A DNA stretch of 64,000 nucleotides, taken from the NCBI GenBank assembly GCA_028716225.1, contig JAQUQE010000004.1:62001-126000 (forward strand), given 5' to 3'. The stretch comes from Dehalococcoidales bacterium. GTDB lineage: Bacteria > Chloroflexota > Dehalococcoidia > Dehalococcoidales > UBA5760. Under the pieces are notes generated by a model. The model ran no database searches, had not been told where the DNA came from, and saw only the letters and a program-made list of their open reading frames with translations. Positions 1-64,000 of the stretch are shown piece after piece (position 1 is the stretch's first letter; the number at the start of each line of letters is the position of its first letter). Position numbers and translations under genes: made by a program.

Positions 1-2
1 CC

Positions 3-722
3 TTTGCAGTATATACCCTGTTGAACAAGCAGTACGGGGGTAAAGTAGGAGACTTGAGGTCGTACATCATGACACTACAGGAAGAACGGGACCGGGCAAA
101 TACCAGGTATGACGACCTAATGGGAAGAGTGGTTGGAATACTGGGAGAGGAATACAAGAATTTAAGAACTGATTCAAAAGAATTCATGGAGAGGCTGACC
201 ACAGTACTGGGCGAAGATCTCCAGGAATCAAGGATTGATAAGAAAGAACTGGCGGAGAGACTGGCTGACATAGATGGTCTGAGATTGAAAATAAGGACGC
301 TGGAGGAAGAAAAGGTACAGTTAAACGAAAACCATGAATCGCAGATGACCGCTCTTAGAAAAGAGCATGGCGAGGCAGTGGAAGACCTGAAATCAAATAT
401 AGCCGAGCTCGATTCGAAAATAGAAAAGATGGAATCGGAGAAAACGGCTCTGTCAAACGACCTCGGACAGCTGGAAAATAATCATGAGCGACTCAAGAAA
501 TCCATCGCGGATCTTGCCGGCTCAGTACCTGATGAAGAGATAGGGAAGAAGCTGAGAGACGAGCTGTATCGTTTTATTCTGGAAGACTCAAAAGTCCCCG
601 ATAAAATAATAGGCGGCGTGGGAAAATTCATCGACTTCAAGAAATACCTTGGATTGGCTGCTGATAGAGGGGCTGAAGAGCTAGGCAAGCGCGTGGAGGA
701 AATACTTGGTAGTAACCCGTAG
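3..722 (+). CDS. coiled-coil protein, 5'-truncated by window edge
   Basis: The frame is open from the first bases of the window, so the gene probably begins upstream; the TTG at 21 is only the first start-like codon inside the window. The visible protein (about 239 residues) is highly charged, with long heptad-like Leu/Ile/Met patterns from roughly residue 20 to 165, typical of an extended coiled coil. A short C-terminal region (about 170-235) of mixed helices follows, containing an Ile-Gly-Gly-Val-Gly-Lys-Phe stretch. No catalytic motif or family is recognised. It could be a structural or partition-type protein or the tail of a larger one; the function is unknown. Confidence 0.7.
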   Translation, partial: FAVYTLLNKQYGGKVGDLRSYIMTLQEERDRANTRYDDLMGRVVGILGEEYKNLRTDSKEFMERLTTVLGEDLQESRIDKKELAERLADIDGLRLKIRTLEEEKVQLNENHESQMTALRKEHGEAVEDLKSNIAELDSKIEKMESEKTALSNDLGQLENNHERLKKSIADLAGSVPDEEIGKKLRDELYRFILEDSKVPDKIIGGVGKFIDFKKYLGLAADRGAEELGKRVEEILGSNP

Positions 723-939
723 AACATGAAGAGCTCTATTCAACGTGGTTGATTATGTCGACCTGTCAATCACAAAAGGCAGAGCATCAAAGAGATCGAT
801 CGAATTCCAACAGATTGTTTTGCTTAACTTGTGCGAGTCTAAGGTTTACAGATACAGACCGAGTGTCTTAGAAGGTTAAAGGTCTTTCGTATCTATAGAA
901 AAAGAGGTATCAATAATCAGAGCTTCAGTTGCCTCTCTT
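723..939. other. convergent intergenic gap, nothing recognised
   Basis: This gap separates the coiled-coil gene from the 3' end of the PII-like gene on the other strand. I see no clear hairpin followed by a T run on either strand, no tRNA-like fold and no credible small ORF. Confidence 0.5.
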
Positions 940-1320
940 TTACTCTTGTTTTGCATCACCTGACTCATCCACAATATCGCCGGAAGGGATGCACTGTCCG
1001 TCACTGTCCAGATGACATATGCCGACAACCTTTTCTACGGGGACCACGAAGGCGATACCCTTGCCCGGTTTATCAAGCTCGGCGGCACGGACGATTTCTT
1101 CCAGTATTGCCTCTTTCTTATCGGGGAAGGTTACCGACAAGACGATTTCCTTTTCCGGCTCAATAGGGATACCCATGATCGTCTGCTTCTCACGAATCCC
1201 AACCCCACGTCCCAACAGGACAGTACCCCCCTCGGCACCCGCCTTCATGGAGGCGTCTAAAACTGTTTCACCCCAGCCCTTACCCACGATAGTCATGATT
1301 AGAGCGATCTCCAATGACAT
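940..1320 (-). CDS. PII-like signalling protein associated with DUF1538 transporters
   Basis: A 126-residue protein with the PII/GlnB ferredoxin-like layout: an N-terminal strand-helix with Gly-rich turn (KGWGETVLDASMKAGAEGG, about residues 14-32), a T-loop region (about 36-55) and a B-loop-like DKPGKGIAF segment (about 83-91). The T-loop lacks the tyrosine that is uridylylated in classical GlnB, so it is a PII-like variant and not a standard nitrogen regulator. Two cysteines lie near the C-terminus. It starts 5 nt after the second DUF1538 gene and has an AAAGGAG ribosome site 8 nt upstream, so it is the last gene of that operon. Inference: it senses a nucleotide or small molecule and gates the membrane pair. 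Confidence 0.8.
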   Translation of the reverse strand: MSLEIALIMTIVGKGWGETVLDASMKAGAEGGTVLLGRGVGIREKQTIMGIPIEPEKEIVLSVTFPDKKEAILEEIVRAAELDKPGKGIAFVVPVEKVVGICHLDSDGQCIPSGDIVDESGDAKQE

Positions 1321-1325
1321 TGATA

Positions 1326-2087
1326 TTACTCCTTTCTCTGCCGATATTCTCGATATTTTAGTACAAGTATTTTTCTTAGTCCACTTTTATAAATAAGTCC
1401 CAGTATCAGTATTGATAGTATTGGAGCCAGTGCTATCAAGGCTATCAGGCCAAAGCCGTCGACGATCGGGTCGCGCCCTTCAATTGCGGAGGCAACACCG
1501 AGCGCAACCGCCATCAGGAAAGTTACCGCCAGTGGGCCGGTTGCTACACCACCCGCATCAAAAGCAATAGACAAAAATGTCTTATCACTAAGCCACATTA
1601 GTCCGATAGCGAGCGCATAGCCGGGGATAATGATGTAGGTCAGGGGAATACCATAGATAATTTTAGCCATTCCTAAAGCGACAAAGGAGGCAACGCCGAG
1701 GGCAATGATGAGCAGGATGATATTCTTGCGGATTGAACCGGCTGAGGCCTTCTCGACTTGGTCGCTGAGCACACGGACCGCAGGTTCTCCCCAGGTCGTC
1801 AGAAAGCCAAGGGAAAAGCCGATGGGGACAAGAAATGGTTTTACGCTTATCGAGGTAAATGCCTCTCCCAGAGCTTCTCCGGCCGGCAGAAATCCAATAT
1901 GCACTCCTTGAAGAAAAAGTATCAGGCCTACCGAGGCGATTGCGACGCCCTTTACCAAATTCAGGACGTAACTCCTCGGCAGCTTTAAAACCCGCAATTG
2001 AAACACGACGGATAACACCACCAGCGGCGCAAGTGCTCTTAGCACACCGAGAGAAGTCTGTCCTATACCAGTAAACATACTCGACAT
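1326..2087 (-). CDS. DUF1538 membrane protein, second of a pair
   Basis: A 253-residue, strongly hydrophobic protein with about seven membrane spans, matching the DUF1538 family. Characteristic motifs are the Ala-Phe-Asp-Ala-Gly-Gly-Val-Ala-Thr-Gly-Pro loop (about residues 172-182), GEPAV in the middle and DGFGLIAL near the C-terminus. The same motifs occur in the preceding gene, so the two are paralogues that probably form a heteromer. From memory, DUF1538 pairs (UmpA/UmpB of Halomonas) have been reported as Na+(Li+,K+)/H+ antiporters; whether that activity applies here is inference. It starts 1 nt after the upstream gene stops, implying translational coupling. Confidence 0.82.
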   Translation of the reverse strand: MSSMFTGIGQTSLGVLRALAPLVVLSVVFQLRVLKLPRSYVLNLVKGVAIASVGLILFLQGVHIGFLPAGEALGEAFTSISVKPFLVPIGFSLGFLTTWGEPAVRVLSDQVEKASAGSIRKNIILLIIALGVASFVALGMAKIIYGIPLTYIIIPGYALAIGLMWLSDKTFLSIAFDAGGVATGPLAVTFLMAVALGVASAIEGRDPIVDGFGLIALIALAPILSILILGLIYKSGLRKILVLKYREYRQRKE

Positions 2088-2088
2088 A

Positions 2089-2784
2089 TCAAAACAGTAT
2101 AATACCCATTGTCATAACACCGATTATCGGACCAACGGAAGCCAGACCAATCAGTCCGAATCCATCCGATATTGCCGACCTGCCGGCGATAACGGAACTA
2201 AATCCTAGTCCCAGCGCCAGGATAATCGGCACCGCCATCGGGCCGGTGGTTACCCCTCCTGAATCAAAGGCGACCGGGACGAACTCACGCGGGGTAAAAA
2301 ACGACAGCACTATCACAGCAGCATAGCTGATGGTCAAGAGGTATTTCATGGGAAAATTGCGGATAATACGAAGCATGGACATGGATACAAAAAAGGCTAC
2401 GCCGATAGCGATGATATAGATGAGAAGATTATCCGAAATAGCCCCCTGTGAAACAAGATCGATTTGCTTCGTCAGAACCATTACATCCGGCTCAGCCACC
2501 GTAGCGGTGAAACCAACCAGAAAGGCGATACCGATCACCAGCGACAGAGACCCCCGCTTGGGAAGCTCACTACCCACGGCTTCTCCGACGGGTAGAATTC
2601 CGATATCAATCCCTACCAAAAAGAGAATCATCCCACCGATAACCATGGCTACGCCACCCAGGAATTGATAAAAAGTATGCAAGGGCATCTGCAGAGGAGT
2701 AAACTGAAAGGCTACAATTACCAGCACCAGGGGAAGTATAGCTTTGATAACTTCCAGGGATTTTACCTTGATTGCGCCTGGCAT
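2089..2784 (-). CDS. DUF1538 membrane protein, first of a pair
   Basis: A 231-residue integral membrane protein of the DUF1538 family with about seven predicted spans. It shares with its downstream partner the AFDSGGVTTGP loop (about residues 172-182), an AEPDV motif near residue 97 and the DGFGLIGL signature near the C-terminus. The Asp-Ser-Gly-Gly and Glu-Pro motifs lie at membrane edges and are plausible ion-path residues. It is the first gene of a three-gene minus-strand operon (DUF1538-DUF1538-PII-like). The first two genes are separated by one base, which suggests equimolar production of an obligate two-subunit transporter. Confidence 0.82.
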   Translation of the reverse strand: MPGAIKVKSLEVIKAILPLVLVIVAFQFTPLQMPLHTFYQFLGGVAMVIGGMILFLVGIDIGILPVGEAVGSELPKRGSLSLVIGIAFLVGFTATVAEPDVMVLTKQIDLVSQGAISDNLLIYIIAIGVAFFVSMSMLRIIRNFPMKYLLTISYAAVIVLSFFTPREFVPVAFDSGGVTTGPMAVPIILALGLGFSSVIAGRSAISDGFGLIGLASVGPIIGVMTMGIILF

Positions 2785-2795
2785 ATCTGAACCGC

Positions 2796-2826
2796 CTTAG
2801 GCCAAACGGCCAAGCAAGTTACTTGC
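2796..2826 (-). promoter_or_regulatory. two adjacent hairpins in the leader of the DUF1538 operon
   Basis: Two short inverted repeats lie back to back just upstream of the first DUF1538 gene. The first is GGCC-AAAC-GGCC flanked by CTT/AAG (2796-2814, one bulged base). The second is GCAAG-TTA-CTTGC (2814-2826). They fall inside the roughly 95-nt leader predicted from the promoter at 2888-2916. No known riboswitch class is recognised. They could modulate ribosome access or mRNA stability. Confidence 0.4.
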
Positions 2827-2887
2827 TAGGATAGCCGGAGACTTAGCCAGTAATACGGGGGAATGTACTACCCTGCTTTATAGCCTC

Positions 2888-2916
2888 ATATTACAGGTTT
2901 TTCATAATTCAATCAA
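2888..2916 (-). promoter_or_regulatory. sigma-70-type promoter for the DUF1538/PII operon
   Basis: Read on the minus strand: TTGATT (-35, 2916-2911), a 17-nt spacer, then TAATAT (-10, 2893-2888). Transcription would start near 2881, giving a leader of about 95 nt before the ATG at 2784. Confidence 0.45.
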
Positions 2917-3038
2917 TAGATGACTAACCTATCCAGGTTCACAGGTTCTTACCCCTGTAAAACCACCCAGTCTCTAACCGGATCGCCTCATTAGCTCGTC
3001 CTGACCTTCCGCCAATTTATGCTACAGCAAATTTCATA

Positions 3039-3067
3039 TTGACAAGCAGCACAACCGGGTATATATT
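3039..3067 (+). promoter_or_regulatory. near-consensus promoter for the DUF3096 gene
   Basis: TTGACA (3039-3044), exactly 17 nt, then TATATT (3062-3067), with transcription predicted from about 3074. It is the closest match to the housekeeping sigma consensus seen in the window and lies 33 nt before the DUF3096 start codon. Confidence 0.75.
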
Positions 3068-3099
3068 AAGTGTCAAAACTAAACGGGAGGTGATAGTAG

Positions 3100-3267
3100 A
3101 TGGATATGACATTACCATTCATTGGAGCGTTGTCTGTCCCACAATTCATACTTGCCATTATCGCTATTGTCTTCGGAATCATCATGCTCATTAAGCCGCA
3201 AATAGTTGCGTACCTGGTCGGCATATACCTTATCATATGGGGGGTGCTCTTCTTTATAAGCTGTTAA
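3100..3267 (+). CDS. DUF3096-type tiny membrane protein (55 aa)
   Basis: A short ORF of 55 codons starting with ATG behind a very strong ribosome site (GGGAGGTGAT, 3085-3094) and a near-consensus promoter. The protein has two hydrophobic segments (about residues 15-30 and 36-53) separated by a short Lys-Pro-Gln turn, and ends Tyr-Leu-Ile-Ile-Trp-Gly-Val-Leu. This two-helix pattern with a YLIxxG motif is typical of the small DUF3096 membrane proteins, whose function is unknown. It stands alone in its transcription unit. The strong signals suggest high expression, perhaps as an envelope-stress or membrane-structure peptide (inference). Confidence 0.72.
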   Translation: MDMTLPFIGALSVPQFILAIIAIVFGIIMLIKPQIVAYLVGIYLIIWGVLFFISC

Positions 3268-3286
3268 AATCGGGGGAGTTTAATAA

Positions 3287-3337
3287 TTTCTTATCGCCGT
3301 GGGTGTGGTCCTTTTCGGCATAGCCCTTTTCATCTGA
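3287..3337 (+). pseudogene. possible C-terminal remnant of a second DUF3096-like gene
   Basis: Just after the DUF3096 stop codon a reading frame encodes 16 hydrophobic residues (Phe-Leu-Ile-Ala-Val-Gly-Val-Val... ending Phe-Ile and TGA). It echoes the C-terminal helix of the preceding protein and is preceded by two in-frame stops, so it cannot be a gene by itself. It may be the scar of a partial tandem duplication. The similarity is short and could be chance. Confidence 0.25.
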
Positions 3338-3347
3338 AGATGAAAAG
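3326..3347. repeat. perfect 9-bp inverted repeat with TGAA loop
   Basis: CTTTTCATC (3326-3334), TGAA, GATGAAAAG (3339-3347) form a perfect hairpin 59 nt after the DUF3096 stop. No U run follows on either strand, so it is not a classical intrinsic terminator. It could protect the mRNA 3' end or act as a weak terminator. Confidence 0.5.
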
Positions 3348-3640
3348 TAATGGGCAGCCCCATAGCTCGAGCTAATACTCTGTTAGTGCTGGTGGTCGTT
3401 AAAGTGGCGTCAGCCCACCAGTAGGTGTTGTGTTTCGCCACAGATCCTTAGATCCTGTGCTTTCGTCGCCGTTCATCTACACTTGTATATTATTTGTTAT
3501 ACATATAATACGCCAGCCCACCGCGCAGTTTAGGCTCCCCGGCATCGAGTTTAGTACACCAAAGCCGCTTTTTACCGAATTCAGAAACAATTAGGTAGCA
3601 GTATTACTACCGGCGAAAGCCAATCGGACCTGACGACAAA

Positions 3641-3670
3641 TTGACAGACTCTGGACCGGGGGCTTAACAT
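3641..3670 (+). promoter_or_regulatory. promoter upstream of glgA
   Basis: TTGACA (3641-3646), an 18-nt spacer and TAACAT (3665-3670). The predicted start near 3677 leaves a leader of about 33 nt before the glgA ATG. The -35 is perfect, the -10 weak. Confidence 0.5.
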
Positions 3671-3709
3671 CTAAATACAGCCACCAAGTTTAGCAAAGCC
3701 GGGTATGTC

Positions 3710-5188
3710 ATGACAGATATTATTAAACCTTTTAAGGTCCTCTTCGCGGCGACCGAGGCCAGCCCCCTGGTCAAGATAGGCGGCCTCGGCGACGTGGCCG
3801 GATCATTGCCGAGAATTCTGAGATTGAACGGGCATGACGTCCGGCTGGTGATGCCTCGATACGGCAGTATCAATCTGGAAGGTTATCAGAATACTGCGAT
3901 CGGTAGCTTCAGACTAACGTTCATGGGTAGGGAAGAAGAGGTCTCTATTACCGAGGTCTTACTCAAGCACGGGACACCCGTCTACCTTATGGGTAACAGC
4001 AGATATTTTGACCGGGCCTCTGTATATGGCGACGGAGACGATTCGGAGCGTTTTCTACTCTTCTCAATGGCAGTTCTGGAGATGCCCAGGATACTGAACT
4101 GGTGGCCGGATATATTCCACTGTCATGACTGGCATACGGGAGTGGTGCCGGCTATGTTGAGCGGGTCGCTGCGCAGCGACCCTTTTTATTCTTCCTGTGC
4201 TTCCGTATTTACCATTCATAACCTGGGTTATCAGGGATGGTTCGATGACAATTTTGCCCGGAGCGCCAATCTTTACGACTATCTGCCGCCTGCAGGCGAT
4301 CCCATGCGTGAAAAAGCCTACAGCATGCTGGCTCTTGGCATCTATCATAGCGACATTATCTCCACTGTCAGCGAAACCTATGCCAGAGAGATTCTGACCC
4401 CCGAGTACGGTATGGGACTTGACCCGCTGCTGCAGCACCGCAGGGACAGTCTTTTCGGCATATTGAACGGCCTGGATTACGGCCAATTCAACCCGGCCAA
4501 GGACCCTGCGATAGAAGCACATTACACCGACTACCTTCCCGACCGGAGAGTGAACAACAAGATCGCATTGATGGACAGGGCCGGGCTACCAGCCCGAGGA
4601 GATGTTCCATTAGTAGGTATGGTGGGAAGAATCGTTTGGCAGAAAGGCTTCGATATTGCCATAGAGGCCATTAGAACTTCTTTAGCCGAACTCGATATTT
4701 ATTTCGTGCTGCAGGGCACAGGCGAATGGGGTTACGAAGAACAACTGCGGTCGCTGGAAGCAGAGTACCCCGGCAAAGCCCACATGTTTCTTACCCTTGA
4801 CTTCTCATTAGCCAACCTTGTCTTTGCCGGTTGTGACATCTTTCTCGCCCCTTCCCGTTACGAACCCTGCGGCCTGGCCGTCCCTATCGCCATGCGTTAT
4901 GGCGCCGTTCCCACCGTAAGACATACCGGCGGCCTTGCCGAAATAGTGCCAGATTGCTCGCCGGATTTATCGCAGGGACTCGGCTTTGCTTTTCAGGACT
5001 ATGATACCAAATCACTCCTGGCCGCCATACGACGGGGGCTCGACGCCTTCCGGAATAAGGAAAAATGGCACGGCCTGATAACTCGCGTTATGAAAGCCGA
5101 CTTCTCATGGGAACACTCCGCACCCAAATACGAAAGACTCTACGAACTGGCCAAGCAACGCAGACTTCAGGCAATCCGGCCGAATTAG
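3710..5188 (+). CDS. glgA: glycogen synthase (ADP-glucose type, GT5)
   Basis: A 492-residue protein that transfers glucose from ADP-glucose to the non-reducing end of an alpha-1,4-glucan. The N-terminal Lys-x-Gly-Gly nucleotide-sugar motif is present (KIGGLGDVAG, from residue 22), followed by a DVRLVMPRY region, a HCHDWHTG motif near residue 140 and the C-terminal domain with SRYEPCGL and TGGLAEIV. Length is normal for bacterial GlgA (about 480). It is followed 198 nt later by glgP on the same strand, so synthesis and phosphorolysis sit side by side. No ADP-glucose pyrophosphorylase gene lies in the window. Confidence 0.95.
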   Translation: MTDIIKPFKVLFAATEASPLVKIGGLGDVAGSLPRILRLNGHDVRLVMPRYGSINLEGYQNTAIGSFRLTFMGREEEVSITEVLLKHGTPVYLMGNSRYFDRASVYGDGDDSERFLLFSMAVLEMPRILNWWPDIFHCHDWHTGVVPAMLSGSLRSDPFYSSCASVFTIHNLGYQGWFDDNFARSANLYDYLPPAGDPMREKAYSMLALGIYHSDIISTVSETYAREILTPEYGMGLDPLLQHRRDSLFGILNGLDYGQFNPAKDPAIEAHYTDYLPDRRVNNKIALMDRAGLPARGDVPLVGMVGRIVWQKGFDIAIEAIRTSLAELDIYFVLQGTGEWGYEEQLRSLEAEYPGKAHMFLTLDFSLANLVFAGCDIFLAPSRYEPCGLAVPIAMRYGAVPTVRHTGGLAEIVPDCSPDLSQGLGFAFQDYDTKSLLAAIRRGLDAFRNKEKWHGLITRVMKADFSWEHSAPKYERLYELAKQRRLQAIRPN

Positions 5189-5340
5189 AGGCAGGCCGCC
5201 GTTTACCTGAAGTCCCGAGCATTAATGAGTATAGCTCTTTCGGTCCTTGTTTCCACATGTTCATCCTGATCACTTTTCTACATGCCCGATGGTCAAGATT
5301 CAACCATCGAACAAACTGGTCTAGTCCTACCCCGATAGAG

Positions 5341-5346
5341 TATAAT
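5341..5346 (+). promoter_or_regulatory. possible -10 element for glgP
   Basis: A perfect TATAAT 40 nt before the glgP start codon, without a clear -35 partner. It gives glgP the option of transcription independent of glgA. Confidence 0.35.
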
Positions 5347-5386
5347 TCTAACAATATACTCACGTTAAACAAAGGAGAAGTTCCAC

Positions 5387-7534
5387 ATGACTACTGCCAA
5401 ACTACCGGAACGAATCAGCAGGCTCGACGAGCTTGCCAGCAACCTGTGGTGGAGTTGGCACGAGCCGGCACGCAAGTTGTTCCGTATTCTGGATTACTAC
5501 CGCTGGAAGCTTAGCGGTCACAACCCAATGCGGCAGCTCAACGAGATGTCACCGGATGCCCTGCAGGCAATGGCTCACAATACCGATTTTGTTGCTCTGT
5601 ATGATTCGGTGCTGAAGGCTTTCGATGCGGATATGGCATACTCGACTCACTGGTTCGCCACCACCCATCCCGAATGGCAGAACGGACCCATTGCCTACTT
5701 TTCCATGGAGTTCGCCGTACATAGTTCGCTCCCTATTTATGCCGGTGGTCTGGGGGTACTGGCCGGTGATATCTGTAAAGAAGCCAGTGACCTCGGCCTG
5801 CCCTTGACAGCGGTCGGATTCATGTACCCTCAGGGGTATTTCCATCAGCAATTCTGCCTTGACCCCAACAGCTGCCAGACTGAGAACTACCAGAATCTCA
5901 ACTTCGATGAAGCACCTATCAGCCGGGTGCTCTCTCCCGACGGCAAGCCGTCACTGGCTGAAGTTAAGCTGGGTGATGTTGCCGTCGCCGTCGGAGTGTG
6001 GCAGGTACGGGTAGGACGCACCAATATCTATTTACTTGACACCAATCTTATGGAAACGCCGGAGCAATATCGGGAACTCTCCTCACGGCTTTATGTTGCC
6101 GACGGTGACTTACGTCTGAAACAGGAGATCGTACTTGGTATCGGCGGGGTACGCATCCTCCGCAAAATGGGTATCAACCCGGCTGTCTGGCATGCCAACG
6201 AAGGACACGCCGCTCTGATGATGTTAGAGCGTACCCGTGAAGAGATGACAAAAGGGGCTTCGTTTGAGGATGCCGCAAACAGGGTGCGGGCAGCCACCGT
6301 CTTTACCACTCATACGCCCGTGCCGGCCGGTCATGATGCCTTCCCGGTAGAATGGGTGGAGACATACCTGAAAGGATACCTGGAAAATGCGGGCATCGAT
6401 CGGGGAACCTTCTTACGGATGGGACAGCGTGATGAATCAGCACATCAACCCTTCGACATGACGGTATTCGCACTACGGATGGCTAACCAGCGCTGCGGCG
6501 TAAGCCAGCTTCACGGCGAGGTTACCCGACGGATGTGGCAGGTGCTCTGGCCACAGGTTCCCGAAGAGCAGGTGCCCATATCGTATATCACCAACGGGAT
6601 ACACGTACCAACATGGGTTGCGCCGGAAATAAAATCGCTGTACGAAAAGTACCTGGGATTGGAATGGATGGAGGAACAGGATGATGCCAGGTTGTGGGAA
6701 CGCATCTCCGATATTCCGGACGGCGAACTCTGGGCAGTTCGCCTGTACCTGAAGCGTAAAATGTTGCGTGCTATCCAGCGGCGTATACGGAGTCGATGGT
6801 TGAAGGATGATGTGCCCTGGAAACAAATCATGGCTCTGGGTGTACTGCTCGATTCCGAAGCGCTCACCATCGGCTTTGCCCGCCGTTTCACGGAATACAA
6901 ACGGCCGGCATTGGTCTTCCGGGACATCGAACGGTTAAAGCGACTGATTAACAACAGACTTTTTCCCGTTCAGATTGTATTCGCCGGCAAGTCCCACCCG
7001 GCTGATTTACCATCCAAGCACCTTCTGCATCAGGTTTATACCATAGCTACGGAAAGGGATTTTGAGGGTCGAATTGCTTTTGTGGAAGACTATGATATGC
7101 ACATGGCCCACTATCTGGTGCAGGGAGTAGATATCTGGCTGAATACCCCGCGCCGGCTGCGAGAGGCCTCCGGTACCAGCGGGATGAAGGCGGCGTTGAA
7201 CGGGGTGCTTAATCTGAGTGTTGCTGATGGCTGGTGGCACGAGGGGTACAACGGTTCTAACGGATGGGTGCTTGGCGACAGTACGGCAAGACCGGAGCCG
7301 AATGATGAGGATACCATGGATGCCGAGGCGTTCTATCATCTCCTGGAAACAGAAATCGTACCTCTCTACTACTCCCGGGATTCCAAAGGTATCCCCAGGG
7401 GCTGGATACACATGGTTAAGAAGTCAGTTAGCTCTACCGTACCCGCTTTTTGCACCCGGCGGATGATCAAGGAATATGCCGACCGAATGTATAAGCCAGC
7501 TTTTCAGTCGATGATAGGCACAAAACCACGCTAG
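5387..7534 (+). CDS. glgP: alpha-glucan phosphorylase (GT35)
   Basis: A 715-residue enzyme of the shorter alpha-glucan phosphorylase branch, which begins with the DUF3417-type helical domain (LASNLWWSWHEPARKLF, from residue 11). It releases glucose-1-phosphate from glycogen or maltodextrin using pyridoxal phosphate. The C-terminal EASGTSGMKAALNG segment and the downstream DGWW motif mark the PLP and substrate site. The start is supported by AAAGGAG about 7 nt upstream of ATG. Compared with the roughly 830-residue GlgP/MalP type it is compact, as is typical for this branch. It converges on the GH57-glgB-malQ-treS operon. Confidence 0.93.
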   Translation: MTTAKLPERISRLDELASNLWWSWHEPARKLFRILDYYRWKLSGHNPMRQLNEMSPDALQAMAHNTDFVALYDSVLKAFDADMAYSTHWFATTHPEWQNGPIAYFSMEFAVHSSLPIYAGGLGVLAGDICKEASDLGLPLTAVGFMYPQGYFHQQFCLDPNSCQTENYQNLNFDEAPISRVLSPDGKPSLAEVKLGDVAVAVGVWQVRVGRTNIYLLDTNLMETPEQYRELSSRLYVADGDLRLKQEIVLGIGGVRILRKMGINPAVWHANEGHAALMMLERTREEMTKGASFEDAANRVRAATVFTTHTPVPAGHDAFPVEWVETYLKGYLENAGIDRGTFLRMGQRDESAHQPFDMTVFALRMANQRCGVSQLHGEVTRRMWQVLWPQVPEEQVPISYITNGIHVPTWVAPEIKSLYEKYLGLEWMEEQDDARLWERISDIPDGELWAVRLYLKRKMLRAIQRRIRSRWLKDDVPWKQIMALGVLLDSEALTIGFARRFTEYKRPALVFRDIERLKRLINNRLFPVQIVFAGKSHPADLPSKHLLHQVYTIATERDFEGRIAFVEDYDMHMAHYLVQGVDIWLNTPRRLREASGTSGMKAALNGVLNLSVADGWWHEGYNGSNGWVLGDSTARPEPNDEDTMDAEAFYHLLETEIVPLYYSRDSKGIPRGWIHMVKKSVSSTVPAFCTRRMIKEYADRMYKPAFQSMIGTKPR

Positions 7535-7673
7535 GCATCAGTTAGCAGGACGTTCAGCATCTCAGTAATGCTTACCAAACGGAAGCGGTATCCATGAGAA
7601 AAGGCGAGGTTGATCTCACTGTTTAAGAAAACTACCCGACGGCTGCGGGAATAAGTCTGCTCAGGTCGTCAAT

Positions 7674-10100
7674 CTAGCTAACCCTTATCGAGAGCTGCTG
7701 CCCGATAGAGATAAACAGATCGGACCATCCTTTGGCTTTCCCTTCTCCCCGAGATGCCCTTTCCCGAAATGCAGGGTAGGTATCCCGGATCATTTTATGG
7801 TACAGGTTCTGAACCTGCCACAGGTTTGTTTCAAAGGGAAACGATCGGGAAAGAGCCAGCGCCGCCTTGAGATTCTCCATTCTCTCCGTGTCGCTGGGAT
7901 CGGATACCAAGTGATTCATCGTTTTCACCAGATTCTGCTCGAACAAACGGGACAGTCCCTCTGTATCAAGATCAATGTCCCATAGCTGACTATCATCCAG
8001 AAGAAAACTGACCCGTTCCACATCGATGATATCATTCGCCAGCGCCTGGCGCAGGTCGGTATTCAATATGAACCCGGATGTGGTACGAAGGGCCTCGGGC
8101 ATTGGATTGCCGAGGTCGGCCAGGAAGCGCATTAACGGATAGTAGGTTTCATGCAGTTGGCGATACGATGATTCGACGTCAGCCAGCATGTTCTCCAGAA
8201 TACGATCCAAAACACAGCGCTGCTCGTCGCGGAAGAGTGATTTTATAGAGTAGGTTGATCCTCCGAAGTGTTTGTCCAGAAGACGGGCGACTCCGGAGAA
8301 ATCGGCAGCAACACAGGTCTCGGTTATCTCCCGGATCATGTCCCGATAAGCCTTCTCGCCTTGATAATCCCGTATGCCGGCATTGATATTATGTCCGCCG
8401 AGATGAAGAACACCGAACGTAAGCCGTTTAGTATCCTTGCTGATCACAGAACTTATCGCTGCCCTTCCTGCCACCAGCCGGGTTTTGCCGCAATCAGTAG
8501 TCTGATAGTCTTCCCTGTCTACATCGTAGCAGTAGATCCTGGTGTGCTTTCCATAATCCTCGAACAGTGAGCTGATGGCATAATGAGCACCAACCCTGGT
8601 AAGATTCACCATTGCCGTTTTCACTAACTTATCGTAGATGAGGCGACCATCACCATATTTGGGGATGTTGCTCCTGGCCAGTTCCAGATGTGCCAGAAAA
8701 TTCGGCTCGGTATGATCACCAAACAATTCTTCCGCCAGCTGAACCGCCCGTCCGGCGTATTGGATCACCTGTACCGTCTCGATACCGGACAGCTCGTCAA
8801 AGAACCACCCGCAGCTGGTGTACATGAGCATGGCATGGCGTTGAAGCTCAATCATTTTAAGAACCGTTACCGACTCCGTATCGTCCAGTTTACGTGTACC
8901 ATGCCTCTCCAGGAAGCTCTGGATATTATCCGATGAGCGGTTAAGGACTACCTCGATATAGGCGTCACGGGCTGCCCAGGGGTCTTTCAATAATTCCCGT
9001 GCTCTCTCCTCATATTTAGCAGCCAGCGTATCACGCAACCAGTCCAGTGCCTCCCGCAGCGGGGCCCGCCAGGATTGCTTCCATCCCGGATTTCTCCCTG
9101 CGTTGCACCCGCAGTCGCTACGCCAACGTTCTACCCCATGCCGGCAGCTCCAGGAAGTATTCTCATTAATCTCAACCTCATCGGTAGGAGGGCATTTCTC
9201 CAGGTATTCACCATAGTTGGTGATACGGGCAAGGCCACTACCCTCAATATGATTTAAAGCATAAGCCAACGCCATATCACCGAAGCGGTGATGGTGGCCA
9301 TAAGTCTCCCCATCGGTAGCAATGTGAACCAACTGGGGCCGGCTGTATCCTTCACGCAAGGAACCGGCAAGGCGAGACGCAAAACTGTCACCGCTTTTAA
9401 GGAGGTCCTCAAAGGCAACACTACGGGCAACCGGACCGTCGTAGAAGAAAAGGTTCAGCTTCCGCCCCGAGGGCAGGTTAAGCTGATAAGGCATCGTGGG
9501 GTCGATACTGGCATCATTAACCTGATGCCAGGTATCGGTACCAATACGGCGCACGCGACTGGCCTGATGGGGAGCCAGGATAGTAAAGATGATGCCCTGT
9601 TCAGCCAGGATATCTAGTGTTTCCAAGTCGACAGCGGTTTCCGGAAGCCACATTCCCTCGGGGTGTCTTCCGAAACGGTGCTCGAAGTCCCTGATGCCCC
9701 AGATTACCTGTGTGATCTTGTCACAACGGCTGGCCAAGGGCATAATCATATGGTTATAGGCTTGAGCGATGGCTGATCCATGCCCGGAAAAAGCGCTCTG
9801 GCTCTCCCGGTCGGCATCCAAAATAGCCTGATATGTATCCGGCGCGTTTGCCTGCATCCACATCAGTAAGGTTGGCCCGAAGTCAAAGCTGATTTTAGCA
9901 TAGTTGTTCACTATATCAGTAATATACTTGTCCTTATCCAGAATGCGCGAGACCGCGTTGGGTGCGTAGCACTCCGCCGTAACCCTTTCGTTCCAATCAT
10001 GGTAGGGGTAAGCGGAATCCTGCATTTCCACATACTCCAGCCAGGCATTCTCTCGCGGCGGCTGGTAGAAGTGGCCATGAATACAGATATAGCGATCCAT
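7674..10100 (-). CDS. GH57 family glycoside hydrolase with DUF3536-type C-terminus
   Basis: An 808-residue protein that opens with the GH57 signature IHGHFYQPPRENAW and carries the WLPE motif near residue 160 and DGETYGHHH near residue 265, which belong to the conserved GH57 regions. The long helical C-terminal half (about 380-790) matches the DUF3536 extension of this subgroup. GH57 enzymes include amylases, amylopullulanases and branching enzymes; the exact specificity of this subgroup is not established. It is the last gene of the treS-malQ-glgB-GH57 operon, with 76 nt after glgB, so a role in alpha-glucan remodelling or trimming is likely. Confidence 0.88.
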   Translation of the reverse strand: MDRYICIHGHFYQPPRENAWLEYVEMQDSAYPYHDWNERVTAECYAPNAVSRILDKDKYITDIVNNYAKISFDFGPTLLMWMQANAPDTYQAILDADRESQSAFSGHGSAIAQAYNHMIMPLASRCDKITQVIWGIRDFEHRFGRHPEGMWLPETAVDLETLDILAEQGIIFTILAPHQASRVRRIGTDTWHQVNDASIDPTMPYQLNLPSGRKLNLFFYDGPVARSVAFEDLLKSGDSFASRLAGSLREGYSRPQLVHIATDGETYGHHHRFGDMALAYALNHIEGSGLARITNYGEYLEKCPPTDEVEINENTSWSCRHGVERWRSDCGCNAGRNPGWKQSWRAPLREALDWLRDTLAAKYEERARELLKDPWAARDAYIEVVLNRSSDNIQSFLERHGTRKLDDTESVTVLKMIELQRHAMLMYTSCGWFFDELSGIETVQVIQYAGRAVQLAEELFGDHTEPNFLAHLELARSNIPKYGDGRLIYDKLVKTAMVNLTRVGAHYAISSLFEDYGKHTRIYCYDVDREDYQTTDCGKTRLVAGRAAISSVISKDTKRLTFGVLHLGGHNINAGIRDYQGEKAYRDMIREITETCVAADFSGVARLLDKHFGGSTYSIKSLFRDEQRCVLDRILENMLADVESSYRQLHETYYPLMRFLADLGNPMPEALRTTSGFILNTDLRQALANDIIDVERVSFLLDDSQLWDIDLDTEGLSRLFEQNLVKTMNHLVSDPSDTERMENLKAALALSRSFPFETNLWQVQNLYHKMIRDTYPAFRERASRGEGKAKGWSDLFISIGQQLSIRVS

Positions 10101-10176
10101 ATTACTCTCCTTCGAGAAAAGAAGTACCCCCAGGGACTGGGTGATCCCCCAAACAGAACCCTGTGATCACTTATCT

Positions 10177-12153
10177 TTACTTCCTGCTTTTGAAGTAGAC
10201 CATAGCGAGTGGAGGCAACGTGATCCTGATAGCATAGGGACGACCATGAACTGAAGACCGATGTGCCCTTAAGCTTTCCGGATTATCCTGCCCGCTACCG
10301 CCGTACTCGCCGCTATCGCTGTTCAGTAACTCCTTCCAAAAGCCACCGCGCGGCACACCCACCTGGTAATCCTGATATGTAACCGGAGTAAAATTACCGA
10401 CGACCAGCAATATATCATCAGTCGATTTTCCCTTGCGTACAAAACTGATGACACTCTGCAGAGCAGCGCCGGCATCGATCCACTCAAAGCCGGCAGGATC
10501 ACAGTCCGATTCGTAAAGTGCGGGCTCAGCCCGGTATAATCTATTTAACGCCTTCACCCAGCTATGGATACCACCATGGCGCCGGTAATCAAGGAAATGC
10601 CAGTCGATACTGCCGTCATGATCCCATTCCCGCCATTGTCCCAGTTCTGCTCCCATAAAGAGCAGCTTCTTCCCCGGCTGTCCATACATATATGCCAGCA
10701 GCAATCTCAGATTGGCTAACTTCTGCCAGTCGTCACCGGGCATCTTCCCAACCAGAGAACCCTTACCGTGAACCACTTCGTCATGGGATAAAGGTAGAAC
10801 GAAGTTCTCGTTAAAAGCATAAATCATGCGAAAGGTTAAAGCGTTGTGGTGGTATTTTCGGTGGATCGGATCTCTCGACATATATTCAAGAGTATCGTGC
10901 ATCCAGCCCATATCCCACTTCAGACCGAATCCCAGACCCCCCAGATAGGTCGGACGCGATACCATCGGCCAGGCAGTAGAATCCTCAGCAATTGTCTGCA
11001 CATCGGGATAATTTGCGTACACCTCCTCATTCAACCTGCGCAGGAAGGCAATCGCTTCGAGGTTCTCCCGACCCCCATATTTGTTAGGAATCCATTCCCC
11101 TTCCTTGCGGGAATAATCCAGATAGAGCATCGAAGCAACCGCATCGACACGCAAGCCATCAACATGATATTTATCCAGCCAAAACAGAGCGCTGCTAATG
11201 AGAAAGCTCCGCACTTCAGCACGCCCGTAGTTGAAGATATAGCTTGTCCAGTCATGATGGAACCCCTTCCTGGGGTCCGCGTGCTCGTAAAGGTGAGTTC
11301 CATCGAAGAGTCCCAGTCCATGCTCATCAGTAGGAAAATGCGAAGGGACCCAGTCTAGAATTACCCCGATCCCGTGTTGATGAAGATAGTCAACCAGGTA
11401 CATAAAGTCCTGCGGGGTGCCATAGCGACTGGATGGTGCGAAATAACCGGTCGTCTGATATCCCCAGGAACCGAAGAAAGGGTGCTCCATAACCGGAAGA
11501 AACTCGACGTGAGTGAAGCCCATTTGCCGAACATAGTCAGTAAGCTGAACCGCCAGCTCTCGATAGGAAAGGGAGCGATAGCCTTCTCCGGGCACCCTTT
11601 TCCAGGAACCCAGGTGTACCTCGTAGATAGCAATTGCACTGTCGAGCGCATTGCGATTACCACGCTGTGCCATCCACTCACCGTCGCCCCAGTCGTATTC
11701 AAGGTTCCAGACTATGGATGCCGTTTTGGGAGCTATTTCACTATAGACGGCGAAGGGATCGGCCTTTTCTCTACTGCGCCCACCGTAGCGAGGGGTGATA
11801 TGGTACTTATACAGGGCACCCTTACCGACGCCGGGAATAAACGCCTCCCATATGCCTGACTGGCCCCGCGGCCGTAACGGACTACCCGCGCCGTCCCAGC
11901 CATTGAAGTTGCCGATTACAGACACCCCTCTGGCATCAGGAGCCCACACTGAAAAATAGGTACCTTTTTGCTCATTAACGGTGATGGGATATGCTCCCAG
12001 CTTATGATACAAGCGGAAGTGATTACCCTCATTAAAAAGATAAAGGTCGTCTTCCGTGAGGAGTGTTATTTGTGATGCCTTTAAGGGGGGTCCCAGTTTC
12101 AAGTCAGGGTTCTGCCCCCGATTACTACCGTACGAAACCTCTTTCTTCGCCAT
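10177..12153 (-). CDS. glgB: 1,4-alpha-glucan branching enzyme (GH13)
   Basis: A 658-residue branching enzyme that cuts alpha-1,4 chains and rejoins them through alpha-1,6 links. The N-terminal CBM48-like module contains [22 protein letters not shown] (split here only for naming; about residues 67-88). The GH13 core follows with [10 protein letters not shown] (nucleophile Asp), [10 protein letters not shown] (acid/base Glu) and [13 protein letters not shown] (third acid). The length fits GlgB lacking the extra N1 domain. Its start codon overlaps the stop of malQ by one base, indicating translational coupling. Together with glgA it would make branched glycogen. Confidence 0.95.
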
Positions 12154-14282
12154 TACCGGTATTTCCTCCGCTTACGGAGCTGGCCTATAGTTAGTAGTGT
12201 ATCAACTACCTGAGGCAATTGGCAAAACTGCCCGAGAGCGTATCGTGCTCGGCGCCGCCAGTTCGGATGTTCTCCCGTGGTACCGGGTATGTTCTGTGGT
12301 TGTGTCTCGAGCCAAAGGTCTTCCAGATTAACAATAACTATCCGGGCCTTACTGGCAGCTAAAAATGACAGACTGGACTTGATAATGGCGTAGATATCAT
12401 CCTCCGGACCGCAAAGCCACCCGCTATCCTTCAAAACAGAGAGCAGAGCCTCTTTCATTCGCAGTAGCTTGTCCTGCTCCGAGTTTACACCTGCGCTGTC
12501 CAGCAGTCCGAGTCTTCTACGTTCTTCGATATCCAGACCCTGCCATAGTGAGGCAAATGGCGGCATATCATGTGTGTTAAGGCTGGTTACCGCACCGGAG
12601 GAAACCGGATGCAGCCCTTTCGGCGAATCAGCAGCAAGCTCGTAATGTAATATATACATACGGGAGAAGTTGTGCCTACCCATGGCGGGCCGGATATATG
12701 ATGGCACCGTACCCAGGTCTTCACCGACGATGATTACCCGGTTTCGATGCGATTCCAGCGATAGTATCGCATAGAACTCCTCGGCCCGGTAACGTACATA
12801 TACTCCCTGCCCGGCCTCTATACCCCGTGGGATGCAGAAAAGCCGATGCAAACCCATCACATGGTCGATACGAAGGACTCCGGCATACCTGAGGTTATGG
12901 CGTAGACAGGCAACTATATAACGGTAACCCTCCTCTCGGATTCTCTGCGGGTGCAGGGGAGGGAACCCCCAGTTCTGCCCGTTGGTAAAAACATTGTCCG
13001 GAGGCGCGCCAACCGAGGCGCCTGAAACGAAAGTGTTCTGGTTGTACCACACATCATAACTGTCGGGATGGACCCCGACAGGCAGGTCCAGATAAAGCTT
13101 CAAGTTCTTATCCTGGATCTTCCCTGCAATATGTTGAATCTGCTGATGGGCCAGCCACTGCACATATAGATGATAACGTCTGTTTTCTTCGTCATAGTCG
13201 TTATCTCTGATAACACCGCTGCGCAGTGGTTCCGGCCAAAATCGCCACGAAGTACCCTGTCTCTCCATAGCGGCACGAAACCGGGCATAGCTCTCGACTA
13301 TCGGATTAGTATCGACAAAGTGCTGAAAATCACCGAGGCGACCGGATGACTCAGTAAAAAAGAAGCGGCAGAGTTCCTCCAGTACGGTACGCTTCAGCGC
13401 CATCTGGCGGCGGTAGTCAACCAGAGGCAGCCTGCGCAGGGCGGTAATCTCTTTCTCAAACACAGCCGACTTTAGTATCGCCTGTGCCGATGAACATCTA
13501 GGGAGCTCAGGTATCCTGTTGACGTCCAGGTAGAATTCATTCCATAGCTGCCGACTGGCAGGAAGATAAGGACTGGGTTCGCAAATACCATCCAGAAACG
13601 TGGCTAAAAGAGGCAAAGTGGCTACGACATCCCCCCCCATTTCAGCCAGCCATTCTACAAGTGCTTCTAAATCGGAGTAATCACCCCCTCCCCAACCTTT
13701 ATCCCTGTATAGGGCATACAGAGGCAGGAAGGCTCCCCACATCCCGGAATTGTCCTTACCTCCAGGAACATAGGACTGGCGGGGTGCCGAGACTATCAAG
13801 GACTCGGCATGATTGCCCTCCAGATATATCGTGAACCGGTGGTATCCCCAGGGTAACCTTACCGGCACACCAAGCTGTTTGACAACATAGCCGACTCCCT
13901 CTATCTCCGAGTGATCCAGCACGGGCATCTCGGTTCCAGACTGGCGCCAGTTCACTTCCTCACCCCCCTCCAGATCTATATGACAATCAAGAAGAGCCCC
14001 TGCGAGAGACGAGGGAATCCTGATCCTGATTGAGAACGGGGTGTCATCCCAGGCTATTAAGACCGGCTCTACTATCCGCTGCCAAAGCTCCTGGCATCGC
14101 TGCCGCAGCGCGAACGGGACATCCTGTAGACCGGTGATAGGCACCCCCAGAGACCGAAGCACCGTCAGCAGGGATTCCACAGGCGCATGCTGCCTGCGGC
14201 GTTTCACATCATAATAAGCCGACTGTATACCGTATAGACCGGCGAGATGGTGCAGTGATCGACTACCAGTGGAGGGCGTCAT
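12153..14282 (-). CDS. malQ: 4-alpha-glucanotransferase (amylomaltase, GH77)
   Basis: A 709-residue disproportionating enzyme that moves maltodextrin segments between glucans and releases glucose. GH77 landmarks are [12 protein letters not shown] (nucleophile Asp), [12 protein letters not shown] (acid/base Glu) and [15 protein letters not shown] (third acid). The N-terminal region of about 150 residues resembles the extra beta-sandwich seen in longer MalQ proteins. The ATG lies inside the end of the treS gene (4-nt ATGA overlap) and its stop overlaps glgB, so the three genes are tightly coupled. Confidence 0.93.
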
Positions 14283-17200
14283 TCTTTAGGCTTCTTCCTC
14301 TCTGGTATGACTGATTCATCGGTTGGCTCTAACATCTGCAATATACCCCGCAGCGGTAAGCCCACCCATTTGGGACGATTATTCAACTCGTAGTTTAGCT
14401 CATAAATAGTCTTATCCAGAAGATAGGTATCCATGATAACTTTCATATCCTCGCGATTTTGGGGTATTATCAACGTATCTGCCATCAGGTCCAGATAGGA
14501 CTTTACATACGTCGCCGATACACAAAGGTACCAGGCATGCGCCCACTTCTCCAGCAGTGGTATATCCTCAGGCCTGACTACTGTCGACGCTTGGCCCTGC
14601 AGGGCAACGTAAGCAGCATAGTGAAATGAACGTACCATCCCGGCGACATCACGGAGAGGAGAACGTTTTATCTTACGCTCTCCCAGGCGCCGAGCCGACT
14701 CACCTTCAAAGTCGATAATAACAAAATCATCACCGGTATACAGCACATGTCCCAGATGGTAGTTGCCGTGGCACCGGATGCGCATACCGTCAATCTTATG
14801 CCTGGTAATTTCCTTGAAACGACCGATAATGGCATTCTCCAGCCGGAGAACCCTCTCAGCATCCATCTTTGTTTCTTCAGGAAGATACTGAAGGCGCCGG
14901 GACAACAGCCATAAAACCTTTTTGGCAAAACCCCTCATACCATGGTAAAGAGAGCGCTGGTAGGTTAGGGAGAAGGGTTCGGGGACAAAGTCCTGACCCT
15001 CCAGGGCGGAAGCCAGTGTCAGGTGAAGTTCGGCAGTGCGCTGGCCCAGTAGTTGCGCCGAAACCAGATAAGCCCCGATTGTATCGGTGATCAAGGAAGG
15101 CATCTCTTGGCCGGTAACATCCAGCAGAGAGCCTCGGGAGAGCGCCGGTATTTCTCCAGCCGGATGCAAAAGAGCCGACTCGAAGTAACGCCCCAGAGAA
15201 TCCATAGTATACTGCCACGCATCACCCTCGTTAGTGACGTATTTATGAAACACCCCCAATGTGACCGGTTTACCACGACTGGTATGGTACTCAATAAAGC
15301 CGGCAACTGGCGGAGTGTTATCAAAACGCTCGGTCTCGGTAAGGAAGCGCCCGATCTCCAGTTCGGGACTAATGCCTTCTTCCAGACGCCGAAACATCTT
15401 AAGCTTGAGTCGTTCGCCATAAACCACCGAAGTGTTAGTATGCTCCCCCTTGACTAGGCGTGACTCCAGGACTTCTCCTGACGCCCCGCGTATCCTTCGA
15501 AATACTTTTGGAATACGAAAGGCGATAGCCTCTCCCCTATCGCTTTTGAACCGACGGCGCCAGTCCACTGCATTGAGCAAGGCGTCACGAAAATCAGGGT
15601 TAATCAAAGCATCGTAAATGACCCCTTTTTCTTCGAACTCTTTCTCCTTACGTTTTAACTGAGCCACTACGGCCTGGGGAAATTCGGCAACTACTCTGCC
15701 GGCATTTTCCCCCCAAGCCAGGGCAACCGGCAGAAAATAGGTCTCGGGTTCTCCTTCGTAGTACTCTACCTGGAACATAAAGCAGTACCCCGTAGTAGTT
15801 CTCCCGGGTACCTTAATCACGTCCTGTATTTGCCCCGACCGGGCGTAGCGAGACTTGCCAGCAAACCAATGGCGCTGCCTTACGTAGCGTAATAAAACTG
15901 TTTCTAAAGGCATCTGCTGACCACTTTTATATAGATCCGAGAAATCCCTGCTCAAGGTAAGCGTTGTCACCGGAACACCTTCTCTTGAAACACTCAGATC
16001 AATCTGCTCAGGGCGAACCGACCGCAGGGAAAACCAGTAGAAGGCGTACGGGCTTAAGGTGATCGGATACAAGGCTCCTTCAATTAAGGGGAATTCCGTT
16101 TGCCCGAACATCTCGGTAGGTACTTTGCCGATGAATTCGGAGAGATTAAGCCCGGTATGCTGCGACAACCGGGAGAGATTTGCCACCACCAGAATAGTCT
16201 CATCCCCGTAACAGCGTAGAAAGGCCAGCACTCTACGATTTTCCGGTTGCAGGAACTGCAGATTACCCCGGCTGAAAGCCCTGAATCGCTTTCGCAGGGC
16301 GATCAGCCGTTTCATCCACCACAGGAGAGAGTCCTGGTTATTTTGTTGTGCCTCCACATTGATAGCTTCGTAATGATATTCAGGATCAATATTAACCGGA
16401 AGATACAGCCGTTGCGGATTGGTGCGAGAGAAACCGGCGTTCCGGTCTGCGCTCCACTGCATCGGGGTACGGACGCCATCCCGATCACCCAGGTAGAAAT
16501 TATCACCCATGCCGATTTCATCGCCATAATAAATAATCGGCGCCCCGGGCAGGGAAAAGAGAAGGCCGTTCATCAACTCTATTTTCTTACGGTCGTTGTT
16601 GAGCAGTGGCGCCAGACGGCGACGAATACCGAGGTTAATCCGGGCCTGGGTATCGTACGCATAAACCCGATACATATAGTCTCTCTCTTCGTCGGTAACC
16701 ATCTCCAGAGTCAGCTCATCGTGATTACGGAGAAAAAGACCCCACTGGCAGTTCTCGGGAACAGACGGCGTATTTTGAAGAATATCAACAATAGGGAAAC
16801 GGTCTTCCATACGAATGGCCATAAACATCCGGGGCATGAGGGGAAAATGGTAGGCCATATGGCACTCGTTTCCCTCACCGAAGTAGGCAACGGCATCCTC
16901 CGCCCACTGATTCGCCTCAGCCAGCAACATTCGGTTTGTATGCTTTTGATCTATTTGCTGACGCAATTCTTTGAGAAAAGCATGCGTCTCCGGCAGGTTC
17001 TCGCAATTAGTACCTTCCCGTTCGTACAGATACGGTACCGCATCCAAACGAATTCCGGAGACCCCCAGGCTGAGCCAGAAGTCAATCGCCTTAAACATGG
17101 CCTGACGCACCAGGGGGTTGTCATAATTGAGATCCGGCTGGTGTGAGTAGAAACGATGCCAGTAGTAGGCTTCTGCCACCGGGTCCCAGGCCCAGTTCGA

Positions 17201-17680
17201 TGACTCGAAATCCTTGAATATGATACGGGCATCCTTGTATTTGTTCCAGGTATCGCTCCAAACATAGAAATCACGCTTTTCGTTACCCGGTGCCGCCTTA
17301 CGGGCTCGCTGGAACCACGGGTGCTGGTCTGAAGTGTGGTTAAGCACTAGCTCGTTAATAATGCGCAGGCCGCGATAATTAGCTTCTCTGAGCAGTATCC
17401 TGAAATCACGAAGTGTACCGTAATTAGGGTGGATATTGGTGTAGTCCGATACGTCGTAACCATCATCCTTGAACGGAGAGGGGTAGAAAGGAAGAAGCCA
17501 GATGGCAGTGACTCCCAGGTCCTGAAGATAGTCGATTTTCTCGGTTAACCCCGGGAAATCGCCGATACCATCTCCGTTACTGTCGTAAAAGGCGCGGACA
17601 TGCAGTTCGTAGATGATTGCATCCTTATACCATAGCGGGTCAGCATCTCGCCAGAAATACTTCGAATCACCGGCTTCCAT
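14279..17680 (-). CDS. treS: trehalose synthase/maltokinase fusion
   Basis: A 1133-residue fusion. Residues 1-560 are a GH13 trehalose synthase (maltose-trehalose isomerase) with catalytic triad Asp213 (GIRLDAVP), Glu255 (LLAEANQW) and Asp321 (LRNHDELT). Residues about 600-1110 are a maltokinase-like domain that would phosphorylate maltose to maltose-1-phosphate. The kinase loop reads HGNYHLGH (His971-Gly972-Asn973), whereas the family normally has Asp at the third position; the following VIIDFEGE metal-site motif is intact. The kinase may thus be weak or altered. GlgE, the usual consumer of maltose-1-phosphate, is not in the window. First gene of the operon with malQ, glgB and GH57. No good ribosome site is visible before ATG. 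Confidence 0.92.
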   Translation of the reverse strand: MEAGDSKYFWRDADPLWYKDAIIYELHVRAFYDSNGDGIGDFPGLTEKIDYLQDLGVTAIWLLPFYPSPFKDDGYDVSDYTNIHPNYGTLRDFRILLREANYRGLRIINELVLNHTSDQHPWFQRARKAAPGNEKRDFYVWSDTWNKYKDARIIFKDFESSNWAWDPVAEAYYWHRFYSHQPDLNYDNPLVRQAMFKAIDFWLSLGVSGIRLDAVPYLYEREGTNCENLPETHAFLKELRQQIDQKHTNRMLLAEANQWAEDAVAYFGEGNECHMAYHFPLMPRMFMAIRMEDRFPIVDILQNTPSVPENCQWGLFLRNHDELTLEMVTDEERDYMYRVYAYDTQARINLGIRRRLAPLLNNDRKKIELMNGLLFSLPGAPIIYYGDEIGMGDNFYLGDRDGVRTPMQWSADRNAGFSRTNPQRLYLPVNIDPEYHYEAINVEAQQNNQDSLLWWMKRLIALRKRFRAFSRGNLQFLQPENRRVLAFLRCYGDETILVVANLSRLSQHTGLNLSEFIGKVPTEMFGQTEFPLIEGALYPITLSPYAFYWFSLRSVRPEQIDLSVSREGVPVTTLTLSRDFSDLYKSGQQMPLETVLLRYVRQRHWFAGKSRYARSGQIQDVIKVPGRTTTGYCFMFQVEYYEGEPETYFLPVALAWGENAGRVVAEFPQAVVAQLKRKEKEFEEKGVIYDALINPDFRDALLNAVDWRRRFKSDRGEAIAFRIPKVFRRIRGASGEVLESRLVKGEHTNTSVVYGERLKLKMFRRLEEGISPELEIGRFLTETERFDNTPPVAGFIEYHTSRGKPVTLGVFHKYVTNEGDAWQYTMDSLGRYFESALLHPAGEIPALSRGSLLDVTGQEMPSLITDTIGAYLVSAQLLGQRTAELHLTLASALEGQDFVPEPFSLTYQRSLYHGMRGFAKKVLWLLSRRLQYLPEETKMDAERVLRLENAIIGRFKEITRHKIDGMRIRCHGNYHLGHVLYTGDDFVIIDFEGESARRLGERKIKRSPLRDVAGMVRSFHYAAYVALQGQASTVVRPEDIPLLEKWAHAWYLCVSATYVKSYLDLMADTLIIPQNREDMKVIMDTYLLDKTIYELNYELNNRPKWVGLPLRGILQMLEPTDESVIPERKKPKE

Positions 17681-17800
17681 AACAACACCACACGGATATA
17701 TTACTTCGACATTTTATTCCCTTACCCACCCTTTATCAAGACCCGAGGCTACTGACTTGACGTCGACACATTGATAGCGAGTTCCGCCAGACGGGTCAAA

Positions 17801-17829
17801 TTGACAAATCCTGCCTTTAACATTATCAT
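17801..17829 (+). promoter_or_regulatory. promoter of the DUF39 gene, likely leaderless transcript
   Basis: TTGACA (17801-17806), exactly 17 nt, TATCAT (17824-17829). Only nine bases separate the -10 box from the ATG at 17839, and no ribosome site exists, so the mRNA should start at or within about 5 nt of the start codon. Confidence 0.65.
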
Positions 17830-17838
17830 CTTAATATT

Positions 17839-19047
17839 ATGGCAAAGACAATCGCAGAGATAAACGAGAAGATAAGAGAGGGTAAGGCGGTAGTGGTTAC
17901 CGCCGAAGAGATAATCGATATCGTCAAGGAGAAGGGCACCAGAAAGGCAGCCGATGAGGTGGATGTAGTTACTACCGGTACCTTCGGTCCGATGTGTTCC
18001 TCCGGAGCCTACATTAACATCGGGCACTCCAAGCCGAGGATAAAGCTGGGGGGCGGGCGGACCTACCTTAATGATGTTCCGGCTTACACCGGGTTGGCTG
18101 CGGTAGACCTTTATATCGGGGCCGGCGCTATTCCTGATGACGACCCCAAGAACAGGTCCTATCCCGGTGATTTCAACTACGGCGGCGGGCATGTCATCGA
18201 AGAACTGGTAGCCGGTAAGGACATCAAACTGATAGCCACCGCCTATGGTACGGACTGCTACCCCCGGAAAAAGCTGGAGACATGGATAAACATCCAGGAC
18301 CTTAACGAAGCCGTACTGTTCAATATCCGCAATGCCTATCAGAACTATAATGTGGCGGTGAACCTCTCGGACAAGACGATTTACACCTACATGGGGGTAC
18401 TGAAACCCAACCTGGCTAACGCCAATTTTTGCAGTGCCGGACAGCTCTCCCCGCTGCTCAACGACCCGTACTACAAGACCATCGGCATCGGTACCAGGAT
18501 ATTCTTGGGCGGCGGTACCGGCTTTATCGCCTGGCAGGGCACACAGCATAACCCCAATGTACTCCGCTCGGACAACGGGACCCCGAGAAGAGGGGCCGGC
18601 GCCCTGGCCGTAATCGGCGATCTGAAGCAGATGAATCCGCGCTGGCTGGTCGGGACAAGCATGATGGGGTACGGCTGTAACTTAACGGTGGGGATAGGAG
18701 TACCCATCCCGATACTCTCTGAGGAAATCCTGCGCTACACGGCAGTGAGTGATGAGGAAATCTTCGCCGCCGTAGTAGACTACTCAGAGGCATATCCAAA
18801 CCTGAAGCCGGATATCCTGGCCGAGGTCAGTTACGCCCAGCTAAAGAGCGGCACGATAGTAATCCGGGGGGAGAAAGTACCGACCGCTTCGCTGTCCAGC
18901 TACTCGAGAGCGGTAGAGATTGCCGATACTCTCAAGGAATGGATACTGAATGGGGAGTTCCTGCTGACCGAACCGGTAGCCCCCTTACCCGGGGTAGGCT
19001 CGGATGTGAACTGCAAGCCGCTTCCAGAACGCCCGATAATAGAATAA
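17839..19047 (+). CDS. DUF39 homocysteine-biosynthesis-type protein
   Basis: A 402-residue protein of the DUF39 family. In methanogens a DUF39 protein together with a ferredoxin-like partner has been linked to sulfur insertion that converts aspartate semialdehyde to homocysteine. The family's conserved segments are present: TTGTFGPMCSSGA with Cys53, the GGGRTYLNDV turn, GTDCYP with Cys140, and FLGGGTGFIAWQGTQH. This copy lacks the C-terminal CBS or 4Fe-4S extension found in some homologues, and no ferredoxin partner is adjacent. It stands alone between the glucan operon and the tRNA cluster. The family call is strong; the reaction is inferred from archaeal work. Confidence 0.85.
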   Translation: MAKTIAEINEKIREGKAVVVTAEEIIDIVKEKGTRKAADEVDVVTTGTFGPMCSSGAYINIGHSKPRIKLGGGRTYLNDVPAYTGLAAVDLYIGAGAIPDDDPKNRSYPGDFNYGGGHVIEELVAGKDIKLIATAYGTDCYPRKKLETWINIQDLNEAVLFNIRNAYQNYNVAVNLSDKTIYTYMGVLKPNLANANFCSAGQLSPLLNDPYYKTIGIGTRIFLGGGTGFIAWQGTQHNPNVLRSDNGTPRRGAGALAVIGDLKQMNPRWLVGTSMMGYGCNLTVGIGVPIPILSEEILRYTAVSDEEIFAAVVDYSEAYPNLKPDILAEVSYAQLKSGTIVIRGEKVPTASLSSYSRAVEIADTLKEWILNGEFLLTEPVAPLPGVGSDVNCKPLPERPIIE

Positions 19048-19097
19048 CGGCTGCGGTCACCGGAGACCGGGAGGTTAATTTTTGTGCCGGGTTATGT

Positions 19098-19103
19098 TAA
19101 AAT
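19098..19103 (+). promoter_or_regulatory. possible -10 element for the tRNA cluster
   Basis: TAAAAT lies 11 nt before the 5' end of tRNA-Trp, with a weak TTAATT 17 nt further upstream. The position fits a short-leader tRNA promoter. Confidence 0.35.
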
Positions 19104-19114
19104 AGGGACTGCGT

Positions 19115-19191
19115 AGGAGTGTAGCTCAGTTTGGTAGAGCAGCGGTCTCCAAAACCGCCGGTCGGGGGTTCGAGTCCTCCCACTCCTGCCA
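19115..19191 (+). tRNA. tRNA-Trp (anticodon CCA)
   Basis: Full cloverleaf: acceptor AGGAGTG pairs with CACTCCT, anticodon stem GCGGT/ACCGC encloses loop CTCCAAA with anticodon CCA at 19149-19151, T-arm GGGGGTTCGAGTCCTCC, and the 3' CCA is encoded. First gene of a four-tRNA array. Confidence 0.96.
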
Positions 19192-19198
19192 GATTTAG

Positions 19199-19285
19199 GC
19201 CGAGGTGGCGGAATTGGCAGACGCGCTAGCTTGAGGGGCTAGTGAGCGCAAGCTCGTGGGAGTTCAAATCTCCCCCTTGGCACCA
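19199..19285 (+). tRNA. tRNA-Leu (anticodon GAG)
   Basis: Class II tRNA with a long variable arm (TGAGCGCAAGCTCG region). Acceptor GCCGAGG pairs with CCTTGGC with one G-T pair, anticodon stem CTAGC/GCTAG, anticodon GAG at 19233-19235, CCA encoded. It lies 7 nt after tRNA-Trp. Confidence 0.95.
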
Positions 19286-19347
19286 GGAATCCGGCTCTAC
19301 TACCGGGAAAAAGAGAGGGGGGAAGGGCTCCGGTATATTTTGAACAT

Positions 19348-19422
19348 GCGGAAGTAGTTCAGCGGTAGAATGCTTCCTTGCCAAGGAAGAGGTCGCGAGT
19401 TCGAATCTCGTCTTCCGCTCCA
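19348..19422 (+). tRNA. tRNA-Gly (anticodon GCC)
   Basis: Acceptor GCGGAAG pairs with CTTCCGC, anticodon stem CTTCC/GGAAG, loop TTGCCAA with anticodon GCC at 19380-19382, encoded CCA. Third gene of the array. Confidence 0.96.
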
Positions 19423-19439
19423 ATAGAATAAAGCTGTGG

Positions 19440-19515
19440 GGCGACGTAGCCAAGAGGATAAGGCGGCGGTCTGCAAAACCGCTATTCACCGGTTCGAATC
19501 CGGTCGTCGCCTCCA
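19440..19515 (+). tRNA. tRNA-Cys (anticodon GCA)
   Basis: Acceptor GGCGACG pairs with CGTCGCC, anticodon stem GCGGT/ACCGC, loop CTGCAAA with anticodon GCA at 19473-19475, encoded CCA. Last intact gene of the array. Confidence 0.96.
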
Positions 19516-19522
19516 AATTTTT

Positions 19523-19552
19523 GCCGGGGCGGCGGAACTAGCAGACACAACG
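19523..19552 (+). pseudogene. decayed 5' half of a tRNA-Leu gene
   Basis: These 30 bases match the first 30 bases of the intact tRNA-Leu(TAA) at 23881 at 25 positions, and all five differences are transitions. The acceptor 5' strand, D-arm start and GCAGAC segment are recognisable. After this the sequence diverges, and no anticodon arm, T-arm or CCA end follows. It sits 7 nt after tRNA-Cys, the spacing of a former array member. Confidence 0.65.
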
Positions 19553-19700
19553 TAATTATGATAGTTAGCTCTGAGATTGACCGATACTGACCAAAATAAT
19601 CGTCATTTAAGATTAGTGCGTTGGAATGTTATTCCATGTGAGCGTCAAGGAAGCGGTCAATACCGGGAGGGGAGCGGTAAGCTTCTCTAGAGATAATGAC

Positions 19701-19949
19701 TTACCCCTGCGGTGGCATCTGGCTATTGCCTCGTAGGGCTTCCCACCGCTCTTCACCCAAACACTGTCGGGCTGAAGCGCACCATTCAATACAAGAAGAC
19801 ACTTGCTCCTGGTAAACGTACTGGCCGCATTGCTTGCATTTAATCCTGAGCTCGTCGGAAAACATCTCGACTTCATTACCGCAATTCGGGCACTTGTAAA
19901 TTGCAGCCCTCAGATTCCTCATATCCTGTCCCGGGCATTTGCCGATCAC
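19701..19949 (-). CDS. small cysteine-rich zinc-ribbon protein
   Basis: An 82-residue protein starting with GTG behind a strong GGGAGGT site 7 nt upstream. It has a zinc ribbon KCPNCGNEVE...IKCKQCGQYVY (two Cys-x2-Cys knuckles about 16 residues apart). A second Cys cluster SSCIEWCASARQCLGEERW follows and could bind another metal or Fe-S centre. The pattern recurs in anaerobe genomes as a short stand-alone protein whose role I cannot name. It lies 33 nt after the cupin gene and probably ends the hcp-cupin-zinc ribbon transcript. Confidence 0.72.
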   Translation of the reverse strand: MIGKCPGQDMRNLRAAIYKCPNCGNEVEMFSDELRIKCKQCGQYVYQEQVSSCIEWCASARQCLGEERWEALRGNSQMPPQG

Positions 19950-19982
19950 GATTAATACCTCCCGCTACTTGTATTCTCCTCT

Positions 19983-20327
19983 TCAACTATCCTTGATCAT
20001 AACCAGCATCATCTTAAATCTTTCGACCGCTTTAAGGGCATGAGGCCTGTTAGCCGGCATGATAACCGCTTCACCTGCTCCCATCCGAATGCTTCGGCCG
20101 CCGATAGTAATGTCAGCTTCACCATCGATCATATAGACCAAGGCATCGAAAGGAGCGGTATGCTCGCTCAATCCCTGCCCTTTGTCGAAAGCGAACAAGG
20201 TGACCGATCCCGCATTCCGTCCGATTATTGTCCGGCTTACTACCGTGCCGCTCTGGTAGTCGACCAGAGCGGCTATTTGTGCCGATTCAGCTATCAAAAC
20301 ATCCCCAGGGTTATTTTCTATGTCCAT
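19983..20327 (-). CDS. cupin-domain protein
   Basis: A 114-residue single-domain cupin. The first motif (GQGLSEHTAPFDALVYMIDGEADI) and second motif (AGEAVIMPANRPHAL) form the small beta barrel; the His in SEHTAPFDA and the Asp in FDALVYMIDG are candidate metal ligands, as is His in RPHAL. The start at 20327 is preferred over the ATG at 20357 because GAGGAGG (20339-20345) lies 11 nt upstream of it. It follows hcp by about 41 nt. Cupins of this type often accompany Hcp in anaerobes, perhaps as a metal or redox sensor; its biochemical role is unknown. Confidence 0.82.
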   Translation of the reverse strand: MDIENNPGDVLIAESAQIAALVDYQSGTVVSRTIIGRNAGSVTLFAFDKGQGLSEHTAPFDALVYMIDGEADITIGGRSIRMGAGEAVIMPANRPHALKAVERFKMMLVMIKDS

Positions 20328-20368
20328 AGGGTTACTAACCTCCTCAGTCGGAATCATAGACTCTCTGA

Positions 20369-21931
20369 TTACCCTAACATAGCCTTCATATCAGCCTCCG
20401 GAGTCGATATCGGTTTCAGATTGAATTTTTCAACCAGGACGCTGAGCACGGTGGGAGATACGAAGGCCGGTAGCGAAGGACCCAGATAGATGTTCCTGAT
20501 GCCAAGTGAAAGGAGAGTAAGTAAGATACAGACTGCCTTCTGCTCGTACCAGGATAAAACCAGTGAAAGAGGCAATTCGTTAACACCGCAATCGAAGGCT
20601 TTAGCCAATGCCACAGCTACTTGAATGGCCGAGTAGGCATCGTTGCACTGCCCCATGTCAAGTAACCGGGGCAGACCGGAAATTTCACCGATTTTAAGAT
20701 CATTGAAGCGGAACTTACCGCAGGCAAGTGTCAGCACTACCGTATTGTCTGGAGTTTGCTTCACGAACTCCGTATAGTAGTTGCGTCCCGGTTTAGCACC
20801 ATCACAACCACCAACGAGGAATATGTGTTTGAGAGATCCTGATTTCACCGCCCCAATGACCTTATCAGCTACTCCCATCACGGTATTTCTGGCAAAGCCG
20901 GTCATCAACTCGGTGCCTCCATTGATTCCAGTGAACTGCTTGTCTTCATCCCAGCCACCCAGCTCAAGCGCCTTTTCAATAACGGGAGTGAAATCTTTCT
21001 TGCCATCCTTGTCAGGTATATGTTTCAACCCCGGATAACCGACCACCGACGTGGTGAAAATATTCCCGGCATAAGACTCTCTGGGCGGCATGATACAGTT
21101 GGTAGTATAAAGAATCGGCGCGGGGAGATTATCGAACTCCTTCTGCTGGTTCTGCCAGGCAGTTCCGTAATTACCCTTCAGGTGGGAATACTTCTTCAGT
21201 TCCGGGTAGCCGTGGGCAGGCAACATCTCTCCATGGGTATAGATGTTAATACCCTTTCCCTCCGTCTGCTCCAAAAGTTGCTTCAGATCCAGCAGATCGT
21301 GACCGGTCACCACGATAAACGGCCCTTTTCCCACTTTCATACTCACTTTGGTAGGTACGGGATGACCATAGGCTGAAGTATTGGCTTCATCCAGCAGGGC
21401 CATGCACTTGAGGTTAACCTGCCCGAATTCCATGATCAAAGACAACCACTCATCTACGCTATGGTCTTCCCCGACGGCCCGCATGCCCTTGTAGAGCCAG
21501 GCGGTAACCTCCGGATCATCCTTACCCAGTATATGAGCATGCCAGGCATAGGCGGCCATGCCTCTCAACCCGAAAAGCAGTGTCGAGCGAAGCGAAACGA
21601 TATCGGTATCTCCATGGAAGAGTTTAGCCGGGTCGAAATCTGCGGCACCACCCAGTTTCTCCTTTGCTGCTTCCACTCGAATTTTGAGTTCAGCAATGCG
21701 CACCGGGTCGAAGTTAACATTAGTCAGGGTAGCGAAAAGTCCCTGCATCATCAGTTCATCTGCTTCTTTGCCCGGTGTTTTCCCTGCGGCGACACGTGCC
21801 AGACCTACCAGGGCGCAAACCAGCTCATCATGCTTATTGGCTACCTCAGGTTTCTTACCACAGACGCCCGCTTTGGTACAGCCCGTGCCTTTGGCTGTCT
21901 GCTCGCACTGGAAACAAAACATGTCAGTCAT
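20369..21931 (-). CDS. hcp: hybrid cluster protein (hydroxylamine/NO reductase)
   Basis: A 520-residue Hcp with the N-terminal 4Fe cluster motif Cys-x2-Cys-x8-Cys-x5-Cys (from residue 5) and the hybrid-cluster ligands further on (for example GHDLLDL, TNCIMPP, GGCDGAKPGRNYYT and ACGKFRFN). The length and N-terminal pattern fit class I. Hcp detoxifies nitric oxide and hydroxylamine in anaerobes. AGGAGGT lies 8 nt before ATG. A Crp/Fnr gene is divergent and the intergenic region carries a palindrome placed near -41 relative to the predicted hcp start, which suggests activation by that regulator. Confidence 0.95.
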   Translation of the reverse strand: MTDMFCFQCEQTAKGTGCTKAGVCGKKPEVANKHDELVCALVGLARVAAGKTPGKEADELMMQGLFATLTNVNFDPVRIAELKIRVEAAKEKLGGAADFDPAKLFHGDTDIVSLRSTLLFGLRGMAAYAWHAHILGKDDPEVTAWLYKGMRAVGEDHSVDEWLSLIMEFGQVNLKCMALLDEANTSAYGHPVPTKVSMKVGKGPFIVVTGHDLLDLKQLLEQTEGKGINIYTHGEMLPAHGYPELKKYSHLKGNYGTAWQNQQKEFDNLPAPILYTTNCIMPPRESYAGNIFTTSVVGYPGLKHIPDKDGKKDFTPVIEKALELGGWDEDKQFTGINGGTELMTGFARNTVMGVADKVIGAVKSGSLKHIFLVGGCDGAKPGRNYYTEFVKQTPDNTVVLTLACGKFRFNDLKIGEISGLPRLLDMGQCNDAYSAIQVAVALAKAFDCGVNELPLSLVLSWYEQKAVCILLTLLSLGIRNIYLGPSLPAFVSPTVLSVLVEKFNLKPISTPEADMKAMLG

Positions 21932-21983
21932 TCGATTACCTCCTACTTGATTCTGGCAGCAAATTATTTGCGCTGCTAAATAT

Positions 21984-21992
21984 AATATAATA
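21984..21992 (-). promoter_or_regulatory. -10 region of hcp
   Basis: On the minus strand the AT-rich run contains overlapping TATTAT (21992-21987) and TATATT (21989-21984). With the second hexamer the start falls near 21977 and the palindrome at 22011-22026 is centred about 41.5 bp upstream, the class II activator position. No good -35 box is present, as expected for an activator-dependent promoter. Confidence 0.45.
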
Positions 21993-22010
21993 CAATGACG
22001 ACGTGAAAGC

Positions 22011-22026
22011 GGTAACGTAGGTTACC
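22011..22026. promoter_or_regulatory. perfect 6-4-6 palindrome, probable Crp/Fnr-family operator
   Basis: GGTAAC-GTAG-GTTACC is a perfect inverted repeat between hcp and the divergent Crp/Fnr gene, ending 16 nt before the regulator's ATG. Half-site size and spacing fit a Crp/Fnr dimer. It would lie downstream of TATAAT boxes (21981-21991) usable by the regulator gene, so autorepression plus hcp activation is plausible. Confidence 0.55.
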
Positions 22027-22042
22027 AAAAAGAAGTTTTTCA

Positions 22043-22735
22043 ATGTATTTGGAATGGATTGATACCTTGAAGTCCGCTTTGCTGTTTCGCGGCATCGGCA
22101 GCGATTCTTTAAATATCATGCTCGATTGCCTAAAGCCGACTGTACGCCGGACCAAACAGCGTGAGATTATCGTAGCTTACGGTCAGCCGTTTCAGGGTAT
22201 CGGGATTATCGCCAGCGGCAAGGTGGCTCTTAGCAAAGAAACGTATTCCGGTAATCGCATTATCATGGAGATACTAGAAGCCGGCGATGTTTTCGGAGAA
22301 GTGGTGGCCTTTTCAGACCGCAGAATCTGGCCGATGACCGTTATCGCACAGGAAGATTGTGTCTTACTTTTTCTCCCGCCGGATAAGATAACCGGTGCCT
22401 GCTCAAATATCTGTTCTTCTCACAGTACCCTGATTATAAACATGCTGCGAATCTTATCCAACCGGGCTGCAATGTTGGATAAGAAGATAGAGCACATTTC
22501 ATCCAAGAATATCAGAGGTAGAATCAGCAGCTATTTGCTGGATATCTACCTCCAGTCGGGTAATAAGGAACTCACGCTCACGATGAAAAGGCACGAGCTC
22601 GCGGACTATCTCAACATACCCCGGCCTTCTTTATCCCGAGAAATGGGTTCGATGCGTGATGACGGGATCATTGAATTTGAAGGCTCACATGTTACCGTCA
22701 AGAATGTACTGAAACTGGAGAAGTCAATCCAGTAA
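22043..22735 (+). CDS. Crp/Fnr-family regulator, HcpR-like by context
   Basis: A 230-residue regulator. Residues about 15-125 form the cyclic-nucleotide-binding-type beta barrel (GIGIIASGKVAL, EILEAGDVFGEVVAFSD). A long dimer helix follows, then a winged helix-turn-helix (MKRHELADYLNIPRPSLSRE, about residues 180-199). There is no N-terminal four-Cys set as in Fnr, so it probably does not sense oxygen with a 4Fe-4S cluster; haem or NO sensing as in HcpR proteins is possible. Divergent transcription from hcp with a shared palindrome supports control of hcp. A strong terminator follows at 22820-22851. Confidence 0.85.
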   Translation: MYLEWIDTLKSALLFRGIGSDSLNIMLDCLKPTVRRTKQREIIVAYGQPFQGIGIIASGKVALSKETYSGNRIIMEILEAGDVFGEVVAFSDRRIWPMTVIAQEDCVLLFLPPDKITGACSNICSSHSTLIINMLRILSNRAAMLDKKIEHISSKNIRGRISSYLLDIYLQSGNKELTLTMKRHELADYLNIPRPSLSREMGSMRDDGIIEFEGSHVTVKNVLKLEKSIQ

Positions 22736-22819
22736 TTTCCCATCGCCAACTGTGGCCTAAGACCAGTAACTGCTGCAATGCTGATACCAGTGTGGTTTCT
22801 TCCCAAACAAAAGTGAATC

Positions 22820-22851
22820 AAAGGGCGCCTCGATTGCTGAGGCGCCCTTTT
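22820..22851. terminator. bidirectional intrinsic terminator
   Basis: GGGCGCCTC (22823-22831), a 7-nt loop and GAGGCGCCC (22839-22847) form a perfect 9-bp GC-rich stem with T's on the plus strand and A's (T's on the minus strand) on the other flank. It separates the convergent Crp/Fnr and peroxiredoxin genes. Confidence 0.93.
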
Positions 22852-22876
22852 CAAGCATCTTCATCTAAAGGCTAAA

Positions 22877-23593
22877 TTAGTCTTCAAATGCCTGGCTTAC
22901 CTTCCAGACTTTCCAAACGTTGCCCACCAACTCCGGACCCGGCTTCAGTGTCGGCTTACCGGGCTTCCAGCCCGAAGGAGTGGCTTCTGTTCCCTTGGAA
23001 TTCCGTACCAGTTGGAACGCTTTGATTTGCCGGATAGATTCACTAACATTTCTGCCCACCGGAGGTGTTAACACTTCGAATCCCTGTATATTGCCATCGG
23101 GATCGATGATGAACCTGCCTCTCGTTTCGACGCCGCTATCCTCGTCGTATATGCCATACAATTTTCCTATACTGCCGTCCTGATCGGATAACATCGCGAA
23201 CGGAATGTCCTTGTTAATCATCTTGGAAAGTTCATGTTCATTCCACATCTTATGTACAAAGACACTGTCCACACTGACCGACAGTACTTCTACACCCAGG
23301 TCTTGCAGTTCGGCATACTTTTCAGCAACTGCTGAAACTTCCGTCGCTCAGACAAAGGTGAAGTCACCCGGGTAGAAGCACAGCAATACCCATTTCCCTT
23401 TATATTCGGAGAGACTGGTATTCATGAACTTGCCTTTGTAGAAAGCGGGGGCGGTAAAATCGGGGGCTGGTTTTCCTACCTTTACCATCGCTTGTTTCGC
23501 CTCCTTTACATTCAACTCGGTATTAGGAGCAGTCTCAAGAGTCGGCTTCTTAATAGGTGGCCTCTGGCATCCTGGCTTAAACTCTTCAGGCAT
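22877..23593 (-). CDS. selenocysteine-containing peroxiredoxin (TGA read as Sec82)
   Basis: One continuous frame of 238 residues is interrupted only by a TGA at 23350-23348. The TGA lies exactly where peroxiredoxins carry the peroxidatic cysteine: Pro-Gly-Asp-Phe-Thr-Phe-Val-[TGA]-Ala-Thr-Glu-Val, that is the Pro-x3-Thr-x2-Cys motif with Cys replaced. Both sides match AhpC/Prx1-type proteins, including [13 protein letters not shown] and the Arg in RGRFIIDP. A stem-loop at 23320-23337 fits a bacterial SECIS. The part after Sec82 has no cysteine: the usual resolving site (Val-Cys-Pro in GxVCPAGW) reads Ala-Thr-Pro-Ser-Gly-Trp. It would thus work as a 1-Sec enzyme using an external reductant. 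ATG 23593 has AAGGAGG 7 nt upstream. The N-terminus is about 38 residues longer than usual. Sec machinery is not in the window. Confidence 0.85.
23320..23337 (-). promoter_or_regulatory. candidate bacterial SECIS element
   Basis: Read 5' to 3' on the minus strand, TTTCAGC (23337-23331), loop AGTT, GCTGAAA (23326-23320) form a perfect 7-bp stem. The loop begins 17 nt after the TGA and has G as its second base, within the rules known for bacterial SECIS elements (loop 16-37 nt from UGA, G among the first two loop bases). Confidence 0.7.
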
Positions 23594-23624
23594 AAGCAAA
23601 CCTCCTTACTGACAACTATATATT

Positions 23625-23630
23625 ATTATA
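23625..23630 (-). promoter_or_regulatory. -10 element of the peroxiredoxin gene
   Basis: A perfect TATAAT on the minus strand 31 nt before the ATG at 23593. No convincing -35 box, so an activator may be needed. Confidence 0.45.
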
Positions 23631-23880
23631 CTATTTTTTCGGGCCGTTGTGTGGTAAATAAGACAAAATGATTGGGGTAGTGAATGAGCCATGCTACAGC
23701 TTATGAGCACCTCAAGCCAAAGGTGCTTCGGAAGCTCTGGGCCATACATCGGTAGCGTTTACAACGGGCACCTATTCTCATATAATATCTGGTATACAAG
23801 ATCATGGCGTTACCGGACGACGTGATTCCCGTAGCAGTTCGACGTCAAACCTGACATAACGCTGGAGTCCTCATCGTAAT

Positions 23881-23965
<85 letters not shown>

Positions 23966-24222
23966 GCTACAAAGCGGTAAGCAACTAGTAACAATTCCCT
24001 CAAACCTGGGTACGGTGGTCCTGTTTCCCACTCCGTAGCGTTCTACAATGACTATTTAAGCCCTGCCGCCTCGGTAATCGGGTAAATTTTATTACAGGAC
24101 AGGATATTGCCCGTTTCCTGGACAACCTGGAGTCAGGTTAGTTAGCTGCCATGACGGCTTGAAGCCTTTTAAATCACCAATCTCTTCAGGAAACCTGTAT
24201 ACCGGCGGCGAGACATGATATG

Positions 24223-24684
24223 TTAGCCCTGTATTTGCTTACCAGTTATCCGGGTGATGTCAATTCTGATTACGTTTACAGTGGCAAGTGACGTTTTTCC
24301 GAATGTGAAATCCCCTTTATCGTAGTGGTTCATTATTATATTAAGACCATGTGACTTTTTTTCATCATCCAAAATATGGGCCTTGCCAAATCCAATTACA
24401 CTCCGATATTTCATGGAGCAATCACAGGGAGTCTCTGCCCTAGTAAACTCCAAATCAATCGCCATTTCAAAGCAAACCTTAGGGTTCTTATTTATGATAT
24501 CAATCTTCCGTCCATCAAGCCTGCTGTGAAAATAGAGCTTGCCCCTTTCGTAACCGAAACAGACTGGCACTACGTATGGTTCGTCACCATCGGCAAGACC
24601 AATATGGCAAACCATGGCCCTCTCGATTATTTTCTCAATTTCGCTGATATCATCAAACTTCCTATTGCCCAAGATCACCCCCAC
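24223..24684 (-). CDS. pyridoxamine 5'-phosphate oxidase-like flavin-binding protein
   Basis: A 153-residue split-barrel protein of the PNPOx-like superfamily, subgroup related to NimA-type nitroimidazole resistance proteins. Typical segments are the N-terminal helix DISEIEKIIERA, CHIGLADGDEPYVVPVCFGYERGKLYFH (about residues 26-53) and the central YRSVIGFGKAHIL strand. It probably binds FMN or F420 and acts as a small redox enzyme. The substrate cannot be read from the sequence. It is a single gene with no close partner. Confidence 0.85.
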   Translation of the reverse strand: MGVILGNRKFDDISEIEKIIERAMVCHIGLADGDEPYVVPVCFGYERGKLYFHSRLDGRKIDIINKNPKVCFEMAIDLEFTRAETPCDCSMKYRSVIGFGKAHILDDEKKSHGLNIIMNHYDKGDFTFGKTSLATVNVIRIDITRITGKQIQG

Positions 24685-24884
24685 GATTTTTGTTAAGTAT
24701 AAACGAAGGTCGCAGCCATAAACAACCGCTACGATATCAACTATGGTGTGCCCTCACCATCTCGTAACATCACCATACCCCACGAATCCCACACAACCCA
24801 AAGTAAATGAAAAGATATGGCCCTACTTACTGAATTAGAAAAAGAGGAGCAGGTTAGGATATACCGTGTACGAAGAGAAACCGG

Positions 24885-25157
24885 CTAACCCGCTCCGGTG
24901 TCATGCTGACTCTGTTGCTTACGGCGCTGCTGCCGGGCCGCAATGTATATCAAAACAATGCCTAAAGCGATTGCGGTTAGTATCTTAGCCGGTCTCGGTA
25001 TATCCATGTTCATAAAGAAAACGATGGCATAGATACCGGATAGGGCACAAAGCCCGTACATGACTAAATGTATGCTTAGCTGCTTTCCCTTGACTGCTCT
25101 CCAGATCAGCCAGCCGACAAAACCGGCAGCTAATATTATCGCCAGGGCAATAAACAT
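24885..25157 (-). CDS. small membrane protein, three predicted spans
   Basis: A 90-residue protein with hydrophobic segments at about 2-20, 30-50 and 56-73, and a polar C-terminal tail rich in Gln, Arg and Lys. No family is recognised. It is the last gene of a minus-strand trio (25926-24885) with gaps of 2 and 5 nt, so the three proteins are surely co-made and may form one complex. Confidence 0.6.
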   Translation of the reverse strand: MFIALAIILAAGFVGWLIWRAVKGKQLSIHLVMYGLCALSGIYAIVFFMNMDIPRPAKILTAIALGIVLIYIAARQQRRKQQSQHDTGAG

Positions 25158-25162
25158 CTAAA

Positions 25163-25348
25163 TCACCGACCTCTCTCTTCGAAATACTTGCCCAACGCAC
25201 CGAAAAGACCTACCAGCAGAAGGAGACAACCCAATTTACCAGGCTCAGAGAGGTATTTCACATATTCCCACGCCAGATAACCTAGTCCGGCAATAGCAGA
25301 GACTGTCCCGACAATATAGAGGATATATATTTTTATCTGTTCCCCCAC
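25163..25348 (-). CDS. small membrane protein, two predicted spans
   Basis: A 61-residue protein with hydrophobic helices at about 7-28 and 37-52 and a charged C-terminus (KYFEERGR). No family is recognised. It lies between the anchored extracytoplasmic protein and the three-span protein, only 2 nt after the first gene, which indicates translational coupling. Confidence 0.55.
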   Translation of the reverse strand: MGEQIKIYILYIVGTVSAIAGLGYLAWEYVKYLSEPGKLGCLLLLVGLFGALGKYFEERGR

Positions 25349-25350
25349 TG

Positions 25351-25926
25351 CTATTTCACCTCGTAATATTCCGGCTTGTAGTACGGACTTTCCTGCGGAT
25401 TATAGAAGCTTACTATTATCCTTCGCTCAACGTCTCCGCGATTGACCCGCACGGTATAATCATAGGACTGTCCGGCTATCGGGTCAACGATTCCGAGGTC
25501 TTCGCTCGATAGTACCCACTCCATTCTTGTCTCTCCGAACGGCTTAACCGATACATCCTGAGATAACAAGTCAACGATCTTTTCATTACCCTTCCATAGC
25601 GAGGCCTGAACATCAGCCGAATAGGATGCAGATTTGTGGTTTTCAATTACATACTCGAAGGATATATCCTGGCTCCAGTCCGCACCTATGCAACAGTATG
25701 AGTATTTGTCTCCCTCGCTTCCAACGGGGCGCTCCGGAGTGTAATATTCACCGGAGCCTTTATGCAGCCAGTAATCCGCCTCTATGGTTTGAGGAGGATA
25801 CTCCCCTACAGATATATGAAAGGTGTCATAGACACCCAGATAGCCATCCACTATGAATATGGCAATCAGCCCGGCAAAGCAAGCTATGGCAAGATATAGG
25901 AATCGACGCTTCGGTTTCTTCTTCAT
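25351..25926 (-). CDS. membrane-anchored extracytoplasmic protein, unknown family
   Basis: A 191-residue protein with a basic N-terminus (KKKPKRR) and one uncleaved signal-anchor helix (about residues 9-28), then about 160 residues outside the membrane. That part is rich in Tyr, Ser, Val and acidic residues and looks like a beta-sandwich. A Tyr-Cys-Cys pair lies near residue 78. The C-terminal VRVNRGDVERRIIVSFYNP resembles immunoglobulin-like surface domains only in texture. First gene of the small membrane-protein trio. Confidence 0.6.
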   Translation of the reverse strand: MKKKPKRRFLYLAIACFAGLIAIFIVDGYLGVYDTFHISVGEYPPQTIEADYWLHKGSGEYYTPERPVGSEGDKYSYCCIGADWSQDISFEYVIENHKSASYSADVQASLWKGNEKIVDLLSQDVSVKPFGETRMEWVLSSEDLGIVDPIAGQSYDYTVRVNRGDVERRIIVSFYNPQESPYYKPEYYEVK

Positions 25927-26278
25927 GTATTTAGAGTCCCGGCCCTCCCAAAATGGCTATTAATCTTATTTATTACTACACTCCCCATACCAAGCAGGTT
26001 ATTGTTGCACACGACCTACTGCAAGTGTAGTGATTGTAGACCCGCCCGAGGAGGTTGTCAATACCTTTTTCGATTGAATCGGCAGCGGCAGGTGTTGCTG
26101 ATATATGTCAACAGAAGTATGGGCACCCTTGGAGCGAAGAAATGACAGGCTTCAACGCTCTCACCTATCAGGTTATCGCGGTTAGAAGATACATTGGGCT
26201 AACGCCACGGCTTATCGGAAAATCTCGGCAGATTAGTACGTATGATATGCCACCCAGAAAACGCCCGGGCAATTTATC
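25927..26278. other. gene-free stretch, nothing recognised
   Basis: About 350 bases between the membrane-protein trio and the transketolase C-half gene. An open frame crosses part of it but has no ribosome site and runs antisense into the transketolase gene. No tRNA, repeat or clear terminator was seen. Confidence 0.45.
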
Positions 26279-27220
26279 TTACTTCTTGCGCGCCATCACC
26301 GAGCGGACTGCGGCCTCGATACCATCAGCAGTCAGCCCGTATCTCTCGAGAAGCTCTCTATCCTTACCTGACCGGGCATAGGTGTCTTTGATGGCAACGA
26401 ACTCCAGCGGCACCGGCTGATGTCTGCCCGTCACCTGAGCCACCTCGCTGCCCAGCCCGCCGTGTTCCAGGTGCTCCTCGGCGGTAACGATGGCCCCGGT
26501 CTCACGGGCCGCCTTGATAATAGCCTCTTCATCGATAGGCTTAAGGGTAGACATATTAAGAACACGGCAGTCAACACCCTGCTGCTCCAACCTCTCAGCA
26601 GCTTCCAGAGCGGCCGATACCATAATACCGATGGCGATTATAGTGACGTCCTGCCCCGGCTTCATAGTTGCCGCCTTACCCAGTCTGAAGCGGTAGTCTT
26701 CACCGAAGACCAGCGGCAGTTTCGGCCGGCCCAGTCTGATGTAGAACGGCCCGCAGCAGGATACCGCCGCCCTCACCGCCTGGGCGGTCTCAACAGCATC
26801 GGCAGGAACAATAACGGTAAAACCGGGTAGCGCACCGATTAAGGCCAGGTCCTCGATAGACTGGTGCGATGTGCCGTCCTCCCCGACGCTGATGCCCCCG
26901 TGAGTAACCACCAGCTTGACGTTAAATCCCGGCTGGGCAATCGACATACGCACCTGATCGAAACAGCGTCCCGGTACAAATACGGCAAAGGTACTGGCAA
27001 AGGGCATTTTACCCGAAGCGGCCAGTCCGGCGGCAATACCAACCATATTCTGCTCGGCGATGCCGCAGTCAAAAAAGCGGCCGGGGAACTCACTGGCGAA
27101 GAAATGGGTCATCGTCGACTTGGACAGATCGGCGTCCAGCACGACAATGTCCGGGTTCTCTCTACCCAGCTCAACCAGGGTCTTACCATAGGTCTCCCTT
27201 AAGGAGACGAGCTCGGACAC
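26279..27220 (-). CDS. transketolase, C-terminal subunit
   Basis: A 313-residue protein carrying the pyrimidine-binding and C-terminal domains of transketolase: DADLSKSTMTHFF, FDCGIAEQNMVGIAAGLA (the catalytic Glu that activates thiamine) and the THGGISVGEDGTSHQ loop. With the N-terminal subunit encoded 2 nt upstream it forms a split transketolase of the non-oxidative pentose phosphate pathway. Split enzymes are common in archaea and many anaerobes. Confidence 0.93.
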   Translation of the reverse strand: MSELVSLRETYGKTLVELGRENPDIVVLDADLSKSTMTHFFASEFPGRFFDCGIAEQNMVGIAAGLAASGKMPFASTFAVFVPGRCFDQVRMSIAQPGFNVKLVVTHGGISVGEDGTSHQSIEDLALIGALPGFTVIVPADAVETAQAVRAAVSCCGPFYIRLGRPKLPLVFGEDYRFRLGKAATMKPGQDVTIIAIGIMVSAALEAAERLEQQGVDCRVLNMSTLKPIDEEAIIKAARETGAIVTAEEHLEHGGLGSEVAQVTGRHQPVPLEFVAIKDTYARSGKDRELLERYGLTADGIEAAVRSVMARKK

Positions 27221-27222
27221 TT

Positions 27223-28098
27223 CTATTCCAGCTCCTTCAGTGCCATTGCTACCTCGGCGGCATTAGGGGCTTTGCCGTGAAAATCGACCTGGTTCTCCAT
27301 AAAGCTGACCCCCTTACCCTTGACGGTACGGGCAATAATAACTGACGGTTGCCCCTTGACCGACCGCACCTGCTCAAAGGCGGCGTCAAGCCCGGCAAGG
27401 TCATGCCCGTCAACACTGACGGTATGCCAGCCGAAAGCCCGCCATTTCTCGACAAACGGAGCCAAGTTCATAATATCACGGTTCCAGCCGTCAAGCTGCA
27501 GGCCGTTATTGTCCACAATAGCCACCAGGTTATCTGTCTTGAAATGGGCCGCCGCCATAGCCGCTTCCCACACCTGACCCTCATCGCACTCCCCGTCCCC
27601 AACCAGAACGTAGACCCGGTAGTCTTTTGAGTCGAGACGACCGGCCAGGGCGACGCCAACGGCAAAGGACAACCCCTGCCCCAGAGCGCCGGCGGTCATC
27701 TCTACTCCGGGAATCAGCCGGCAGTCGGTGTGGCCCTGGAGACGGCTTTCCAGCTTTCTTAAGGTGAGCAGCTCTTCAACCGGGAAGTACCCGCATTCAG
27801 CGAGGGTGGCATAGAGCAGCGGGGCGGCATGGCCCTTGCTCAAGACGAACCTGTCCCGATCCGGCCAGCAGGGGTCAAGCGGCTTATGCCTGAGCACGCG
27901 GAAATAGAGGGCGGTAACAATCTCTACGGCAGATAGAGAGCCGCCGGGGTGACCGCTGCCCGCTTCACCTATCATTGAAATGATGTGGCGGCGCAGCCTT
28001 TTCGCCACGGTCTTCATATCTTCCGGTGAGAGCGACGAAAAAACCCCGGCTTTTATCTTATCCGCCGAGGTTCTCGATTTACTACTTGGTTCCGACAA
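27223..28098 (-). CDS. transketolase, N-terminal subunit
   Basis: A 291-residue thiamine-diphosphate domain: GHPGGSLSAVEIV (substrate loop), SKGHAAPLLYA, and the TPP/metal motif GDGECDEGQVWEA with NNGLQLDG. A TTG at 28098 is the likely start because GGGGGTG lies 8 nt upstream; a later ATG would truncate the first helix. The stop is separated from the C-terminal subunit gene by 2 nt. The promoter at 28128-28157 faces that of the divergent gene at 28259. Confidence 0.92.
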   Translation of the reverse strand: MSEPSSKSRTSADKIKAGVFSSLSPEDMKTVAKRLRRHIISMIGEAGSGHPGGSLSAVEIVTALYFRVLRHKPLDPCWPDRDRFVLSKGHAAPLLYATLAECGYFPVEELLTLRKLESRLQGHTDCRLIPGVEMTAGALGQGLSFAVGVALAGRLDSKDYRVYVLVGDGECDEGQVWEAAMAAAHFKTDNLVAIVDNNGLQLDGWNRDIMNLAPFVEKWRAFGWHTVSVDGHDLAGLDAAFEQVRSVKGQPSVIIARTVKGKGVSFMENQVDFHGKAPNAAEVAMALKELE

Positions 28099-28127
28099 TT
28101 ACGGCAACACCCCCGAGAGTCTGGCCT

Positions 28128-28157
28128 ATTATACTATGGCCGGCAACGCCAAGTCTA
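28128..28157 (-). promoter_or_regulatory. promoter of the transketolase operon
   Basis: Minus strand: TAGACT (-35, 28157-28152), an 18-nt spacer, TATAAT (-10, 28133-28128), about 30 nt before the TTG start. The -10 is perfect, the -35 matches four of six bases. Confidence 0.45.
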
Positions 28158-28211
28158 TCGATTGCGCCGGGCGCCTTACCCGGCCCCGGTAGGACCACTT
28201 AGACATCTGAA

Positions 28212-28241
28212 TTGAATTCTTGCTACGATTTCTTCTATAAT
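28212..28241 (+). promoter_or_regulatory. promoter of the acidic-tail protein gene
   Basis: TTGAAT (28212-28217), an 18-nt spacer and a perfect TATAAT (28236-28241). Transcription would begin about 11 nt before the GTG start at 28259, which has no ribosome site. Confidence 0.55.
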
Positions 28242-28258
28242 TACCCTTGGTGTGAGTA

Positions 28259-29056
28259 GTGAGCAAGCTGATAGATAAACTAAACCGGACGGCAAACGGC
28301 GGCCCACAGGCCATCGGATTCCGGGCCAGACAGGCATCCCCGCCCAAGCCAGGGATGCTGCTGATTGCCATTTTAACCCCGGCTGATGCCGGCGAAGCAG
28401 TTGACCGTATCGGTGATGCCGATGCCGGGCTGCTGTCTATTTCCAGAACTAAGGCTGATGCCAGGGCTCTCCGGGAATGCTCCCAGGCTGTACCCGGTAT
28501 ACCCTGGGGCGTCTGGCTGAAAGACGCTGGGAGAGGTAAAACAGACCTGAAAGGGATCGACTGCGACTTCATCGTTTTCCCAGCCAGCACACCGCTGAGG
28601 GACATTCAGGATACCAAAGCAGGCAAGATACTGGAGGTTAACGCGTCGATAAGCGAAGGCCTGCTGAGAACGATTAACAAACTGCCGCTGGATGCGGTAC
28701 TCATTGTTGACGGCCAGAGTAACAGCTCACTGCTTACCTGGCAGTACTTGATGCTCGTCCGGCACTTCGCCGCCTCGCTGGTGAAGCCCTTGCTGATCCC
28801 GGTGCCGGCAAAAGTAACCGCTACCGAGCTTGGGGCGTTGTGGGAGGCCGGAGCGGACGGCGTAATAGTGGCAGTGGGTAATGGACAGCCGGCAGAGGCA
28901 TTAAGTGAACTCAGGAGAGCGGTTGATAAGCTGGCCCTCCCGGCACGGCGCCGGCAGGATACGGTTAAGGCCCTACTGCCTCGGATTACCGGGAAAATCT
29001 TGAGCGAAGAGAGTGAGGAGGGGGAGGAAGAAGAAGAAGAAGGGGAGGAGGAGTAA
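28259..29056 (+). CDS. TIM-barrel-like protein with poly-Glu tail, unknown function
   Basis: A 265-residue protein with alternating strands and helices (LLIAILTPADAGEAVDRIG, DAVLIVDGQSN, LLIPVPAKVTATELGALWEAGADGVIVAVGNG) typical of a TIM barrel; the late Gly-Ala-Asp-Gly-Val-Ile segment resembles a phosphate-binding strand. I do not recognise the family and see no catalytic signature. The last 17 residues are almost only Glu (SEESEEGEEEEEEGEEE), encoded by a 39-base purine tract. It is divergent from transketolase and converges closely on treT. Confidence 0.7.
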   Translation: MSKLIDKLNRTANGGPQAIGFRARQASPPKPGMLLIAILTPADAGEAVDRIGDADAGLLSISRTKADARALRECSQAVPGIPWGVWLKDAGRGKTDLKGIDCDFIVFPASTPLRDIQDTKAGKILEVNASISEGLLRTINKLPLDAVLIVDGQSNSSLLTWQYLMLVRHFAASLVKPLLIPVPAKVTATELGALWEAGADGVIVAVGNGQPAEALSELRRAVDKLALPARRRQDTVKALLPRITGKILSEESEEGEEEEEEGEEE

Positions 29057-29066
29057 GGAACTGGCT

Positions 29067-30323
29067 TTAAGAAGGTTGCCCGTCCAGCAGGCTCTTTATC
29101 AGTCTGAGTTCATCTCTAATCAGCCTGGGGATCAGGAAGTTTTTCGCAACGATTCTCTTACCCTCTTCACCTAACCTGTGACACACCTCCGGATGGTACA
29201 GAAGGAATACTATCTTCTCAGCGCATTCCTCAATGCTGTTTACCAGGTAGTTGCTAAGTCCACCGGTCATCTGCAGGGGTATGCCCCCGGCATTACCGGC
29301 TACCACCGGAGTTTCTTTCCATAACGCCTCGGCTACCACCAGCCCGAACCCCTCTCTGATCGATTTCTGAACGACAACGTCGCTAGCCCGCTGAAAGGCG
29401 TTGACCTCCATATTACCCATCCCGGTCAGGTTGGAATAGATGAACATATCATCATCCTTATTGGCTTCGGTATTGATAGCGGCATACATATCCCCGGACT
29501 CAGGGTCATCCTGAGCAAAGCTACCTATCATAGCCAGCTGCAACCCCGGCACCTTTTTCTTAGCCAGCCGGTAGGCGGCTATGGTACCGAAGGGGTCTTT
29601 CCAACGGTCGAAGCGGGATACCTGGGTAATGATAGGACGGCTACGATCGAAACCGAGGTTCTCCAGCAGTTCCCGGCACAGTTCCCGATCGATAAACATA
29701 TTCTTCGAGGTAAAGGCACAAATCGCCGGCGCCATAGTAGCAATCCTGGCTAGACGGAGGTCTTTCGGGACGAACTCCCCGGTGGTAAAGACGGCAGCAT
29801 CATACCCTTCAATATACGGGCGCAGGAAGTTCCACACCATAGCATCTGGCTGCGAGCTATCGACATGGCAGCGCCATATCCATTTGGCACTGTTGTGCTC
29901 GGGCAGGAAATGACGCAGGGCGGCCGGCTGAGGGTCGTTGATAATAAAGACATCATAGTCGGCGTCCAGCTCGCGGGCGTTAGCCAGATTATTGGCCAGA
30001 TAAGCCCTTCTGATGCTCTCCTTTTTAATCGCTTCAAAAGGAGCACCCTGCAGAGCATTATGCAGTCCCTTGGTAATGGTAAAGAACCGTTGGTCGCCAC
30101 GTATCACCTGCCAGTCGGCATTAATACCTAAGCCCCGTAACAGCGGAATGAAAGAGACCAAGAGTTCGGCTACGCCGCCACCGAAGGGAGTTGAATTGAT
30201 ATGGCACAGACGCAGTCCCTTTAGCTCTTCCCCCAGACTGACAACTTCATCGATGAGCTCCCGGTGACAGACACGGCGATACCTGTCAATATCAGATATC
30301 CCCAGGGAGATTTTATGCAGCAT
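29067..30323 (-). CDS. treT: trehalose synthase, glycosyltransferring (TreT, GT4)
   Basis: A 418-residue GT4 enzyme that closely recalls archaeal TreT, which makes trehalose directly from a nucleotide-diphosphate glucose and glucose. Matching stretches include HINSTPFGGGVAELL (about residues 42-56), DPQPAALRHF, WRCHVDSSQPD, PIITQVSRFDRWKDPFG, SNLTGMGNMEVNAFQRASDV and SIREGFGLVVAEALWKETPVV with the donor-site Glu pair. ATG 30323 is preferred over TTG 30329 because AGGGG lies 8 nt upstream of it. With treS in the same window the organism has two possible trehalose routes. Confidence 0.9.
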   Translation of the reverse strand: MLHKISLGISDIDRYRRVCHRELIDEVVSLGEELKGLRLCHINSTPFGGGVAELLVSFIPLLRGLGINADWQVIRGDQRFFTITKGLHNALQGAPFEAIKKESIRRAYLANNLANARELDADYDVFIINDPQPAALRHFLPEHNSAKWIWRCHVDSSQPDAMVWNFLRPYIEGYDAAVFTTGEFVPKDLRLARIATMAPAICAFTSKNMFIDRELCRELLENLGFDRSRPIITQVSRFDRWKDPFGTIAAYRLAKKKVPGLQLAMIGSFAQDDPESGDMYAAINTEANKDDDMFIYSNLTGMGNMEVNAFQRASDVVVQKSIREGFGLVVAEALWKETPVVAGNAGGIPLQMTGGLSNYLVNSIEECAEKIVFLLYHPEVCHRLGEEGKRIVAKNFLIPRLIRDELRLIKSLLDGQPS

Positions 30324-30376
30324 TTCCAATACCCCTGCGTGCTGTGCAGATACAAAGTGTGGCCGGGGATATCACC

Positions 30377-31516
30377 CTAACGCTGCGACAGTTGCCAGGA
30401 CTTTCCTTCTGTGGTAATCGCCGGAGCCACTACCATCTCAGCCTGATGCATTTCCTGCATATTCAAAGCACCGCAGACACCCATCGCGGTTCGGATTGCC
30501 CCGACCAGGTTCTGGCTGCCATCGGTAACCGAGGTAGGGCCAAAGAGGATCTGTTCCACTGAACCGGTGGTGCCGACCTTTATCCGGGTACCCCTGGGCA
30601 ACGCCGGGTGCGGATGGGACATACCCCAGTGATAACCCCGCCCCGGAGCTTCTTTAGCCTGAGCCAGGATAGACCCCAGCATTACCGCATCGGCTCCGGC
30701 CGCCAGGGCTTTGCACAAATCTCCGCCTTTGCGAAAACCCCCGTCGGTGATTATCGGCACATACCGGCCGGACTCACGCTGGTACTCGTCCCTGGCAGCA
30801 GCACAGTCCATAGTGGCTGTTATCTGAGGAACACCGATACCGAGCACTTCCCTGGTAGTGCAGGCAGCGCCCGGCCCGATACCAACCAGTACCCCGGAGA
30901 TTCCCGTTCTCATCAGCTCCAGGGTTGCATTGTAACTGACACAGTTACCCACGACAACAGGCAGCGTTATTGCTTCACAAAGCTCGGAAAAGACCAGCCC
31001 GCGATAGCTTTTTGAGACGTGTTTGGCAGTGGTAACCGTGGACTGGACAAAAAGGACGTCGGCTCCGGCTTCAGCAACTATAGGAGCAAAGCGCTTGGCG
31101 TTGGCCGGCATTACCGACACAGCGCATACCGCCCCTGCTTCCTTAATCCCCCTTATTCGTTCACCGATAAGGTTCTCCTTTACCGGCTGGGAGTAGATCT
31201 TCTGGAGCAGAGCGGTTACCTCGGTATTCGATGCCCGAGTGATTTCGCCAAGAATATCATCCGGGTTATCGTAACGAGTCTGTACACCCTCCAGGTGGAG
31301 AACGGCCAGACCACCGAGCTTGCTCATCAGAATAGCGGATTTGACATCGGTCACCGCATCCATCGCTGAAGCGATGATGGGAATAGAAAAGGTGAGGTTC
31401 CCTATCTTGAAATCTATGTTTGTCTGGTCGGGATTGATGGTTACCTCTCCGGGCACTATCGCTACTTCATCAAATCCGTAGGCACGCCGTAGCTGTTTAA
31501 ACTGGGCAGAAGCCAT
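30377..31516 (-). CDS. GuaB3-type IMP dehydrogenase family protein
   Basis: A 379-residue IMP dehydrogenase/GMP reductase-type barrel without the CBS (Bateman) insert, matching the GuaB3 subgroup of cyanobacteria and actinobacteria. The catalytic loop GIGPGAACTTREVLGIGVPQ holds the active Cys; DGGFRKGGDLCKALAAGADAVMLGS is the phosphate-binding region. The protein probably oxidises IMP to XMP or acts in purine balance. The start at 31516 is chosen over 31570 because AAGGATGG lies just before it. It is a single gene. Confidence 0.87.
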   Translation of the reverse strand: MASAQFKQLRRAYGFDEVAIVPGEVTINPDQTNIDFKIGNLTFSIPIIASAMDAVTDVKSAILMSKLGGLAVLHLEGVQTRYDNPDDILGEITRASNTEVTALLQKIYSQPVKENLIGERIRGIKEAGAVCAVSVMPANAKRFAPIVAEAGADVLFVQSTVTTAKHVSKSYRGLVFSELCEAITLPVVVGNCVSYNATLELMRTGISGVLVGIGPGAACTTREVLGIGVPQITATMDCAAARDEYQRESGRYVPIITDGGFRKGGDLCKALAAGADAVMLGSILAQAKEAPGRGYHWGMSHPHPALPRGTRIKVGTTGSVEQILFGPTSVTDGSQNLVGAIRTAMGVCGALNMQEMHQAEMVVAPAITTEGKSWQLSQR

Positions 31517-31821
31517 ATTACCATCCTTTCTTAAAGAGAAACTATACCAAAGAGAGCAATTCAAAGTCAAGGAACTATAACCGCAGGCACCTTGCCGGGC
31601 CGGGTTTGCGATTCGCCGGGCAGGCAGAGGGTGATCAACTGATTCAACAGACCGTCCGGTAGTCGAGTTTATGCCGTGGATGGGGGACCTTTGTTCCTGG
31701 TATGTGTATTATAAAGGATATCAAAGGGAAATAACAGATTTGGTAGCCGATGATATACACCGGTGTGGACGGGTGATCAAGTCTCGGTTTATAATATCTA
31801 GGCTGAGGAAGATAATAGGCG
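31517..31821. other. divergent gap between guaB3 and rsmI
   Basis: About 305 bases. It holds the rsmI promoter (31766-31795). Nothing else is recognised; the short open frame across it has no ribosome site. Confidence 0.45.
31766..31795 (+). promoter_or_regulatory. promoter of the rsmI-metG group
   Basis: TGGACG (31766-31771), an 18-nt spacer and TATAAT (31790-31795), leaving a leader of about 20 nt before rsmI. Confidence 0.45.
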
Positions 31822-32637
31822 ATGCCGGTTCTTTACCTGGTGGCGACACCGATTGGTAACCTTGAAGATATTTCCCTGCGTGCCCTGCGTACCCTGAGGG
31901 AAGTGAATCTGATTGCGGCTGAGGATACCCGCCGGACGAAGCAGCTTCTCACCAAATATGATATTAAGACATCGCTAACAAGCTATCACGAGCATAATAA
32001 GAAGGCCAAGCTGGATTACCTGCTGGAACGTCTCGGCAGTGAAGATGTGGCCCTTGTTTCCGACGCCGGGATGCCGGGGATGTCCGACCCCGGCTATGAG
32101 TTGGTCGTAGCGGCCAGTGAGCGGGGTGTCCCGGTGGTGCCCGTTCCCGGACCTTCGGCGGTCATCACGGCGCTGGCTGTCTCAGGACTACCAGTACAGA
32201 GGTTTATCTATCTGGGCTTTCTGCCTCGCCGGGCGAGCAGCCGGGTTAAGCTTCTGGAGTCGGTGGCTGGTGAATGCGGCAGCATCGTCGTCCTGGAAAC
32301 ACCTCATCGGCTGAGGGCCAGCCTGAACGATATCAGACTCGCTCTGGGAGACAGAAGGATAGCCGCTTGCCGTGAACTGACCAAGGTATATGAAGAAGTC
32401 TTCCGGGGTACGATAAGCGAGGCGATAGAACACTTCACCCAGCCGAAGGGAGAGTTTACCCTGGTCATTGCCGGCAGGGATGAAGAGGACAAACCACAGT
32501 TGACCACTGAGATCGAAGAACAGCTAAGCGGTATGCGTCAGTCCGGAATAAGGGCCAGAGAAGCGATAACCAGAACAGCCTCGGAGACGGGACTGTCACG
32601 GAAGGAGCTTTATCGTGCCTGGCTTAAGCTGCCCTGA
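31822..32637 (+). CDS. rsmI: 16S rRNA 2'-O-ribose C1402 methyltransferase
   Basis: A 271-residue tetrapyrrole-methylase-fold enzyme. It starts with the RsmI hallmark LYLVATPIGNLEDIS and has AEDTRRTKQLL, the SDAGMPGMSDPGYELV SAM-site loop and the PGPSAVITALAVSG loop. It methylates the ribose of C1402 in the ribosomal P site. A GAGGAAG site precedes the ATG. First gene of a plus-strand group with a zinc-finger protein, metG and a polyprenyl synthase. Confidence 0.95.
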   Translation: MPVLYLVATPIGNLEDISLRALRTLREVNLIAAEDTRRTKQLLTKYDIKTSLTSYHEHNKKAKLDYLLERLGSEDVALVSDAGMPGMSDPGYELVVAASERGVPVVPVPGPSAVITALAVSGLPVQRFIYLGFLPRRASSRVKLLESVAGECGSIVVLETPHRLRASLNDIRLALGDRRIAACRELTKVYEEVFRGTISEAIEHFTQPKGEFTLVIAGRDEEDKPQLTTEIEEQLSGMRQSGIRAREAITRTASETGLSRKELYRAWLKLP

Positions 32638-32688
32638 GTCTCCGGAATAGCGTAGAATTATATCACTGAACCGAGGAGGAATGATAAA

Positions 32689-32886
32689 ATGCGTCGGGGT
32701 TGTATCTCTCTGGGCGATGTCCGGTGCGATGATTGTCAGCGTATTATTTCCCACTCCGGACATTATCTCATCATTGAAGAGGAAGGCAGCATGAAGCGTC
32801 TCTGTCAGCATTGCAGCCTGGACAAAGGCTATGCCCACTACAAAGAAGAGAAGGGGGAGCGGGTACTGACCTTCTTTTCGGAGTGA
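32689..32886 (+). CDS. small four-cysteine zinc-binding protein
   Basis: A 65-residue protein with one predicted zinc site, Cys-Asp-Asp-Cys (about residues 13-16) and Cys-Gln-His-Cys (about 39-42), separated by about 22 residues. The start is supported by GAGGAATGATAAA before ATG. No named family is recognised. Its position between rsmI (51 nt) and metG (88 nt) suggests a translation-related role, but that is only context. Confidence 0.7.
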   Translation: MRRGCISLGDVRCDDCQRIISHSGHYLIIEEEGSMKRLCQHCSLDKGYAHYKEEKGERVLTFFSE

Positions 32887-32974
32887 GATTTAAACCGCTC
32901 TGGTTTTTGGCTGGTATTAATAAGGAGTGCTGCCGGATGGCAGTAAATTCAGTTTTTTAAGCAAGGGAGAGCCT

Positions 32975-34654
32975 ATGGGTGAGAGAATTTTTATCGGGGT
33001 TGCCTGGCCCTACGCCAACGGTTCATTACACCTTGGTCAGGTTGCCGGGGCATATCTACCTCCGGATATATTTGCCCGCTACCACCGTATGAAAGGCAAC
33101 CAGGTCTTAATGGTATCAGGGTCTGACCAGCACGGCACACCCATAACCCTCCGGGCAGAGCGGGAAGGCGTCGAACCGGGAGCTATTGCCACCCGGTACC
33201 ACCAGGAATTTATCGAATCGTGGCAGAAGCTGGGGATTTCGTTTGACCTTTTTACTTCGACCGGCACGGCGAACCATACCCGGGCAGTACAGGAGATCTT
33301 CCTCACACTTCTTGATAATGGCTACATCTACCGGGGTATCGTTTCCCAGCCCTTTTGCCCCCGCTGTCAACGCTTCCTGACCGACCGCTATATCGGGGGC
33401 ACTTGCCCCTACTGCCAGTCGGAAAAGGCCCGTGGCGACCAGTGTGATGATTGCGGCAAACCATTGAATGCCGCTGAGCTTGTTCAACCACGGTGTTCCT
33501 TCTGCGGCGAAGCTCCCGAGTTCAGAGACTCGGAGCATTTCTTCCTCAAACTATCCGCATTCCAGAACAGGCTGCTGGAATGGGTGAAGAAGAAGGACTA
33601 CTGGCGGCAGAACGTCCGTAACTTTACCCTGAGCTACCTGGAGGGCGGGCTAAACGATAGGGCGATTACCCGTGATATCGAATGGGGAGTACCACTGCCG
33701 CTACCGGGATTTGAAGGCAAGCGTATCTATGTCTGGTTCGAGGCCGTCATCGGGTACCTTTCGGCAACGAAAGAGTGGGCCCAGCTCGGTGGTAACGAGG
33801 AGAAGTGGCGCGATTTCTGGCAGGGTGACGAGGCTAAGGGCTACTACTTCATCGGTAAAGACAACATCGCTTTCCATACTATTATCTGGCCGGCGATGTT
33901 GATGGGCTGCGGAAACCTGAATCTGCCCTACGATGTGCCGGCTAACGAGTTCCTGACTATTGAGGGGAAGAAGCTTTCTACCAGCCGGAACTGGGCGGTG
34001 TGGCTGCCTGACTACCTGTCGCGCTATGACCCCGACCCGCTGCGTTACCTGTTATCCGTCAGTATGCCAGAGACCAACGATACCGATTTCTCCTGGAGCG
34101 AGTTAATCCGGCGTAACAATGATGAGCTGGTGGCGACCTACGGGAACCTGGTACACCGGGTGCTTACTTTCACCTACCGTAAATTCGACGGCTGTGTGCC
34201 GGAGCCCGGGGAACTTGATGACACAAGTAATAACATGATGAGAGAAGCGGAGATTACTATCGGAAAGGTGGAGGAGCTTATCTCAGAGTGCCACTTCAAA
34301 GAAGCGGTAAAGTCAGCGATGTCCTTAGCCCAGGAAGCTAATCGCTACCTGGATATGAAATCTCCCTGGAAGGTAATCAAAGATGACCGGCAAGCGGCTG
34401 CCACCGCCCTGTATGTTGCTACCACCGTTATCTCATGCTTGAGAACGGTTTTATATCCCTTCCTGCCCTTCAGCTCCCAAAAGCTGCACGAATATCTTGG
34501 CTTTACCGGCAGCGTCGGGGACGACGGCTGGCGGCTGCATGTCCCCGCACCGGGGCAGAAGCTGCTTCCACCCGAGGCACTGTTCTCCAAGCTGGATGAA
34601 GAACTAGCGGAAGAGGAGAGCAACCGCTTGCGCCAGAGTTCCGCTAGCCAGTAG
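32975..34654 (+). CDS. metG: methionyl-tRNA synthetase (zinc-knuckle, archaeal-like type)
   Basis: A 559-residue class I synthetase. HIGH-type motif HLGQ follows PYANGSL; two zinc knuckles CPRC...CPYC and CDDC...CSFC lie at about residues 125-180, as in the archaeal/eukaryotic and E. coli-like group. The KMSKS-type motif reads KLSTS in GKKLSTSRNWAVW. The C-terminal EMAP-like tRNA-binding domain of longer MetG proteins is absent. The start at 32975 has AAGGGAGA upstream; a longer open frame starting 48 nt earlier lacks such a site. Confidence 0.95.
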   Translation: MGERIFIGVAWPYANGSLHLGQVAGAYLPPDIFARYHRMKGNQVLMVSGSDQHGTPITLRAEREGVEPGAIATRYHQEFIESWQKLGISFDLFTSTGTANHTRAVQEIFLTLLDNGYIYRGIVSQPFCPRCQRFLTDRYIGGTCPYCQSEKARGDQCDDCGKPLNAAELVQPRCSFCGEAPEFRDSEHFFLKLSAFQNRLLEWVKKKDYWRQNVRNFTLSYLEGGLNDRAITRDIEWGVPLPLPGFEGKRIYVWFEAVIGYLSATKEWAQLGGNEEKWRDFWQGDEAKGYYFIGKDNIAFHTIIWPAMLMGCGNLNLPYDVPANEFLTIEGKKLSTSRNWAVWLPDYLSRYDPDPLRYLLSVSMPETNDTDFSWSELIRRNNDELVATYGNLVHRVLTFTYRKFDGCVPEPGELDDTSNNMMREAEITIGKVEELISECHFKEAVKSAMSLAQEANRYLDMKSPWKVIKDDRQAAATALYVATTVISCLRTVLYPFLPFSSQKLHEYLGFTGSVGDDGWRLHVPAPGQKLLPPEALFSKLDEELAEEESNRLRQSSASQ

Positions 34655-34697
34655 GGCTTATTGGATTAGCAAGGAGCTTTTACCATAGGAGGGATTG

Positions 34698-35666
34698 TTG
34701 TCGTTAGATAAAATCTATGCGCCTATCCGGGAAGACCTGGGTAAGATAGAGGACGGGCTACGCTCAATCTATCAGGATAGCCCCCCCCGGATTTCTGAGC
34801 TGTTGGCGCATAGCCTGGGAGCTAGCGGCAAGAGGGTTCGCCCGGCCCTGGTCCTCTTATCGGGTAAGTCCTTTAGCTACAACCTCGAGTGTCTTTTACC
34901 TATGGCACTCGCTGTTGAGGTCCTGCATACGGCCACCCTGGTCCATGATGATGCTATCGATAATTCTCCGGAACGCCGCGGCCGTGCCACGATTAACAAG
35001 CTGTGGGGCGAGGACAAAGCAATACTACTCGGTGACTATCTGCTGGCTAAGGCCGAGGAGCTTGCCGCCGCTGCGGAAAACCTGCCGTTAATCAGACTCT
35101 TCGCCCGGACCATAAAGAATATCGCCAGCGGCGAGCTGCATCAGTCTTTCGATGCGTTCAGGCTTGAGCAGACCAGACAGCAGTATTTAGAGAGGATTTC
35201 GGGAAAGACCGCCTCCCTGCTCTGCCTGGCTACCGAGTCAGGTGCCATCTTGGGCCAGGCACCGCCGGAAATGGTTACCGCACTAAGGGAATACGGATAC
35301 AACCTTGGCATCGCCTTTCAGATTGTGGATGATATCCTGGACTTCATCGGCGATGAGAAGGAGATGGGCAAACCGGTAGGTTCAGACCTGACAGAGGGGA
35401 CGCTCACCCTGCCGGCGATGCTGATTCTCGAGCATCATCCCGATGACAACCCGGTAAGGAGGCTGTTTCAGAATGAAGGCGACAGGCAGGAGAATATCAG
35501 ACGGGCAATAGAGCTGTTTCGCGACTCGCCGCTCGTTGAGGAATGTTACCGGATCGCAGCAGAATATCAATCTAAATGCTGCCTCAGTCTCAAGGTGCTG
35601 CCTGACAATGCCAGCCGTCGTTCTCTTCAAGCACTGGCGGAGTATGTGCTAGCCCGGAAGAAATAG
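34698..35666 (+). CDS. polyprenyl diphosphate synthase (trans-isoprenyl type)
   Basis: A 322-residue all-helical prenyltransferase with the first Asp-rich motif HDDAIDNSPERRG and the second DDILDFIGDEKEMGKP, plus GSDLTEGTLTLPA. It elongates farnesyl or geranylgeranyl diphosphate to a long-chain product for quinones or lipid carriers; chain length cannot be read with confidence. TTG 34698 is favoured because AGGAGG ends 5 nt before it. It lies 43 nt after metG and is convergent with moaE. Confidence 0.9.
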   Translation: MSLDKIYAPIREDLGKIEDGLRSIYQDSPPRISELLAHSLGASGKRVRPALVLLSGKSFSYNLECLLPMALAVEVLHTATLVHDDAIDNSPERRGRATINKLWGEDKAILLGDYLLAKAEELAAAAENLPLIRLFARTIKNIASGELHQSFDAFRLEQTRQQYLERISGKTASLLCLATESGAILGQAPPEMVTALREYGYNLGIAFQIVDDILDFIGDEKEMGKPVGSDLTEGTLTLPAMLILEHHPDDNPVRRLFQNEGDRQENIRRAIELFRDSPLVEECYRIAAEYQSKCCLSLKVLPDNASRRSLQALAEYVLARKK

Positions 35667-35682
35667 TTACTGCTTAACCCTT

Positions 35683-36093
35683 TTATTTCTCCCCATCGGT
35701 CCAGACACTACCGTCGAGATAGGTCTCCCTTTTGGCAGTGGGCAGCTTCTCCTTGAAGCAGTCGATAACATACTGGCAAGCAGCAAAACCCTCCCTGCGG
35801 TGGGCACTGGCTATGGCTACCACCAGATTGATATCGCCTACCTTCAGCCTGCCTGTTCTGTGACAGATGGCGATAGCATTGAGCTGCCACTTTTTATTCG
35901 TTTCGTCTGCTATCTCCTCCAGCCGGCTTGCCGCCCTACCGTCAATGTCGCGATATTCCACAGAGGCAACTTCTTTGCCCCGTGAACTTTCCCGAATCAG
36001 ACCGACATAAGTAACGACACCGCCGCTACTTTCACCCTTAACCCGGTTGATGATAACCTCCGGCGATATAGGCCCTACTGTAATCTCTACCAT
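35683..36093 (-). CDS. moaE: molybdopterin synthase catalytic subunit
   Basis: A 136-residue MoaE: GGVVTYVGLIRESSRGKEV, the EYRDIDGRAA segment, the HRTGRLKVGDINLVVAIASAHR core and the C-terminal KRETYLDGSVW with the catalytic Lys region. It adds the dithiolene sulfurs to precursor Z together with MoaD, which is not in the window. ATG 36093 is preferred over TTG 36111 because GGGAGAT precedes it. Its presence implies molybdenum or tungsten enzymes elsewhere in the genome. Confidence 0.92.
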   Translation of the reverse strand: MVEITVGPISPEVIINRVKGESSGGVVTYVGLIRESSRGKEVASVEYRDIDGRAASRLEEIADETNKKWQLNAIAICHRTGRLKVGDINLVVAIASAHRREGFAACQYVIDCFKEKLPTAKRETYLDGSVWTDGEK

Positions 36094-36181
36094 GCCGTGA
36101 CTATCTCCCAAATTATCGTATTACAGCCTTGATATCAGGGAATTCTTTTTACCCGAGATGCCAAGACAGCCTTATCTATTG

Positions 36182-38116
36182 CTAATCAAGCGTAGCCGGG
36201 GCCGTTTTGGGCAGGATATCGAGGGGTATCACCGGCGCTTTCTTTATCCCCGGCTTGGCTTTAGCCGTAGCCTTTTCCTGTCTAGGGGCGGCTTCCGTCC
36301 TGGCCTTCCTTACCGGCGTAGCGACGGTCTTGCTGAGCAAAGCCTCGAGCTCCTCACCCTCCAGAGTCTCCTTAGCGATGAGCTCTTCGGCAATCTTTAT
36401 CAGTTTCGGCTTGTTCTTGGTTAGAATCTTCCTGGCTACCTGATAAGCATGATCAATGATTTGATGGACCTCATCATCAATCTCTTCAGCCACCTTCTCA
36501 CTGTAGTTCCTCTGTTCGGCAATTTCACGACCAAGGAAGATTAGCTCCTCCTTGTGACCGAAGGTTCGCGGGCCCAGTTTATCACTCATTCCATAATCGG
36601 TAACCATCTTGCGGGCGATTACCGTAGCACGCTCGATATCGTCGTAAGCACCGGTGGTCATTTCATCGAAGATTAGTTTTTCTGCCGTATGACCGGCGAG
36701 AAGGGTGGCCAGCATATCGTTAAACTGAGAGCGTGTCATCAGGTAGCGATCCTCTGCAGGCAGCTGCCGGGTGTGGCCGAGCGACATACCGCGTGCCACT
36801 ATCGATATTTTATGCACCGGGTCAGCGTTGGGCAGCATCTTGGCAACGAAGGCATGTCCGGCCTCGTGATAGGCAGTGATTTCTTTTTCCTTGGGGCTTA
36901 TTCTGCGACTCTTTCTCTCCGGACCGGCGATTACCCGGTCGATGGACTCCTCGAGCTCATTCATGCAAATGGTCTCATTACCCCGACGGGCCGCCAGAAT
37001 AGCCGACTCATTAACCAGATTGGCAAGGTCGGCACCGCTGAAGCCGGCAGTCTGTTTCGCCAGCACTTCGAGGCTGACTGTTTCCGCCAACGGCTTGCCA
37101 TTGGTATGAACCTTCAGGATCGCAGTCCGTCCGTTAATATCAGGTCGGTCCATGACTACCCGGCGGTCAAAGCGCCCCGGACGCAACAGGGCCGGGTCAA
37201 GTATATCGGGCCGGTTGGTGGCAGCGAGAATGATCACATTGGTATTGGTGTCAAAGCCGTCCATCTCGGTTAGAATCTGGTTAAGGGTCTGTTCCCTTTC
37301 GTCGTGACCACCACCAAGTCCGGCACCGCGGTGACGGCCCACGGCATCGATTTCATCAATGAAAATAATGCAGGGCGTATTGCGTTTTGCTTGCTCAAAG
37401 AGATCTCGCACTCTGGAGGCACCAACGCCAACAAACATCTCCACGAACTCGCTGCCGCTGATTGAATAAAAAGGTACTCTGGCCTCACCGGCGATGGCCC
37501 GTGCCAGCAGCGTTTTTCCGGTACCGGGCGGCCCTATCAGCAAGAGCCCTCTCGGAATACGAGCGCCCAGTTTCTGGAACTTCTCGCGCGACCTGAGGAA
37601 ATCGACAACCTCACGAACCTCCTGCTTCGCTTCATCTGCCCCGGCGACATCGTCAAAGGTTACTGTCGGAGTGTTAGTGGCCAGCAGCCGGGCCCGGCTG
37701 CGACCAAAGTTCATTGCCTGGCTGTTAGCACCCTGCGCCCGGCGGAACAGGAAGAACAACAGACCACCAAAAATGATTAGGGGAAGGAAATTCAGCACCA
37801 TACTGCCCCAGTTAATGCCTGATGGAGTTACTTCCCAGTCTACTCCTTCCAGGTTAAGGCCCAGTTCCCTGAGGTCAACCAGGCTCAGGGCTCCGATTAC
37901 CGCTTTTAGCTCCGTGCCGCTAGTGCTGGTAATCAGTAATGCCTCGCCATCCACGACAATCTTCTCAATCTCCCCGTTCTGGGACATAGCAATCGCTTCT
38001 TCTGTACTGATTTCCTCCGGTTTATCATCTGCCATCGGTAAGAAAGAGAAAAGGGCTATTGCAACGCCCAGCATAACTATGAATATTATCAGGTTACGGT
38101 TTAAGCCAAAGTTCAT
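36182..38116 (-). CDS. ftsH: ATP-dependent zinc metalloprotease FtsH
   Basis: A 644-residue membrane AAA protease. Two N-terminal spans (about residues 8-25 and 110-128) frame a periplasmic domain. The AAA module has [12 protein letters not shown] (Walker A), [13 protein letters not shown] (Walker B) and the second region of homology, followed by the HEAGH zinc-protease motif near residue 418. The C-terminal tail is Lys/Ala/Pro rich. It degrades membrane and regulatory proteins. AGGACA before the ATG is a modest ribosome site. Confidence 0.96.
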
Positions 38117-38178
38117 TCTGTGTCCTGCCTTATGGTCAGCTATCCTTTTTCACTACCTGATAAGCCAACCTCAGGTTC

Positions 38179-38187
38179 ATTATACCA
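38179..38187 (-). promoter_or_regulatory. extended -10 promoter of ftsH
   Basis: Minus strand TGG-TATAAT (hexamer 38184-38179), about 63 nt before the ftsH ATG. No -35 match; the TG motif could compensate. Confidence 0.4.
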
Positions 38188-38274
38188 GAAATAGCCGTAA
38201 ACAGGGAAACCAAGCGGTTTGCCTCATTTCTATCACTATGGCCGGTTTTATCCTGCCGGCTCTTGCCCAAGTAA

Positions 38275-39114
38275 TCATTCCGTCTGGAGCAGTCTGCTAT
38301 AAGTCTCCTGCAGTAGAAGGGCATCTGACTCCAGGTTGGGACTTTCGCAGATGACCAACCCCTTGATGCCATAGTCCCTGAAAGCACGCAGAAGTTCGAC
38401 ATAATCCAGGTCAGACTCTTTCAGATTCAGGTGATTCAATTCGCCCTTCTTCCCGTAGGCAATACCAGAGATGTGGATATGCATATTTCCCAGGGCAGTT
38501 TGCCCCAAACGTTCTTTGACCTGTTCCAGGATAGTGCAAAACTCGGGGTAGGAATTAGACTCCCCCGTCCGGGCATGCCAGTGGGCAAAGTCCAGGCAGG
38601 GAGCCAGCCCTTCCAATTCACTGCTTAGCTCAAATATTTCGTCCATTGTTCCGAACTGAGCAACCCTACCCATAACCTCCGGTCTGATTAAGACCCGATT
38701 ATTCTCACTCTTCAACCGATCCAGGGTTTCTTTCAGGTATTTCTTGACAGTCTGATAGACCTCACCAGGAGGGTTACCTAGGTAAAAAGCGGGATGGAAG
38801 ACAACGCTTTCCGCCCCGCAGAGAGCGGCAATGCGTGCTGTTGCCAGTAGCCGCTGCTGGCTGGCTTTTATCTTTGCCAGCTCGTGGGCGTTAAGATTAA
38901 TGAAGTAGGGAGCATGGGCGGACAGCCTTATCCCCGCTTTAGCGGCTGTCTCGGCAACCTGGTAGGCAGTCGCTTCACTCATCTTGACCCCCCGAACGAA
39001 TTCCATCTCCATACAACCGAGCCCAAGCTCAGCGGATCGCTCGATTCCGCAGACCGCAGACCGCAGGCTGGTGCTGTGAGGAATACCGGCAGTACCAAAA
39101 AGCAACCCCGCCAT
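38275..39114 (-). CDS. endonuclease IV-like TIM-barrel protein
   Basis: A 279-residue barrel of the AP-endonuclease 2/xylose-isomerase-like superfamily, closest in layout to endonuclease IV. Metal-binding positions are recognisable: [11 protein letters not shown] (His), [10 protein letters not shown] (His), RPEVMG (Glu), CLDFAHWHA (Asp/His), HIHISGI (His) and ICESPN (Glu). Proteins of this type repair abasic sites, but sugar isomerases share the fold, so the precise substrate is not certain. A purine-rich GAGGGAGA site lies upstream. It is read toward ftsH with about 158 nt between. Confidence 0.82.
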
Positions 39115-39232
39115 CTATTTCCATCTCCCTCTTGATTATCCCGAATATGATGGTATAGTATATCACAACCGCAATTAATTAACGGAAAGGGGATCAGGCA
39201 TACTTGTACCGAGCAATCGGCAGATAAAGGGC

Positions 39233-39261
39233 TTGATAAAATGGAATAAATTAGATACACT
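39233..39261 (+). promoter_or_regulatory. promoter of the traR/dksA-like-lspA group
   Basis: TTGATA (39233-39238), exactly 17 nt, TACACT (39256-39261). Transcription would start near 39268, giving a leader of about 120 nt. Confidence 0.55.
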
Positions 39262-39274
39262 AATGGTAGTTGTA

Positions 39275-39301
39275 CCCTGGTGATTCCCAGGGTTTTATTT
39301 T
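39275..39301 (+). terminator. terminator-like hairpin in the leader (possible attenuator)
   Basis: CCCTGG (39275-39280), a 6-nt loop, CCAGGG (39287-39292), then TTTTATTTT. It lies directly after the predicted transcription start of the DksA/TraR-type gene, so it would release a transcript of only about 30 nt unless transcription reads through. Confidence 0.5.
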
Positions 39302-39390
39302 AGCTAACATAACAACTTACTTTTCAACTCAAAGCAAGAAAGATAAAAGGAGTGCCTCGAGATTTGACAGGTGAGTTGGAGGAGGTCAGT

Positions 39391-39756
39391 GTGACTGAGA
39401 ATTTTGATATCCTTCGTTCTCGATTGGAGAGCGAGCGTGAACGCTTAAACCGTGAACTGGAGCAGATGGAGGCCAACGCTCTGGTTACGGATGAGAGGCG
39501 TGAGGGTAGTCCTTTCGGCAAAAGAGAGGAGGAGGCTACCGAAACCGCTGAGCTAGAGACCAGGTTAGAGATGGAGAAGCGTACCAAGGACCAGTTGATG
39601 GCGGTTGAGAACGCCCTCGATAAGTTTGCAAAAGGAACCTACGGCTTGTGTGAGGTTTGTGGTAACCCGATACCCCTGGCCCGATTGGAGGCGCTTCCTG
39701 AGGCAAGGCTGTGTTTGGATTGTAAGGCTGGTCAAGCAAAGAGTGCGAAAGGTTAG
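39391..39756 (+). CDS. DksA/TraR-type zinc-finger protein
   Basis: A 121-residue protein with a long coiled-coil N-terminal half (ERERLNRELEQMEA...), the region that enters the RNA polymerase secondary channel in DksA. A C-terminal zinc finger follows, CEVCGNPIPLARLEALPEARLCLDC (key Cys at four positions). It may tune transcription in response to stress. GTG 39391 is chosen because GGAGGAGG (39378-39385) lies 5 nt upstream; an upstream GTG at 39352 has its purine run directly against the codon. The 3' end overlaps the lspA start. Confidence 0.85.
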   Translation: MTENFDILRSRLESERERLNRELEQMEANALVTDERREGSPFGKREEEATETAELETRLEMEKRTKDQLMAVENALDKFAKGTYGLCEVCGNPIPLARLEALPEARLCLDCKAGQAKSAKG

Positions 39757-40282
39757 TAATCTTCGGGGTGAGCGGTGGCAGAATATCGCCTTTTCCCTTA
39801 TCGCTCTGTCGCTGGTACTCGCAGATCAGTTCAGCAAAGCGTGGGTAAGGTCTAACATAGCCGTGGGGCAATCAGTGCCGGAGGGGGCTTTTCTCCACAT
39901 AACCCATACCCAGAATACCGGCGCTGCTTTCGGCATCTTCCAGGGTCATGCTCCTTCTCTAACGGTAGTCAGCTTTATCGGTGCCGGTATCATTCTGGTC
40001 TATACCTTCTATCTGTGCCGCCGTTTTACCTTCTTGAATAACATCATAAGCAAGGGAGCCCTGGGTGCAATGCTCGGCGGTACGGTGGGAAACCTGATCG
40101 ACCGAATGACTCTGGGCTATGTTACCGACTTTATCGGTGTCGGTACCTTTCCCACCTATAACATCTCCGATGCATCGATAACCGGCGGTGTCGGTGTCTT
40201 TGCTGGCTCTTTGATATATCTCCTGGTCAAAGAGAAGCAAGAAGCAGACAGGAGAAACGAGGCGGACTGCCATCAGATTTGA
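39743..40282 (+). CDS. lspA: lipoprotein signal peptidase (signal peptidase II)
   Basis: A 179-residue membrane aspartyl protease with four spans. It cuts the signal peptide of prolipoproteins. Conserved LspA boxes are present: DQFSKAW near the N-terminus, THTQNTGAAFG, GTVGNLIDRM with the first catalytic Asp and VTDFIGV with the second. The best in-frame start is GTG 39743, inside the end of the upstream gene (14-nt overlap). A Lit-type lipoprotein-modifying candidate lies at 59.6 kb in the same window. Confidence 0.9.
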   Translation: MRKVSNLRGERWQNIAFSLIALSLVLADQFSKAWVRSNIAVGQSVPEGAFLHITHTQNTGAAFGIFQGHAPSLTVVSFIGAGIILVYTFYLCRRFTFLNNIISKGALGAMLGGTVGNLIDRMTLGYVTDFIGVGTFPTYNISDASITGGVGVFAGSLIYLLVKEKQEADRRNEADCHQI

Positions 40283-40464
40283 GGACTATCAACATATCCG
40301 GAACGATCAACGAAACCCGCTAAAGAAAGGATCGGTTGCAATTCTGCCAGTATACAGGGACCGATCCGGCTGGCGATTAAGTTTTCTTCAAGACGCTACT
40401 CCTTTACCTATTCCCGGTAGAAGCTGGTATACTTAGTGAAAGTGTGCCGTTTTGTTGATGAACC

Positions 40465-41364
40465 GTGTTGAGTAAAGAATCTCGCTTTGCCGCCAGTGAA
40501 CCGGGTTTACGCCTCGACAGGTATATTGTTGAGAAATGCCCCGGGATTTCCCGGACCCAGGCACAGAATCTCATTACCGAGGGGCTGGTCACGGTCAATA
40601 ACCACCTGGCTAAGGCCGGAACTAAGCTCGACGTTGGTGATAGAGTAAATATCACCCTGCCCCCTTCTCCCCAACCCCCGCTGCCTGAAGCCATCCCGCT
40701 CGATATTATCTATCAGGATGATGATCTCCTGGTCGTCGACAAGCCGGTTGGACTGACGGTCCACCCGGCACCGGGACACCAGAGCCACACCCTGGTTAAC
40801 GCCATCCTCAACCATGTTCCCAAACTGCCTGAGAGCGATTTGCTGCGGCCGGGAATCGTACACCGGCTGGATAAGGACGCCTCGGGGGTTATGGTGGTAG
40901 CTAAGAATAGCCGGGCCCAGCTTGATCTAATCGGTCAGTTTAAGACCCGTTCGGTGGCGAAAGCCTACCGGGTGCTTGTCAAAGGGCAGCTCACTCCGGA
41001 TAACGGGGTCATCGAAGCACCTATCGGTCGTGACCCACGTAACCGGAAGAGGATGGCAGTGGTGGCAGAAGGTAAAGGCAGGGAGGCGCGCACTCACTAT
41101 CATGTTATCCGGCACCTGGCAGGTTACACTCTGATTGAGGTGAGGCCGGAGACCGGCCGTACCCATCAAATCCGGGTCCACCTCTCCACAATCGGTTATC
41201 CGGTAGCTGGTGATAGAGTCTACGGTTCGAGGACTGACCCGTTGCCGCGGCTTTTTCTCCACGCCTGCCGGCTGGGTTTTAAGCTGCCTTCCACCGGCGA
41301 GTACGTTGAGTTCACCTCCAACCTGCCGCCCGAACTGGAGCGGGTGCTGGAGGATATCGGCTGA
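40465..41364 (+). CDS. rluD: RluD-type 23S rRNA pseudouridine synthase
   Basis: A 299-residue RluA-family enzyme. The N-terminal S4 RNA-binding domain (LRLDRYIVEKCPGISRTQAQ) precedes the catalytic domain with HRLDKDASGVMVVAKN, holding the catalytic Asp. The C-terminal GRTHQIRVHL motif is present. It isomerises uridines in a large-subunit rRNA helix, most likely the RluD sites. GTG start at 40465; no strong ribosome site. Confidence 0.9.
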   Translation: MLSKESRFAASEPGLRLDRYIVEKCPGISRTQAQNLITEGLVTVNNHLAKAGTKLDVGDRVNITLPPSPQPPLPEAIPLDIIYQDDDLLVVDKPVGLTVHPAPGHQSHTLVNAILNHVPKLPESDLLRPGIVHRLDKDASGVMVVAKNSRAQLDLIGQFKTRSVAKAYRVLVKGQLTPDNGVIEAPIGRDPRNRKRMAVVAEGKGREARTHYHVIRHLAGYTLIEVRPETGRTHQIRVHLSTIGYPVAGDRVYGSRTDPLPRLFLHACRLGFKLPSTGEYVEFTSNLPPELERVLEDIG

Positions 41365-41381
41365 AATCTTGACACCTAAAG

Positions 41382-41390
41382 TGCTAGAAT
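41382..41390 (+). promoter_or_regulatory. possible extended -10 of gltX
   Basis: TGC-TAGAAT (hexamer 41385-41390) lies 39 nt before the gltX start, just after rluD. A TTGACA at 41369 is too close to act as its -35. Confidence 0.3.
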
Positions 41391-41428
41391 ACTAAGAGTT
41401 TTGATAACAGCGAAATGAGAGTTTTCAG

Positions 41429-42898
41429 ATGACCAAACAAGTTAGAGTACGTTTTGCTCCCAGCCCCACCGGCTACCCCCACGTCGGCAATATCAGGACC
41501 GCCCTGTTCAACTGGCTCTTTGCCCGCCATAGCGGGGGCAAGTTCATTGTCCGCATCGAGGATACCGATGTCGCCCGCAAGGTTGATGACGCTCTGGAGG
41601 CCATTCTGGAAGGTCTTAAGTGGTTGGGGCTTGACTGGGATGAAGGCCCCGAGGTAAAGGGGGACTACGGACCATATTTTCAATCACAGCGTCTCAGTTT
41701 ATACCGTGAGGCAGCCGAGCGTTTGATCAGGCAAGGGGATGCCTATTACTGCTACTGCTCCTCCCAGCGCCTCAAAGAGATGCGAGAAGAGCAAGCCAGG
41801 CGCAAGCAGCCGCCGGGATACGACCGGCGCTGTCGGAATTTAAGCGAGGCGGAGCGGGCGCAGAAAGAGGCGGAGGGGATTACGCCGGTAGTCCGCTTCA
41901 AGACCCCGCTCGAGGGAAGCACCAGGTTCAACGACCTCATCTGGGGCGAGGTAGTGTTTGACCACAGCACCATCGACGACCTGGTGCTGCTTAAGTCGGA
42001 CGGCTATCCAACCTATCACCTTGCCAATGTGGTCGATGACCATCTGATGGAGATAAGCCATGTCCTGCGGGCTGAGGAATGGCTGTCCAGTACTCCCCGC
42101 CACCTCCTGATGTATCAGGCCCTGGGCTTCGAGCCACCGCAGTTCGCCCATCTGCCCATGATATTAGGGAATGACCGTGCCAAATTGAGTAAAAGACACG
42201 GTTCGGTCTCGATAACCGAGTACCGTGAACAGGGCTATCTGCCCGAGACAATGCTCAACTTCCTCGCTCTGCTGGGATGGTCTCTCGACGACAAGACCGA
42301 GATATTCTCCCGTGCCGAGCTGATCGCCAGTTTTTCCCTGGATAGGATCAGCCGTACCGGGGCTATTTTCAACCAGGACAAGCTCAACTGGATGAACGGG
42401 GCATATATCCGCAGCCTGAGCCTCGAAGACTTTACCCGACGGGCGCTGCCATTCCTAGAAAAAGGCCTGCCCGACAAGGTCAGGCGGCCGTTATCTATCA
42501 AATATGTCAGGCAGGTTATGCCCCTCGTCCAGGAGCGAGCCCGCACCCTGGCCGAGATCCCGGAGCTGACCGACTTCTTCTTCACCGATGAGCTGGACTA
42601 TGAGCCCGGCCTCTTGATAGTCAAGAAGATGAACCGGGAGTCATCCATCCAGGCGCTGTTAGCAGTCAGGAACAGGCTTGAGCACCGGCAAACCTTTGAT
42701 ACCACGTCTCTGGAGACGGTGCTCAGGCCGCTGGCTGACGAGATGGGGCTGAAGACAGGGCAACTCTTCGGTACGCTGAGAGTAGCTATTACCGGGCGGA
42801 TGGTGGCGCCGCCACTTTTTGAAACAATGGCAGTCCTGGGTAAGGAGCGTTCGATGGACCGGGTTAGCGCCGCTTTGAGCAAGCTGCGCAGCCTATGA
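41429..42898 (+). CDS. gltX: glutamyl-tRNA synthetase
   Basis: A 489-residue class I synthetase with the HIGH-type motif in FAPSPTGYPHVGNIRTAL, the RIEDTD segment, and KMSKS-type KLSKRHGSVS. The C-terminal anticodon-binding helical domain is complete. It charges tRNA-Glu, possibly also tRNA-Gln with later amidation (not testable here). Followed 34 nt later by the iron-sulfur flavoprotein gene. Confidence 0.96.
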   Translation: MTKQVRVRFAPSPTGYPHVGNIRTALFNWLFARHSGGKFIVRIEDTDVARKVDDALEAILEGLKWLGLDWDEGPEVKGDYGPYFQSQRLSLYREAAERLIRQGDAYYCYCSSQRLKEMREEQARRKQPPGYDRRCRNLSEAERAQKEAEGITPVVRFKTPLEGSTRFNDLIWGEVVFDHSTIDDLVLLKSDGYPTYHLANVVDDHLMEISHVLRAEEWLSSTPRHLLMYQALGFEPPQFAHLPMILGNDRAKLSKRHGSVSITEYREQGYLPETMLNFLALLGWSLDDKTEIFSRAELIASFSLDRISRTGAIFNQDKLNWMNGAYIRSLSLEDFTRRALPFLEKGLPDKVRRPLSIKYVRQVMPLVQERARTLAEIPELTDFFFTDELDYEPGLLIVKKMNRESSIQALLAVRNRLEHRQTFDTTSLETVLRPLADEMGLKTGQLFGTLRVAITGRMVAPPLFETMAVLGKERSMDRVSAALSKLRSL

Positions 42899-42932
42899 CA
42901 TCTCCTACCAGATAGAACAAGGGGGTTATGAC

Positions 42933-43502
42933 TTGAAGACTATTGCTATTTCGGGCAGCCCGAGAAAAAACGGAAACACGGAGTTCTTAAGCCGGCACGC
43001 TTTGAAGGCAATCGAAGAGGAGGGAATAGCGACCGAGCTTATCAGCCTGGCCGGTCTGGACATAAAACCCTGCAACGGCTGTTATGCCTGCAAAAAAGAG
43101 GAGTCATGCCCTATTGATGACGACCTATGGCCAGTATATACCAGGATGAAGGAGGCGGATGCGATCATACTTGCCTCGCCGGTCTACTTCGGTTCGGCGA
43201 CAGCCCAGATCAAGGCGCTCATGGAAAGGACCGGTTATATCACCTATTGGAACGGCCGGGCTTTTGAGGGTAAGGTGGGCGGCCCCCTGGTGGTGGCGCG
43301 CCGGGCGGGCAAGAACTTTACCCTGGCCCAGTTGACCTTCTGGTTTCAGGTCATGGGGTGTTTTGTACCCGGTTCTACATACTGGAATGTTGCCTTCGGC
43401 AGTCACGAGAAGGGTAACGTGGAGCAGGACGAAGAAGGCATGAGAACAGCCTGGAACTTTGGCAAGAACGTTGCTTTCCTGCTGAAGAAGGTAAAGGGTT
43501 AA
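42933..43502 (+). CDS. iron-sulfur flavoprotein (NADPH-dependent FMN reductase family)
   Basis: A 189-residue flavodoxin-like protein. The N-terminal SGSPRKNGNTEFLS loop binds the FMN phosphate. Next comes the compact cluster motif CNGCYACKKEESC (Cys-x2-Cys-x2-Cys-x5-Cys, about residues 48-60), the signature of Isf proteins that carry a 4Fe-4S cluster and FMN and reduce oxygen species or other acceptors in anaerobes. TTG start with AGGGGG 7-8 nt upstream. First gene of a tight group with a DUF3795 protein (11-nt gap) and a radical SAM protein (14-nt gap). Confidence 0.9.
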   Translation: MKTIAISGSPRKNGNTEFLSRHALKAIEEEGIATELISLAGLDIKPCNGCYACKKEESCPIDDDLWPVYTRMKEADAIILASPVYFGSATAQIKALMERTGYITYWNGRAFEGKVGGPLVVARRAGKNFTLAQLTFWFQVMGCFVPGSTYWNVAFGSHEKGNVEQDEEGMRTAWNFGKNVAFLLKKVKG

Positions 43503-43513
43503 CCTGCTTTGCC

Positions 43514-44089
43514 ATGGGAAAGTACCCGCTCAAGAAGTATCCCGTAGTCGGCGCCTGCTGCCTCGACTGCGGTCTGTGTCCGAGATATTACACCGAGGGT
43601 TCCTCAAGGTGTCCCGGTTGTTGCGGACCGGGCTTTGAGCAGAAGCACCCGTCCTGCGGCTTTATCATCTGCTGCGTAAAGCAGAAAAGTCTTGAGACAT
43701 GCGCCGAGTGCAGCGACTGGAGAGATTGCGAGAGGGTAGCCGGGATTCTCGGTTCGACCAGGCATCAGGACTCCTTCATCTCCTACCAGCCGGTTGTGGC
43801 CAACTTTGCCTTCATTGAGAAGAATGGCATCAGGGAATTCGTGCGGCGGGAAAATGAAAAACAGGAAATTCTCCGCTATCTCCTGGCTAACTACGACGAA
43901 GGCCGCTCCAAGAGCTTCTATTGCACCGGCTGCCAGGTGTTACCTCCGGACAGGCTGAGAGAAGCCGTATCAGGGATAGAAACGGGAATAGCCGGGGGTA
44001 GCGGAATCAAAGAAAAGGCCAAGGCTATCAGGACGGCAATTATCCATCTAGCCGATACCCTAAAGATCGATTTGGGGTTGAGGAAGTGA
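43514..44089 (+). CDS. DUF3795-type cysteine-rich protein
   Basis: A 191-residue protein whose first 75 residues hold about thirteen cysteines in closely spaced sets (GACCLDCGLCPRYY, RCPGCCGPGF, SCGFIICCVKQK, CAECSDWRDC), a DUF3795-like pattern that could bind one or two Fe-S clusters or zinc. The remaining half is helical and has one further Cys-Thr-Gly-Cys pair. Function unknown. It lies between an iron-sulfur flavoprotein and a radical SAM protein, suggesting a redox partner in one pathway. Confidence 0.75.
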   Translation: MGKYPLKKYPVVGACCLDCGLCPRYYTEGSSRCPGCCGPGFEQKHPSCGFIICCVKQKSLETCAECSDWRDCERVAGILGSTRHQDSFISYQPVVANFAFIEKNGIREFVRRENEKQEILRYLLANYDEGRSKSFYCTGCQVLPPDRLREAVSGIETGIAGGSGIKEKAKAIRTAIIHLADTLKIDLGLRK

Positions 44090-44103
44090 GGGGTGGTTAG
44101 ACA

Positions 44104-45081
44104 GTGGAACCGGGTTATATTGCTCTCTACCATTCCGGTGAGCTTGAGCACCGAGCCCGGAGACTTGAGACACGGCTGGCTTCCTGTGACATCTGCCCCC
44201 GGGAGTGCCGGGTCAACCGGCTCAATGAAGAGACGGGTTTTTGCCACTCCGGTCTGCTGCCCATAGTATCCTCATTCTGTGCCCACCATGGAGAGGAGCC
44301 GGCCATTTCCGGAAGCCGGGGCTCGGGAACGATATTCTTTGGCAACTGCAATCTAAGGTGCGTTTACTGCCAGAACTACCAGATAAGCCAGGACTGGCAA
44401 AAGCAGAGATCCAACGAAGTAGACTATCACACTCTCGCCGAGAACATGCTCTATCTCCAGGACGAGATTGGCTGCCACAACATCAATCTCGTTTCTCCGT
44501 CGCACTTCGTGCCGCAGATAGTCCGTGCGCTTACGGAGGCAGTGCCGATGGGCCTTAAACTGCCACTGGTCTACAACACCAACGGCTACGACTCTGTTAA
44601 GACCCTGGAGGAGCTTAGCGGTATTGTCAGCATCTACCTGCCGGACCTAAAATACGCTTCCGATGCCTACGCCAGTCAGCTCTCGGAGGCTCCGGACTAC
44701 GTCGCCCGGTCCCGTCAGGCCATCAAGGAGATGTACCGGCAGGTCGGCGGGCTCGTCACGGATAAGTCCGGGCTGGCGCAGCAGGGGCTAATCGTCCGCC
44801 ACCTTATCCTGCCCAACGGACTGTCCGGCAGCCGGGACTCGCTTACCTGGCTGGCCAAGGAGACCTCCAGACGGGTTGCCATCAGTGCTATGTCGCAATA
44901 TCACCCCGTACACCGGGCTGATCAGTTTCTCCTCCTCTCACGCAGCATATCGCCGTCCGAATACCAGGAGGTGCTCGATATAATGGAGGAGCTGGGGCTT
45001 AAGAAGGGTTGGACACAGAATATGGACGCTCATGAAGACTATTTCCCCGACTTTGAACGCGAGGGACATCCGTTCCTATGA
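44104..45081 (+). CDS. PflX-type radical SAM protein (COG1313-like)
   Basis: A 325-residue radical SAM enzyme. The SAM-cluster motif is CNLRCVYCQN (Cys-x3-Cys-x2-Cys, about residues 82-91). An N-terminal motif CDICPRECRVNRLNEETGFC, typical of the PflX group related to pyruvate-formate-lyase activases, precedes it. Further PflX marks are LVSPSHFVPQIV and SAMSQYHPVHRA. The substrate of PflX is unknown. GTG start with GGGGTGG upstream. Third gene of the Isf-DUF3795 group. Confidence 0.88.
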   Translation: MEPGYIALYHSGELEHRARRLETRLASCDICPRECRVNRLNEETGFCHSGLLPIVSSFCAHHGEEPAISGSRGSGTIFFGNCNLRCVYCQNYQISQDWQKQRSNEVDYHTLAENMLYLQDEIGCHNINLVSPSHFVPQIVRALTEAVPMGLKLPLVYNTNGYDSVKTLEELSGIVSIYLPDLKYASDAYASQLSEAPDYVARSRQAIKEMYRQVGGLVTDKSGLAQQGLIVRHLILPNGLSGSRDSLTWLAKETSRRVAISAMSQYHPVHRADQFLLLSRSISPSEYQEVLDIMEELGLKKGWTQNMDAHEDYFPDFEREGHPFL

Positions 45082-45120
45082 TCGATACGGCGGGTCAGAG
45101 TGGTTGAAGCACGCCTCGGT

Positions 45121-45234
45121 TTACCTTTTGCGCTTGGTGAAGGCAAAACGTATTTTTAGACCGTTACGTTTTTCGTCCTTCCTATTGACATTACTGATGA
45201 AGGTCTTCAGGTCGGGAAGCTGTTTCTCAGTCAT
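45121..45234 (-). CDS. small basic protein (37 aa), tentative
   Basis: A 37-codon ORF with ATG preceded by AAAAGGAA at a good distance and a TACAAT box about 40 nt further upstream. The peptide is rich in Lys and Arg (about a third of its residues) and ends with KRKR, suggesting RNA or DNA contact. No family is recognised. The ribosome site and lack of overlap with other genes are the only support; it could be chance. Confidence 0.4.
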   Translation of the reverse strand: MTEKQLPDLKTFISNVNRKDEKRNGLKIRFAFTKRKR

Positions 45235-45315
45235 TGTGATTTCCTTTTCTGTAGGTTGCGTAATCTGAAATTAATTGTAGCATATCCCCGAAGGTGAGGC
45301 CAAATCCGGTTTAGG

Positions 45316-46179
45316 TTATCCGTCTTTATCCATCCCGTGAAAACATCCGCCCTCCCTCTTGTCTTGAGTTTGGCACCCGGGGCAGAAGTAGGTGCCGCGG
45401 TTGCGAACGGTTATCCGCTCAACAGGAGTGCCGCAGACCGGGCAGAGCTTACCGCCAAGACGGTGGGCGACCCGGAACTGAAAGTGGGCGGTGCCCTCTT
45501 CACCACCAGGGCGGTAGTAGGTATCCACGCTGGCCCCTTTATGGTCAATCGCCGCCGAGAGCACCTCTCTGATGCTCCGATATAGCCTGCTCACTTCTGC
45601 CATAGTCAGGCTACCCCCCGGTCTTAAGGGGTGGATTCCGGCGGAAAACAGTGACTCATCGGCATACATATTACCGATACCGGCGATCAGATCCTGCTCC
45701 AGGAGCAGCGCCTTTATCGGTGCCTTGCGGTTTGCCAACAGCTCAGCCAAGAGATCAGGAGTAAAGACATCCTCCAGTGGTTCAGCCCCGAGCTTCGTCT
45801 CGAGGTTGACTAAGTCCCGGGTAAGCCACATCACCCCGAACTTACGCGGGTCGCGGAAGTGTATGTCCAAATTACCGTCCAGGTGGATTATGGCACGGAC
45901 AAACTTTTCCGGGTCAGCCAGGACCGGCTTCAGCAGCAGGGACCCGGTCATTCTGAGATGGATAATCAGCATCGTGCCGCTACCAAGGTGAAAGATGAGA
46001 TATTTGCCGCGCCGGCTCAGTCGGGTTATCTCCTGCCCGATAAGGCAGGAGCGGAATTCCTCTACCGAAGGCCTAAGGACTATCCCCTCCCAGTTAAGAG
46101 TAATACCGGTAACACGACGTCCGATAACATGGGGGATAAGCTCATTCTTTACCGTTTCTACTTCAGGAAGCTCAGGCAC
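45316..46179 (-). CDS. mutM: formamidopyrimidine-DNA glycosylase
   Basis: A 287-residue Fpg/MutM that removes oxidised purines such as 8-oxoguanine. The GTG at 46179 is the true start: it puts PELPEVETV, with catalytic Pro2 and Glu3, directly after the initiator. The H2TH region GIGNMYADESLF and the C-terminal zinc finger CPVC...CPGC are intact. The start lies 8 nt inside the end of polA, so the two DNA repair genes are translationally coupled. Confidence 0.95.
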   Translation of the reverse strand: MPELPEVETVKNELIPHVIGRRVTGITLNWEGIVLRPSVEEFRSCLIGQEITRLSRRGKYLIFHLGSGTMLIIHLRMTGSLLLKPVLADPEKFVRAIIHLDGNLDIHFRDPRKFGVMWLTRDLVNLETKLGAEPLEDVFTPDLLAELLANRKAPIKALLLEQDLIAGIGNMYADESLFSAGIHPLRPGGSLTMAEVSRLYRSIREVLSAAIDHKGASVDTYYRPGGEEGTAHFQFRVAHRLGGKLCPVCGTPVERITVRNRGTYFCPGCQTQDKREGGCFHGMDKDG

Positions 46180-48907
46180 TTTCCTTCTCCATCTCTCCCC
46201 AGTTGCTACCGGCTTTAATATCCACCTTGAGCGGCACATCGAGCGCCATAGCGGTAGACATCACCTGCGGCACAAGCCGACGCATTATATCCATCTCCTC
46301 ACCGGGTACCTCAAAGATAAGCTCGTCGTGAACCTGAAGCAGCATCTTGCTCTTCAGCCGGTGATTAACCATCTCCCGGTAGAGATTGACCATAGCCACC
46401 TTTATAATGTCGGCCGACGTACCCTGTACCGGCATGTTAATTGCCATCCGTTCAGCGGCTTCTCTCACCTGTCGATTAGATGACTTGATTTCAGGTATAA
46501 AGCGTTTCCTGCCCAGCAAAGTCTGGACATAGCCCAGTTCCCTCGTCTGCTTCTTGGTCGACTCGAGATAATCCATTACCCCGGGATACTTTTCAAAGTA
46601 TGAGGTGATGAACTGTGCCGCCTCCTGCCGGGACAGCTCGGTTGCCTGCTCCAGTCCGTAATCGCTCATACCGTAGATGACCCCGAAGTTGACCGTCTTG
46701 GCCAGACGACGCATATCCGGCGTTACCCCCGAGGCATCCACTCCGAAGAGCTGAGATGCGGTGGCGGTGTGGATATCCTCATCCCGGCTGAAGGCTCGCA
46801 GCAGCCCCGCATCACGGGACAGGTGGGCCAAAGCACGAAGGTCAATCTGGGAATAATCACCGGCCAGAAGGTAAGAGCCGGATGGGGCAATAAAGGCTTG
46901 CCTTATCTCTCTACCCACTTCACCGCGGACCGGGATATTCTGCAGGTTGGGTTCATTGGACGAGAGCCGCCCCGTCGCCGTCCTCGTCTGGTTGAAGCTG
47001 GTGTGCACCCGGCCTGTCTCCGGGTTTACCAAGGTCGGCAGAGCATCAACGTATGTGGACTTGAGCTTGGCTAACTGGCGGTAGTCCAGTATATACTCTA
47101 TTACCGGGTGGACGCCACGCAGTCCCTCCAGTACGGAAGCGTCGGTAGAATAGCCGCTCTTTGTCTTCCTCGCCGGCGGCAGCTTCAGCTCCTCAAAAAG
47201 TACGGCGCTCAACTGCTGGGATGAGTTTATGTTGAAATGGTGTCCGACGCCGTTATAGATGTCCTTCTCCAGCCCGATTAATCGCTCGCCGAGGCGGTGG
47301 GACATCTTCCTGAGCCGTCCCACATCCACGGCAATCCCGTTCATCTCCATACTGACCAGTACAGGTATTAGCGGCATCTCGACCTCAGAGAAAAGCTGCC
47401 ACAGACCCTGCCGCTGCAACTCCGGGCGCAGCAGTTCTGCCATCCGTCCGGTGATGTCAGCATCAGCGCAGGCATAATCGGCGGCTTTACTCACTTCAAC
47501 GCTTGACATAGGAATCTGCTTGCTTCCCGAGCCGATAAGGTCGGTAATCGGAGTCATCTCTATGCCCAGACGGCCGAAGGCGAGGGTTTTCAAGCCCAGG
47601 GATTTCTCACCAAGCAGATAGGCAGCTACCATGGTATCGAATGTCAGGTTAGCTACCTCTACTCCGTGCCTGGCCAGTACTATGATATCGTACTTACCGT
47701 TGTGGGCAATCTTAGCTTTGGAGCCGTCCGCCAGTACCGGCTCAAGTCCGCTAATTACCTGCTCGATGGGAAGCTGTTCCATCTGTCCCAGGCCAAGATG
47801 GCCGACCGGGATATAGCAGGCCTCGGCCGGGGCCAGCGAGACAGAGATACCCACCAGTTGGGCGGACATCGAATTTAAGCTGGTTGTCTCCGTATCAAAA
47901 GTAAATGATTCGGCTTGCGAGAGGCGGCCTAGAAGTTCGTTCAACGCCCGGCCGCTATTGACGATGTGATAGGCTGGCTCAGCCGGGAGCTTGCTTTCGG
48001 TTTGTACAAGCACTTCGGAAGTCGCCTCTCTCTCCTCCGCATCGGGCAGTTTGGGTAGGAGGCTGAAAAACTCCAGCTTGCGGAAAAGCTCGGTTACCTG
48101 CTGGCGGTCGTAACGGTCGACCCGGCATTCGTCAAGGTTTAGGGTAAATGGTGCATCGGTAATAATAGTGGCAAGCTCCTTACTCTGTCGGGCGATGGCT
48201 TCGTTCTGTTTCAACAGGGATTGGAGTTTGGGCGGGCTTACCCGGTCAATACGAGCGTATATCTCTTCCACGCTACCGAACTGATCGATAAGCCTGACAG
48301 CCGTCTTCTCACCGATGCCGGGGACGCCGGGGATATTGTCGGACGGGTCACCCTTTAACCCTTTCAGATCAGTGATATGCCCAGGACTGACGCCGTACTT
48401 CTCAATTACCGCCGCCTCATCGTAGAGCATGGTATCTCCGAAGGACCGCTTCGGGGCAAATACCTTTACTCTCGGCGATACCAGCTGCATAGCATCGGCA
48501 TCACCGGTAACGACGATTGTCTCGAAATCCTGCTCGCTTGCCTGATGACTGAGAGTGCCCAGGGCGTCATCCGCTTCATAACCCTCAAGCTCAAAGACGG
48601 GAATACTAAAGGTCTTTACCAGTTCCCTTACCCTATCCATCTGGCCGACCAGCTCCTCCGGGGTGGCCGGGCGGTGCGCCTTGTACTGATCGAAGAGCTG
48701 ATGTCTGAAGGTAGGGGCTTTCTTATCAAAAGCAATGGCACAGTGGGTAGGTTTTAGCTCGCTTATTGCTTTCAGCAGAATCAGGGCAAAGCCGTAAACG
48801 GCACCCACCGTCTCACCGGTCTTGCTTACGGTCAGCGGGGGAAGGGCATGGAAGGCACGGTGAACCAGAGCATTACCGTCAAATAGCACCAGAAGTCTTT
48901 TCTCCAT
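46172..48907 (-). CDS. polA: DNA polymerase I
   Basis: A 911-residue three-domain polymerase. The 5'-3' nuclease (about 1-290) holds DGNALVHRAFHAL and GDPSDNIPGVPGIGEKTA. The 3'-5' exonuclease (about 310-500) keeps its acidic residues (FDTETTSL, HNGKYDI, YACADAD), so proofreading should be active. The polymerase domain has DYSQIDLRALAHLS, RLAKTVNFGVIYG and QVHDELIFEVP. A TATAAT box lies only 6 nt before the ATG and no ribosome site is present, pointing to a leaderless mRNA. Confidence 0.97.
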   Translation of the reverse strand: MEKRLLVLFDGNALVHRAFHALPPLTVSKTGETVGAVYGFALILLKAISELKPTHCAIAFDKKAPTFRHQLFDQYKAHRPATPEELVGQMDRVRELVKTFSIPVFELEGYEADDALGTLSHQASEQDFETIVVTGDADAMQLVSPRVKVFAPKRSFGDTMLYDEAAVIEKYGVSPGHITDLKGLKGDPSDNIPGVPGIGEKTAVRLIDQFGSVEEIYARIDRVSPPKLQSLLKQNEAIARQSKELATIITDAPFTLNLDECRVDRYDRQQVTELFRKLEFFSLLPKLPDAEEREATSEVLVQTESKLPAEPAYHIVNSGRALNELLGRLSQAESFTFDTETTSLNSMSAQLVGISVSLAPAEACYIPVGHLGLGQMEQLPIEQVISGLEPVLADGSKAKIAHNGKYDIIVLARHGVEVANLTFDTMVAAYLLGEKSLGLKTLAFGRLGIEMTPITDLIGSGSKQIPMSSVEVSKAADYACADADITGRMAELLRPELQRQGLWQLFSEVEMPLIPVLVSMEMNGIAVDVGRLRKMSHRLGERLIGLEKDIYNGVGHHFNINSSQQLSAVLFEELKLPPARKTKSGYSTDASVLEGLRGVHPVIEYILDYRQLAKLKSTYVDALPTLVNPETGRVHTSFNQTRTATGRLSSNEPNLQNIPVRGEVGREIRQAFIAPSGSYLLAGDYSQIDLRALAHLSRDAGLLRAFSRDEDIHTATASQLFGVDASGVTPDMRRLAKTVNFGVIYGMSDYGLEQATELSRQEAAQFITSYFEKYPGVMDYLESTKKQTRELGYVQTLLGRKRFIPEIKSSNRQVREAAERMAINMPVQGTSADIIKVAMVNLYREMVNHRLKSKMLLQVHDELIFEVPGEEMDIMRRLVPQVMSTAMALDVPLKVDIKAGSNWGEMEKESA

Positions 48908-48913
48908 AGCCTC

Positions 48914-48922
48914 ATTATAGCA
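48914..48922 (-). promoter_or_regulatory. extended -10 of polA at leaderless distance
   Basis: Minus strand TGC-TATAAT (hexamer 48919-48914), then six bases, then the polA ATG at 48907. A start 6-7 nt after the -10 would fall on the A of ATG. No -35 box is evident. Confidence 0.6.
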
Positions 48923-49082
48923 GAGCAGGGTTGATTTGAGTTAGCGGATTTAATAAAACCCACCCCCGATTTCCCGATGCTGGAACGACACCGAGTCATG
49001 AATCATCGAACATTGTCTTAGCAGGGATATCTGATGTAAAATCTTAATTCCCTTAGTGTTATCATGTAAGAGGTGACATGCC

Positions 49083-50009
49083 GTGTTTTCCACAAAGACC
49101 GGGGCCGCCCGGCTTTTAATTACTGTCGTCATCGGCCTGATAGTGCTGAAGGCAGTGGCCGCCTGGCTCAGCGGCAGTCTCAGTATCCTTGCCCAGGCTA
49201 CCGATAGCCTGCTCGACCTGGTGGCCGGGATAGTCACCTTCTTAGCCCTCCGCATTGCAGCCAAGCCGGCCGATGAGGAACACCCCTACGGACACGGCAA
49301 GTGGGAAGATGTGGCCGGTATGGTTCAGGGTATCCTGATCACGGTTGCCGGCGGCCTGATAATCTATGCATCGGTACAGCGGATACGGACCGGCGCTGCC
49401 ATTGAGATGGCTGGAGCCGGCATAGTGGCAATGGCCATCTCCGTAGCAGTAAGTATCTTCCTGTCCCGCCACCTGTTAAAGGTGGCCAGGAATACCGGGT
49501 CGGTAGCCCTGGAGGCTAACGCCAACAATATCGCCGCCGATATCTACTCGGCGCTGGCAGTGCTGGCCGGATTGTTGGCAGTGAGACTGACCAACCTCAG
49601 CTACATTGACTCTGCCGTGGCTATCGGAGTAGCCGCCTACATCATCCGGCTGGGTTACCGCTCAATATCCAGGTCTCTGGCAATACTGGTTGATACCAAG
49701 CTATCAGCAGAGCATGAGGAGGTGATAGAGGCCTGTCTGAGAAAACACAGCGTGGATGTGGCAGGGTTTCATAAGCTGCGGACGCGCCACTCGGGAAGCC
49801 AGCATTATATAGACCTTCACCTGGTAGTTAATAAAGCCCTCAGCTTAGAGCAGGCTCACGACATCTGTGACCGAATTGAGGAAGAGATACAGGGCAGGCT
49901 TCATGGTACCAACGTAACCATTCATCTCGAACCGTGCGACGGCAGATGCGAGCAGTGCCATACGGTCTGCTCCAGGAATGATGCCGGTGCCAGCCGGCTG
50001 ATCGAATAG
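49083..50009 (+). CDS. cation diffusion facilitator transporter
   Basis: A 308-residue CDF protein with six spans (about residues 8-190) and a cytoplasmic C-terminal domain (about 205-285). Metal-site residues are visible: the DSLLDLVAG segment of span 2, HPYGHGKWED between spans 2 and 3, and EANANNIAADIYSA of span 5. It exports Zn2+, Fe2+ or Mn2+; the span pattern does not settle the ion. The last 35 residues carry a Cys-rich tail (CDGRCEQCHTVC), unusual for the family and perhaps metal-sensing. GTG start after AGAGGTG. Confidence 0.9.
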   Translation: MFSTKTGAARLLITVVIGLIVLKAVAAWLSGSLSILAQATDSLLDLVAGIVTFLALRIAAKPADEEHPYGHGKWEDVAGMVQGILITVAGGLIIYASVQRIRTGAAIEMAGAGIVAMAISVAVSIFLSRHLLKVARNTGSVALEANANNIAADIYSALAVLAGLLAVRLTNLSYIDSAVAIGVAAYIIRLGYRSISRSLAILVDTKLSAEHEEVIEACLRKHSVDVAGFHKLRTRHSGSQHYIDLHLVVNKALSLEQAHDICDRIEEEIQGRLHGTNVTIHLEPCDGRCEQCHTVCSRNDAGASRLIE

Positions 50010-50065
50010 TGAGCAACGCGCAGGTCATATAGAACCAGTTCTTGCTCCCGTGTGGAAGGCTTCGC

Positions 50066-50387
50066 CTAGCGTAATAGATTGAGTGCGAAAAGAATTATTG
50101 CCCCTAGAACAAGCAGCACCGTTCCGCCTACCGGCTTGGAGTACTTCACATAGCGGTCGCTAAATCTGGAGTTGATGGCAAAGGCGGCTCCTCCGAAGAT
50201 AATACGGAGAGCGAACAATTCTCTCCATCCTGTTCATAGTCCTCTTTCTGGACTCTTCACCCTGAATCTCACAGACAATAGCCCCCTTGGTTCTTATAAA
50301 TTCCATTATATTCAGTATTCCACCGCCGAGGGCAACTAGTCCAACCGCTATCGTTACCAGCCTTACCGTTACCCCCAACTCCATCAT
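50066..50387 (-). pseudogene. small membrane-protein gene with a frameshift
   Basis: The first part (50387 to about 50218) encodes MMELGVTVRLVTIAVGLVAL..., a membrane helix followed by a charged loop ending Asn-Arg-Met-Glu-Arg-Ile. Past that point this frame turns into Arg/Ser-rich nonsense. The +1 frame continues with a convincing tail: a glycine-rich helix (FALRIIFGGAAFAI), a Lys/Arg loop (SDRYVKYSKPVGG) and a last helix ending at TAG 50066. Joined, they make a normal three-span protein of about 105 residues. A single-base indel, a sequencing error or two overlapping small genes (second start TTG 50218) are all possible. Confidence 0.55.
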
Positions 50388-50475
50388 AACTCAATCACTC
50401 ATATTCCGGATATCACCGGGATTAGCGTTATCTTAATCCCATCTATCCTGTATGTCAGGTAAGGGTATACCTTCC

Positions 50476-50505
50476 TTGAAGCCAATCTGAGGCTTCTGCT
50501 ATAAT
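50476..50505 (+). promoter_or_regulatory. promoter of the amidohydrolase gene at leaderless distance
   Basis: TTGAAG (50476-50481), an 18-nt spacer, then TGC-TATAAT (hexamer 50500-50505). Six bases later comes the GTG start at 50512. The geometry equals that before polA, and there is no ribosome site. Confidence 0.65.
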
Positions 50506-50511
50506 CTCGAT

Positions 50512-51366
50512 GTGATAATTGATTTCCACACCCATGTCTTCTCACCCCGGATAAAGAAAAACCGCGCCAGGTATATTGATGCCGACCCGTCGTTCGCCCT
50601 TCTTTACGCCAAGAAGGAAGCTAAGCTTGCCACCACCGATGAACTCATTATCAGAATGGATGAAGACGGGGTTGATATGTCAGTCATCTTGAATATCGGC
50701 TGGACGACCCATGAGCTTTGTGTCGAGACCAACGACTACATTCTAGAGTCAATCGCCCGCTATCCCGACCGTCTGATTGGTTTCGCATCTGTGCAGCCGC
50801 AGTCCACCGAAGCTGCCATTGCTGAAATCGAGCGCTGTGCCAAAAGCGGGATAAAGGGGATTGGGGAACTCAGGCCGGATATGCAGCTAATCGACCCAGG
50901 CGATGCGGCGGTGATGAGGCCGTTTGTTGAAACCATGGTAAAGCATAAGCTAATATTACTCACTCATTCCTCTGAACCGATCGGTCACCAATACCCGGGT
51001 AAGGGAAGCGTTACTCCGGAGATACTCTATTACCTGATTGAAAACTATCCCGAACTGACCGTAGTCTGTGCCCACTGGGGCGGGGGGCTACCCTTCTACG
51101 CCCTGATGCCTGAGGTAAAGCAGGCAATGGGGAATGTCTTCTTTGACACAGCGGCTTCGCCATACCTGTACCTTCCTCAGATATATCATCAGGTCAGCCA
51201 GCTCGTCGGCAGCGATCGGATTCTATTCGGAAGCGATTACCCTCTGCTGGCACCCAGCCGCCTGCTGAATGAGATTGACTCCCTGGGCCTGCCCGAAGAA
51301 ACCAGAGGACTTATCCTCTCCGGAAATGCCCGCAGGCTACTCGACATCAAAAGTAAAAATGAGTAG
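50512..51366 (+). CDS. TIM-barrel metal-dependent amidohydrolase (ACMSD-like family)
   Basis: A 284-residue metallohydrolase of the amidohydrolase_2/ACMSD type. The first strand reads IIDFHTHVF, giving the His-x-His metal pair. Later motifs are ILLTHSSEP (His), VVCAHWGGGLPFY (His) and FGSDYPLLAP (Asp). Such enzymes act as decarboxylases or hydrolases on small cyclic or aromatic acids; the substrate is unknown. Co-transcribed with thpR (9-nt gap). Confidence 0.87.
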   Translation: MIIDFHTHVFSPRIKKNRARYIDADPSFALLYAKKEAKLATTDELIIRMDEDGVDMSVILNIGWTTHELCVETNDYILESIARYPDRLIGFASVQPQSTEAAIAEIERCAKSGIKGIGELRPDMQLIDPGDAAVMRPFVETMVKHKLILLTHSSEPIGHQYPGKGSVTPEILYYLIENYPELTVVCAHWGGGLPFYALMPEVKQAMGNVFFDTAASPYLYLPQIYHQVSQLVGSDRILFGSDYPLLAPSRLLNEIDSLGLPEETRGLILSGNARRLLDIKSKNE

Positions 51367-51375
51367 GGCTTAGGT

Positions 51376-51954
51376 TTGGAGCAGATTCGCTCTTTTATTG
51401 CGATTGAACTACCCGGCGACCTGAAGTTACAACTGGAACACCTTGAGGAACAACTGAAAGCGAGTAAGCAGCCATGGGTAAAATGGGTCAGTCCGGGCAG
51501 TATTCACCTGACGCTGAAGTTCCTCGATAGCGTACCTGTTGATAAGACCGGCGAAATAACCGGGGCGATAGCAGAGGCAGTACGGGGAATTACCCCCTTT
51601 CAACTTAAGTTTGAAGGGCTGGGGGTCTTTCCCAATCTCAGAATGGCTCAGGTAGCCTGGGTAGGAGTAAGCGGAGAAGCTGAAAAACTCAAGCGACTTC
51701 AAGGACAGATTGACACCAGCCTGTCCCGGCTAGGGTTTACTCCTGAGTCACGGCCCTTCACACCGCACCTGACCATAGCCCGCATCAGAAGTCAGGCATC
51801 ACCTGACGAAAGGATCCGCTTCGGGCAGCTTATCGCCGACACCAAATTCACCGCTTGCAGCATCGGGGTAGACGGCATCAGTCTGATGAAAAGCCAGTTG
51901 AGCAGGGAAGGGGCTATCTACAGCCGGATTAGCCTGACCAAGCTGGCAAAATGA
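51376..51954 (+). CDS. thpR: RNA 2',3'-cyclic phosphodiesterase
   Basis: A 192-residue 2H phosphoesterase with both His-x-Thr/Ser-x motifs: HLTLKFLD (about residues 48-55) and HLTIARIR (about 135-142). It opens with RSFIAIELPGDLK, as in the ThpR/LigT group. It hydrolyses 2',3'-cyclic phosphates on RNA ends. TTG start 9 nt after the amidohydrolase stop. Confidence 0.93.
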   Translation: MEQIRSFIAIELPGDLKLQLEHLEEQLKASKQPWVKWVSPGSIHLTLKFLDSVPVDKTGEITGAIAEAVRGITPFQLKFEGLGVFPNLRMAQVAWVGVSGEAEKLKRLQGQIDTSLSRLGFTPESRPFTPHLTIARIRSQASPDERIRFGQLIADTKFTACSIGVDGISLMKSQLSREGAIYSRISLTKLAK

Positions 51955-52030
51955 TACGAGCGACTGTTGTAAACCAACAACCGTCCAGTGTATACTGAAT
52001 AAGATTAATTTCGGTTGGGAGGTGGACTTA

Positions 52031-52243
52031 ATGGACCAAGTTTACTGGCCTAAATGTCAAAAGTGCCAGAATGGAGACCTGGTACCCCTGTCTGATTTTG
52101 GCAGTCAAGGAGCAGCTATCCACTACAAAGCCTGGGTTTGTACCAATCCTGATTGCGGTTTTAACCTGAAAATCAGGAATGGCGACGTATATATTAACGA
52201 GCCTATCATGAGCGGAGCGACCCACAATACCCGGTCCCACTAA
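52031..52243 (+). CDS. small zinc-ribbon protein
   Basis: A 70-residue protein with Cys-Gln-Lys-Cys (about residues 9-12) and Cys-Thr-Asn-Pro-Asp-Cys (about 37-42), a zinc ribbon on two short hairpins. ATG 52031 is preferred over GTG 52022 because GGAGGT ends 7 nt before it. No family name is recognised; it precedes comF by about 50 nt. Confidence 0.7.
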   Translation: MDQVYWPKCQKCQNGDLVPLSDFGSQGAAIHYKAWVCTNPDCGFNLKIRNGDVYINEPIMSGATHNTRSH

Positions 52244-52295
52244 ATGCTGGAATAATCAATTCCTGAATCCGGATTACGGACTGTAGGTGGCAGCT

Positions 52296-52997
52296 GTGCT
52301 TTCTCAAGCAGCTAAACTCAAAAGGGTAGCGCTTGACTTGCTTTTCCCTAAGTGGTGTGTAGGCTGCGGCAAAGAGGGTAGCTTCATCTGCGATTCCTGC
52401 TTCCAGTCGCTGCTACGGATCATGCCGCCGCTTTGCCCGCGCTGCGGCAAGCCCCAAGCCAGCGGAATACTTTGCGCCAACTGTGTTAGCTGGCCGGCGG
52501 CAATAGATGGCATTCGTTCCCCCTTTCAATTCCACGGGGTGATGCGTAAGGCCATTCACCAGCTAAAATACGGAAACCTCAGAGCTATATCCGAGCCGTT
52601 GGCAGGACTGCTAAGCAACTGCCTCACCAACCATCGCTTGCCATCAGAGGTCCTGGTCCCGGTACCGCTGCACTCAAAGAGACTGAGGGAACGCGGTTAC
52701 AATCAGTCCGGGCTGCTGACCCGGGAACTGGCTAAACTGACCGGACTGCCGGTAGTAGATGGGTGTCTTATCCGGGAGAGGCTGGCTCCTCCTCAGGCCA
52801 AGACACAAAACGTTAAAGAACGTAGAGATAATGTGGCCGACGCCTTTACCTGCCGGGACCATCGGCTGAAGGGCAGTCAGGTATTGCTCGTAGATGATGT
52901 CACCACATCGGGAGCCACCCTTGATTCCTGTGCCGCAGCGTTGAAAGATGCCGGGGCCGCATCGGTCTGGGGGCTGGTTCTGGCAATAGAGATTTAG
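52296..52997 (+). CDS. comF: ComF-family phosphoribosyltransferase-like protein
   Basis: A 233-residue ComF protein. The N-terminus has a four-Cys zinc knuckle (CVGCGKEGSFICDSC and CPRCGKPQ...CANC). The C-terminal phosphoribosyltransferase domain ends with the PRPP loop VLLVDDVTTSGATLDSCA. ComF proteins act in DNA uptake or recombination. GTG 52296 is selected because AGGTGG lies 5 nt upstream. Followed 51 nt later by hpf. Confidence 0.9.
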   Translation: MLSQAAKLKRVALDLLFPKWCVGCGKEGSFICDSCFQSLLRIMPPLCPRCGKPQASGILCANCVSWPAAIDGIRSPFQFHGVMRKAIHQLKYGNLRAISEPLAGLLSNCLTNHRLPSEVLVPVPLHSKRLRERGYNQSGLLTRELAKLTGLPVVDGCLIRERLAPPQAKTQNVKERRDNVADAFTCRDHRLKGSQVLLVDDVTTSGATLDSCAAALKDAGAASVWGLVLAIEI

Positions 52998-53048
52998 CAG
53001 CATGGATAAAAGTGGATAATACTATTATTGTATCGGGAGTTTAAAGAT

Positions 53049-53594
53049 ATGGAGTTAATAATAACCGCTAAGAATATGGAGATATCGCCGGAGGTACGCA
53101 GCTATATCGAGCGAAAACTGGGTAAGCTAGAACGTTATTTACCCGATGCCGCCGAGGTAAGGGTAGAAATCTTCGAAGAAAAGACTAAGTCCCCCCAGCA
53201 GCACTTTGTGGTGCAGGCAACAGTAAACGGTAGCGGCACCAAGCTCCGCAGTGAAGAAAGAGCGGCTGACCTGTTCACCGCTATCAACCGGGTAGTTGCC
53301 GTGACAAACCGGCAGATAACGCACCATAAGGAGAAACGGGATGACCGGCGTAAGGGCAGCCTACCGGGCCGGAATAAACCGGATGTTGAGGGAGAGACAG
53401 CACAGCCCACGGCCGGGGTAGTCAAGGTCAAACGTTTTGCTGTGGAAACGATGCCGGTTGAGGAAGCCATCTACCAGATGGAGGCTCTGGGACATGATTT
53501 CTTCCTCTTCCTCAATGATGGTACGGGGAAGATCAATCTGCTATACCGCCGTAAGGACAATAACTACGGAATCATAGAGCCCGAGGGGGTATAA
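53049..53594 (+). CDS. hpf: ribosome hibernation promoting factor, long form
   Basis: A 181-residue protein. Residues 1-100 are the S30AE ribosome-binding domain (MELIITAKNMEISPEVRSYI), a linker with many basic residues follows, and the C-terminal dimerisation domain (VKVKRFAVETMPVEEAIYQM, about residues 126-145) marks the long form that makes 100S dimers alone. ATG 53049 follows GGGAG. It quiets ribosomes during starvation. Confidence 0.93.
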   Translation: MELIITAKNMEISPEVRSYIERKLGKLERYLPDAAEVRVEIFEEKTKSPQQHFVVQATVNGSGTKLRSEERAADLFTAINRVVAVTNRQITHHKEKRDDRRKGSLPGRNKPDVEGETAQPTAGVVKVKRFAVETMPVEEAIYQMEALGHDFFLFLNDGTGKINLLYRRKDNNYGIIEPEGV

Positions 53595-53626
53595 CCAAAG
53601 GCCAGTCCAGTTGCCGGGGTAGGTAA

Positions 53627-54151
53627 ATGGCAGAAGGGATAAAAGGTATCATATTTAGTACCAGGATGGGTTGGATGGGGATAATGGGTTCGGCGCAGGG
53701 GGTACTAAGTATAATCCTGCCCCGGTCCTCCCGGCAACAAGCCCGGGAGCTATTGGGCAACCGGATAAGATATACTCCGGCCCCACCCCACCTTTTCGAT
53801 GACCTGGTGGAACGCCTGAAGGATTATATTGACGGTAGACGGGTGGACTTTCCCGACCGGCTCGACCTCTCCGGAGCCACACCCTTCCAACATGCGGTAT
53901 GGGAGACGACCAAGCTTATCCCTTATGGTGAGACCAGGACTTACGCCTGGGTGTCCAGACAGATTAACAAGCCAAGGGCAGCCAGGGCGGTAGGACAGGC
54001 TCTGGGTAACAATCCGTTACCTATCATTATTCCCTGCCACCGTGTCATTAGAGGTGATGGTTCTCCCGGCGGCTTCAGTAACGGCATCGAGATAAAAAAG
54101 CGCCTTCTTTCCCTAGAGAACCCGGCTTTCACGTTCCCGCCTCGTTCTTAG
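53627..54151 (+). CDS. ogt: methylated-DNA-protein cysteine methyltransferase
   Basis: A 174-residue O6-alkylguanine repair protein. The helix-turn-helix region (TPFQHAVWETTKLIPYGETRTY) and the acceptor motif IIPCHRVIRGDG, whose Cys takes the alkyl group, are intact. The N-terminal domain is short. It is convergent with radC, overlapping it by 4 nt at the stop codons. Confidence 0.93.
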   Translation: MAEGIKGIIFSTRMGWMGIMGSAQGVLSIILPRSSRQQARELLGNRIRYTPAPPHLFDDLVERLKDYIDGRRVDFPDRLDLSGATPFQHAVWETTKLIPYGETRTYAWVSRQINKPRAARAVGQALGNNPLPIIIPCHRVIRGDGSPGGFSNGIEIKKRLLSLENPAFTFPPRS

Positions 54152-54855
54152 TTTCGGAAGGCAGCCTCGTATTCCTCAATCAACCCTTCTCCGGCAAAGC
54201 TGAAGTAGGTATTATCGCCGATTATGATATGGTCCAGTACCTTAATCTGCATAACACCCGCCGCATAGACCAGGTCCCGGGTCACTTCCCGGTCACTCTG
54301 GCTAGGTACCGGGTCTCCCGAAGGGTGGTTATGAGCAAAGATCAGTGAGACCGCGTTATGCTTTATGGCGCCTTCGATAACCTGCCGGGGAGATACAGCA
54401 CTACTGTTCACCGTGCCCTGAAAAAGATCGGCGGTTTCAATAATCTGATTTCGGCTGTTCAAGTAGATAACCTTGAATACCTCCTTCTTAAGATCTCTCA
54501 TTGAGTGGTAGAGGTAGTCAAAGATTTCCCGGGATGACTGATAGACCGGCCTATCAATAAGCCTCTCCTTGAGAAATTTCCTGGCTGTTTCCTGCACCAG
54601 CTTGATGCCGAGGACATTATGAGGCCCGATGCCGGCTATCTCCTCCAGTTCCTCCATAGAAGCCTCCAGAACGCCTCTTAGGGTCTTGAACCTCTCGATA
54701 GCTCCCTTAGCCTGCTGCTTGCAGTCCTTACGCGGTGAGCCCAGGGTTAACAGTAGCTCCACAATCTCGTAGTCCTGGAAACCGGTCAGGCCCCCCTGAA
54801 GAAACCTCTCCCGCAACCTTTTTCTGTGCCCCTGCGATGTATCTTTTGCCGGCAT
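54148..54855 (-). CDS. radC: RadC-family JAB/MPN metalloprotein
   Basis: A 235-residue RadC. A helix-hairpin-helix region lies near the middle (EIAGIGPHNVLGIKLV) and a JAMM/MPN domain at the end with HNHPSGDPVPSQSD, the His-x-His-x10-Asp zinc motif. The name implies DNA repair, but that role is unproved and JAB proteases are alternatives. ATG start; the gene lies after a small zinc-ribbon gene on the same strand. Confidence 0.92.
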   Translation of the reverse strand: MPAKDTSQGHRKRLRERFLQGGLTGFQDYEIVELLLTLGSPRKDCKQQAKGAIERFKTLRGVLEASMEELEEIAGIGPHNVLGIKLVQETARKFLKERLIDRPVYQSSREIFDYLYHSMRDLKKEVFKVIYLNSRNQIIETADLFQGTVNSSAVSPRQVIEGAIKHNAVSLIFAHNHPSGDPVPSQSDREVTRDLVYAAGVMQIKVLDHIIIGDNTYFSFAGEGLIEEYEAAFRN

Positions 54856-54927
54856 TTTTACTGTTTCCTCGTGCTACCGTGTTATCAAAGGCTTCCGAAT
54901 GAGTCGGTTCTATCCGACCGGAGATCT

Positions 54928-55140
54928 TCACCGTCCACCCGATCCGTAGCTTGGCGACGGGAAGTGTTTACGGTACATTCTACATCTTTCGTTGGCGCAG
55001 GACCAGGCTACTATCCTGGTAAAGAAAACCATCCTCTTGGCTTTGATCGGGTACACCTCGGGGTGACCGCAGAAAGGACATAACGGCGTGCCTCTCGGCC
55101 CCCTGCCGTGTATACGGTATTCGTCTTCTCTCTTCGGCAC
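54928..55140 (-). CDS. small zinc-ribbon-like protein
   Basis: A 70-residue protein with Cys-Pro-Phe-Cys (about residues 21-24) and Cys-Ala-Asn-Glu-Arg-Cys (about 48-53), probably one zinc site. GTG 55140 is preferred over ATG 55152 because GGAGG lies 5 nt before the GTG. No family is recognised. It lies 72 nt upstream of radC on the same strand. Confidence 0.6.
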   Translation of the reverse strand: MPKREDEYRIHGRGPRGTPLCPFCGHPEVYPIKAKRMVFFTRIVAWSCANERCRMYRKHFPSPSYGSGGR

Positions 55141-55290
55141 CTTAGCCTCCATCGTCCCGGCAAGACCACTGCGTTTTCCCGTTAATCATTAATCGATGCC
55201 GCAAGCAGATAGCCCCCCTTTTGTTAGTAGTATACACCACGCACCTTCGTGCTTGCCAGACTGCCTTCTCATCATCAGAGTCCGGCGATA

Positions 55291-55299
55291 TGATATAAT
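55291..55299 (+). promoter_or_regulatory. extended -10 of the SHOCT-protein gene
   Basis: TGA-TATAAT (hexamer 55294-55299), about 60 nt before the start codon, with no clear -35. Confidence 0.35.
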
Positions 55300-55358
55300 A
55301 TTATGATTATGACATAAGCTCGTTTGTACAGGCATGGTCAGCCTGTTAAGATGGAGTG

Positions 55359-55955
55359 ATGAAGCATACCCCGGAAGAAAAACAAAGGTACGTTGACCAG
55401 TTAAGGGCTTCGATCGAGGAAGGGGAGCGGTTGGTGAAGGGCAGGGGGCAGTCAATGAGCCCCATCCTGATGGACGCCAGGGGCATTGACGGCCACCTGG
55501 TACTTCTGGAGAACGGCATCCGTATCAAGCGTAGCGACCCGATGGTCTTTCTGACTCAAGGGATCAAGGGGGACAAGGAAATACCTTTCTCCCAGATAGC
55601 ATCAATACAGATCAGAAAGGCAGGGACCTTTGCCAACGGCTATATCCGGTTCTCTCTCATCGAGGGAGTGGCAACAGAGAGGCAAACAAACGATACCAGT
55701 CGGGAGGAGAATACGGTAACGTTCAAGGCTGCCCAGCAGTCAGCCTTCGAAGGCATCAAGACAGTAATCGAGGCGAAGGTGGCTGCTGCCAGAACGGCTG
55801 TTCCCAGAACGACTGCTCCCCACCTACTCCACGGGGCGGCGCCACAGACGTTTTCTTATATCGACGAGCTGGAGAAGCTGGCATCGCTTAAGGACAGGTG
55901 TATAATTAGCGAGGAAGAGTTCGCTGCCAAGAAGCGGCAGATACTGGGGATATAG
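55359..55955 (+). CDS. DUF4429/SHOCT-type protein
   Basis: A 198-residue protein. The middle part (LVLLENGIRIKRSDPMVFL..., FSQIASIQIRKAG, GYIRFSL) resembles the PH-like DUF4429 fold. The last 35 residues are a SHOCT helix pair, YIDELEKLASLKDRCIISEEEFAAKKRQIL. Such proteins are common and unexplained; SHOCT often mediates oligomer formation. The GTG just before the ATG is an equally possible start. It converges on dnaE. Confidence 0.82.
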   Translation: MKHTPEEKQRYVDQLRASIEEGERLVKGRGQSMSPILMDARGIDGHLVLLENGIRIKRSDPMVFLTQGIKGDKEIPFSQIASIQIRKAGTFANGYIRFSLIEGVATERQTNDTSREENTVTFKAAQQSAFEGIKTVIEAKVAAARTAVPRTTAPHLLHGAAPQTFSYIDELEKLASLKDRCIISEEEFAAKKRQILGI

Positions 55956-55973
55956 AAAATATACGGCTATATT

Positions 55974-58900
55974 TTATTTAATCACCCTGATACTATCCTC
56001 ACCGACCAGTTCTGACAGACTCGTAAGAAGCTCAGGGCAACAGTCGACCTTCAGGTTTGGCAGTTTAAGGGTCTTCACATTTTCCTCATTGGTAACATTA
56101 AGCCGGACCTCATCATTACCGGGAAACCCGCTCAGTGTGTCAACCAGTTCTTTTAAACGAGCGAGGTCCCCCGCTTTATCATCGGTTTGGGTAATACTGA
56201 TTATCAGACGGCCCGTTACCGGTGCCGCCTGGGATAACGACGGCGCTTCCTCAGCCTCAGGAACATCCGACAGATCAACAGGGGCCGTCTCCGGCTGATA
56301 GTAGCGAACTGAATCACAGTTCAGACGTATCTGATCATCTTTTTGCCTTACCTTGCCTTCAACCAGCAGCATATTCCCCTCCTGCCACAGGTCCCTGGTA
56401 TCGGCATACACTCTGGGCCAGACCATAACCTCGATTCTACCGTCAAGGTCTTCCAAGACCGCGCTGGCAAAGGGCTTGCCGTCTCTGGTGAGCAGATAGC
56501 GCACCGAGCCAACCATACCCGCCGCTACCACGTTTTGCCCTACCATACCGACATCAATCTGCCCGCATAGTGTGGCGTTGAACAAGGCCCCCTTCCTGAT
56601 CAGTGCACTGAAGGGATGCTCAGAGAGATATACTCCCATAAGCTCCTTTTCCCAGGACAGCTTCTCCCTGACCGGGATGTCGTCGCCCTCCAGATCAAGG
56701 CCGGGCTTGGGAACCGGCATCGCTTCGCCCCACAAATCAAACATGGTGGACTGCCCCGTCGACCGCAGGCGCTGTTCCCGCTGTGCCAGAGAAAGGATGC
56801 CGTTGATATTCCCGAGCAGGCTGCCGCGACTGCCCAGACGGTCCAGAGCGCCGCTTTTGATCAGGCTCTCCAGTATCCGTTTATTGATGCCGCTCAAGTC
56901 GACACGGTGACAGAGGTCATCAATAGACCTGAAATCACCGCCCCGATCACGCTCGGCAATAATCGGCTCAACCGGTCCGAGCCCCACATTTTTGATGTCA
57001 CTCAAGCCGAAGCGGATGGCTGAAGTACCATCGCCAATCTTCTCTATGGAGAAGCCCGCCCGGCTACGGTTTATATCAGGAGGCAGCACGGCAATACCCA
57101 GACGGCGGCATTCAGAGACGGCACTGGCCACCTTCTCGGACTGCCCGCTGTTGGCGATAAGGAAGGCGGTGATATACTCAGCCGGGTAATTCGCTTTGAG
57201 GTAGGCGGTTTGATAGGCAATCAGGGCGTAGCTGGTACTATGTGCCTTGTTGAAGGCATAGCCGGCGAAGGGTTCAATCAGCTTGAAGACTGTCTCGGCC
57301 AGTTCAGCAGAGAATCCTTTCTGCTCGGCCCGGGTAATGAAGTTGTGTCTCTCTTTTTTCATAACCTCAGGAATCTTCTTACCCATTGCCTTACGAAAAA
57401 TATCAGCCTCGCCCAGGCTGTAGCCGGCGAATTCCCGTACGATGAAGAGCACCTGGTCCTGATAAACAATCACCCCGTAGGTCTCTTCAAGGATACTGGT
57501 CAGGGCGGGATGGGGATAGCGGATGGGTTCTATACCGTGTTTGGCTTTGATGAAGGTGGGAATATGCTCCATGGGCCCGGGGCGGTACAGTGCCACCATA
57601 GCGGAAATATCGCTGAAAGTAGTCGGCTTAAGCTCCCTGATGTAGCGACGCATGCCGCTGCCCTCCAGCTGGAAAACGCCGGCGGTCTCCCCGGAGGCGA
57701 GTAACTCAAAAGTCTTAGCGTCATCCATCGGGATATTACCCAGGTCGATATTCACGCCGCAGTTCTTACCGATAATATCCTTGGCAATACCCAGAATGGT
57801 AAGGTTGGCCAAGCCCAGAAAGTCCATTTTAAGCAGTCCGATATGGGCGATATCTCCCATACTGAACTGGGTCATCACCAGTTCCTGACCGTTACCCTTG
57901 CTTACCCGCTGTAGCGGGACGTACTTGGTGAGGGAATCCCTGGCGATTACGACGCCGGCGGCGTGAGTACTGGCATGGCGGGCGATACCCTCCACCCTGC
58001 TGGCTGAGTCAATCAGATTACGGACTACGGCATCCGCTTTGTAGGCGCTGCTAAGCTCGGCATTTTCCGCCATGGCCCGCGCCAGAGTCATACCCGGAGC
58101 GGGCGGCACCAGTCTGGCGACCCGATCAACATCACCGTAGGACATGGCCAGCGCCCGACCCACATCCCGGATGGCTGCCCTGGCGCCCAGCGTGCCGAAG
58201 GTGATAATCTGGGCCACGTGGTCCGTTCCGTATTTCTGCGAAACATAAGCAATAACCTCGTCACGGCGCCCATCCTCGAAGTCCAGGTCTATATCCGGCA
58301 TCTCCTTACGCTCTACGTTAAGAAAGCGCTCGAAGACCAGCTTGTTCTCAATGGGGTCAATCCCGGTGATGCCCAGGCAGTAAAGAACAATACTAGCCGC
58401 CGCACTGCCTCTAACCCCGAACAGAATGCTCTGTTCTTTGGCAAAGGTGATGATATCCCAGACAACCAGGAAGTAGCTGGCGAACCGGGTCTTTTCGATT
58501 ACCTCCAGCTCGTAGTCAAGCTGCTGCTTTACCTCTGCAGTCGGCCTGGGATAGCGCTCGGTGAAACCCTGCCGGCAGATATCGGCCAGAAACTGGTCGG
58601 CGGTCTGTCCCGGCGGCAGCCCTACCTCAGGAAGGTGCAGCCGGTCAAACTCAAGCTCCAGGTTGCACATCAGGGCGATAAGCCCGGTGTTTTCCACCGC
58701 CTCGGGGATGTCACGATAAAGCTCCGCCATCTCATCGGGACTCCTTAAGTAAAAGAAGTCGCCCGCCATCTTCATTCTCTTTTCATCATAGATGGAGGTG
58801 TTCCTGCCGATGCACATCAGAAGGTCATGGGTCGGCGCATCCTCACGGTTGATGTAATGGGTATCATTGGTGGCTACCAGCGGGATATCCAGCTCACGGC

Positions 58901-59465
58901 CCATTGCAATAAGGGACTGATTCACCCTCTCCAGTTCGATAATCGGGTGTCTCTGTATCTCCAGGTAGAAGTCGCCAAAGGTCTGCTTATACCACCTGGC
59001 AGCCTCTTTAGCTTTCTCAAGACAGCCTTCACTGACCAGGCGGGGAATCTCACCGGCCAGGCAAGCGGAGAGGGCGATCAGTCCCTGGTGATGCTGCTCA
59101 AGGAGTTTCTTGTCTACTCTGGGCCTGTAATAGAATCCCTCAAGGTGTGCCTTGGTGACGAGCTGTATCAGGTTCTGGTATCCCGTCCCGTCCTTAGCCA
59201 GCAGGACAAGGTGATAATAATCCTTATCCTGTACGCTGCGAGCAGAGCGTTCGCCGGGGGTTAGATAGACCTCACAGCCGATGATGGGCTTTATGCCGGC
59301 CGCTCTGGCGGTACGGTAGAACTCAATGGCACCGTACATAACCCCGTGGTCGGTTATCGCCAGGCTTGCCATTCCCAGCTCTTTAGCCCGCTGGACCAGC
59401 TGGGGAATACGGCACATACCGTCAAGCAGGCTGTATTCGGTATGGACATGGAGATGAGTAAACAT
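55974..59465 (-). CDS. dnaE: DNA polymerase III alpha subunit
   Basis: A 1163-residue replicative polymerase. The PHP domain starts with HLHVHTEYSLLDG and holds its metal-binding His residues. The palm carries PDIDLDFEDGRRDEVI, the C-family catalytic aspartates, and FGVRGSAAASIV precedes it. The C-terminus has the helix-hairpin-helix and OB regions. ATG 59465 is chosen over GTG 59471 because AAGGGTG lies just upstream. A TGC-TATAAT box lies at 59515-59520, giving a leader of about 45 nt. Confidence 0.97.
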   Translation of the reverse strand: MFTHLHVHTEYSLLDGMCRIPQLVQRAKELGMASLAITDHGVMYGAIEFYRTARAAGIKPIIGCEVYLTPGERSARSVQDKDYYHLVLLAKDGTGYQNLIQLVTKAHLEGFYYRPRVDKKLLEQHHQGLIALSACLAGEIPRLVSEGCLEKAKEAARWYKQTFGDFYLEIQRHPIIELERVNQSLIAMGRELDIPLVATNDTHYINREDAPTHDLLMCIGRNTSIYDEKRMKMAGDFFYLRSPDEMAELYRDIPEAVENTGLIALMCNLELEFDRLHLPEVGLPPGQTADQFLADICRQGFTERYPRPTAEVKQQLDYELEVIEKTRFASYFLVVWDIITFAKEQSILFGVRGSAAASIVLYCLGITGIDPIENKLVFERFLNVERKEMPDIDLDFEDGRRDEVIAYVSQKYGTDHVAQIITFGTLGARAAIRDVGRALAMSYGDVDRVARLVPPAPGMTLARAMAENAELSSAYKADAVVRNLIDSASRVEGIARHASTHAAGVVIARDSLTKYVPLQRVSKGNGQELVMTQFSMGDIAHIGLLKMDFLGLANLTILGIAKDIIGKNCGVNIDLGNIPMDDAKTFELLASGETAGVFQLEGSGMRRYIRELKPTTFSDISAMVALYRPGPMEHIPTFIKAKHGIEPIRYPHPALTSILEETYGVIVYQDQVLFIVREFAGYSLGEADIFRKAMGKKIPEVMKKERHNFITRAEQKGFSAELAETVFKLIEPFAGYAFNKAHSTSYALIAYQTAYLKANYPAEYITAFLIANSGQSEKVASAVSECRRLGIAVLPPDINRSRAGFSIEKIGDGTSAIRFGLSDIKNVGLGPVEPIIAERDRGGDFRSIDDLCHRVDLSGINKRILESLIKSGALDRLGSRGSLLGNINGILSLAQREQRLRSTGQSTMFDLWGEAMPVPKPGLDLEGDDIPVREKLSWEKELMGVYLSEHPFSALIRKGALFNATLCGQIDVGMVGQNVVAAGMVGSVRYLLTRDGKPFASAVLEDLDGRIEVMVWPRVYADTRDLWQEGNMLLVEGKVRQKDDQIRLNCDSVRYYQPETAPVDLSDVPEAEEAPSLSQAAPVTGRLIISITQTDDKAGDLARLKELVDTLSGFPGNDEVRLNVTNEENVKTLKLPNLKVDCCPELLTSLSELVGEDSIRVIK

Positions 59466-59514
59466 GAGCACCCTTCTAGCTGTGGTACCTGTTTTCTGAT
59501 AGAGTTTACCTGTA

Positions 59515-59523
59515 ATTATAGCA
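59515..59523 (-). promoter_or_regulatory. extended -10 of dnaE
   Basis: Minus strand TGC-TATAAT (hexamer 59520-59515), with no -35 match. The same TGC-TATAAT form is seen before polA and the amidohydrolase. Confidence 0.45.
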
Positions 59524-59607
59524 CAGGGGCTGGCTACCGGAGTATTCTTTGCTTTTGATTCTTAACCGTGTAAAATCTAGGTACCTGCGATTGGAGACAA
59601 AGGAAAT

Positions 59608-60303
59608 TTGAGAGTTCTCGGTAATATCGCTAAGTGGCTGTTTATCTTCAGCCTACCCGCCTTGCTGATATCGGCGGCGGTTAATTTTGAATTCAACAGT
59701 CTCTGGCTGTATAGAAACGGCTTTGAGAAGTATAACGTAAGCAGAGCTACCGGCCTGGACAAAGCGGAGCTTGAGAAGGTAGCCAGCGGGCTGATTGGCT
59801 ATTTTAACTCCGGTGACGAATATATCAGCCTGACCGTGGTCAAGAATGGGGAGCCCTTAGAGCTGTTCAACCAGCAGGAGGTGGTCCACCTTAAGGATGT
59901 CAAGGCACTGGTACAGATGAACCGCCGTCTCCTACTGGGGATGGCGGTCTATGTCGGGCTCTACGCCGGCATCTCTCTTTTCCGGCGCGGGAAGCAGTAC
60001 CGACGCCGGCTGGCGCGGTCGGTGTTTATCGGCTCAATCATCACCCTGGGGATAATAATCGTCCTGGGAGCAGGTTCAATGCTGCTCGACTTCGACGAGT
60101 TATTCACCCGGTTCCACCTCGTTGCCTTCACCAACGATCTGTGGATGCTCGACCCGGCTACAGACTACCTGATAATGCTCTTCCCGGAGGGTTTCTGGTA
60201 TGACTCGGCCGTGCTCCTGGGCCAGATAACCGCCGCTGCAGCAGGTACGCTATGCGTAATAAGCAGGCTGTATTTGAAAAGGGCAAAAAAGCAGCCGGAT
60301 TAA
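59608..60303 (+). CDS. DUF1461/TIGR01906 membrane protein, Lit-type lipoprotein transacylase homologue
   Basis: A 231-residue protein with four spans (about 8-27, 105-122, 140-160, 200-225) and one large outside loop (about 28-104). It has the two conserved His regions of the TIGR01906 family: His94 in VVHLKDVKAL and His170 in FTRFHLVAFTNDLWMLDPATDYLI, the latter followed by the LFPEGFWYD signature. In firmicutes members of this family (Lit) move an acyl chain within lipoproteins to form lyso-lipoproteins. Here the activity is inferred. TTG start with AAAGGAAA just upstream. Divergent from dnaE. Confidence 0.82.
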   Translation: MRVLGNIAKWLFIFSLPALLISAAVNFEFNSLWLYRNGFEKYNVSRATGLDKAELEKVASGLIGYFNSGDEYISLTVVKNGEPLELFNQQEVVHLKDVKALVQMNRRLLLGMAVYVGLYAGISLFRRGKQYRRRLARSVFIGSIITLGIIIVLGAGSMLLDFDELFTRFHLVAFTNDLWMLDPATDYLIMLFPEGFWYDSAVLLGQITAAAAGTLCVISRLYLKRAKKQPD

Positions 60304-60376
60304 GAGTGTTGTCTCAACCGGGTTAGCTCACCACTATCCGTAGGAGTTCAACAGGAGATGCCCTACCCCTTCACGA

Positions 60377-60607
60377 TTAGTGATTACAGCTCTGACAGCT
60401 ACTGGCATCACAGCCCGAACAGGAACTACCGCCAATAGAGGTGGTAACACCACCGGCATCTTTGGAGAAGGAGGCAAAGGCAGAGGGCACCCGCCCGGCA
60501 CTATTCTGACAGCGAGGGCAGCAGGCCGTCTCGTCAGAATCGCTTACCTTACGGAGCAGTTCAAACTTCAACTTACAACCGGGGCAGAGATATTCATATA
60601 GCGGCAT
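60377..60607 (-). CDS. FmdB-family zinc-ribbon protein
   Basis: A 76-residue protein opening with PLYEYLCPGCKLKFELL, the FmdB regulatory-domain signature, with a Cys-x2-Cys and a second knuckle CCPRCQ. The tail is rich in Gly, Ser and Cys (SSCSGCDASSCQSCNH) and could bind a further metal. Such proteins often sit beside amidase or redox genes; the role is unknown. ATG 60607 is preferred over GTG 60619. Divergent from trxA. Confidence 0.85.
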   Translation of the reverse strand: MPLYEYLCPGCKLKFELLRKVSDSDETACCPRCQNSAGRVPSAFASFSKDAGGVTTSIGGSSCSGCDASSCQSCNH

Positions 60608-60741
60608 ACACTTACTCACCCAGGATTAGTCTAATCTTTTTCTCTTTTGTCGTCAATGACTTTATGATGCGGTTTACTTGACGCTTCGGGAAGCAAAGCA
60701 TTACCATAGATTGAATAGTTCTATGATAAGGAGGCGGTATA

Positions 60742-61059
60742 ATGGTAATAGATATCTCCGACAAGAACTTTGAGAGCGAGGTGTTAAAATCAACTCTGCC
60801 GGTGCTGGTAGATCTATGGGCGCCCTGGTGCGGTCCCTGCCGTATGGTTAGCCCTGTTATTGATAAGCTAGCGGAAAAGTATGAAGGTAAGGTCAAGTTC
60901 TGCAAGTTGAACGTAGACGAAAACCAGCAGACGGCTGCCAAGTACAGCGTTATGTCCATCCCCACCCTGCTGTTCTTTAAGAATGGGGAGAGAGCGGATA
61001 CGGTTGTCGGTGCGGTATCGGAGCAGGCCTTAAAGCCAAAGATTGACGCCCTTCTTTAG
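60742..61059 (+). CDS. trxA: thioredoxin
   Basis: A 105-residue single-domain thioredoxin with the active site WAPWCGPCRMVSP and the cis-Pro MSIPTLLFF. It reduces protein disulfides and could feed peroxiredoxins. An excellent ribosome site, AAGGAGG, lies 8 nt before the ATG. The 3' end overlaps by 4 nt the stop of the convergent phosphatase gene. Confidence 0.96.
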   Translation: MVIDISDKNFESEVLKSTLPVLVDLWAPWCGPCRMVSPVIDKLAEKYEGKVKFCKLNVDENQQTAAKYSVMSIPTLLFFKNGERADTVVGAVSEQALKPKIDALL

Positions 61060-61676
61060 GCTGGCGGCAAGTGATCCAGGTGCGAGATACTGTTGAAGAG
61101 GTTCAGTATTGCCCCTCCGGGGCAGGTCTCCACTATGCTGAGAGAAGCCAGGCCAGGAATAAACTGGAACACGTGCCTCAACTCTATTCCCAGCAGCCGG
61201 CAGATGAGAGTGCGCAGCACTCCGCTATGAGTCACAACCAGTATGGCATCCTCTGCCTTATGCCTCTCCAGCCTCTCTATGAACTTTCCTACTCGCTTAC
61301 CCAACTCGGCAAGCCCCTCGCCATCGGGAAACCTTAAGTCTGTATTTCTATCTTTCAAGTACCGGGAGCACTCAGGGTAAAGCTGGTCGATCTCTTCAAA
61401 AGTCAACCCCTCGACCTTACCGTAGTTAAACTCACGCAGTTCAGCACAGCTGGTGATATCCAGTTGATGCCTGGAGGCAATGGCCCGGGCGGTTACCAGC
61501 GCCCTCTTGAGGTCGCTGGAGTAGACAAAGTCAATCTTCTCCGGCGCCAGGCGATCACGCAGTCTCTCCGCCTGCTCCAGTCCCAGGGCACTCAGTTCGA
61601 CATCGGTATGCCCCCAGAGCCGCAGGGAGCTCTTTAGCGCAGTCTCTCCGTGCCGAACCAGAAATAACGTGGACAT
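61056..61676 (-). CDS. histidine phosphatase family protein (phosphoglycerate mutase-like)
   Basis: A 206-residue enzyme with the phosphohistidine motif LVRHGETALKSSLRLWGHTD near the N-terminus and the second His in VVTHSGVLRTLICRLLG. Members include phosphoglycerate mutase-like phosphatases and CobC; the length and the GHTD/RLDxG-type region fit the small phosphatase branch. The substrate is open. GAGGGAAGGGGAG precedes the ATG. Confidence 0.9.
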   Translation of the reverse strand: MSTLFLVRHGETALKSSLRLWGHTDVELSALGLEQAERLRDRLAPEKIDFVYSSDLKRALVTARAIASRHQLDITSCAELREFNYGKVEGLTFEEIDQLYPECSRYLKDRNTDLRFPDGEGLAELGKRVGKFIERLERHKAEDAILVVTHSGVLRTLICRLLGIELRHVFQFIPGLASLSIVETCPGGAILNLFNSISHLDHLPPA

Positions 61677-61867
61677 AACTCCCCTTCCCTCAAGCTAATC
61701 GGATCCCGAACATAAACATTATAGCAATACTGGCTCATCGGAGCAAAGGAATAACGATTAGCCTATCTCTCAATCGGGCCTACCCGGGTTGTTTATGTCT
61801 ATCCGCTTGCTCTTGGTGTATAATGAACCTGAGTATCAGGTAATAGACCCAGTCAGGTAAATGCGGT

Positions 61868-62851
61868 ATGGAAATCATAGTAATTATTATTCTTTCGGTT
61901 GCCATTGCGGTTCTACTCGGGGTCTTTCTCCGCGACCGGTCCCGGGGACGGCAGGCACTGGAGGCACAGGGTGAGGCCCTGTCCAGGGTAGTGGACGAGA
62001 AACTGGAGGGTAACGTCAGAATCTTTGGCGATCTGCGGGAAAAATTAGGCGAACTGACACAGAGGACGAGAGACATCCAGGAGATTGGCCGGAACATCTC
62101 CAATCTACAGGAACTGTTACGAGCGCCGAAGTTCAGGGGCTGCTTTGGTGAGCTGCTGCTGGAGAGGTTATTAGCCGATGTTCTGCCCCAGGGTGCTTAC
62201 TCTATCCAGCATAGATTTCTCGACGGGAGGACGGTGGATGCCGTGGTCAGGATCGGGCGCAATCTGATCCCGGTCGATTCGAAATTCCCCCTGGAAGATT
62301 TTGAGCGTATGGTCAGGGTGGAGACCGATGAAGAGAGAAAGGCCTTACGCCAGCAGTTCATCTACACCATCAGGAAACACGTCGATAACGTGAGCAAATA
62401 TATACTTCCCGACGAAGGCACCTTCGACTTTGCCCTGATGTATATACCAGCCGAGAATGTCTATTATGAAGCGGTAATTCGCGGAACACAATCTGCTAAA
62501 TGGAGCGACATATATTCATACTCTCTCAAGAAACGGGTGGTACCGGTATCGCCGAATAGTTTCTATGCCTACCTGCAGGTTATCGTCCTCGGGCTAAAGG
62601 GACTCCGCTTTGAGACGGCAGCACATGATATTCTGGGGTATATCGGCCGTCTGCAGAGTGACCTCAAGGACTTCGAGCAGGACTACGAGGTGATCGGGGG
62701 ACATATCCACCACGCCGCCAGCAAGTACGATGCCGCCAGCAGAAAGCTGAACAGGTTCGAGGATAAGCTACGTCTAGCTGTGGAAAATCCGGCCGAAGAA
62801 TTGCCCGGAGCATCCGTAGACAGGAGCGTTGATGAGGCAGGAGGACAATGA
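61868..62851 (+). CDS. rmuC: RmuC-family DNA recombination protein
   Basis: A 327-residue RmuC. One N-terminal span (about residues 2-20) is followed by a coiled-coil region and the RmuC nuclease-like core: GCFGELLLERLLADVLP, VDAVVRIGRNLIPVDSKFPLEDFERM and FALMYIPAENVYYEA. RmuC limits inversion of short repeats at breaks; a nuclease fold is proposed. The protein is shorter than E. coli RmuC (about 475). Its stop overlaps the start of a 41-residue ORF. Confidence 0.92.
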   Translation: MEIIVIIILSVAIAVLLGVFLRDRSRGRQALEAQGEALSRVVDEKLEGNVRIFGDLREKLGELTQRTRDIQEIGRNISNLQELLRAPKFRGCFGELLLERLLADVLPQGAYSIQHRFLDGRTVDAVVRIGRNLIPVDSKFPLEDFERMVRVETDEERKALRQQFIYTIRKHVDNVSKYILPDEGTFDFALMYIPAENVYYEAVIRGTQSAKWSDIYSYSLKKRVVPVSPNSFYAYLQVIVLGLKGLRFETAAHDILGYIGRLQSDLKDFEQDYEVIGGHIHHAASKYDAASRKLNRFEDKLRLAVENPAEELPGASVDRSVDEAGGQ

Positions 62852-62973
62852 ATCGGACAAAGGGCTTTGTTAATCTCAACAAATTCAAGTCGGGCCGGGC
62901 CATCAAAAAGTCCGACAAGACGTTATATAGTAAGAAGATGGGAACAGCTAAACAGAGGGGAGTGAAGGATTAA
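62848..62973 (+). CDS. small basic protein (41 aa) coupled to rmuC
   Basis: A 41-codon ORF whose ATG overlaps the rmuC stop (ATGA) and is preceded by AGGAGG (62839-62844, spacing 3). The peptide has about ten Lys and four Arg and almost no hydrophobic core (NKFKSGRAIKKSDKTLYSKK), suggesting nucleic-acid contact or disorder. No family recognised. The overlapping start and strong ribosome site make it credible. Confidence 0.55.
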   Translation: MNRTKGFVNLNKFKSGRAIKKSDKTLYSKKMGTAKQRGVKD

Positions 62974-62974
62974 T

Positions 62975-63073
62975 ATGGATAAGGGACGTCGCCGTAACCT
63001 ATTTATCTTGCTGGGGATTGCCATCGCGGCACTTAGCATTGGACTGGTCTTTTTCTTTACCAAACCAGGTTAA
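62975..63073 (+). CDS. single-span membrane microprotein (32 aa)
   Basis: A 32-codon ORF directly after the basic ORF, with AAGGA 6 nt before ATG. The peptide is MDKGRRRNLF followed by one membrane helix (about residues 9-28) and Thr-Lys-Pro-Gly. The positive-inside layout predicts a cytoplasmic N-terminus. No family recognised. Third gene of the rmuC transcript. Confidence 0.5.
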   Translation: MDKGRRRNLFILLGIAIAALSIGLVFFFTKPG

Positions 63074-63211
63074 AACTGCCGGTATTATTGGCCCTGTAAT
63101 TCGGTACACTCTTATCCATCGCCGGTCAACCCGGCTATTTTGTATGGTATGGCTGCTTGTTGCGCAGGTCAATCACGGCAGAGTCCCCGGGACGGAACCC
63201 AGTCTCATCTG

Positions 63212-63240
63212 TTGACGCCTCTTCCTGCCGATGTTACACT
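63212..63240 (+). promoter_or_regulatory. promoter of the NAD kinase gene
   Basis: TTGACG (63212-63217), exactly 17 nt, TACACT (63235-63240). The start near 63247 leaves a leader of about 27 nt before the GTG. Confidence 0.6.
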
Positions 63241-63273
63241 TTACTTGCTCTAAGTGAGGAGTAAGTAAATCCC

Positions 63274-64000
63274 GTGAAAAGAATCGGTATTCTCTGCCAC
63301 CCGCTGAACAAAGCCGCCCGTCCCATGGCTGACGAACTGGAGAGTTTTCTCGGCGCCAGGGGCGTTTCTACGTGGGTATGTTCCGCCTGGGAAAGCGACG
63401 AGGCGAGAGCACAACTGGAGGATACCGATCTAATACTGACTGTCGGCGGCGACGGAACGATTCTACGGGCGGCCCAGGTGGTGATCTCAAACCCGATTCC
63501 GATTACCGGGGTGAACCTGGGTAAGCTTGGTTTTATGACTGAGCTCAGCGCTGCCGAGGCAAAAGATAAACTGGCGGCACTACTGGCGGGAGAGGGTTGG
63601 ATAGACGAGCGGGCTATGCTTGAGGCAAAGCTGAAAACTCCCGACAGTAAGGGGGTCCAGGTGCTCTACGCCCTGAATGATATGGTAATGGCACGCGGCG
63701 AAGTAGCCCGTATGGTCCATATCGAGGCCGCCATTGACGGGAAGGAGCTTACTACCTATCGTGCTGACGGAGTTATTCTGGCCACCGCCACCGGCAGCAC
63801 CGGCTATTCACTGTCGGCCGGAGGGCCTATCCTACATCCTCAGGCCAGGGAGTTCCTCCTGTTACCGATACTACCTCACCTGAGTCTTGCCTATACCCTG
63901 GTATTACCGTCCTCAGTATCAGTCAGGCTGCGCATTAATGCCGCTCATACTACTACGTTAAGTGTTGACGGCCATATAAACCTGTCACTCGCCAGCGGCA
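63274..64000 (+). CDS. nadK: NAD kinase, 3'-truncated by window edge
   Basis: The visible 242 residues begin at GTG and contain the NAD kinase signature TVGGDGTILRAAQ (about residues 67-79), NLGKLGFMTEL, LNDMVMARG and ATATGSTGYSLSAGGPILHP. The enzyme phosphorylates NAD to NADP. The frame is open to the last base, so perhaps 40-50 residues are missing. The GAGGAG ribosome site is rather far from the GTG; no better start is visible. Confidence 0.94.
   Translation, partial: MKRIGILCHPLNKAARPMADELESFLGARGVSTWVCSAWESDEARAQLEDTDLILTVGGDGTILRAAQVVISNPIPITGVNLGKLGFMTELSAAEAKDKLAALLAGEGWIDERAMLEAKLKTPDSKGVQVLYALNDMVMARGEVARMVHIEAAIDGKELTTYRADGVILATATGSTGYSLSAGGPILHPQAREFLLLPILPHLSLAYTLVLPSSVSVRLRINAAHTTTLSVDGHINLSLASG

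Follow-up and report, generated by a model that had tools for sequence, protein, structure and literature searches.

A conserved, predicted HcpR2-type operator between divergent hcp and hcpR genes of Dehalococcoidia

The interrupted palindrome GGTAAC-GTAG-GTTACC, located at positions 22011–22026 (centre 22018.5, no strand assigned) of the 64-kb stretch of DNA that was analysed (the window), is in all likelihood the operator of the HcpR2-type regulator encoded beside it, placed so that the regulator would act on hcp as a class II activator and would cover +9 to +24 of its own gene. The palindrome lies between two divergent genes. On one side, 79 bp separate it from the start of hcp (20369–21931, minus strand), which encodes a hybrid cluster protein of 520 aa (Prismane; hydroxylamine reductase family; PF03063, 2.5e-163; TIGR01703, 1.7e-208); on the other, 16 bp separate it from the start of hcpR (22043–22735, plus strand), which encodes a Crp/Fnr-family regulator of 230 aa. 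The original prediction had called the palindrome perfect; it is present as quoted, and both 6-bp arms of the 6-4-6 repeat are indeed perfect, but the GTAG centre is asymmetric and not self-complementary. The site type has been known since a prediction made in 2005, and what is new here is its occurrence in the class Dehalococcoidia, together with some unusual details.

HcpR2-type Crp/Fnr regulators adjoin hcp and have the predicted operator GTAACnnnnGTTAC, which, as far as the accessible passages of the original study go, is tied to a proline at CRP position 181 (Rodionov et al., 2005, PMC1274295). The same passages place the HcpR2 regulon in Clostridium, the Thermotogales, Bacteroides and Treponema, and describe HcpR2-type proteins as lacking the FNR-type cysteine motif (PMC1274295). 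When aligned with the CRP and FNR of E. coli, the recognition helix of the window regulator, R194-P195-S196-L197-S198-R199, corresponds to residues 180–185 of mature CRP, with R194-P195 opposite R180-E181 of E. coli CRP. The palindrome is therefore the motif predicted for this regulator, since its Arg180-Pro181 pair fits the published rule (PMC1274295). Pro181, GTAACnnnnGTTAC upstream of hcp and a regulator gene beside hcp were all found, which is the likeness to the HcpR2 regulon as described in those passages; the Dehalococcoidia, the paired −10 spacings, a Met183/GTAGC variant and a conserved set of cysteine and histidine residues go beyond them (PMC1274295). The pairing of regulator and site in the original prediction, where the published match went unrecognized, fits the known HcpR2 motif, and the locus would extend the HcpR2 regulon to the Dehalococcoidia. 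The effector and HTH domains of the regulator were detected above cut-off (PF00027 and PF13545, respectively), and the AlphaFold model of the hcpR product (pLDDT 87, pTM 0.63) had P. gingivalis HcpR (9day) as its best Foldseek match. The T. maritima protein 1o5l, presumably one of the proteins of the 2005 HcpR study, matches the regulator family profile at 6.4e-29. A survey of the HcpR literature, covering titles and abstract openings among the matches listed and with subscription papers mostly outside it, returned no Met183 variant and no Dehalococcoidia hcpR, which is weak evidence of absence.

Palindromy by itself says little here, because the window contains 20 perfect 6-4-6 inverted repeats. 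The sequence GGTAACnnnnGTTACC was found in 31 of 294 genomes of the class, mostly away from hcp, and of 29 inspected loci that carry the 16-mer, from a sample of the class (L130–L158), only L131 and L139 have it beside hcp and hcpR. The signal above chance comes from conservation of the site at the hcp/hcpR locus. Of 61 genomes searched, 10 (counting that of the window) encode a close orthologue of the regulator (at least 55 % identity); the motif was present in 10/10 of these and divergent hcp in 9/10, the tenth contig ending first. The source genome is of 2.64 Mb; a Dehalococcoidia metagenome bin has a regulator sharing 97 % identity with the one encoded there. Scanning named genomes yielded 51 regulator loci, Heliobacterium and Clostridium tetanomorphum being among the cultured relatives with the operator. 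The Dehalococcoidia set comprised 16 distinct genomes with readable upstream DNA (the window, L012 and L037–L050; L063 was left out, its contig beginning inside the gene), and the operator preceded hcpR in every one; hcp was divergent in 15/15 loci with enough contig. Absence of the palindrome before orthologous hcp genes had been named in advance as grounds for giving up the idea; this check was run, and the presence of the operator at 16/16 Dehalococcoidia hcpR loci leaves the idea standing. Among 36 Firmicutes loci, one of which (L058) lacked readable upstream DNA, hcpR was preceded by a GTAAC- or GTAGC-type operator in 29/35; as the loci are related by descent, neither this count nor those from the Dehalococcoidia are made up of independent cases. 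The exceptions were L073 and L074, with no operator before hcpR, and L078, L080, L082 and L083, with degraded operators that keep 10/12 bases in L078 and 9/12 in the other three. The operator was found in none of four hcp paralogues located away from a close hcpR orthologue (L110, L111, L112 and L115). The last of these, in a close relative (G007:C61), is a second, 48 %-identical hcp; it has no GTAAC operator, and another Crp/Fnr gene lies on its contig. The contig JAUVYB010000010.1 (L040) is labelled Deltaproteobacteria, yet was placed in the window's order, and is probably a mislabelled bin.

The positions of the predicted promoter elements relative to the operator are also conserved. A predicted hcp −10 element, TATATT (21984–21989, minus strand), lies 21 bp from the operator and implies an hcp start near 21977; taken as −12 to −7, it puts the operator centre at −41.5 of hcp, as had been calculated originally. 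In the opposite direction, where the original prediction named no promoter elements, a predicted hcpR −35 element, TTGCGC (21968–21973, plus strand), stands 17 bp before a predicted −10 element, TACAAT (21991–21996, plus strand), which ends 14 bp before the operator; the implied hcpR start is near 22003, from which the operator occupies +9 to +24. We counted −10-like hexamers, agreeing with TATAAT at five or more of the six bases, at each possible distance from the operator. A hexamer in the hcp direction was present at the 21-bp spacing in 11/16 Dehalococcoidia and 25/29 Firmicutes loci (in some of the latter the divergent gene is not hcp), and a hexamer in the hcpR direction ended precisely 14 bp short of the operator in 16/16 and 19/29, respectively; in 1000 base shuffles, the highest counts at any spacing were 4/16 and 7/29. 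In 13/16 Dehalococcoidia loci, TTG also stands where the hcpR −35 is predicted, at 17 bp from the −10. The signals in the two directions are separable: their hexamers occupy separate bases, and in L084, L085 and L086 the hcp-direction one stands alone. Furthermore, the three operators located away from an hcpR start (L073, L076 and L078) all keep the 21-bp hexamer spacing; in L073, a tandem arrangement with hcp downstream of hcpR, the hexamer before hcp is a perfect TATAAT. As originally proposed, the site would lie at a class II position for hcp and after the start site of the regulator gene; both placements are supported by spacings conserved in two phyla and by the three detached operators.

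The position of the hcp −10 is less sharply marked within the Dehalococcoidia. The 21-bp hexamer is weaker (three or four of six) in 5/16 loci of this class (L039, L044, L046, L047 and L048), and another hexamer, 18 bp from the operator, is nearly as good, occurring at 9/16; 21 bp is preferred because of the Firmicutes counts and the evidence of L073, L076 and L078. A consensus scanner chose an alternative TATATT, 26 bp away from the operator and paired with a TTCACG −35, that is present in the window and its nearest relatives; this hcp −10, 5 bp further out, is not conserved in more distant loci. At class II CRP- and FNR-dependent promoters the operator is centred at −41.5 and there is no −35 element. 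The inferred −10 position and its conservation put the present operator near −41.5 of hcp, and the absence of a −35 is likewise shared with such promoters, but here the operator additionally overlaps a divergent promoter at its start. In Tindallia (L076, near 1182, and L078, near 8310), the second operator precedes a small gene, by eye a cupin; a comparison of the window's own cupin with this small gene gave no significant match.

From this geometry we infer binding by the window regulator, activation of hcp and repression of hcpR. An activated dimer at −41.5 would recruit RNA polymerase, as a class II activator, to an hcp promoter that appears to have no −35 of its own, and the same dimer would cover the initially transcribed region of hcpR from +9 to +24. 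The predicted −10 elements of hcpR and hcp are 1 bp apart on opposite strands, both between the implied starts at 21977 and 22003. The two promoters would be mutually exclusive, because they occupy the same DNA, and therefore only one could hold polymerase; binding of the dimer would tip the balance towards hcp and keep hcpR low. The most economical reading seems to be that hcp is activated while hcpR expression falls. Negative autoregulation is probable, but it would not be universal, because L073 and L074 have no operator, and L078, L080, L082 and L083 a degraded one, before hcpR. Membership of the HcpR family suggests NO or a related nitrosative stress as the signal. The simple NO-responsive feedback switch first proposed goes further than the evidence: the geometry at both promoters is supported, but the peroxiredoxin gene, where the site was to be looked for, has none, and the sensor residues differ from those of the heme-binding HcpR of P. 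gingivalis. The locus offers a precise, testable geometry for one operator serving two divergent promoters.

The same HcpR operator might instead serve a regulator that represses hcp at rest, with NO damaging the sensor so that the DNA is released and hcp derepressed. Repression of hcp until NO arrives is the model put forward for D. desulfuricans HcpR2 in the accessible passages of PMC5701242, and the conserved cysteines of the present regulator could hold a cluster that NO destroys. A repressor, however, needs neither a fixed −41.5 position nor a promoter without a −35, and the retention of the 21-bp spacing in 25/29 Firmicutes loci and at 3/3 detached operators makes derepression an unlikely explanation. 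We give far less credence to a role for the palindrome as RNA, in which a hairpin in the hcpR leader would affect translation or transcript stability. The predicted 5′ leader does fold with the 6-bp stem of the palindrome (−12.2 kcal/mol for 60 nt, z −2.3), but the arm sequences themselves are conserved, the variant arms of L051, L052 and L055 break a pair, the element of L073 precedes the predicted hcp start and is not part of the message, and no terminator-like site was found.

That the palindrome arose by chance, or is the operator of an unrelated regulator, is just as hard to believe. The abundance of perfect inverted repeats in the window and the scatter of the 16-mer through the class speak for chance, but the conservation of both position and sequence at 16/16 orthologous loci led us to reject it. 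Absence of the site from 4/4 hcp paralogues away from the regulator argues against chance and an unrelated regulator alike, and the site matches the motif that the accessible part of PMC1274295 gives for the same recognition helix.

According to the accessible passages of PMC12750200, activation by P. gingivalis HcpR requires Met68, which probably ligates heme. In our alignment this residue stands opposite Lys65 of the window regulator, which lacks the heme-ligand Met, and the equivalent residue is Lys or Arg in all 16 Dehalococcoidia rows (the window, L037–L050 and L063). Cys29 is present in 15/15 of these rows having that residue, and Cys120, Cys124 and His127 are each present in 16/16. The same four residues are invariant in 23 Firmicutes rows (L051–L062 and L064–L074) but not in L075–L087, which lack the insertion bearing Cys120. 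A Cys/His-based sensor in the clade is plausible. A canonical FNR [4Fe-4S] cluster was considered and rejected, as the FNR cysteines 20, 23, 29 and 122, which we take to be the cluster ligands, align with no cysteine of the window regulator. We put forward, tentatively and with considerable doubt, that an HcpR-like clade of Dehalococcoidia and Peptococcaceae-type Firmicutes may sense nitrosative stress through Cys29, Cys120 (in a clade-specific insertion), Cys124 and His127, probably with an Fe-S cluster or a thiol/metal site and not a Met-ligated heme, that one operator may toggle two exclusive, overlapping promoters, and that operator preference may have shifted with a change of Leu183 to Met. 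With the heme ligand lost and the cysteines conserved, the nature of the NO sensor in this clade is a testable question.

Two characterized proteins invite comparison, each on the accessible passages of its report. P. gingivalis HcpR (9day; PMC12750200) has the closest fold by Foldseek and activates hcp, but it differs from the present regulator in having Met68 in place of Lys65 and Gln at position 181, and in lacking the four-residue insertion with Cys120. Desulfovibrio desulfuricans HcpR2, likened here by description, is also a Crp/Fnr protein controlling hcp, and an NO-sensitive Fe-S cluster has been proposed for it; in contrast, it is a proposed repressor, and its helix is said to be without CRP-like residues (PMC5701242).

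Variation in the recognition helix is accompanied by variation in the operator. Eleven regulators carry Met instead of Leu at CRP position 183 and form one group (support 93/93), with a single change, in a tree covering 51 related proteins. Wherever the upstream DNA of a Met183 locus could be read, it contains GTAGCnnnnGC(T or A)AC (10/10) and never GTAACnnnnGTTAC (0/10), while GTAACnnnnGTTAC is found at 35/35 Leu183 loci with an operator before hcpR. Operators resembling GTAGCnnnnGCTAC were seen upstream of hcpR in L051, L052, L055, L064–L067 and L070–L072. Since one evolutionary event in one clade is involved, the link between Met183 and the operator shift is a correlation without replication. 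A change between Leu and Met at 183 together with A-to-G in the half-site may mark 183 as one more position that determines specificity, in addition to the published 180 and 181.

Sites resembling the operator were also sought more widely. No second site was found in the 64-kb window at up to one mismatch to GGTAACnnnnGTTACC. In the window's own genome the exact 14-mer has four matches, of which the hcp/hcpR copy is the only intergenic one; two others (L034 and L036) lie inside listed ORFs, and the last (L001) falls in a stretch whose translation looks by eye like part of a PEP-synthase-like protein, despite the absence there of any listed closed ORF of at least 80 aa. Sites with one mismatch numbered 17 in this genome, compared with 12 for a control pattern. 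A wider regulon in the genome was rejected, the other three exact matches being read as coding.

The cupin gene directly downstream of hcp (19983–20357, minus strand; PF07883) is separated from it by an 11-bp gap, and the two are probably co-transcribed. A cupin homologue stands beside hcp in 6/14 Dehalococcoidia loci (L037–L050), several of the remainder being on shortened contigs. On the other side of hcpR lies a peroxiredoxin gene (AhpC/TSA; 22877–23599, minus strand). A search for the palindrome upstream of this gene had been suggested; none occurs there at up to one mismatch, and the peroxiredoxin was dismissed as a target of the regulator, as the window holds no further operator within that limit. 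The reading of this gene contains an in-frame TGA at residue 84, at the position of the peroxidatic cysteine (context DFTFV-U-ATEV), and a tRNA-Sec was matched in the genome at 71 bits; because of these two observations, the product is probably a selenoprotein. Further along, at 24223–24684 (minus strand), a pyridoxamine-oxidase-fold protein is encoded that resembles the NimABC nitroimidazole reductase family, with a score far under the model cut-off.
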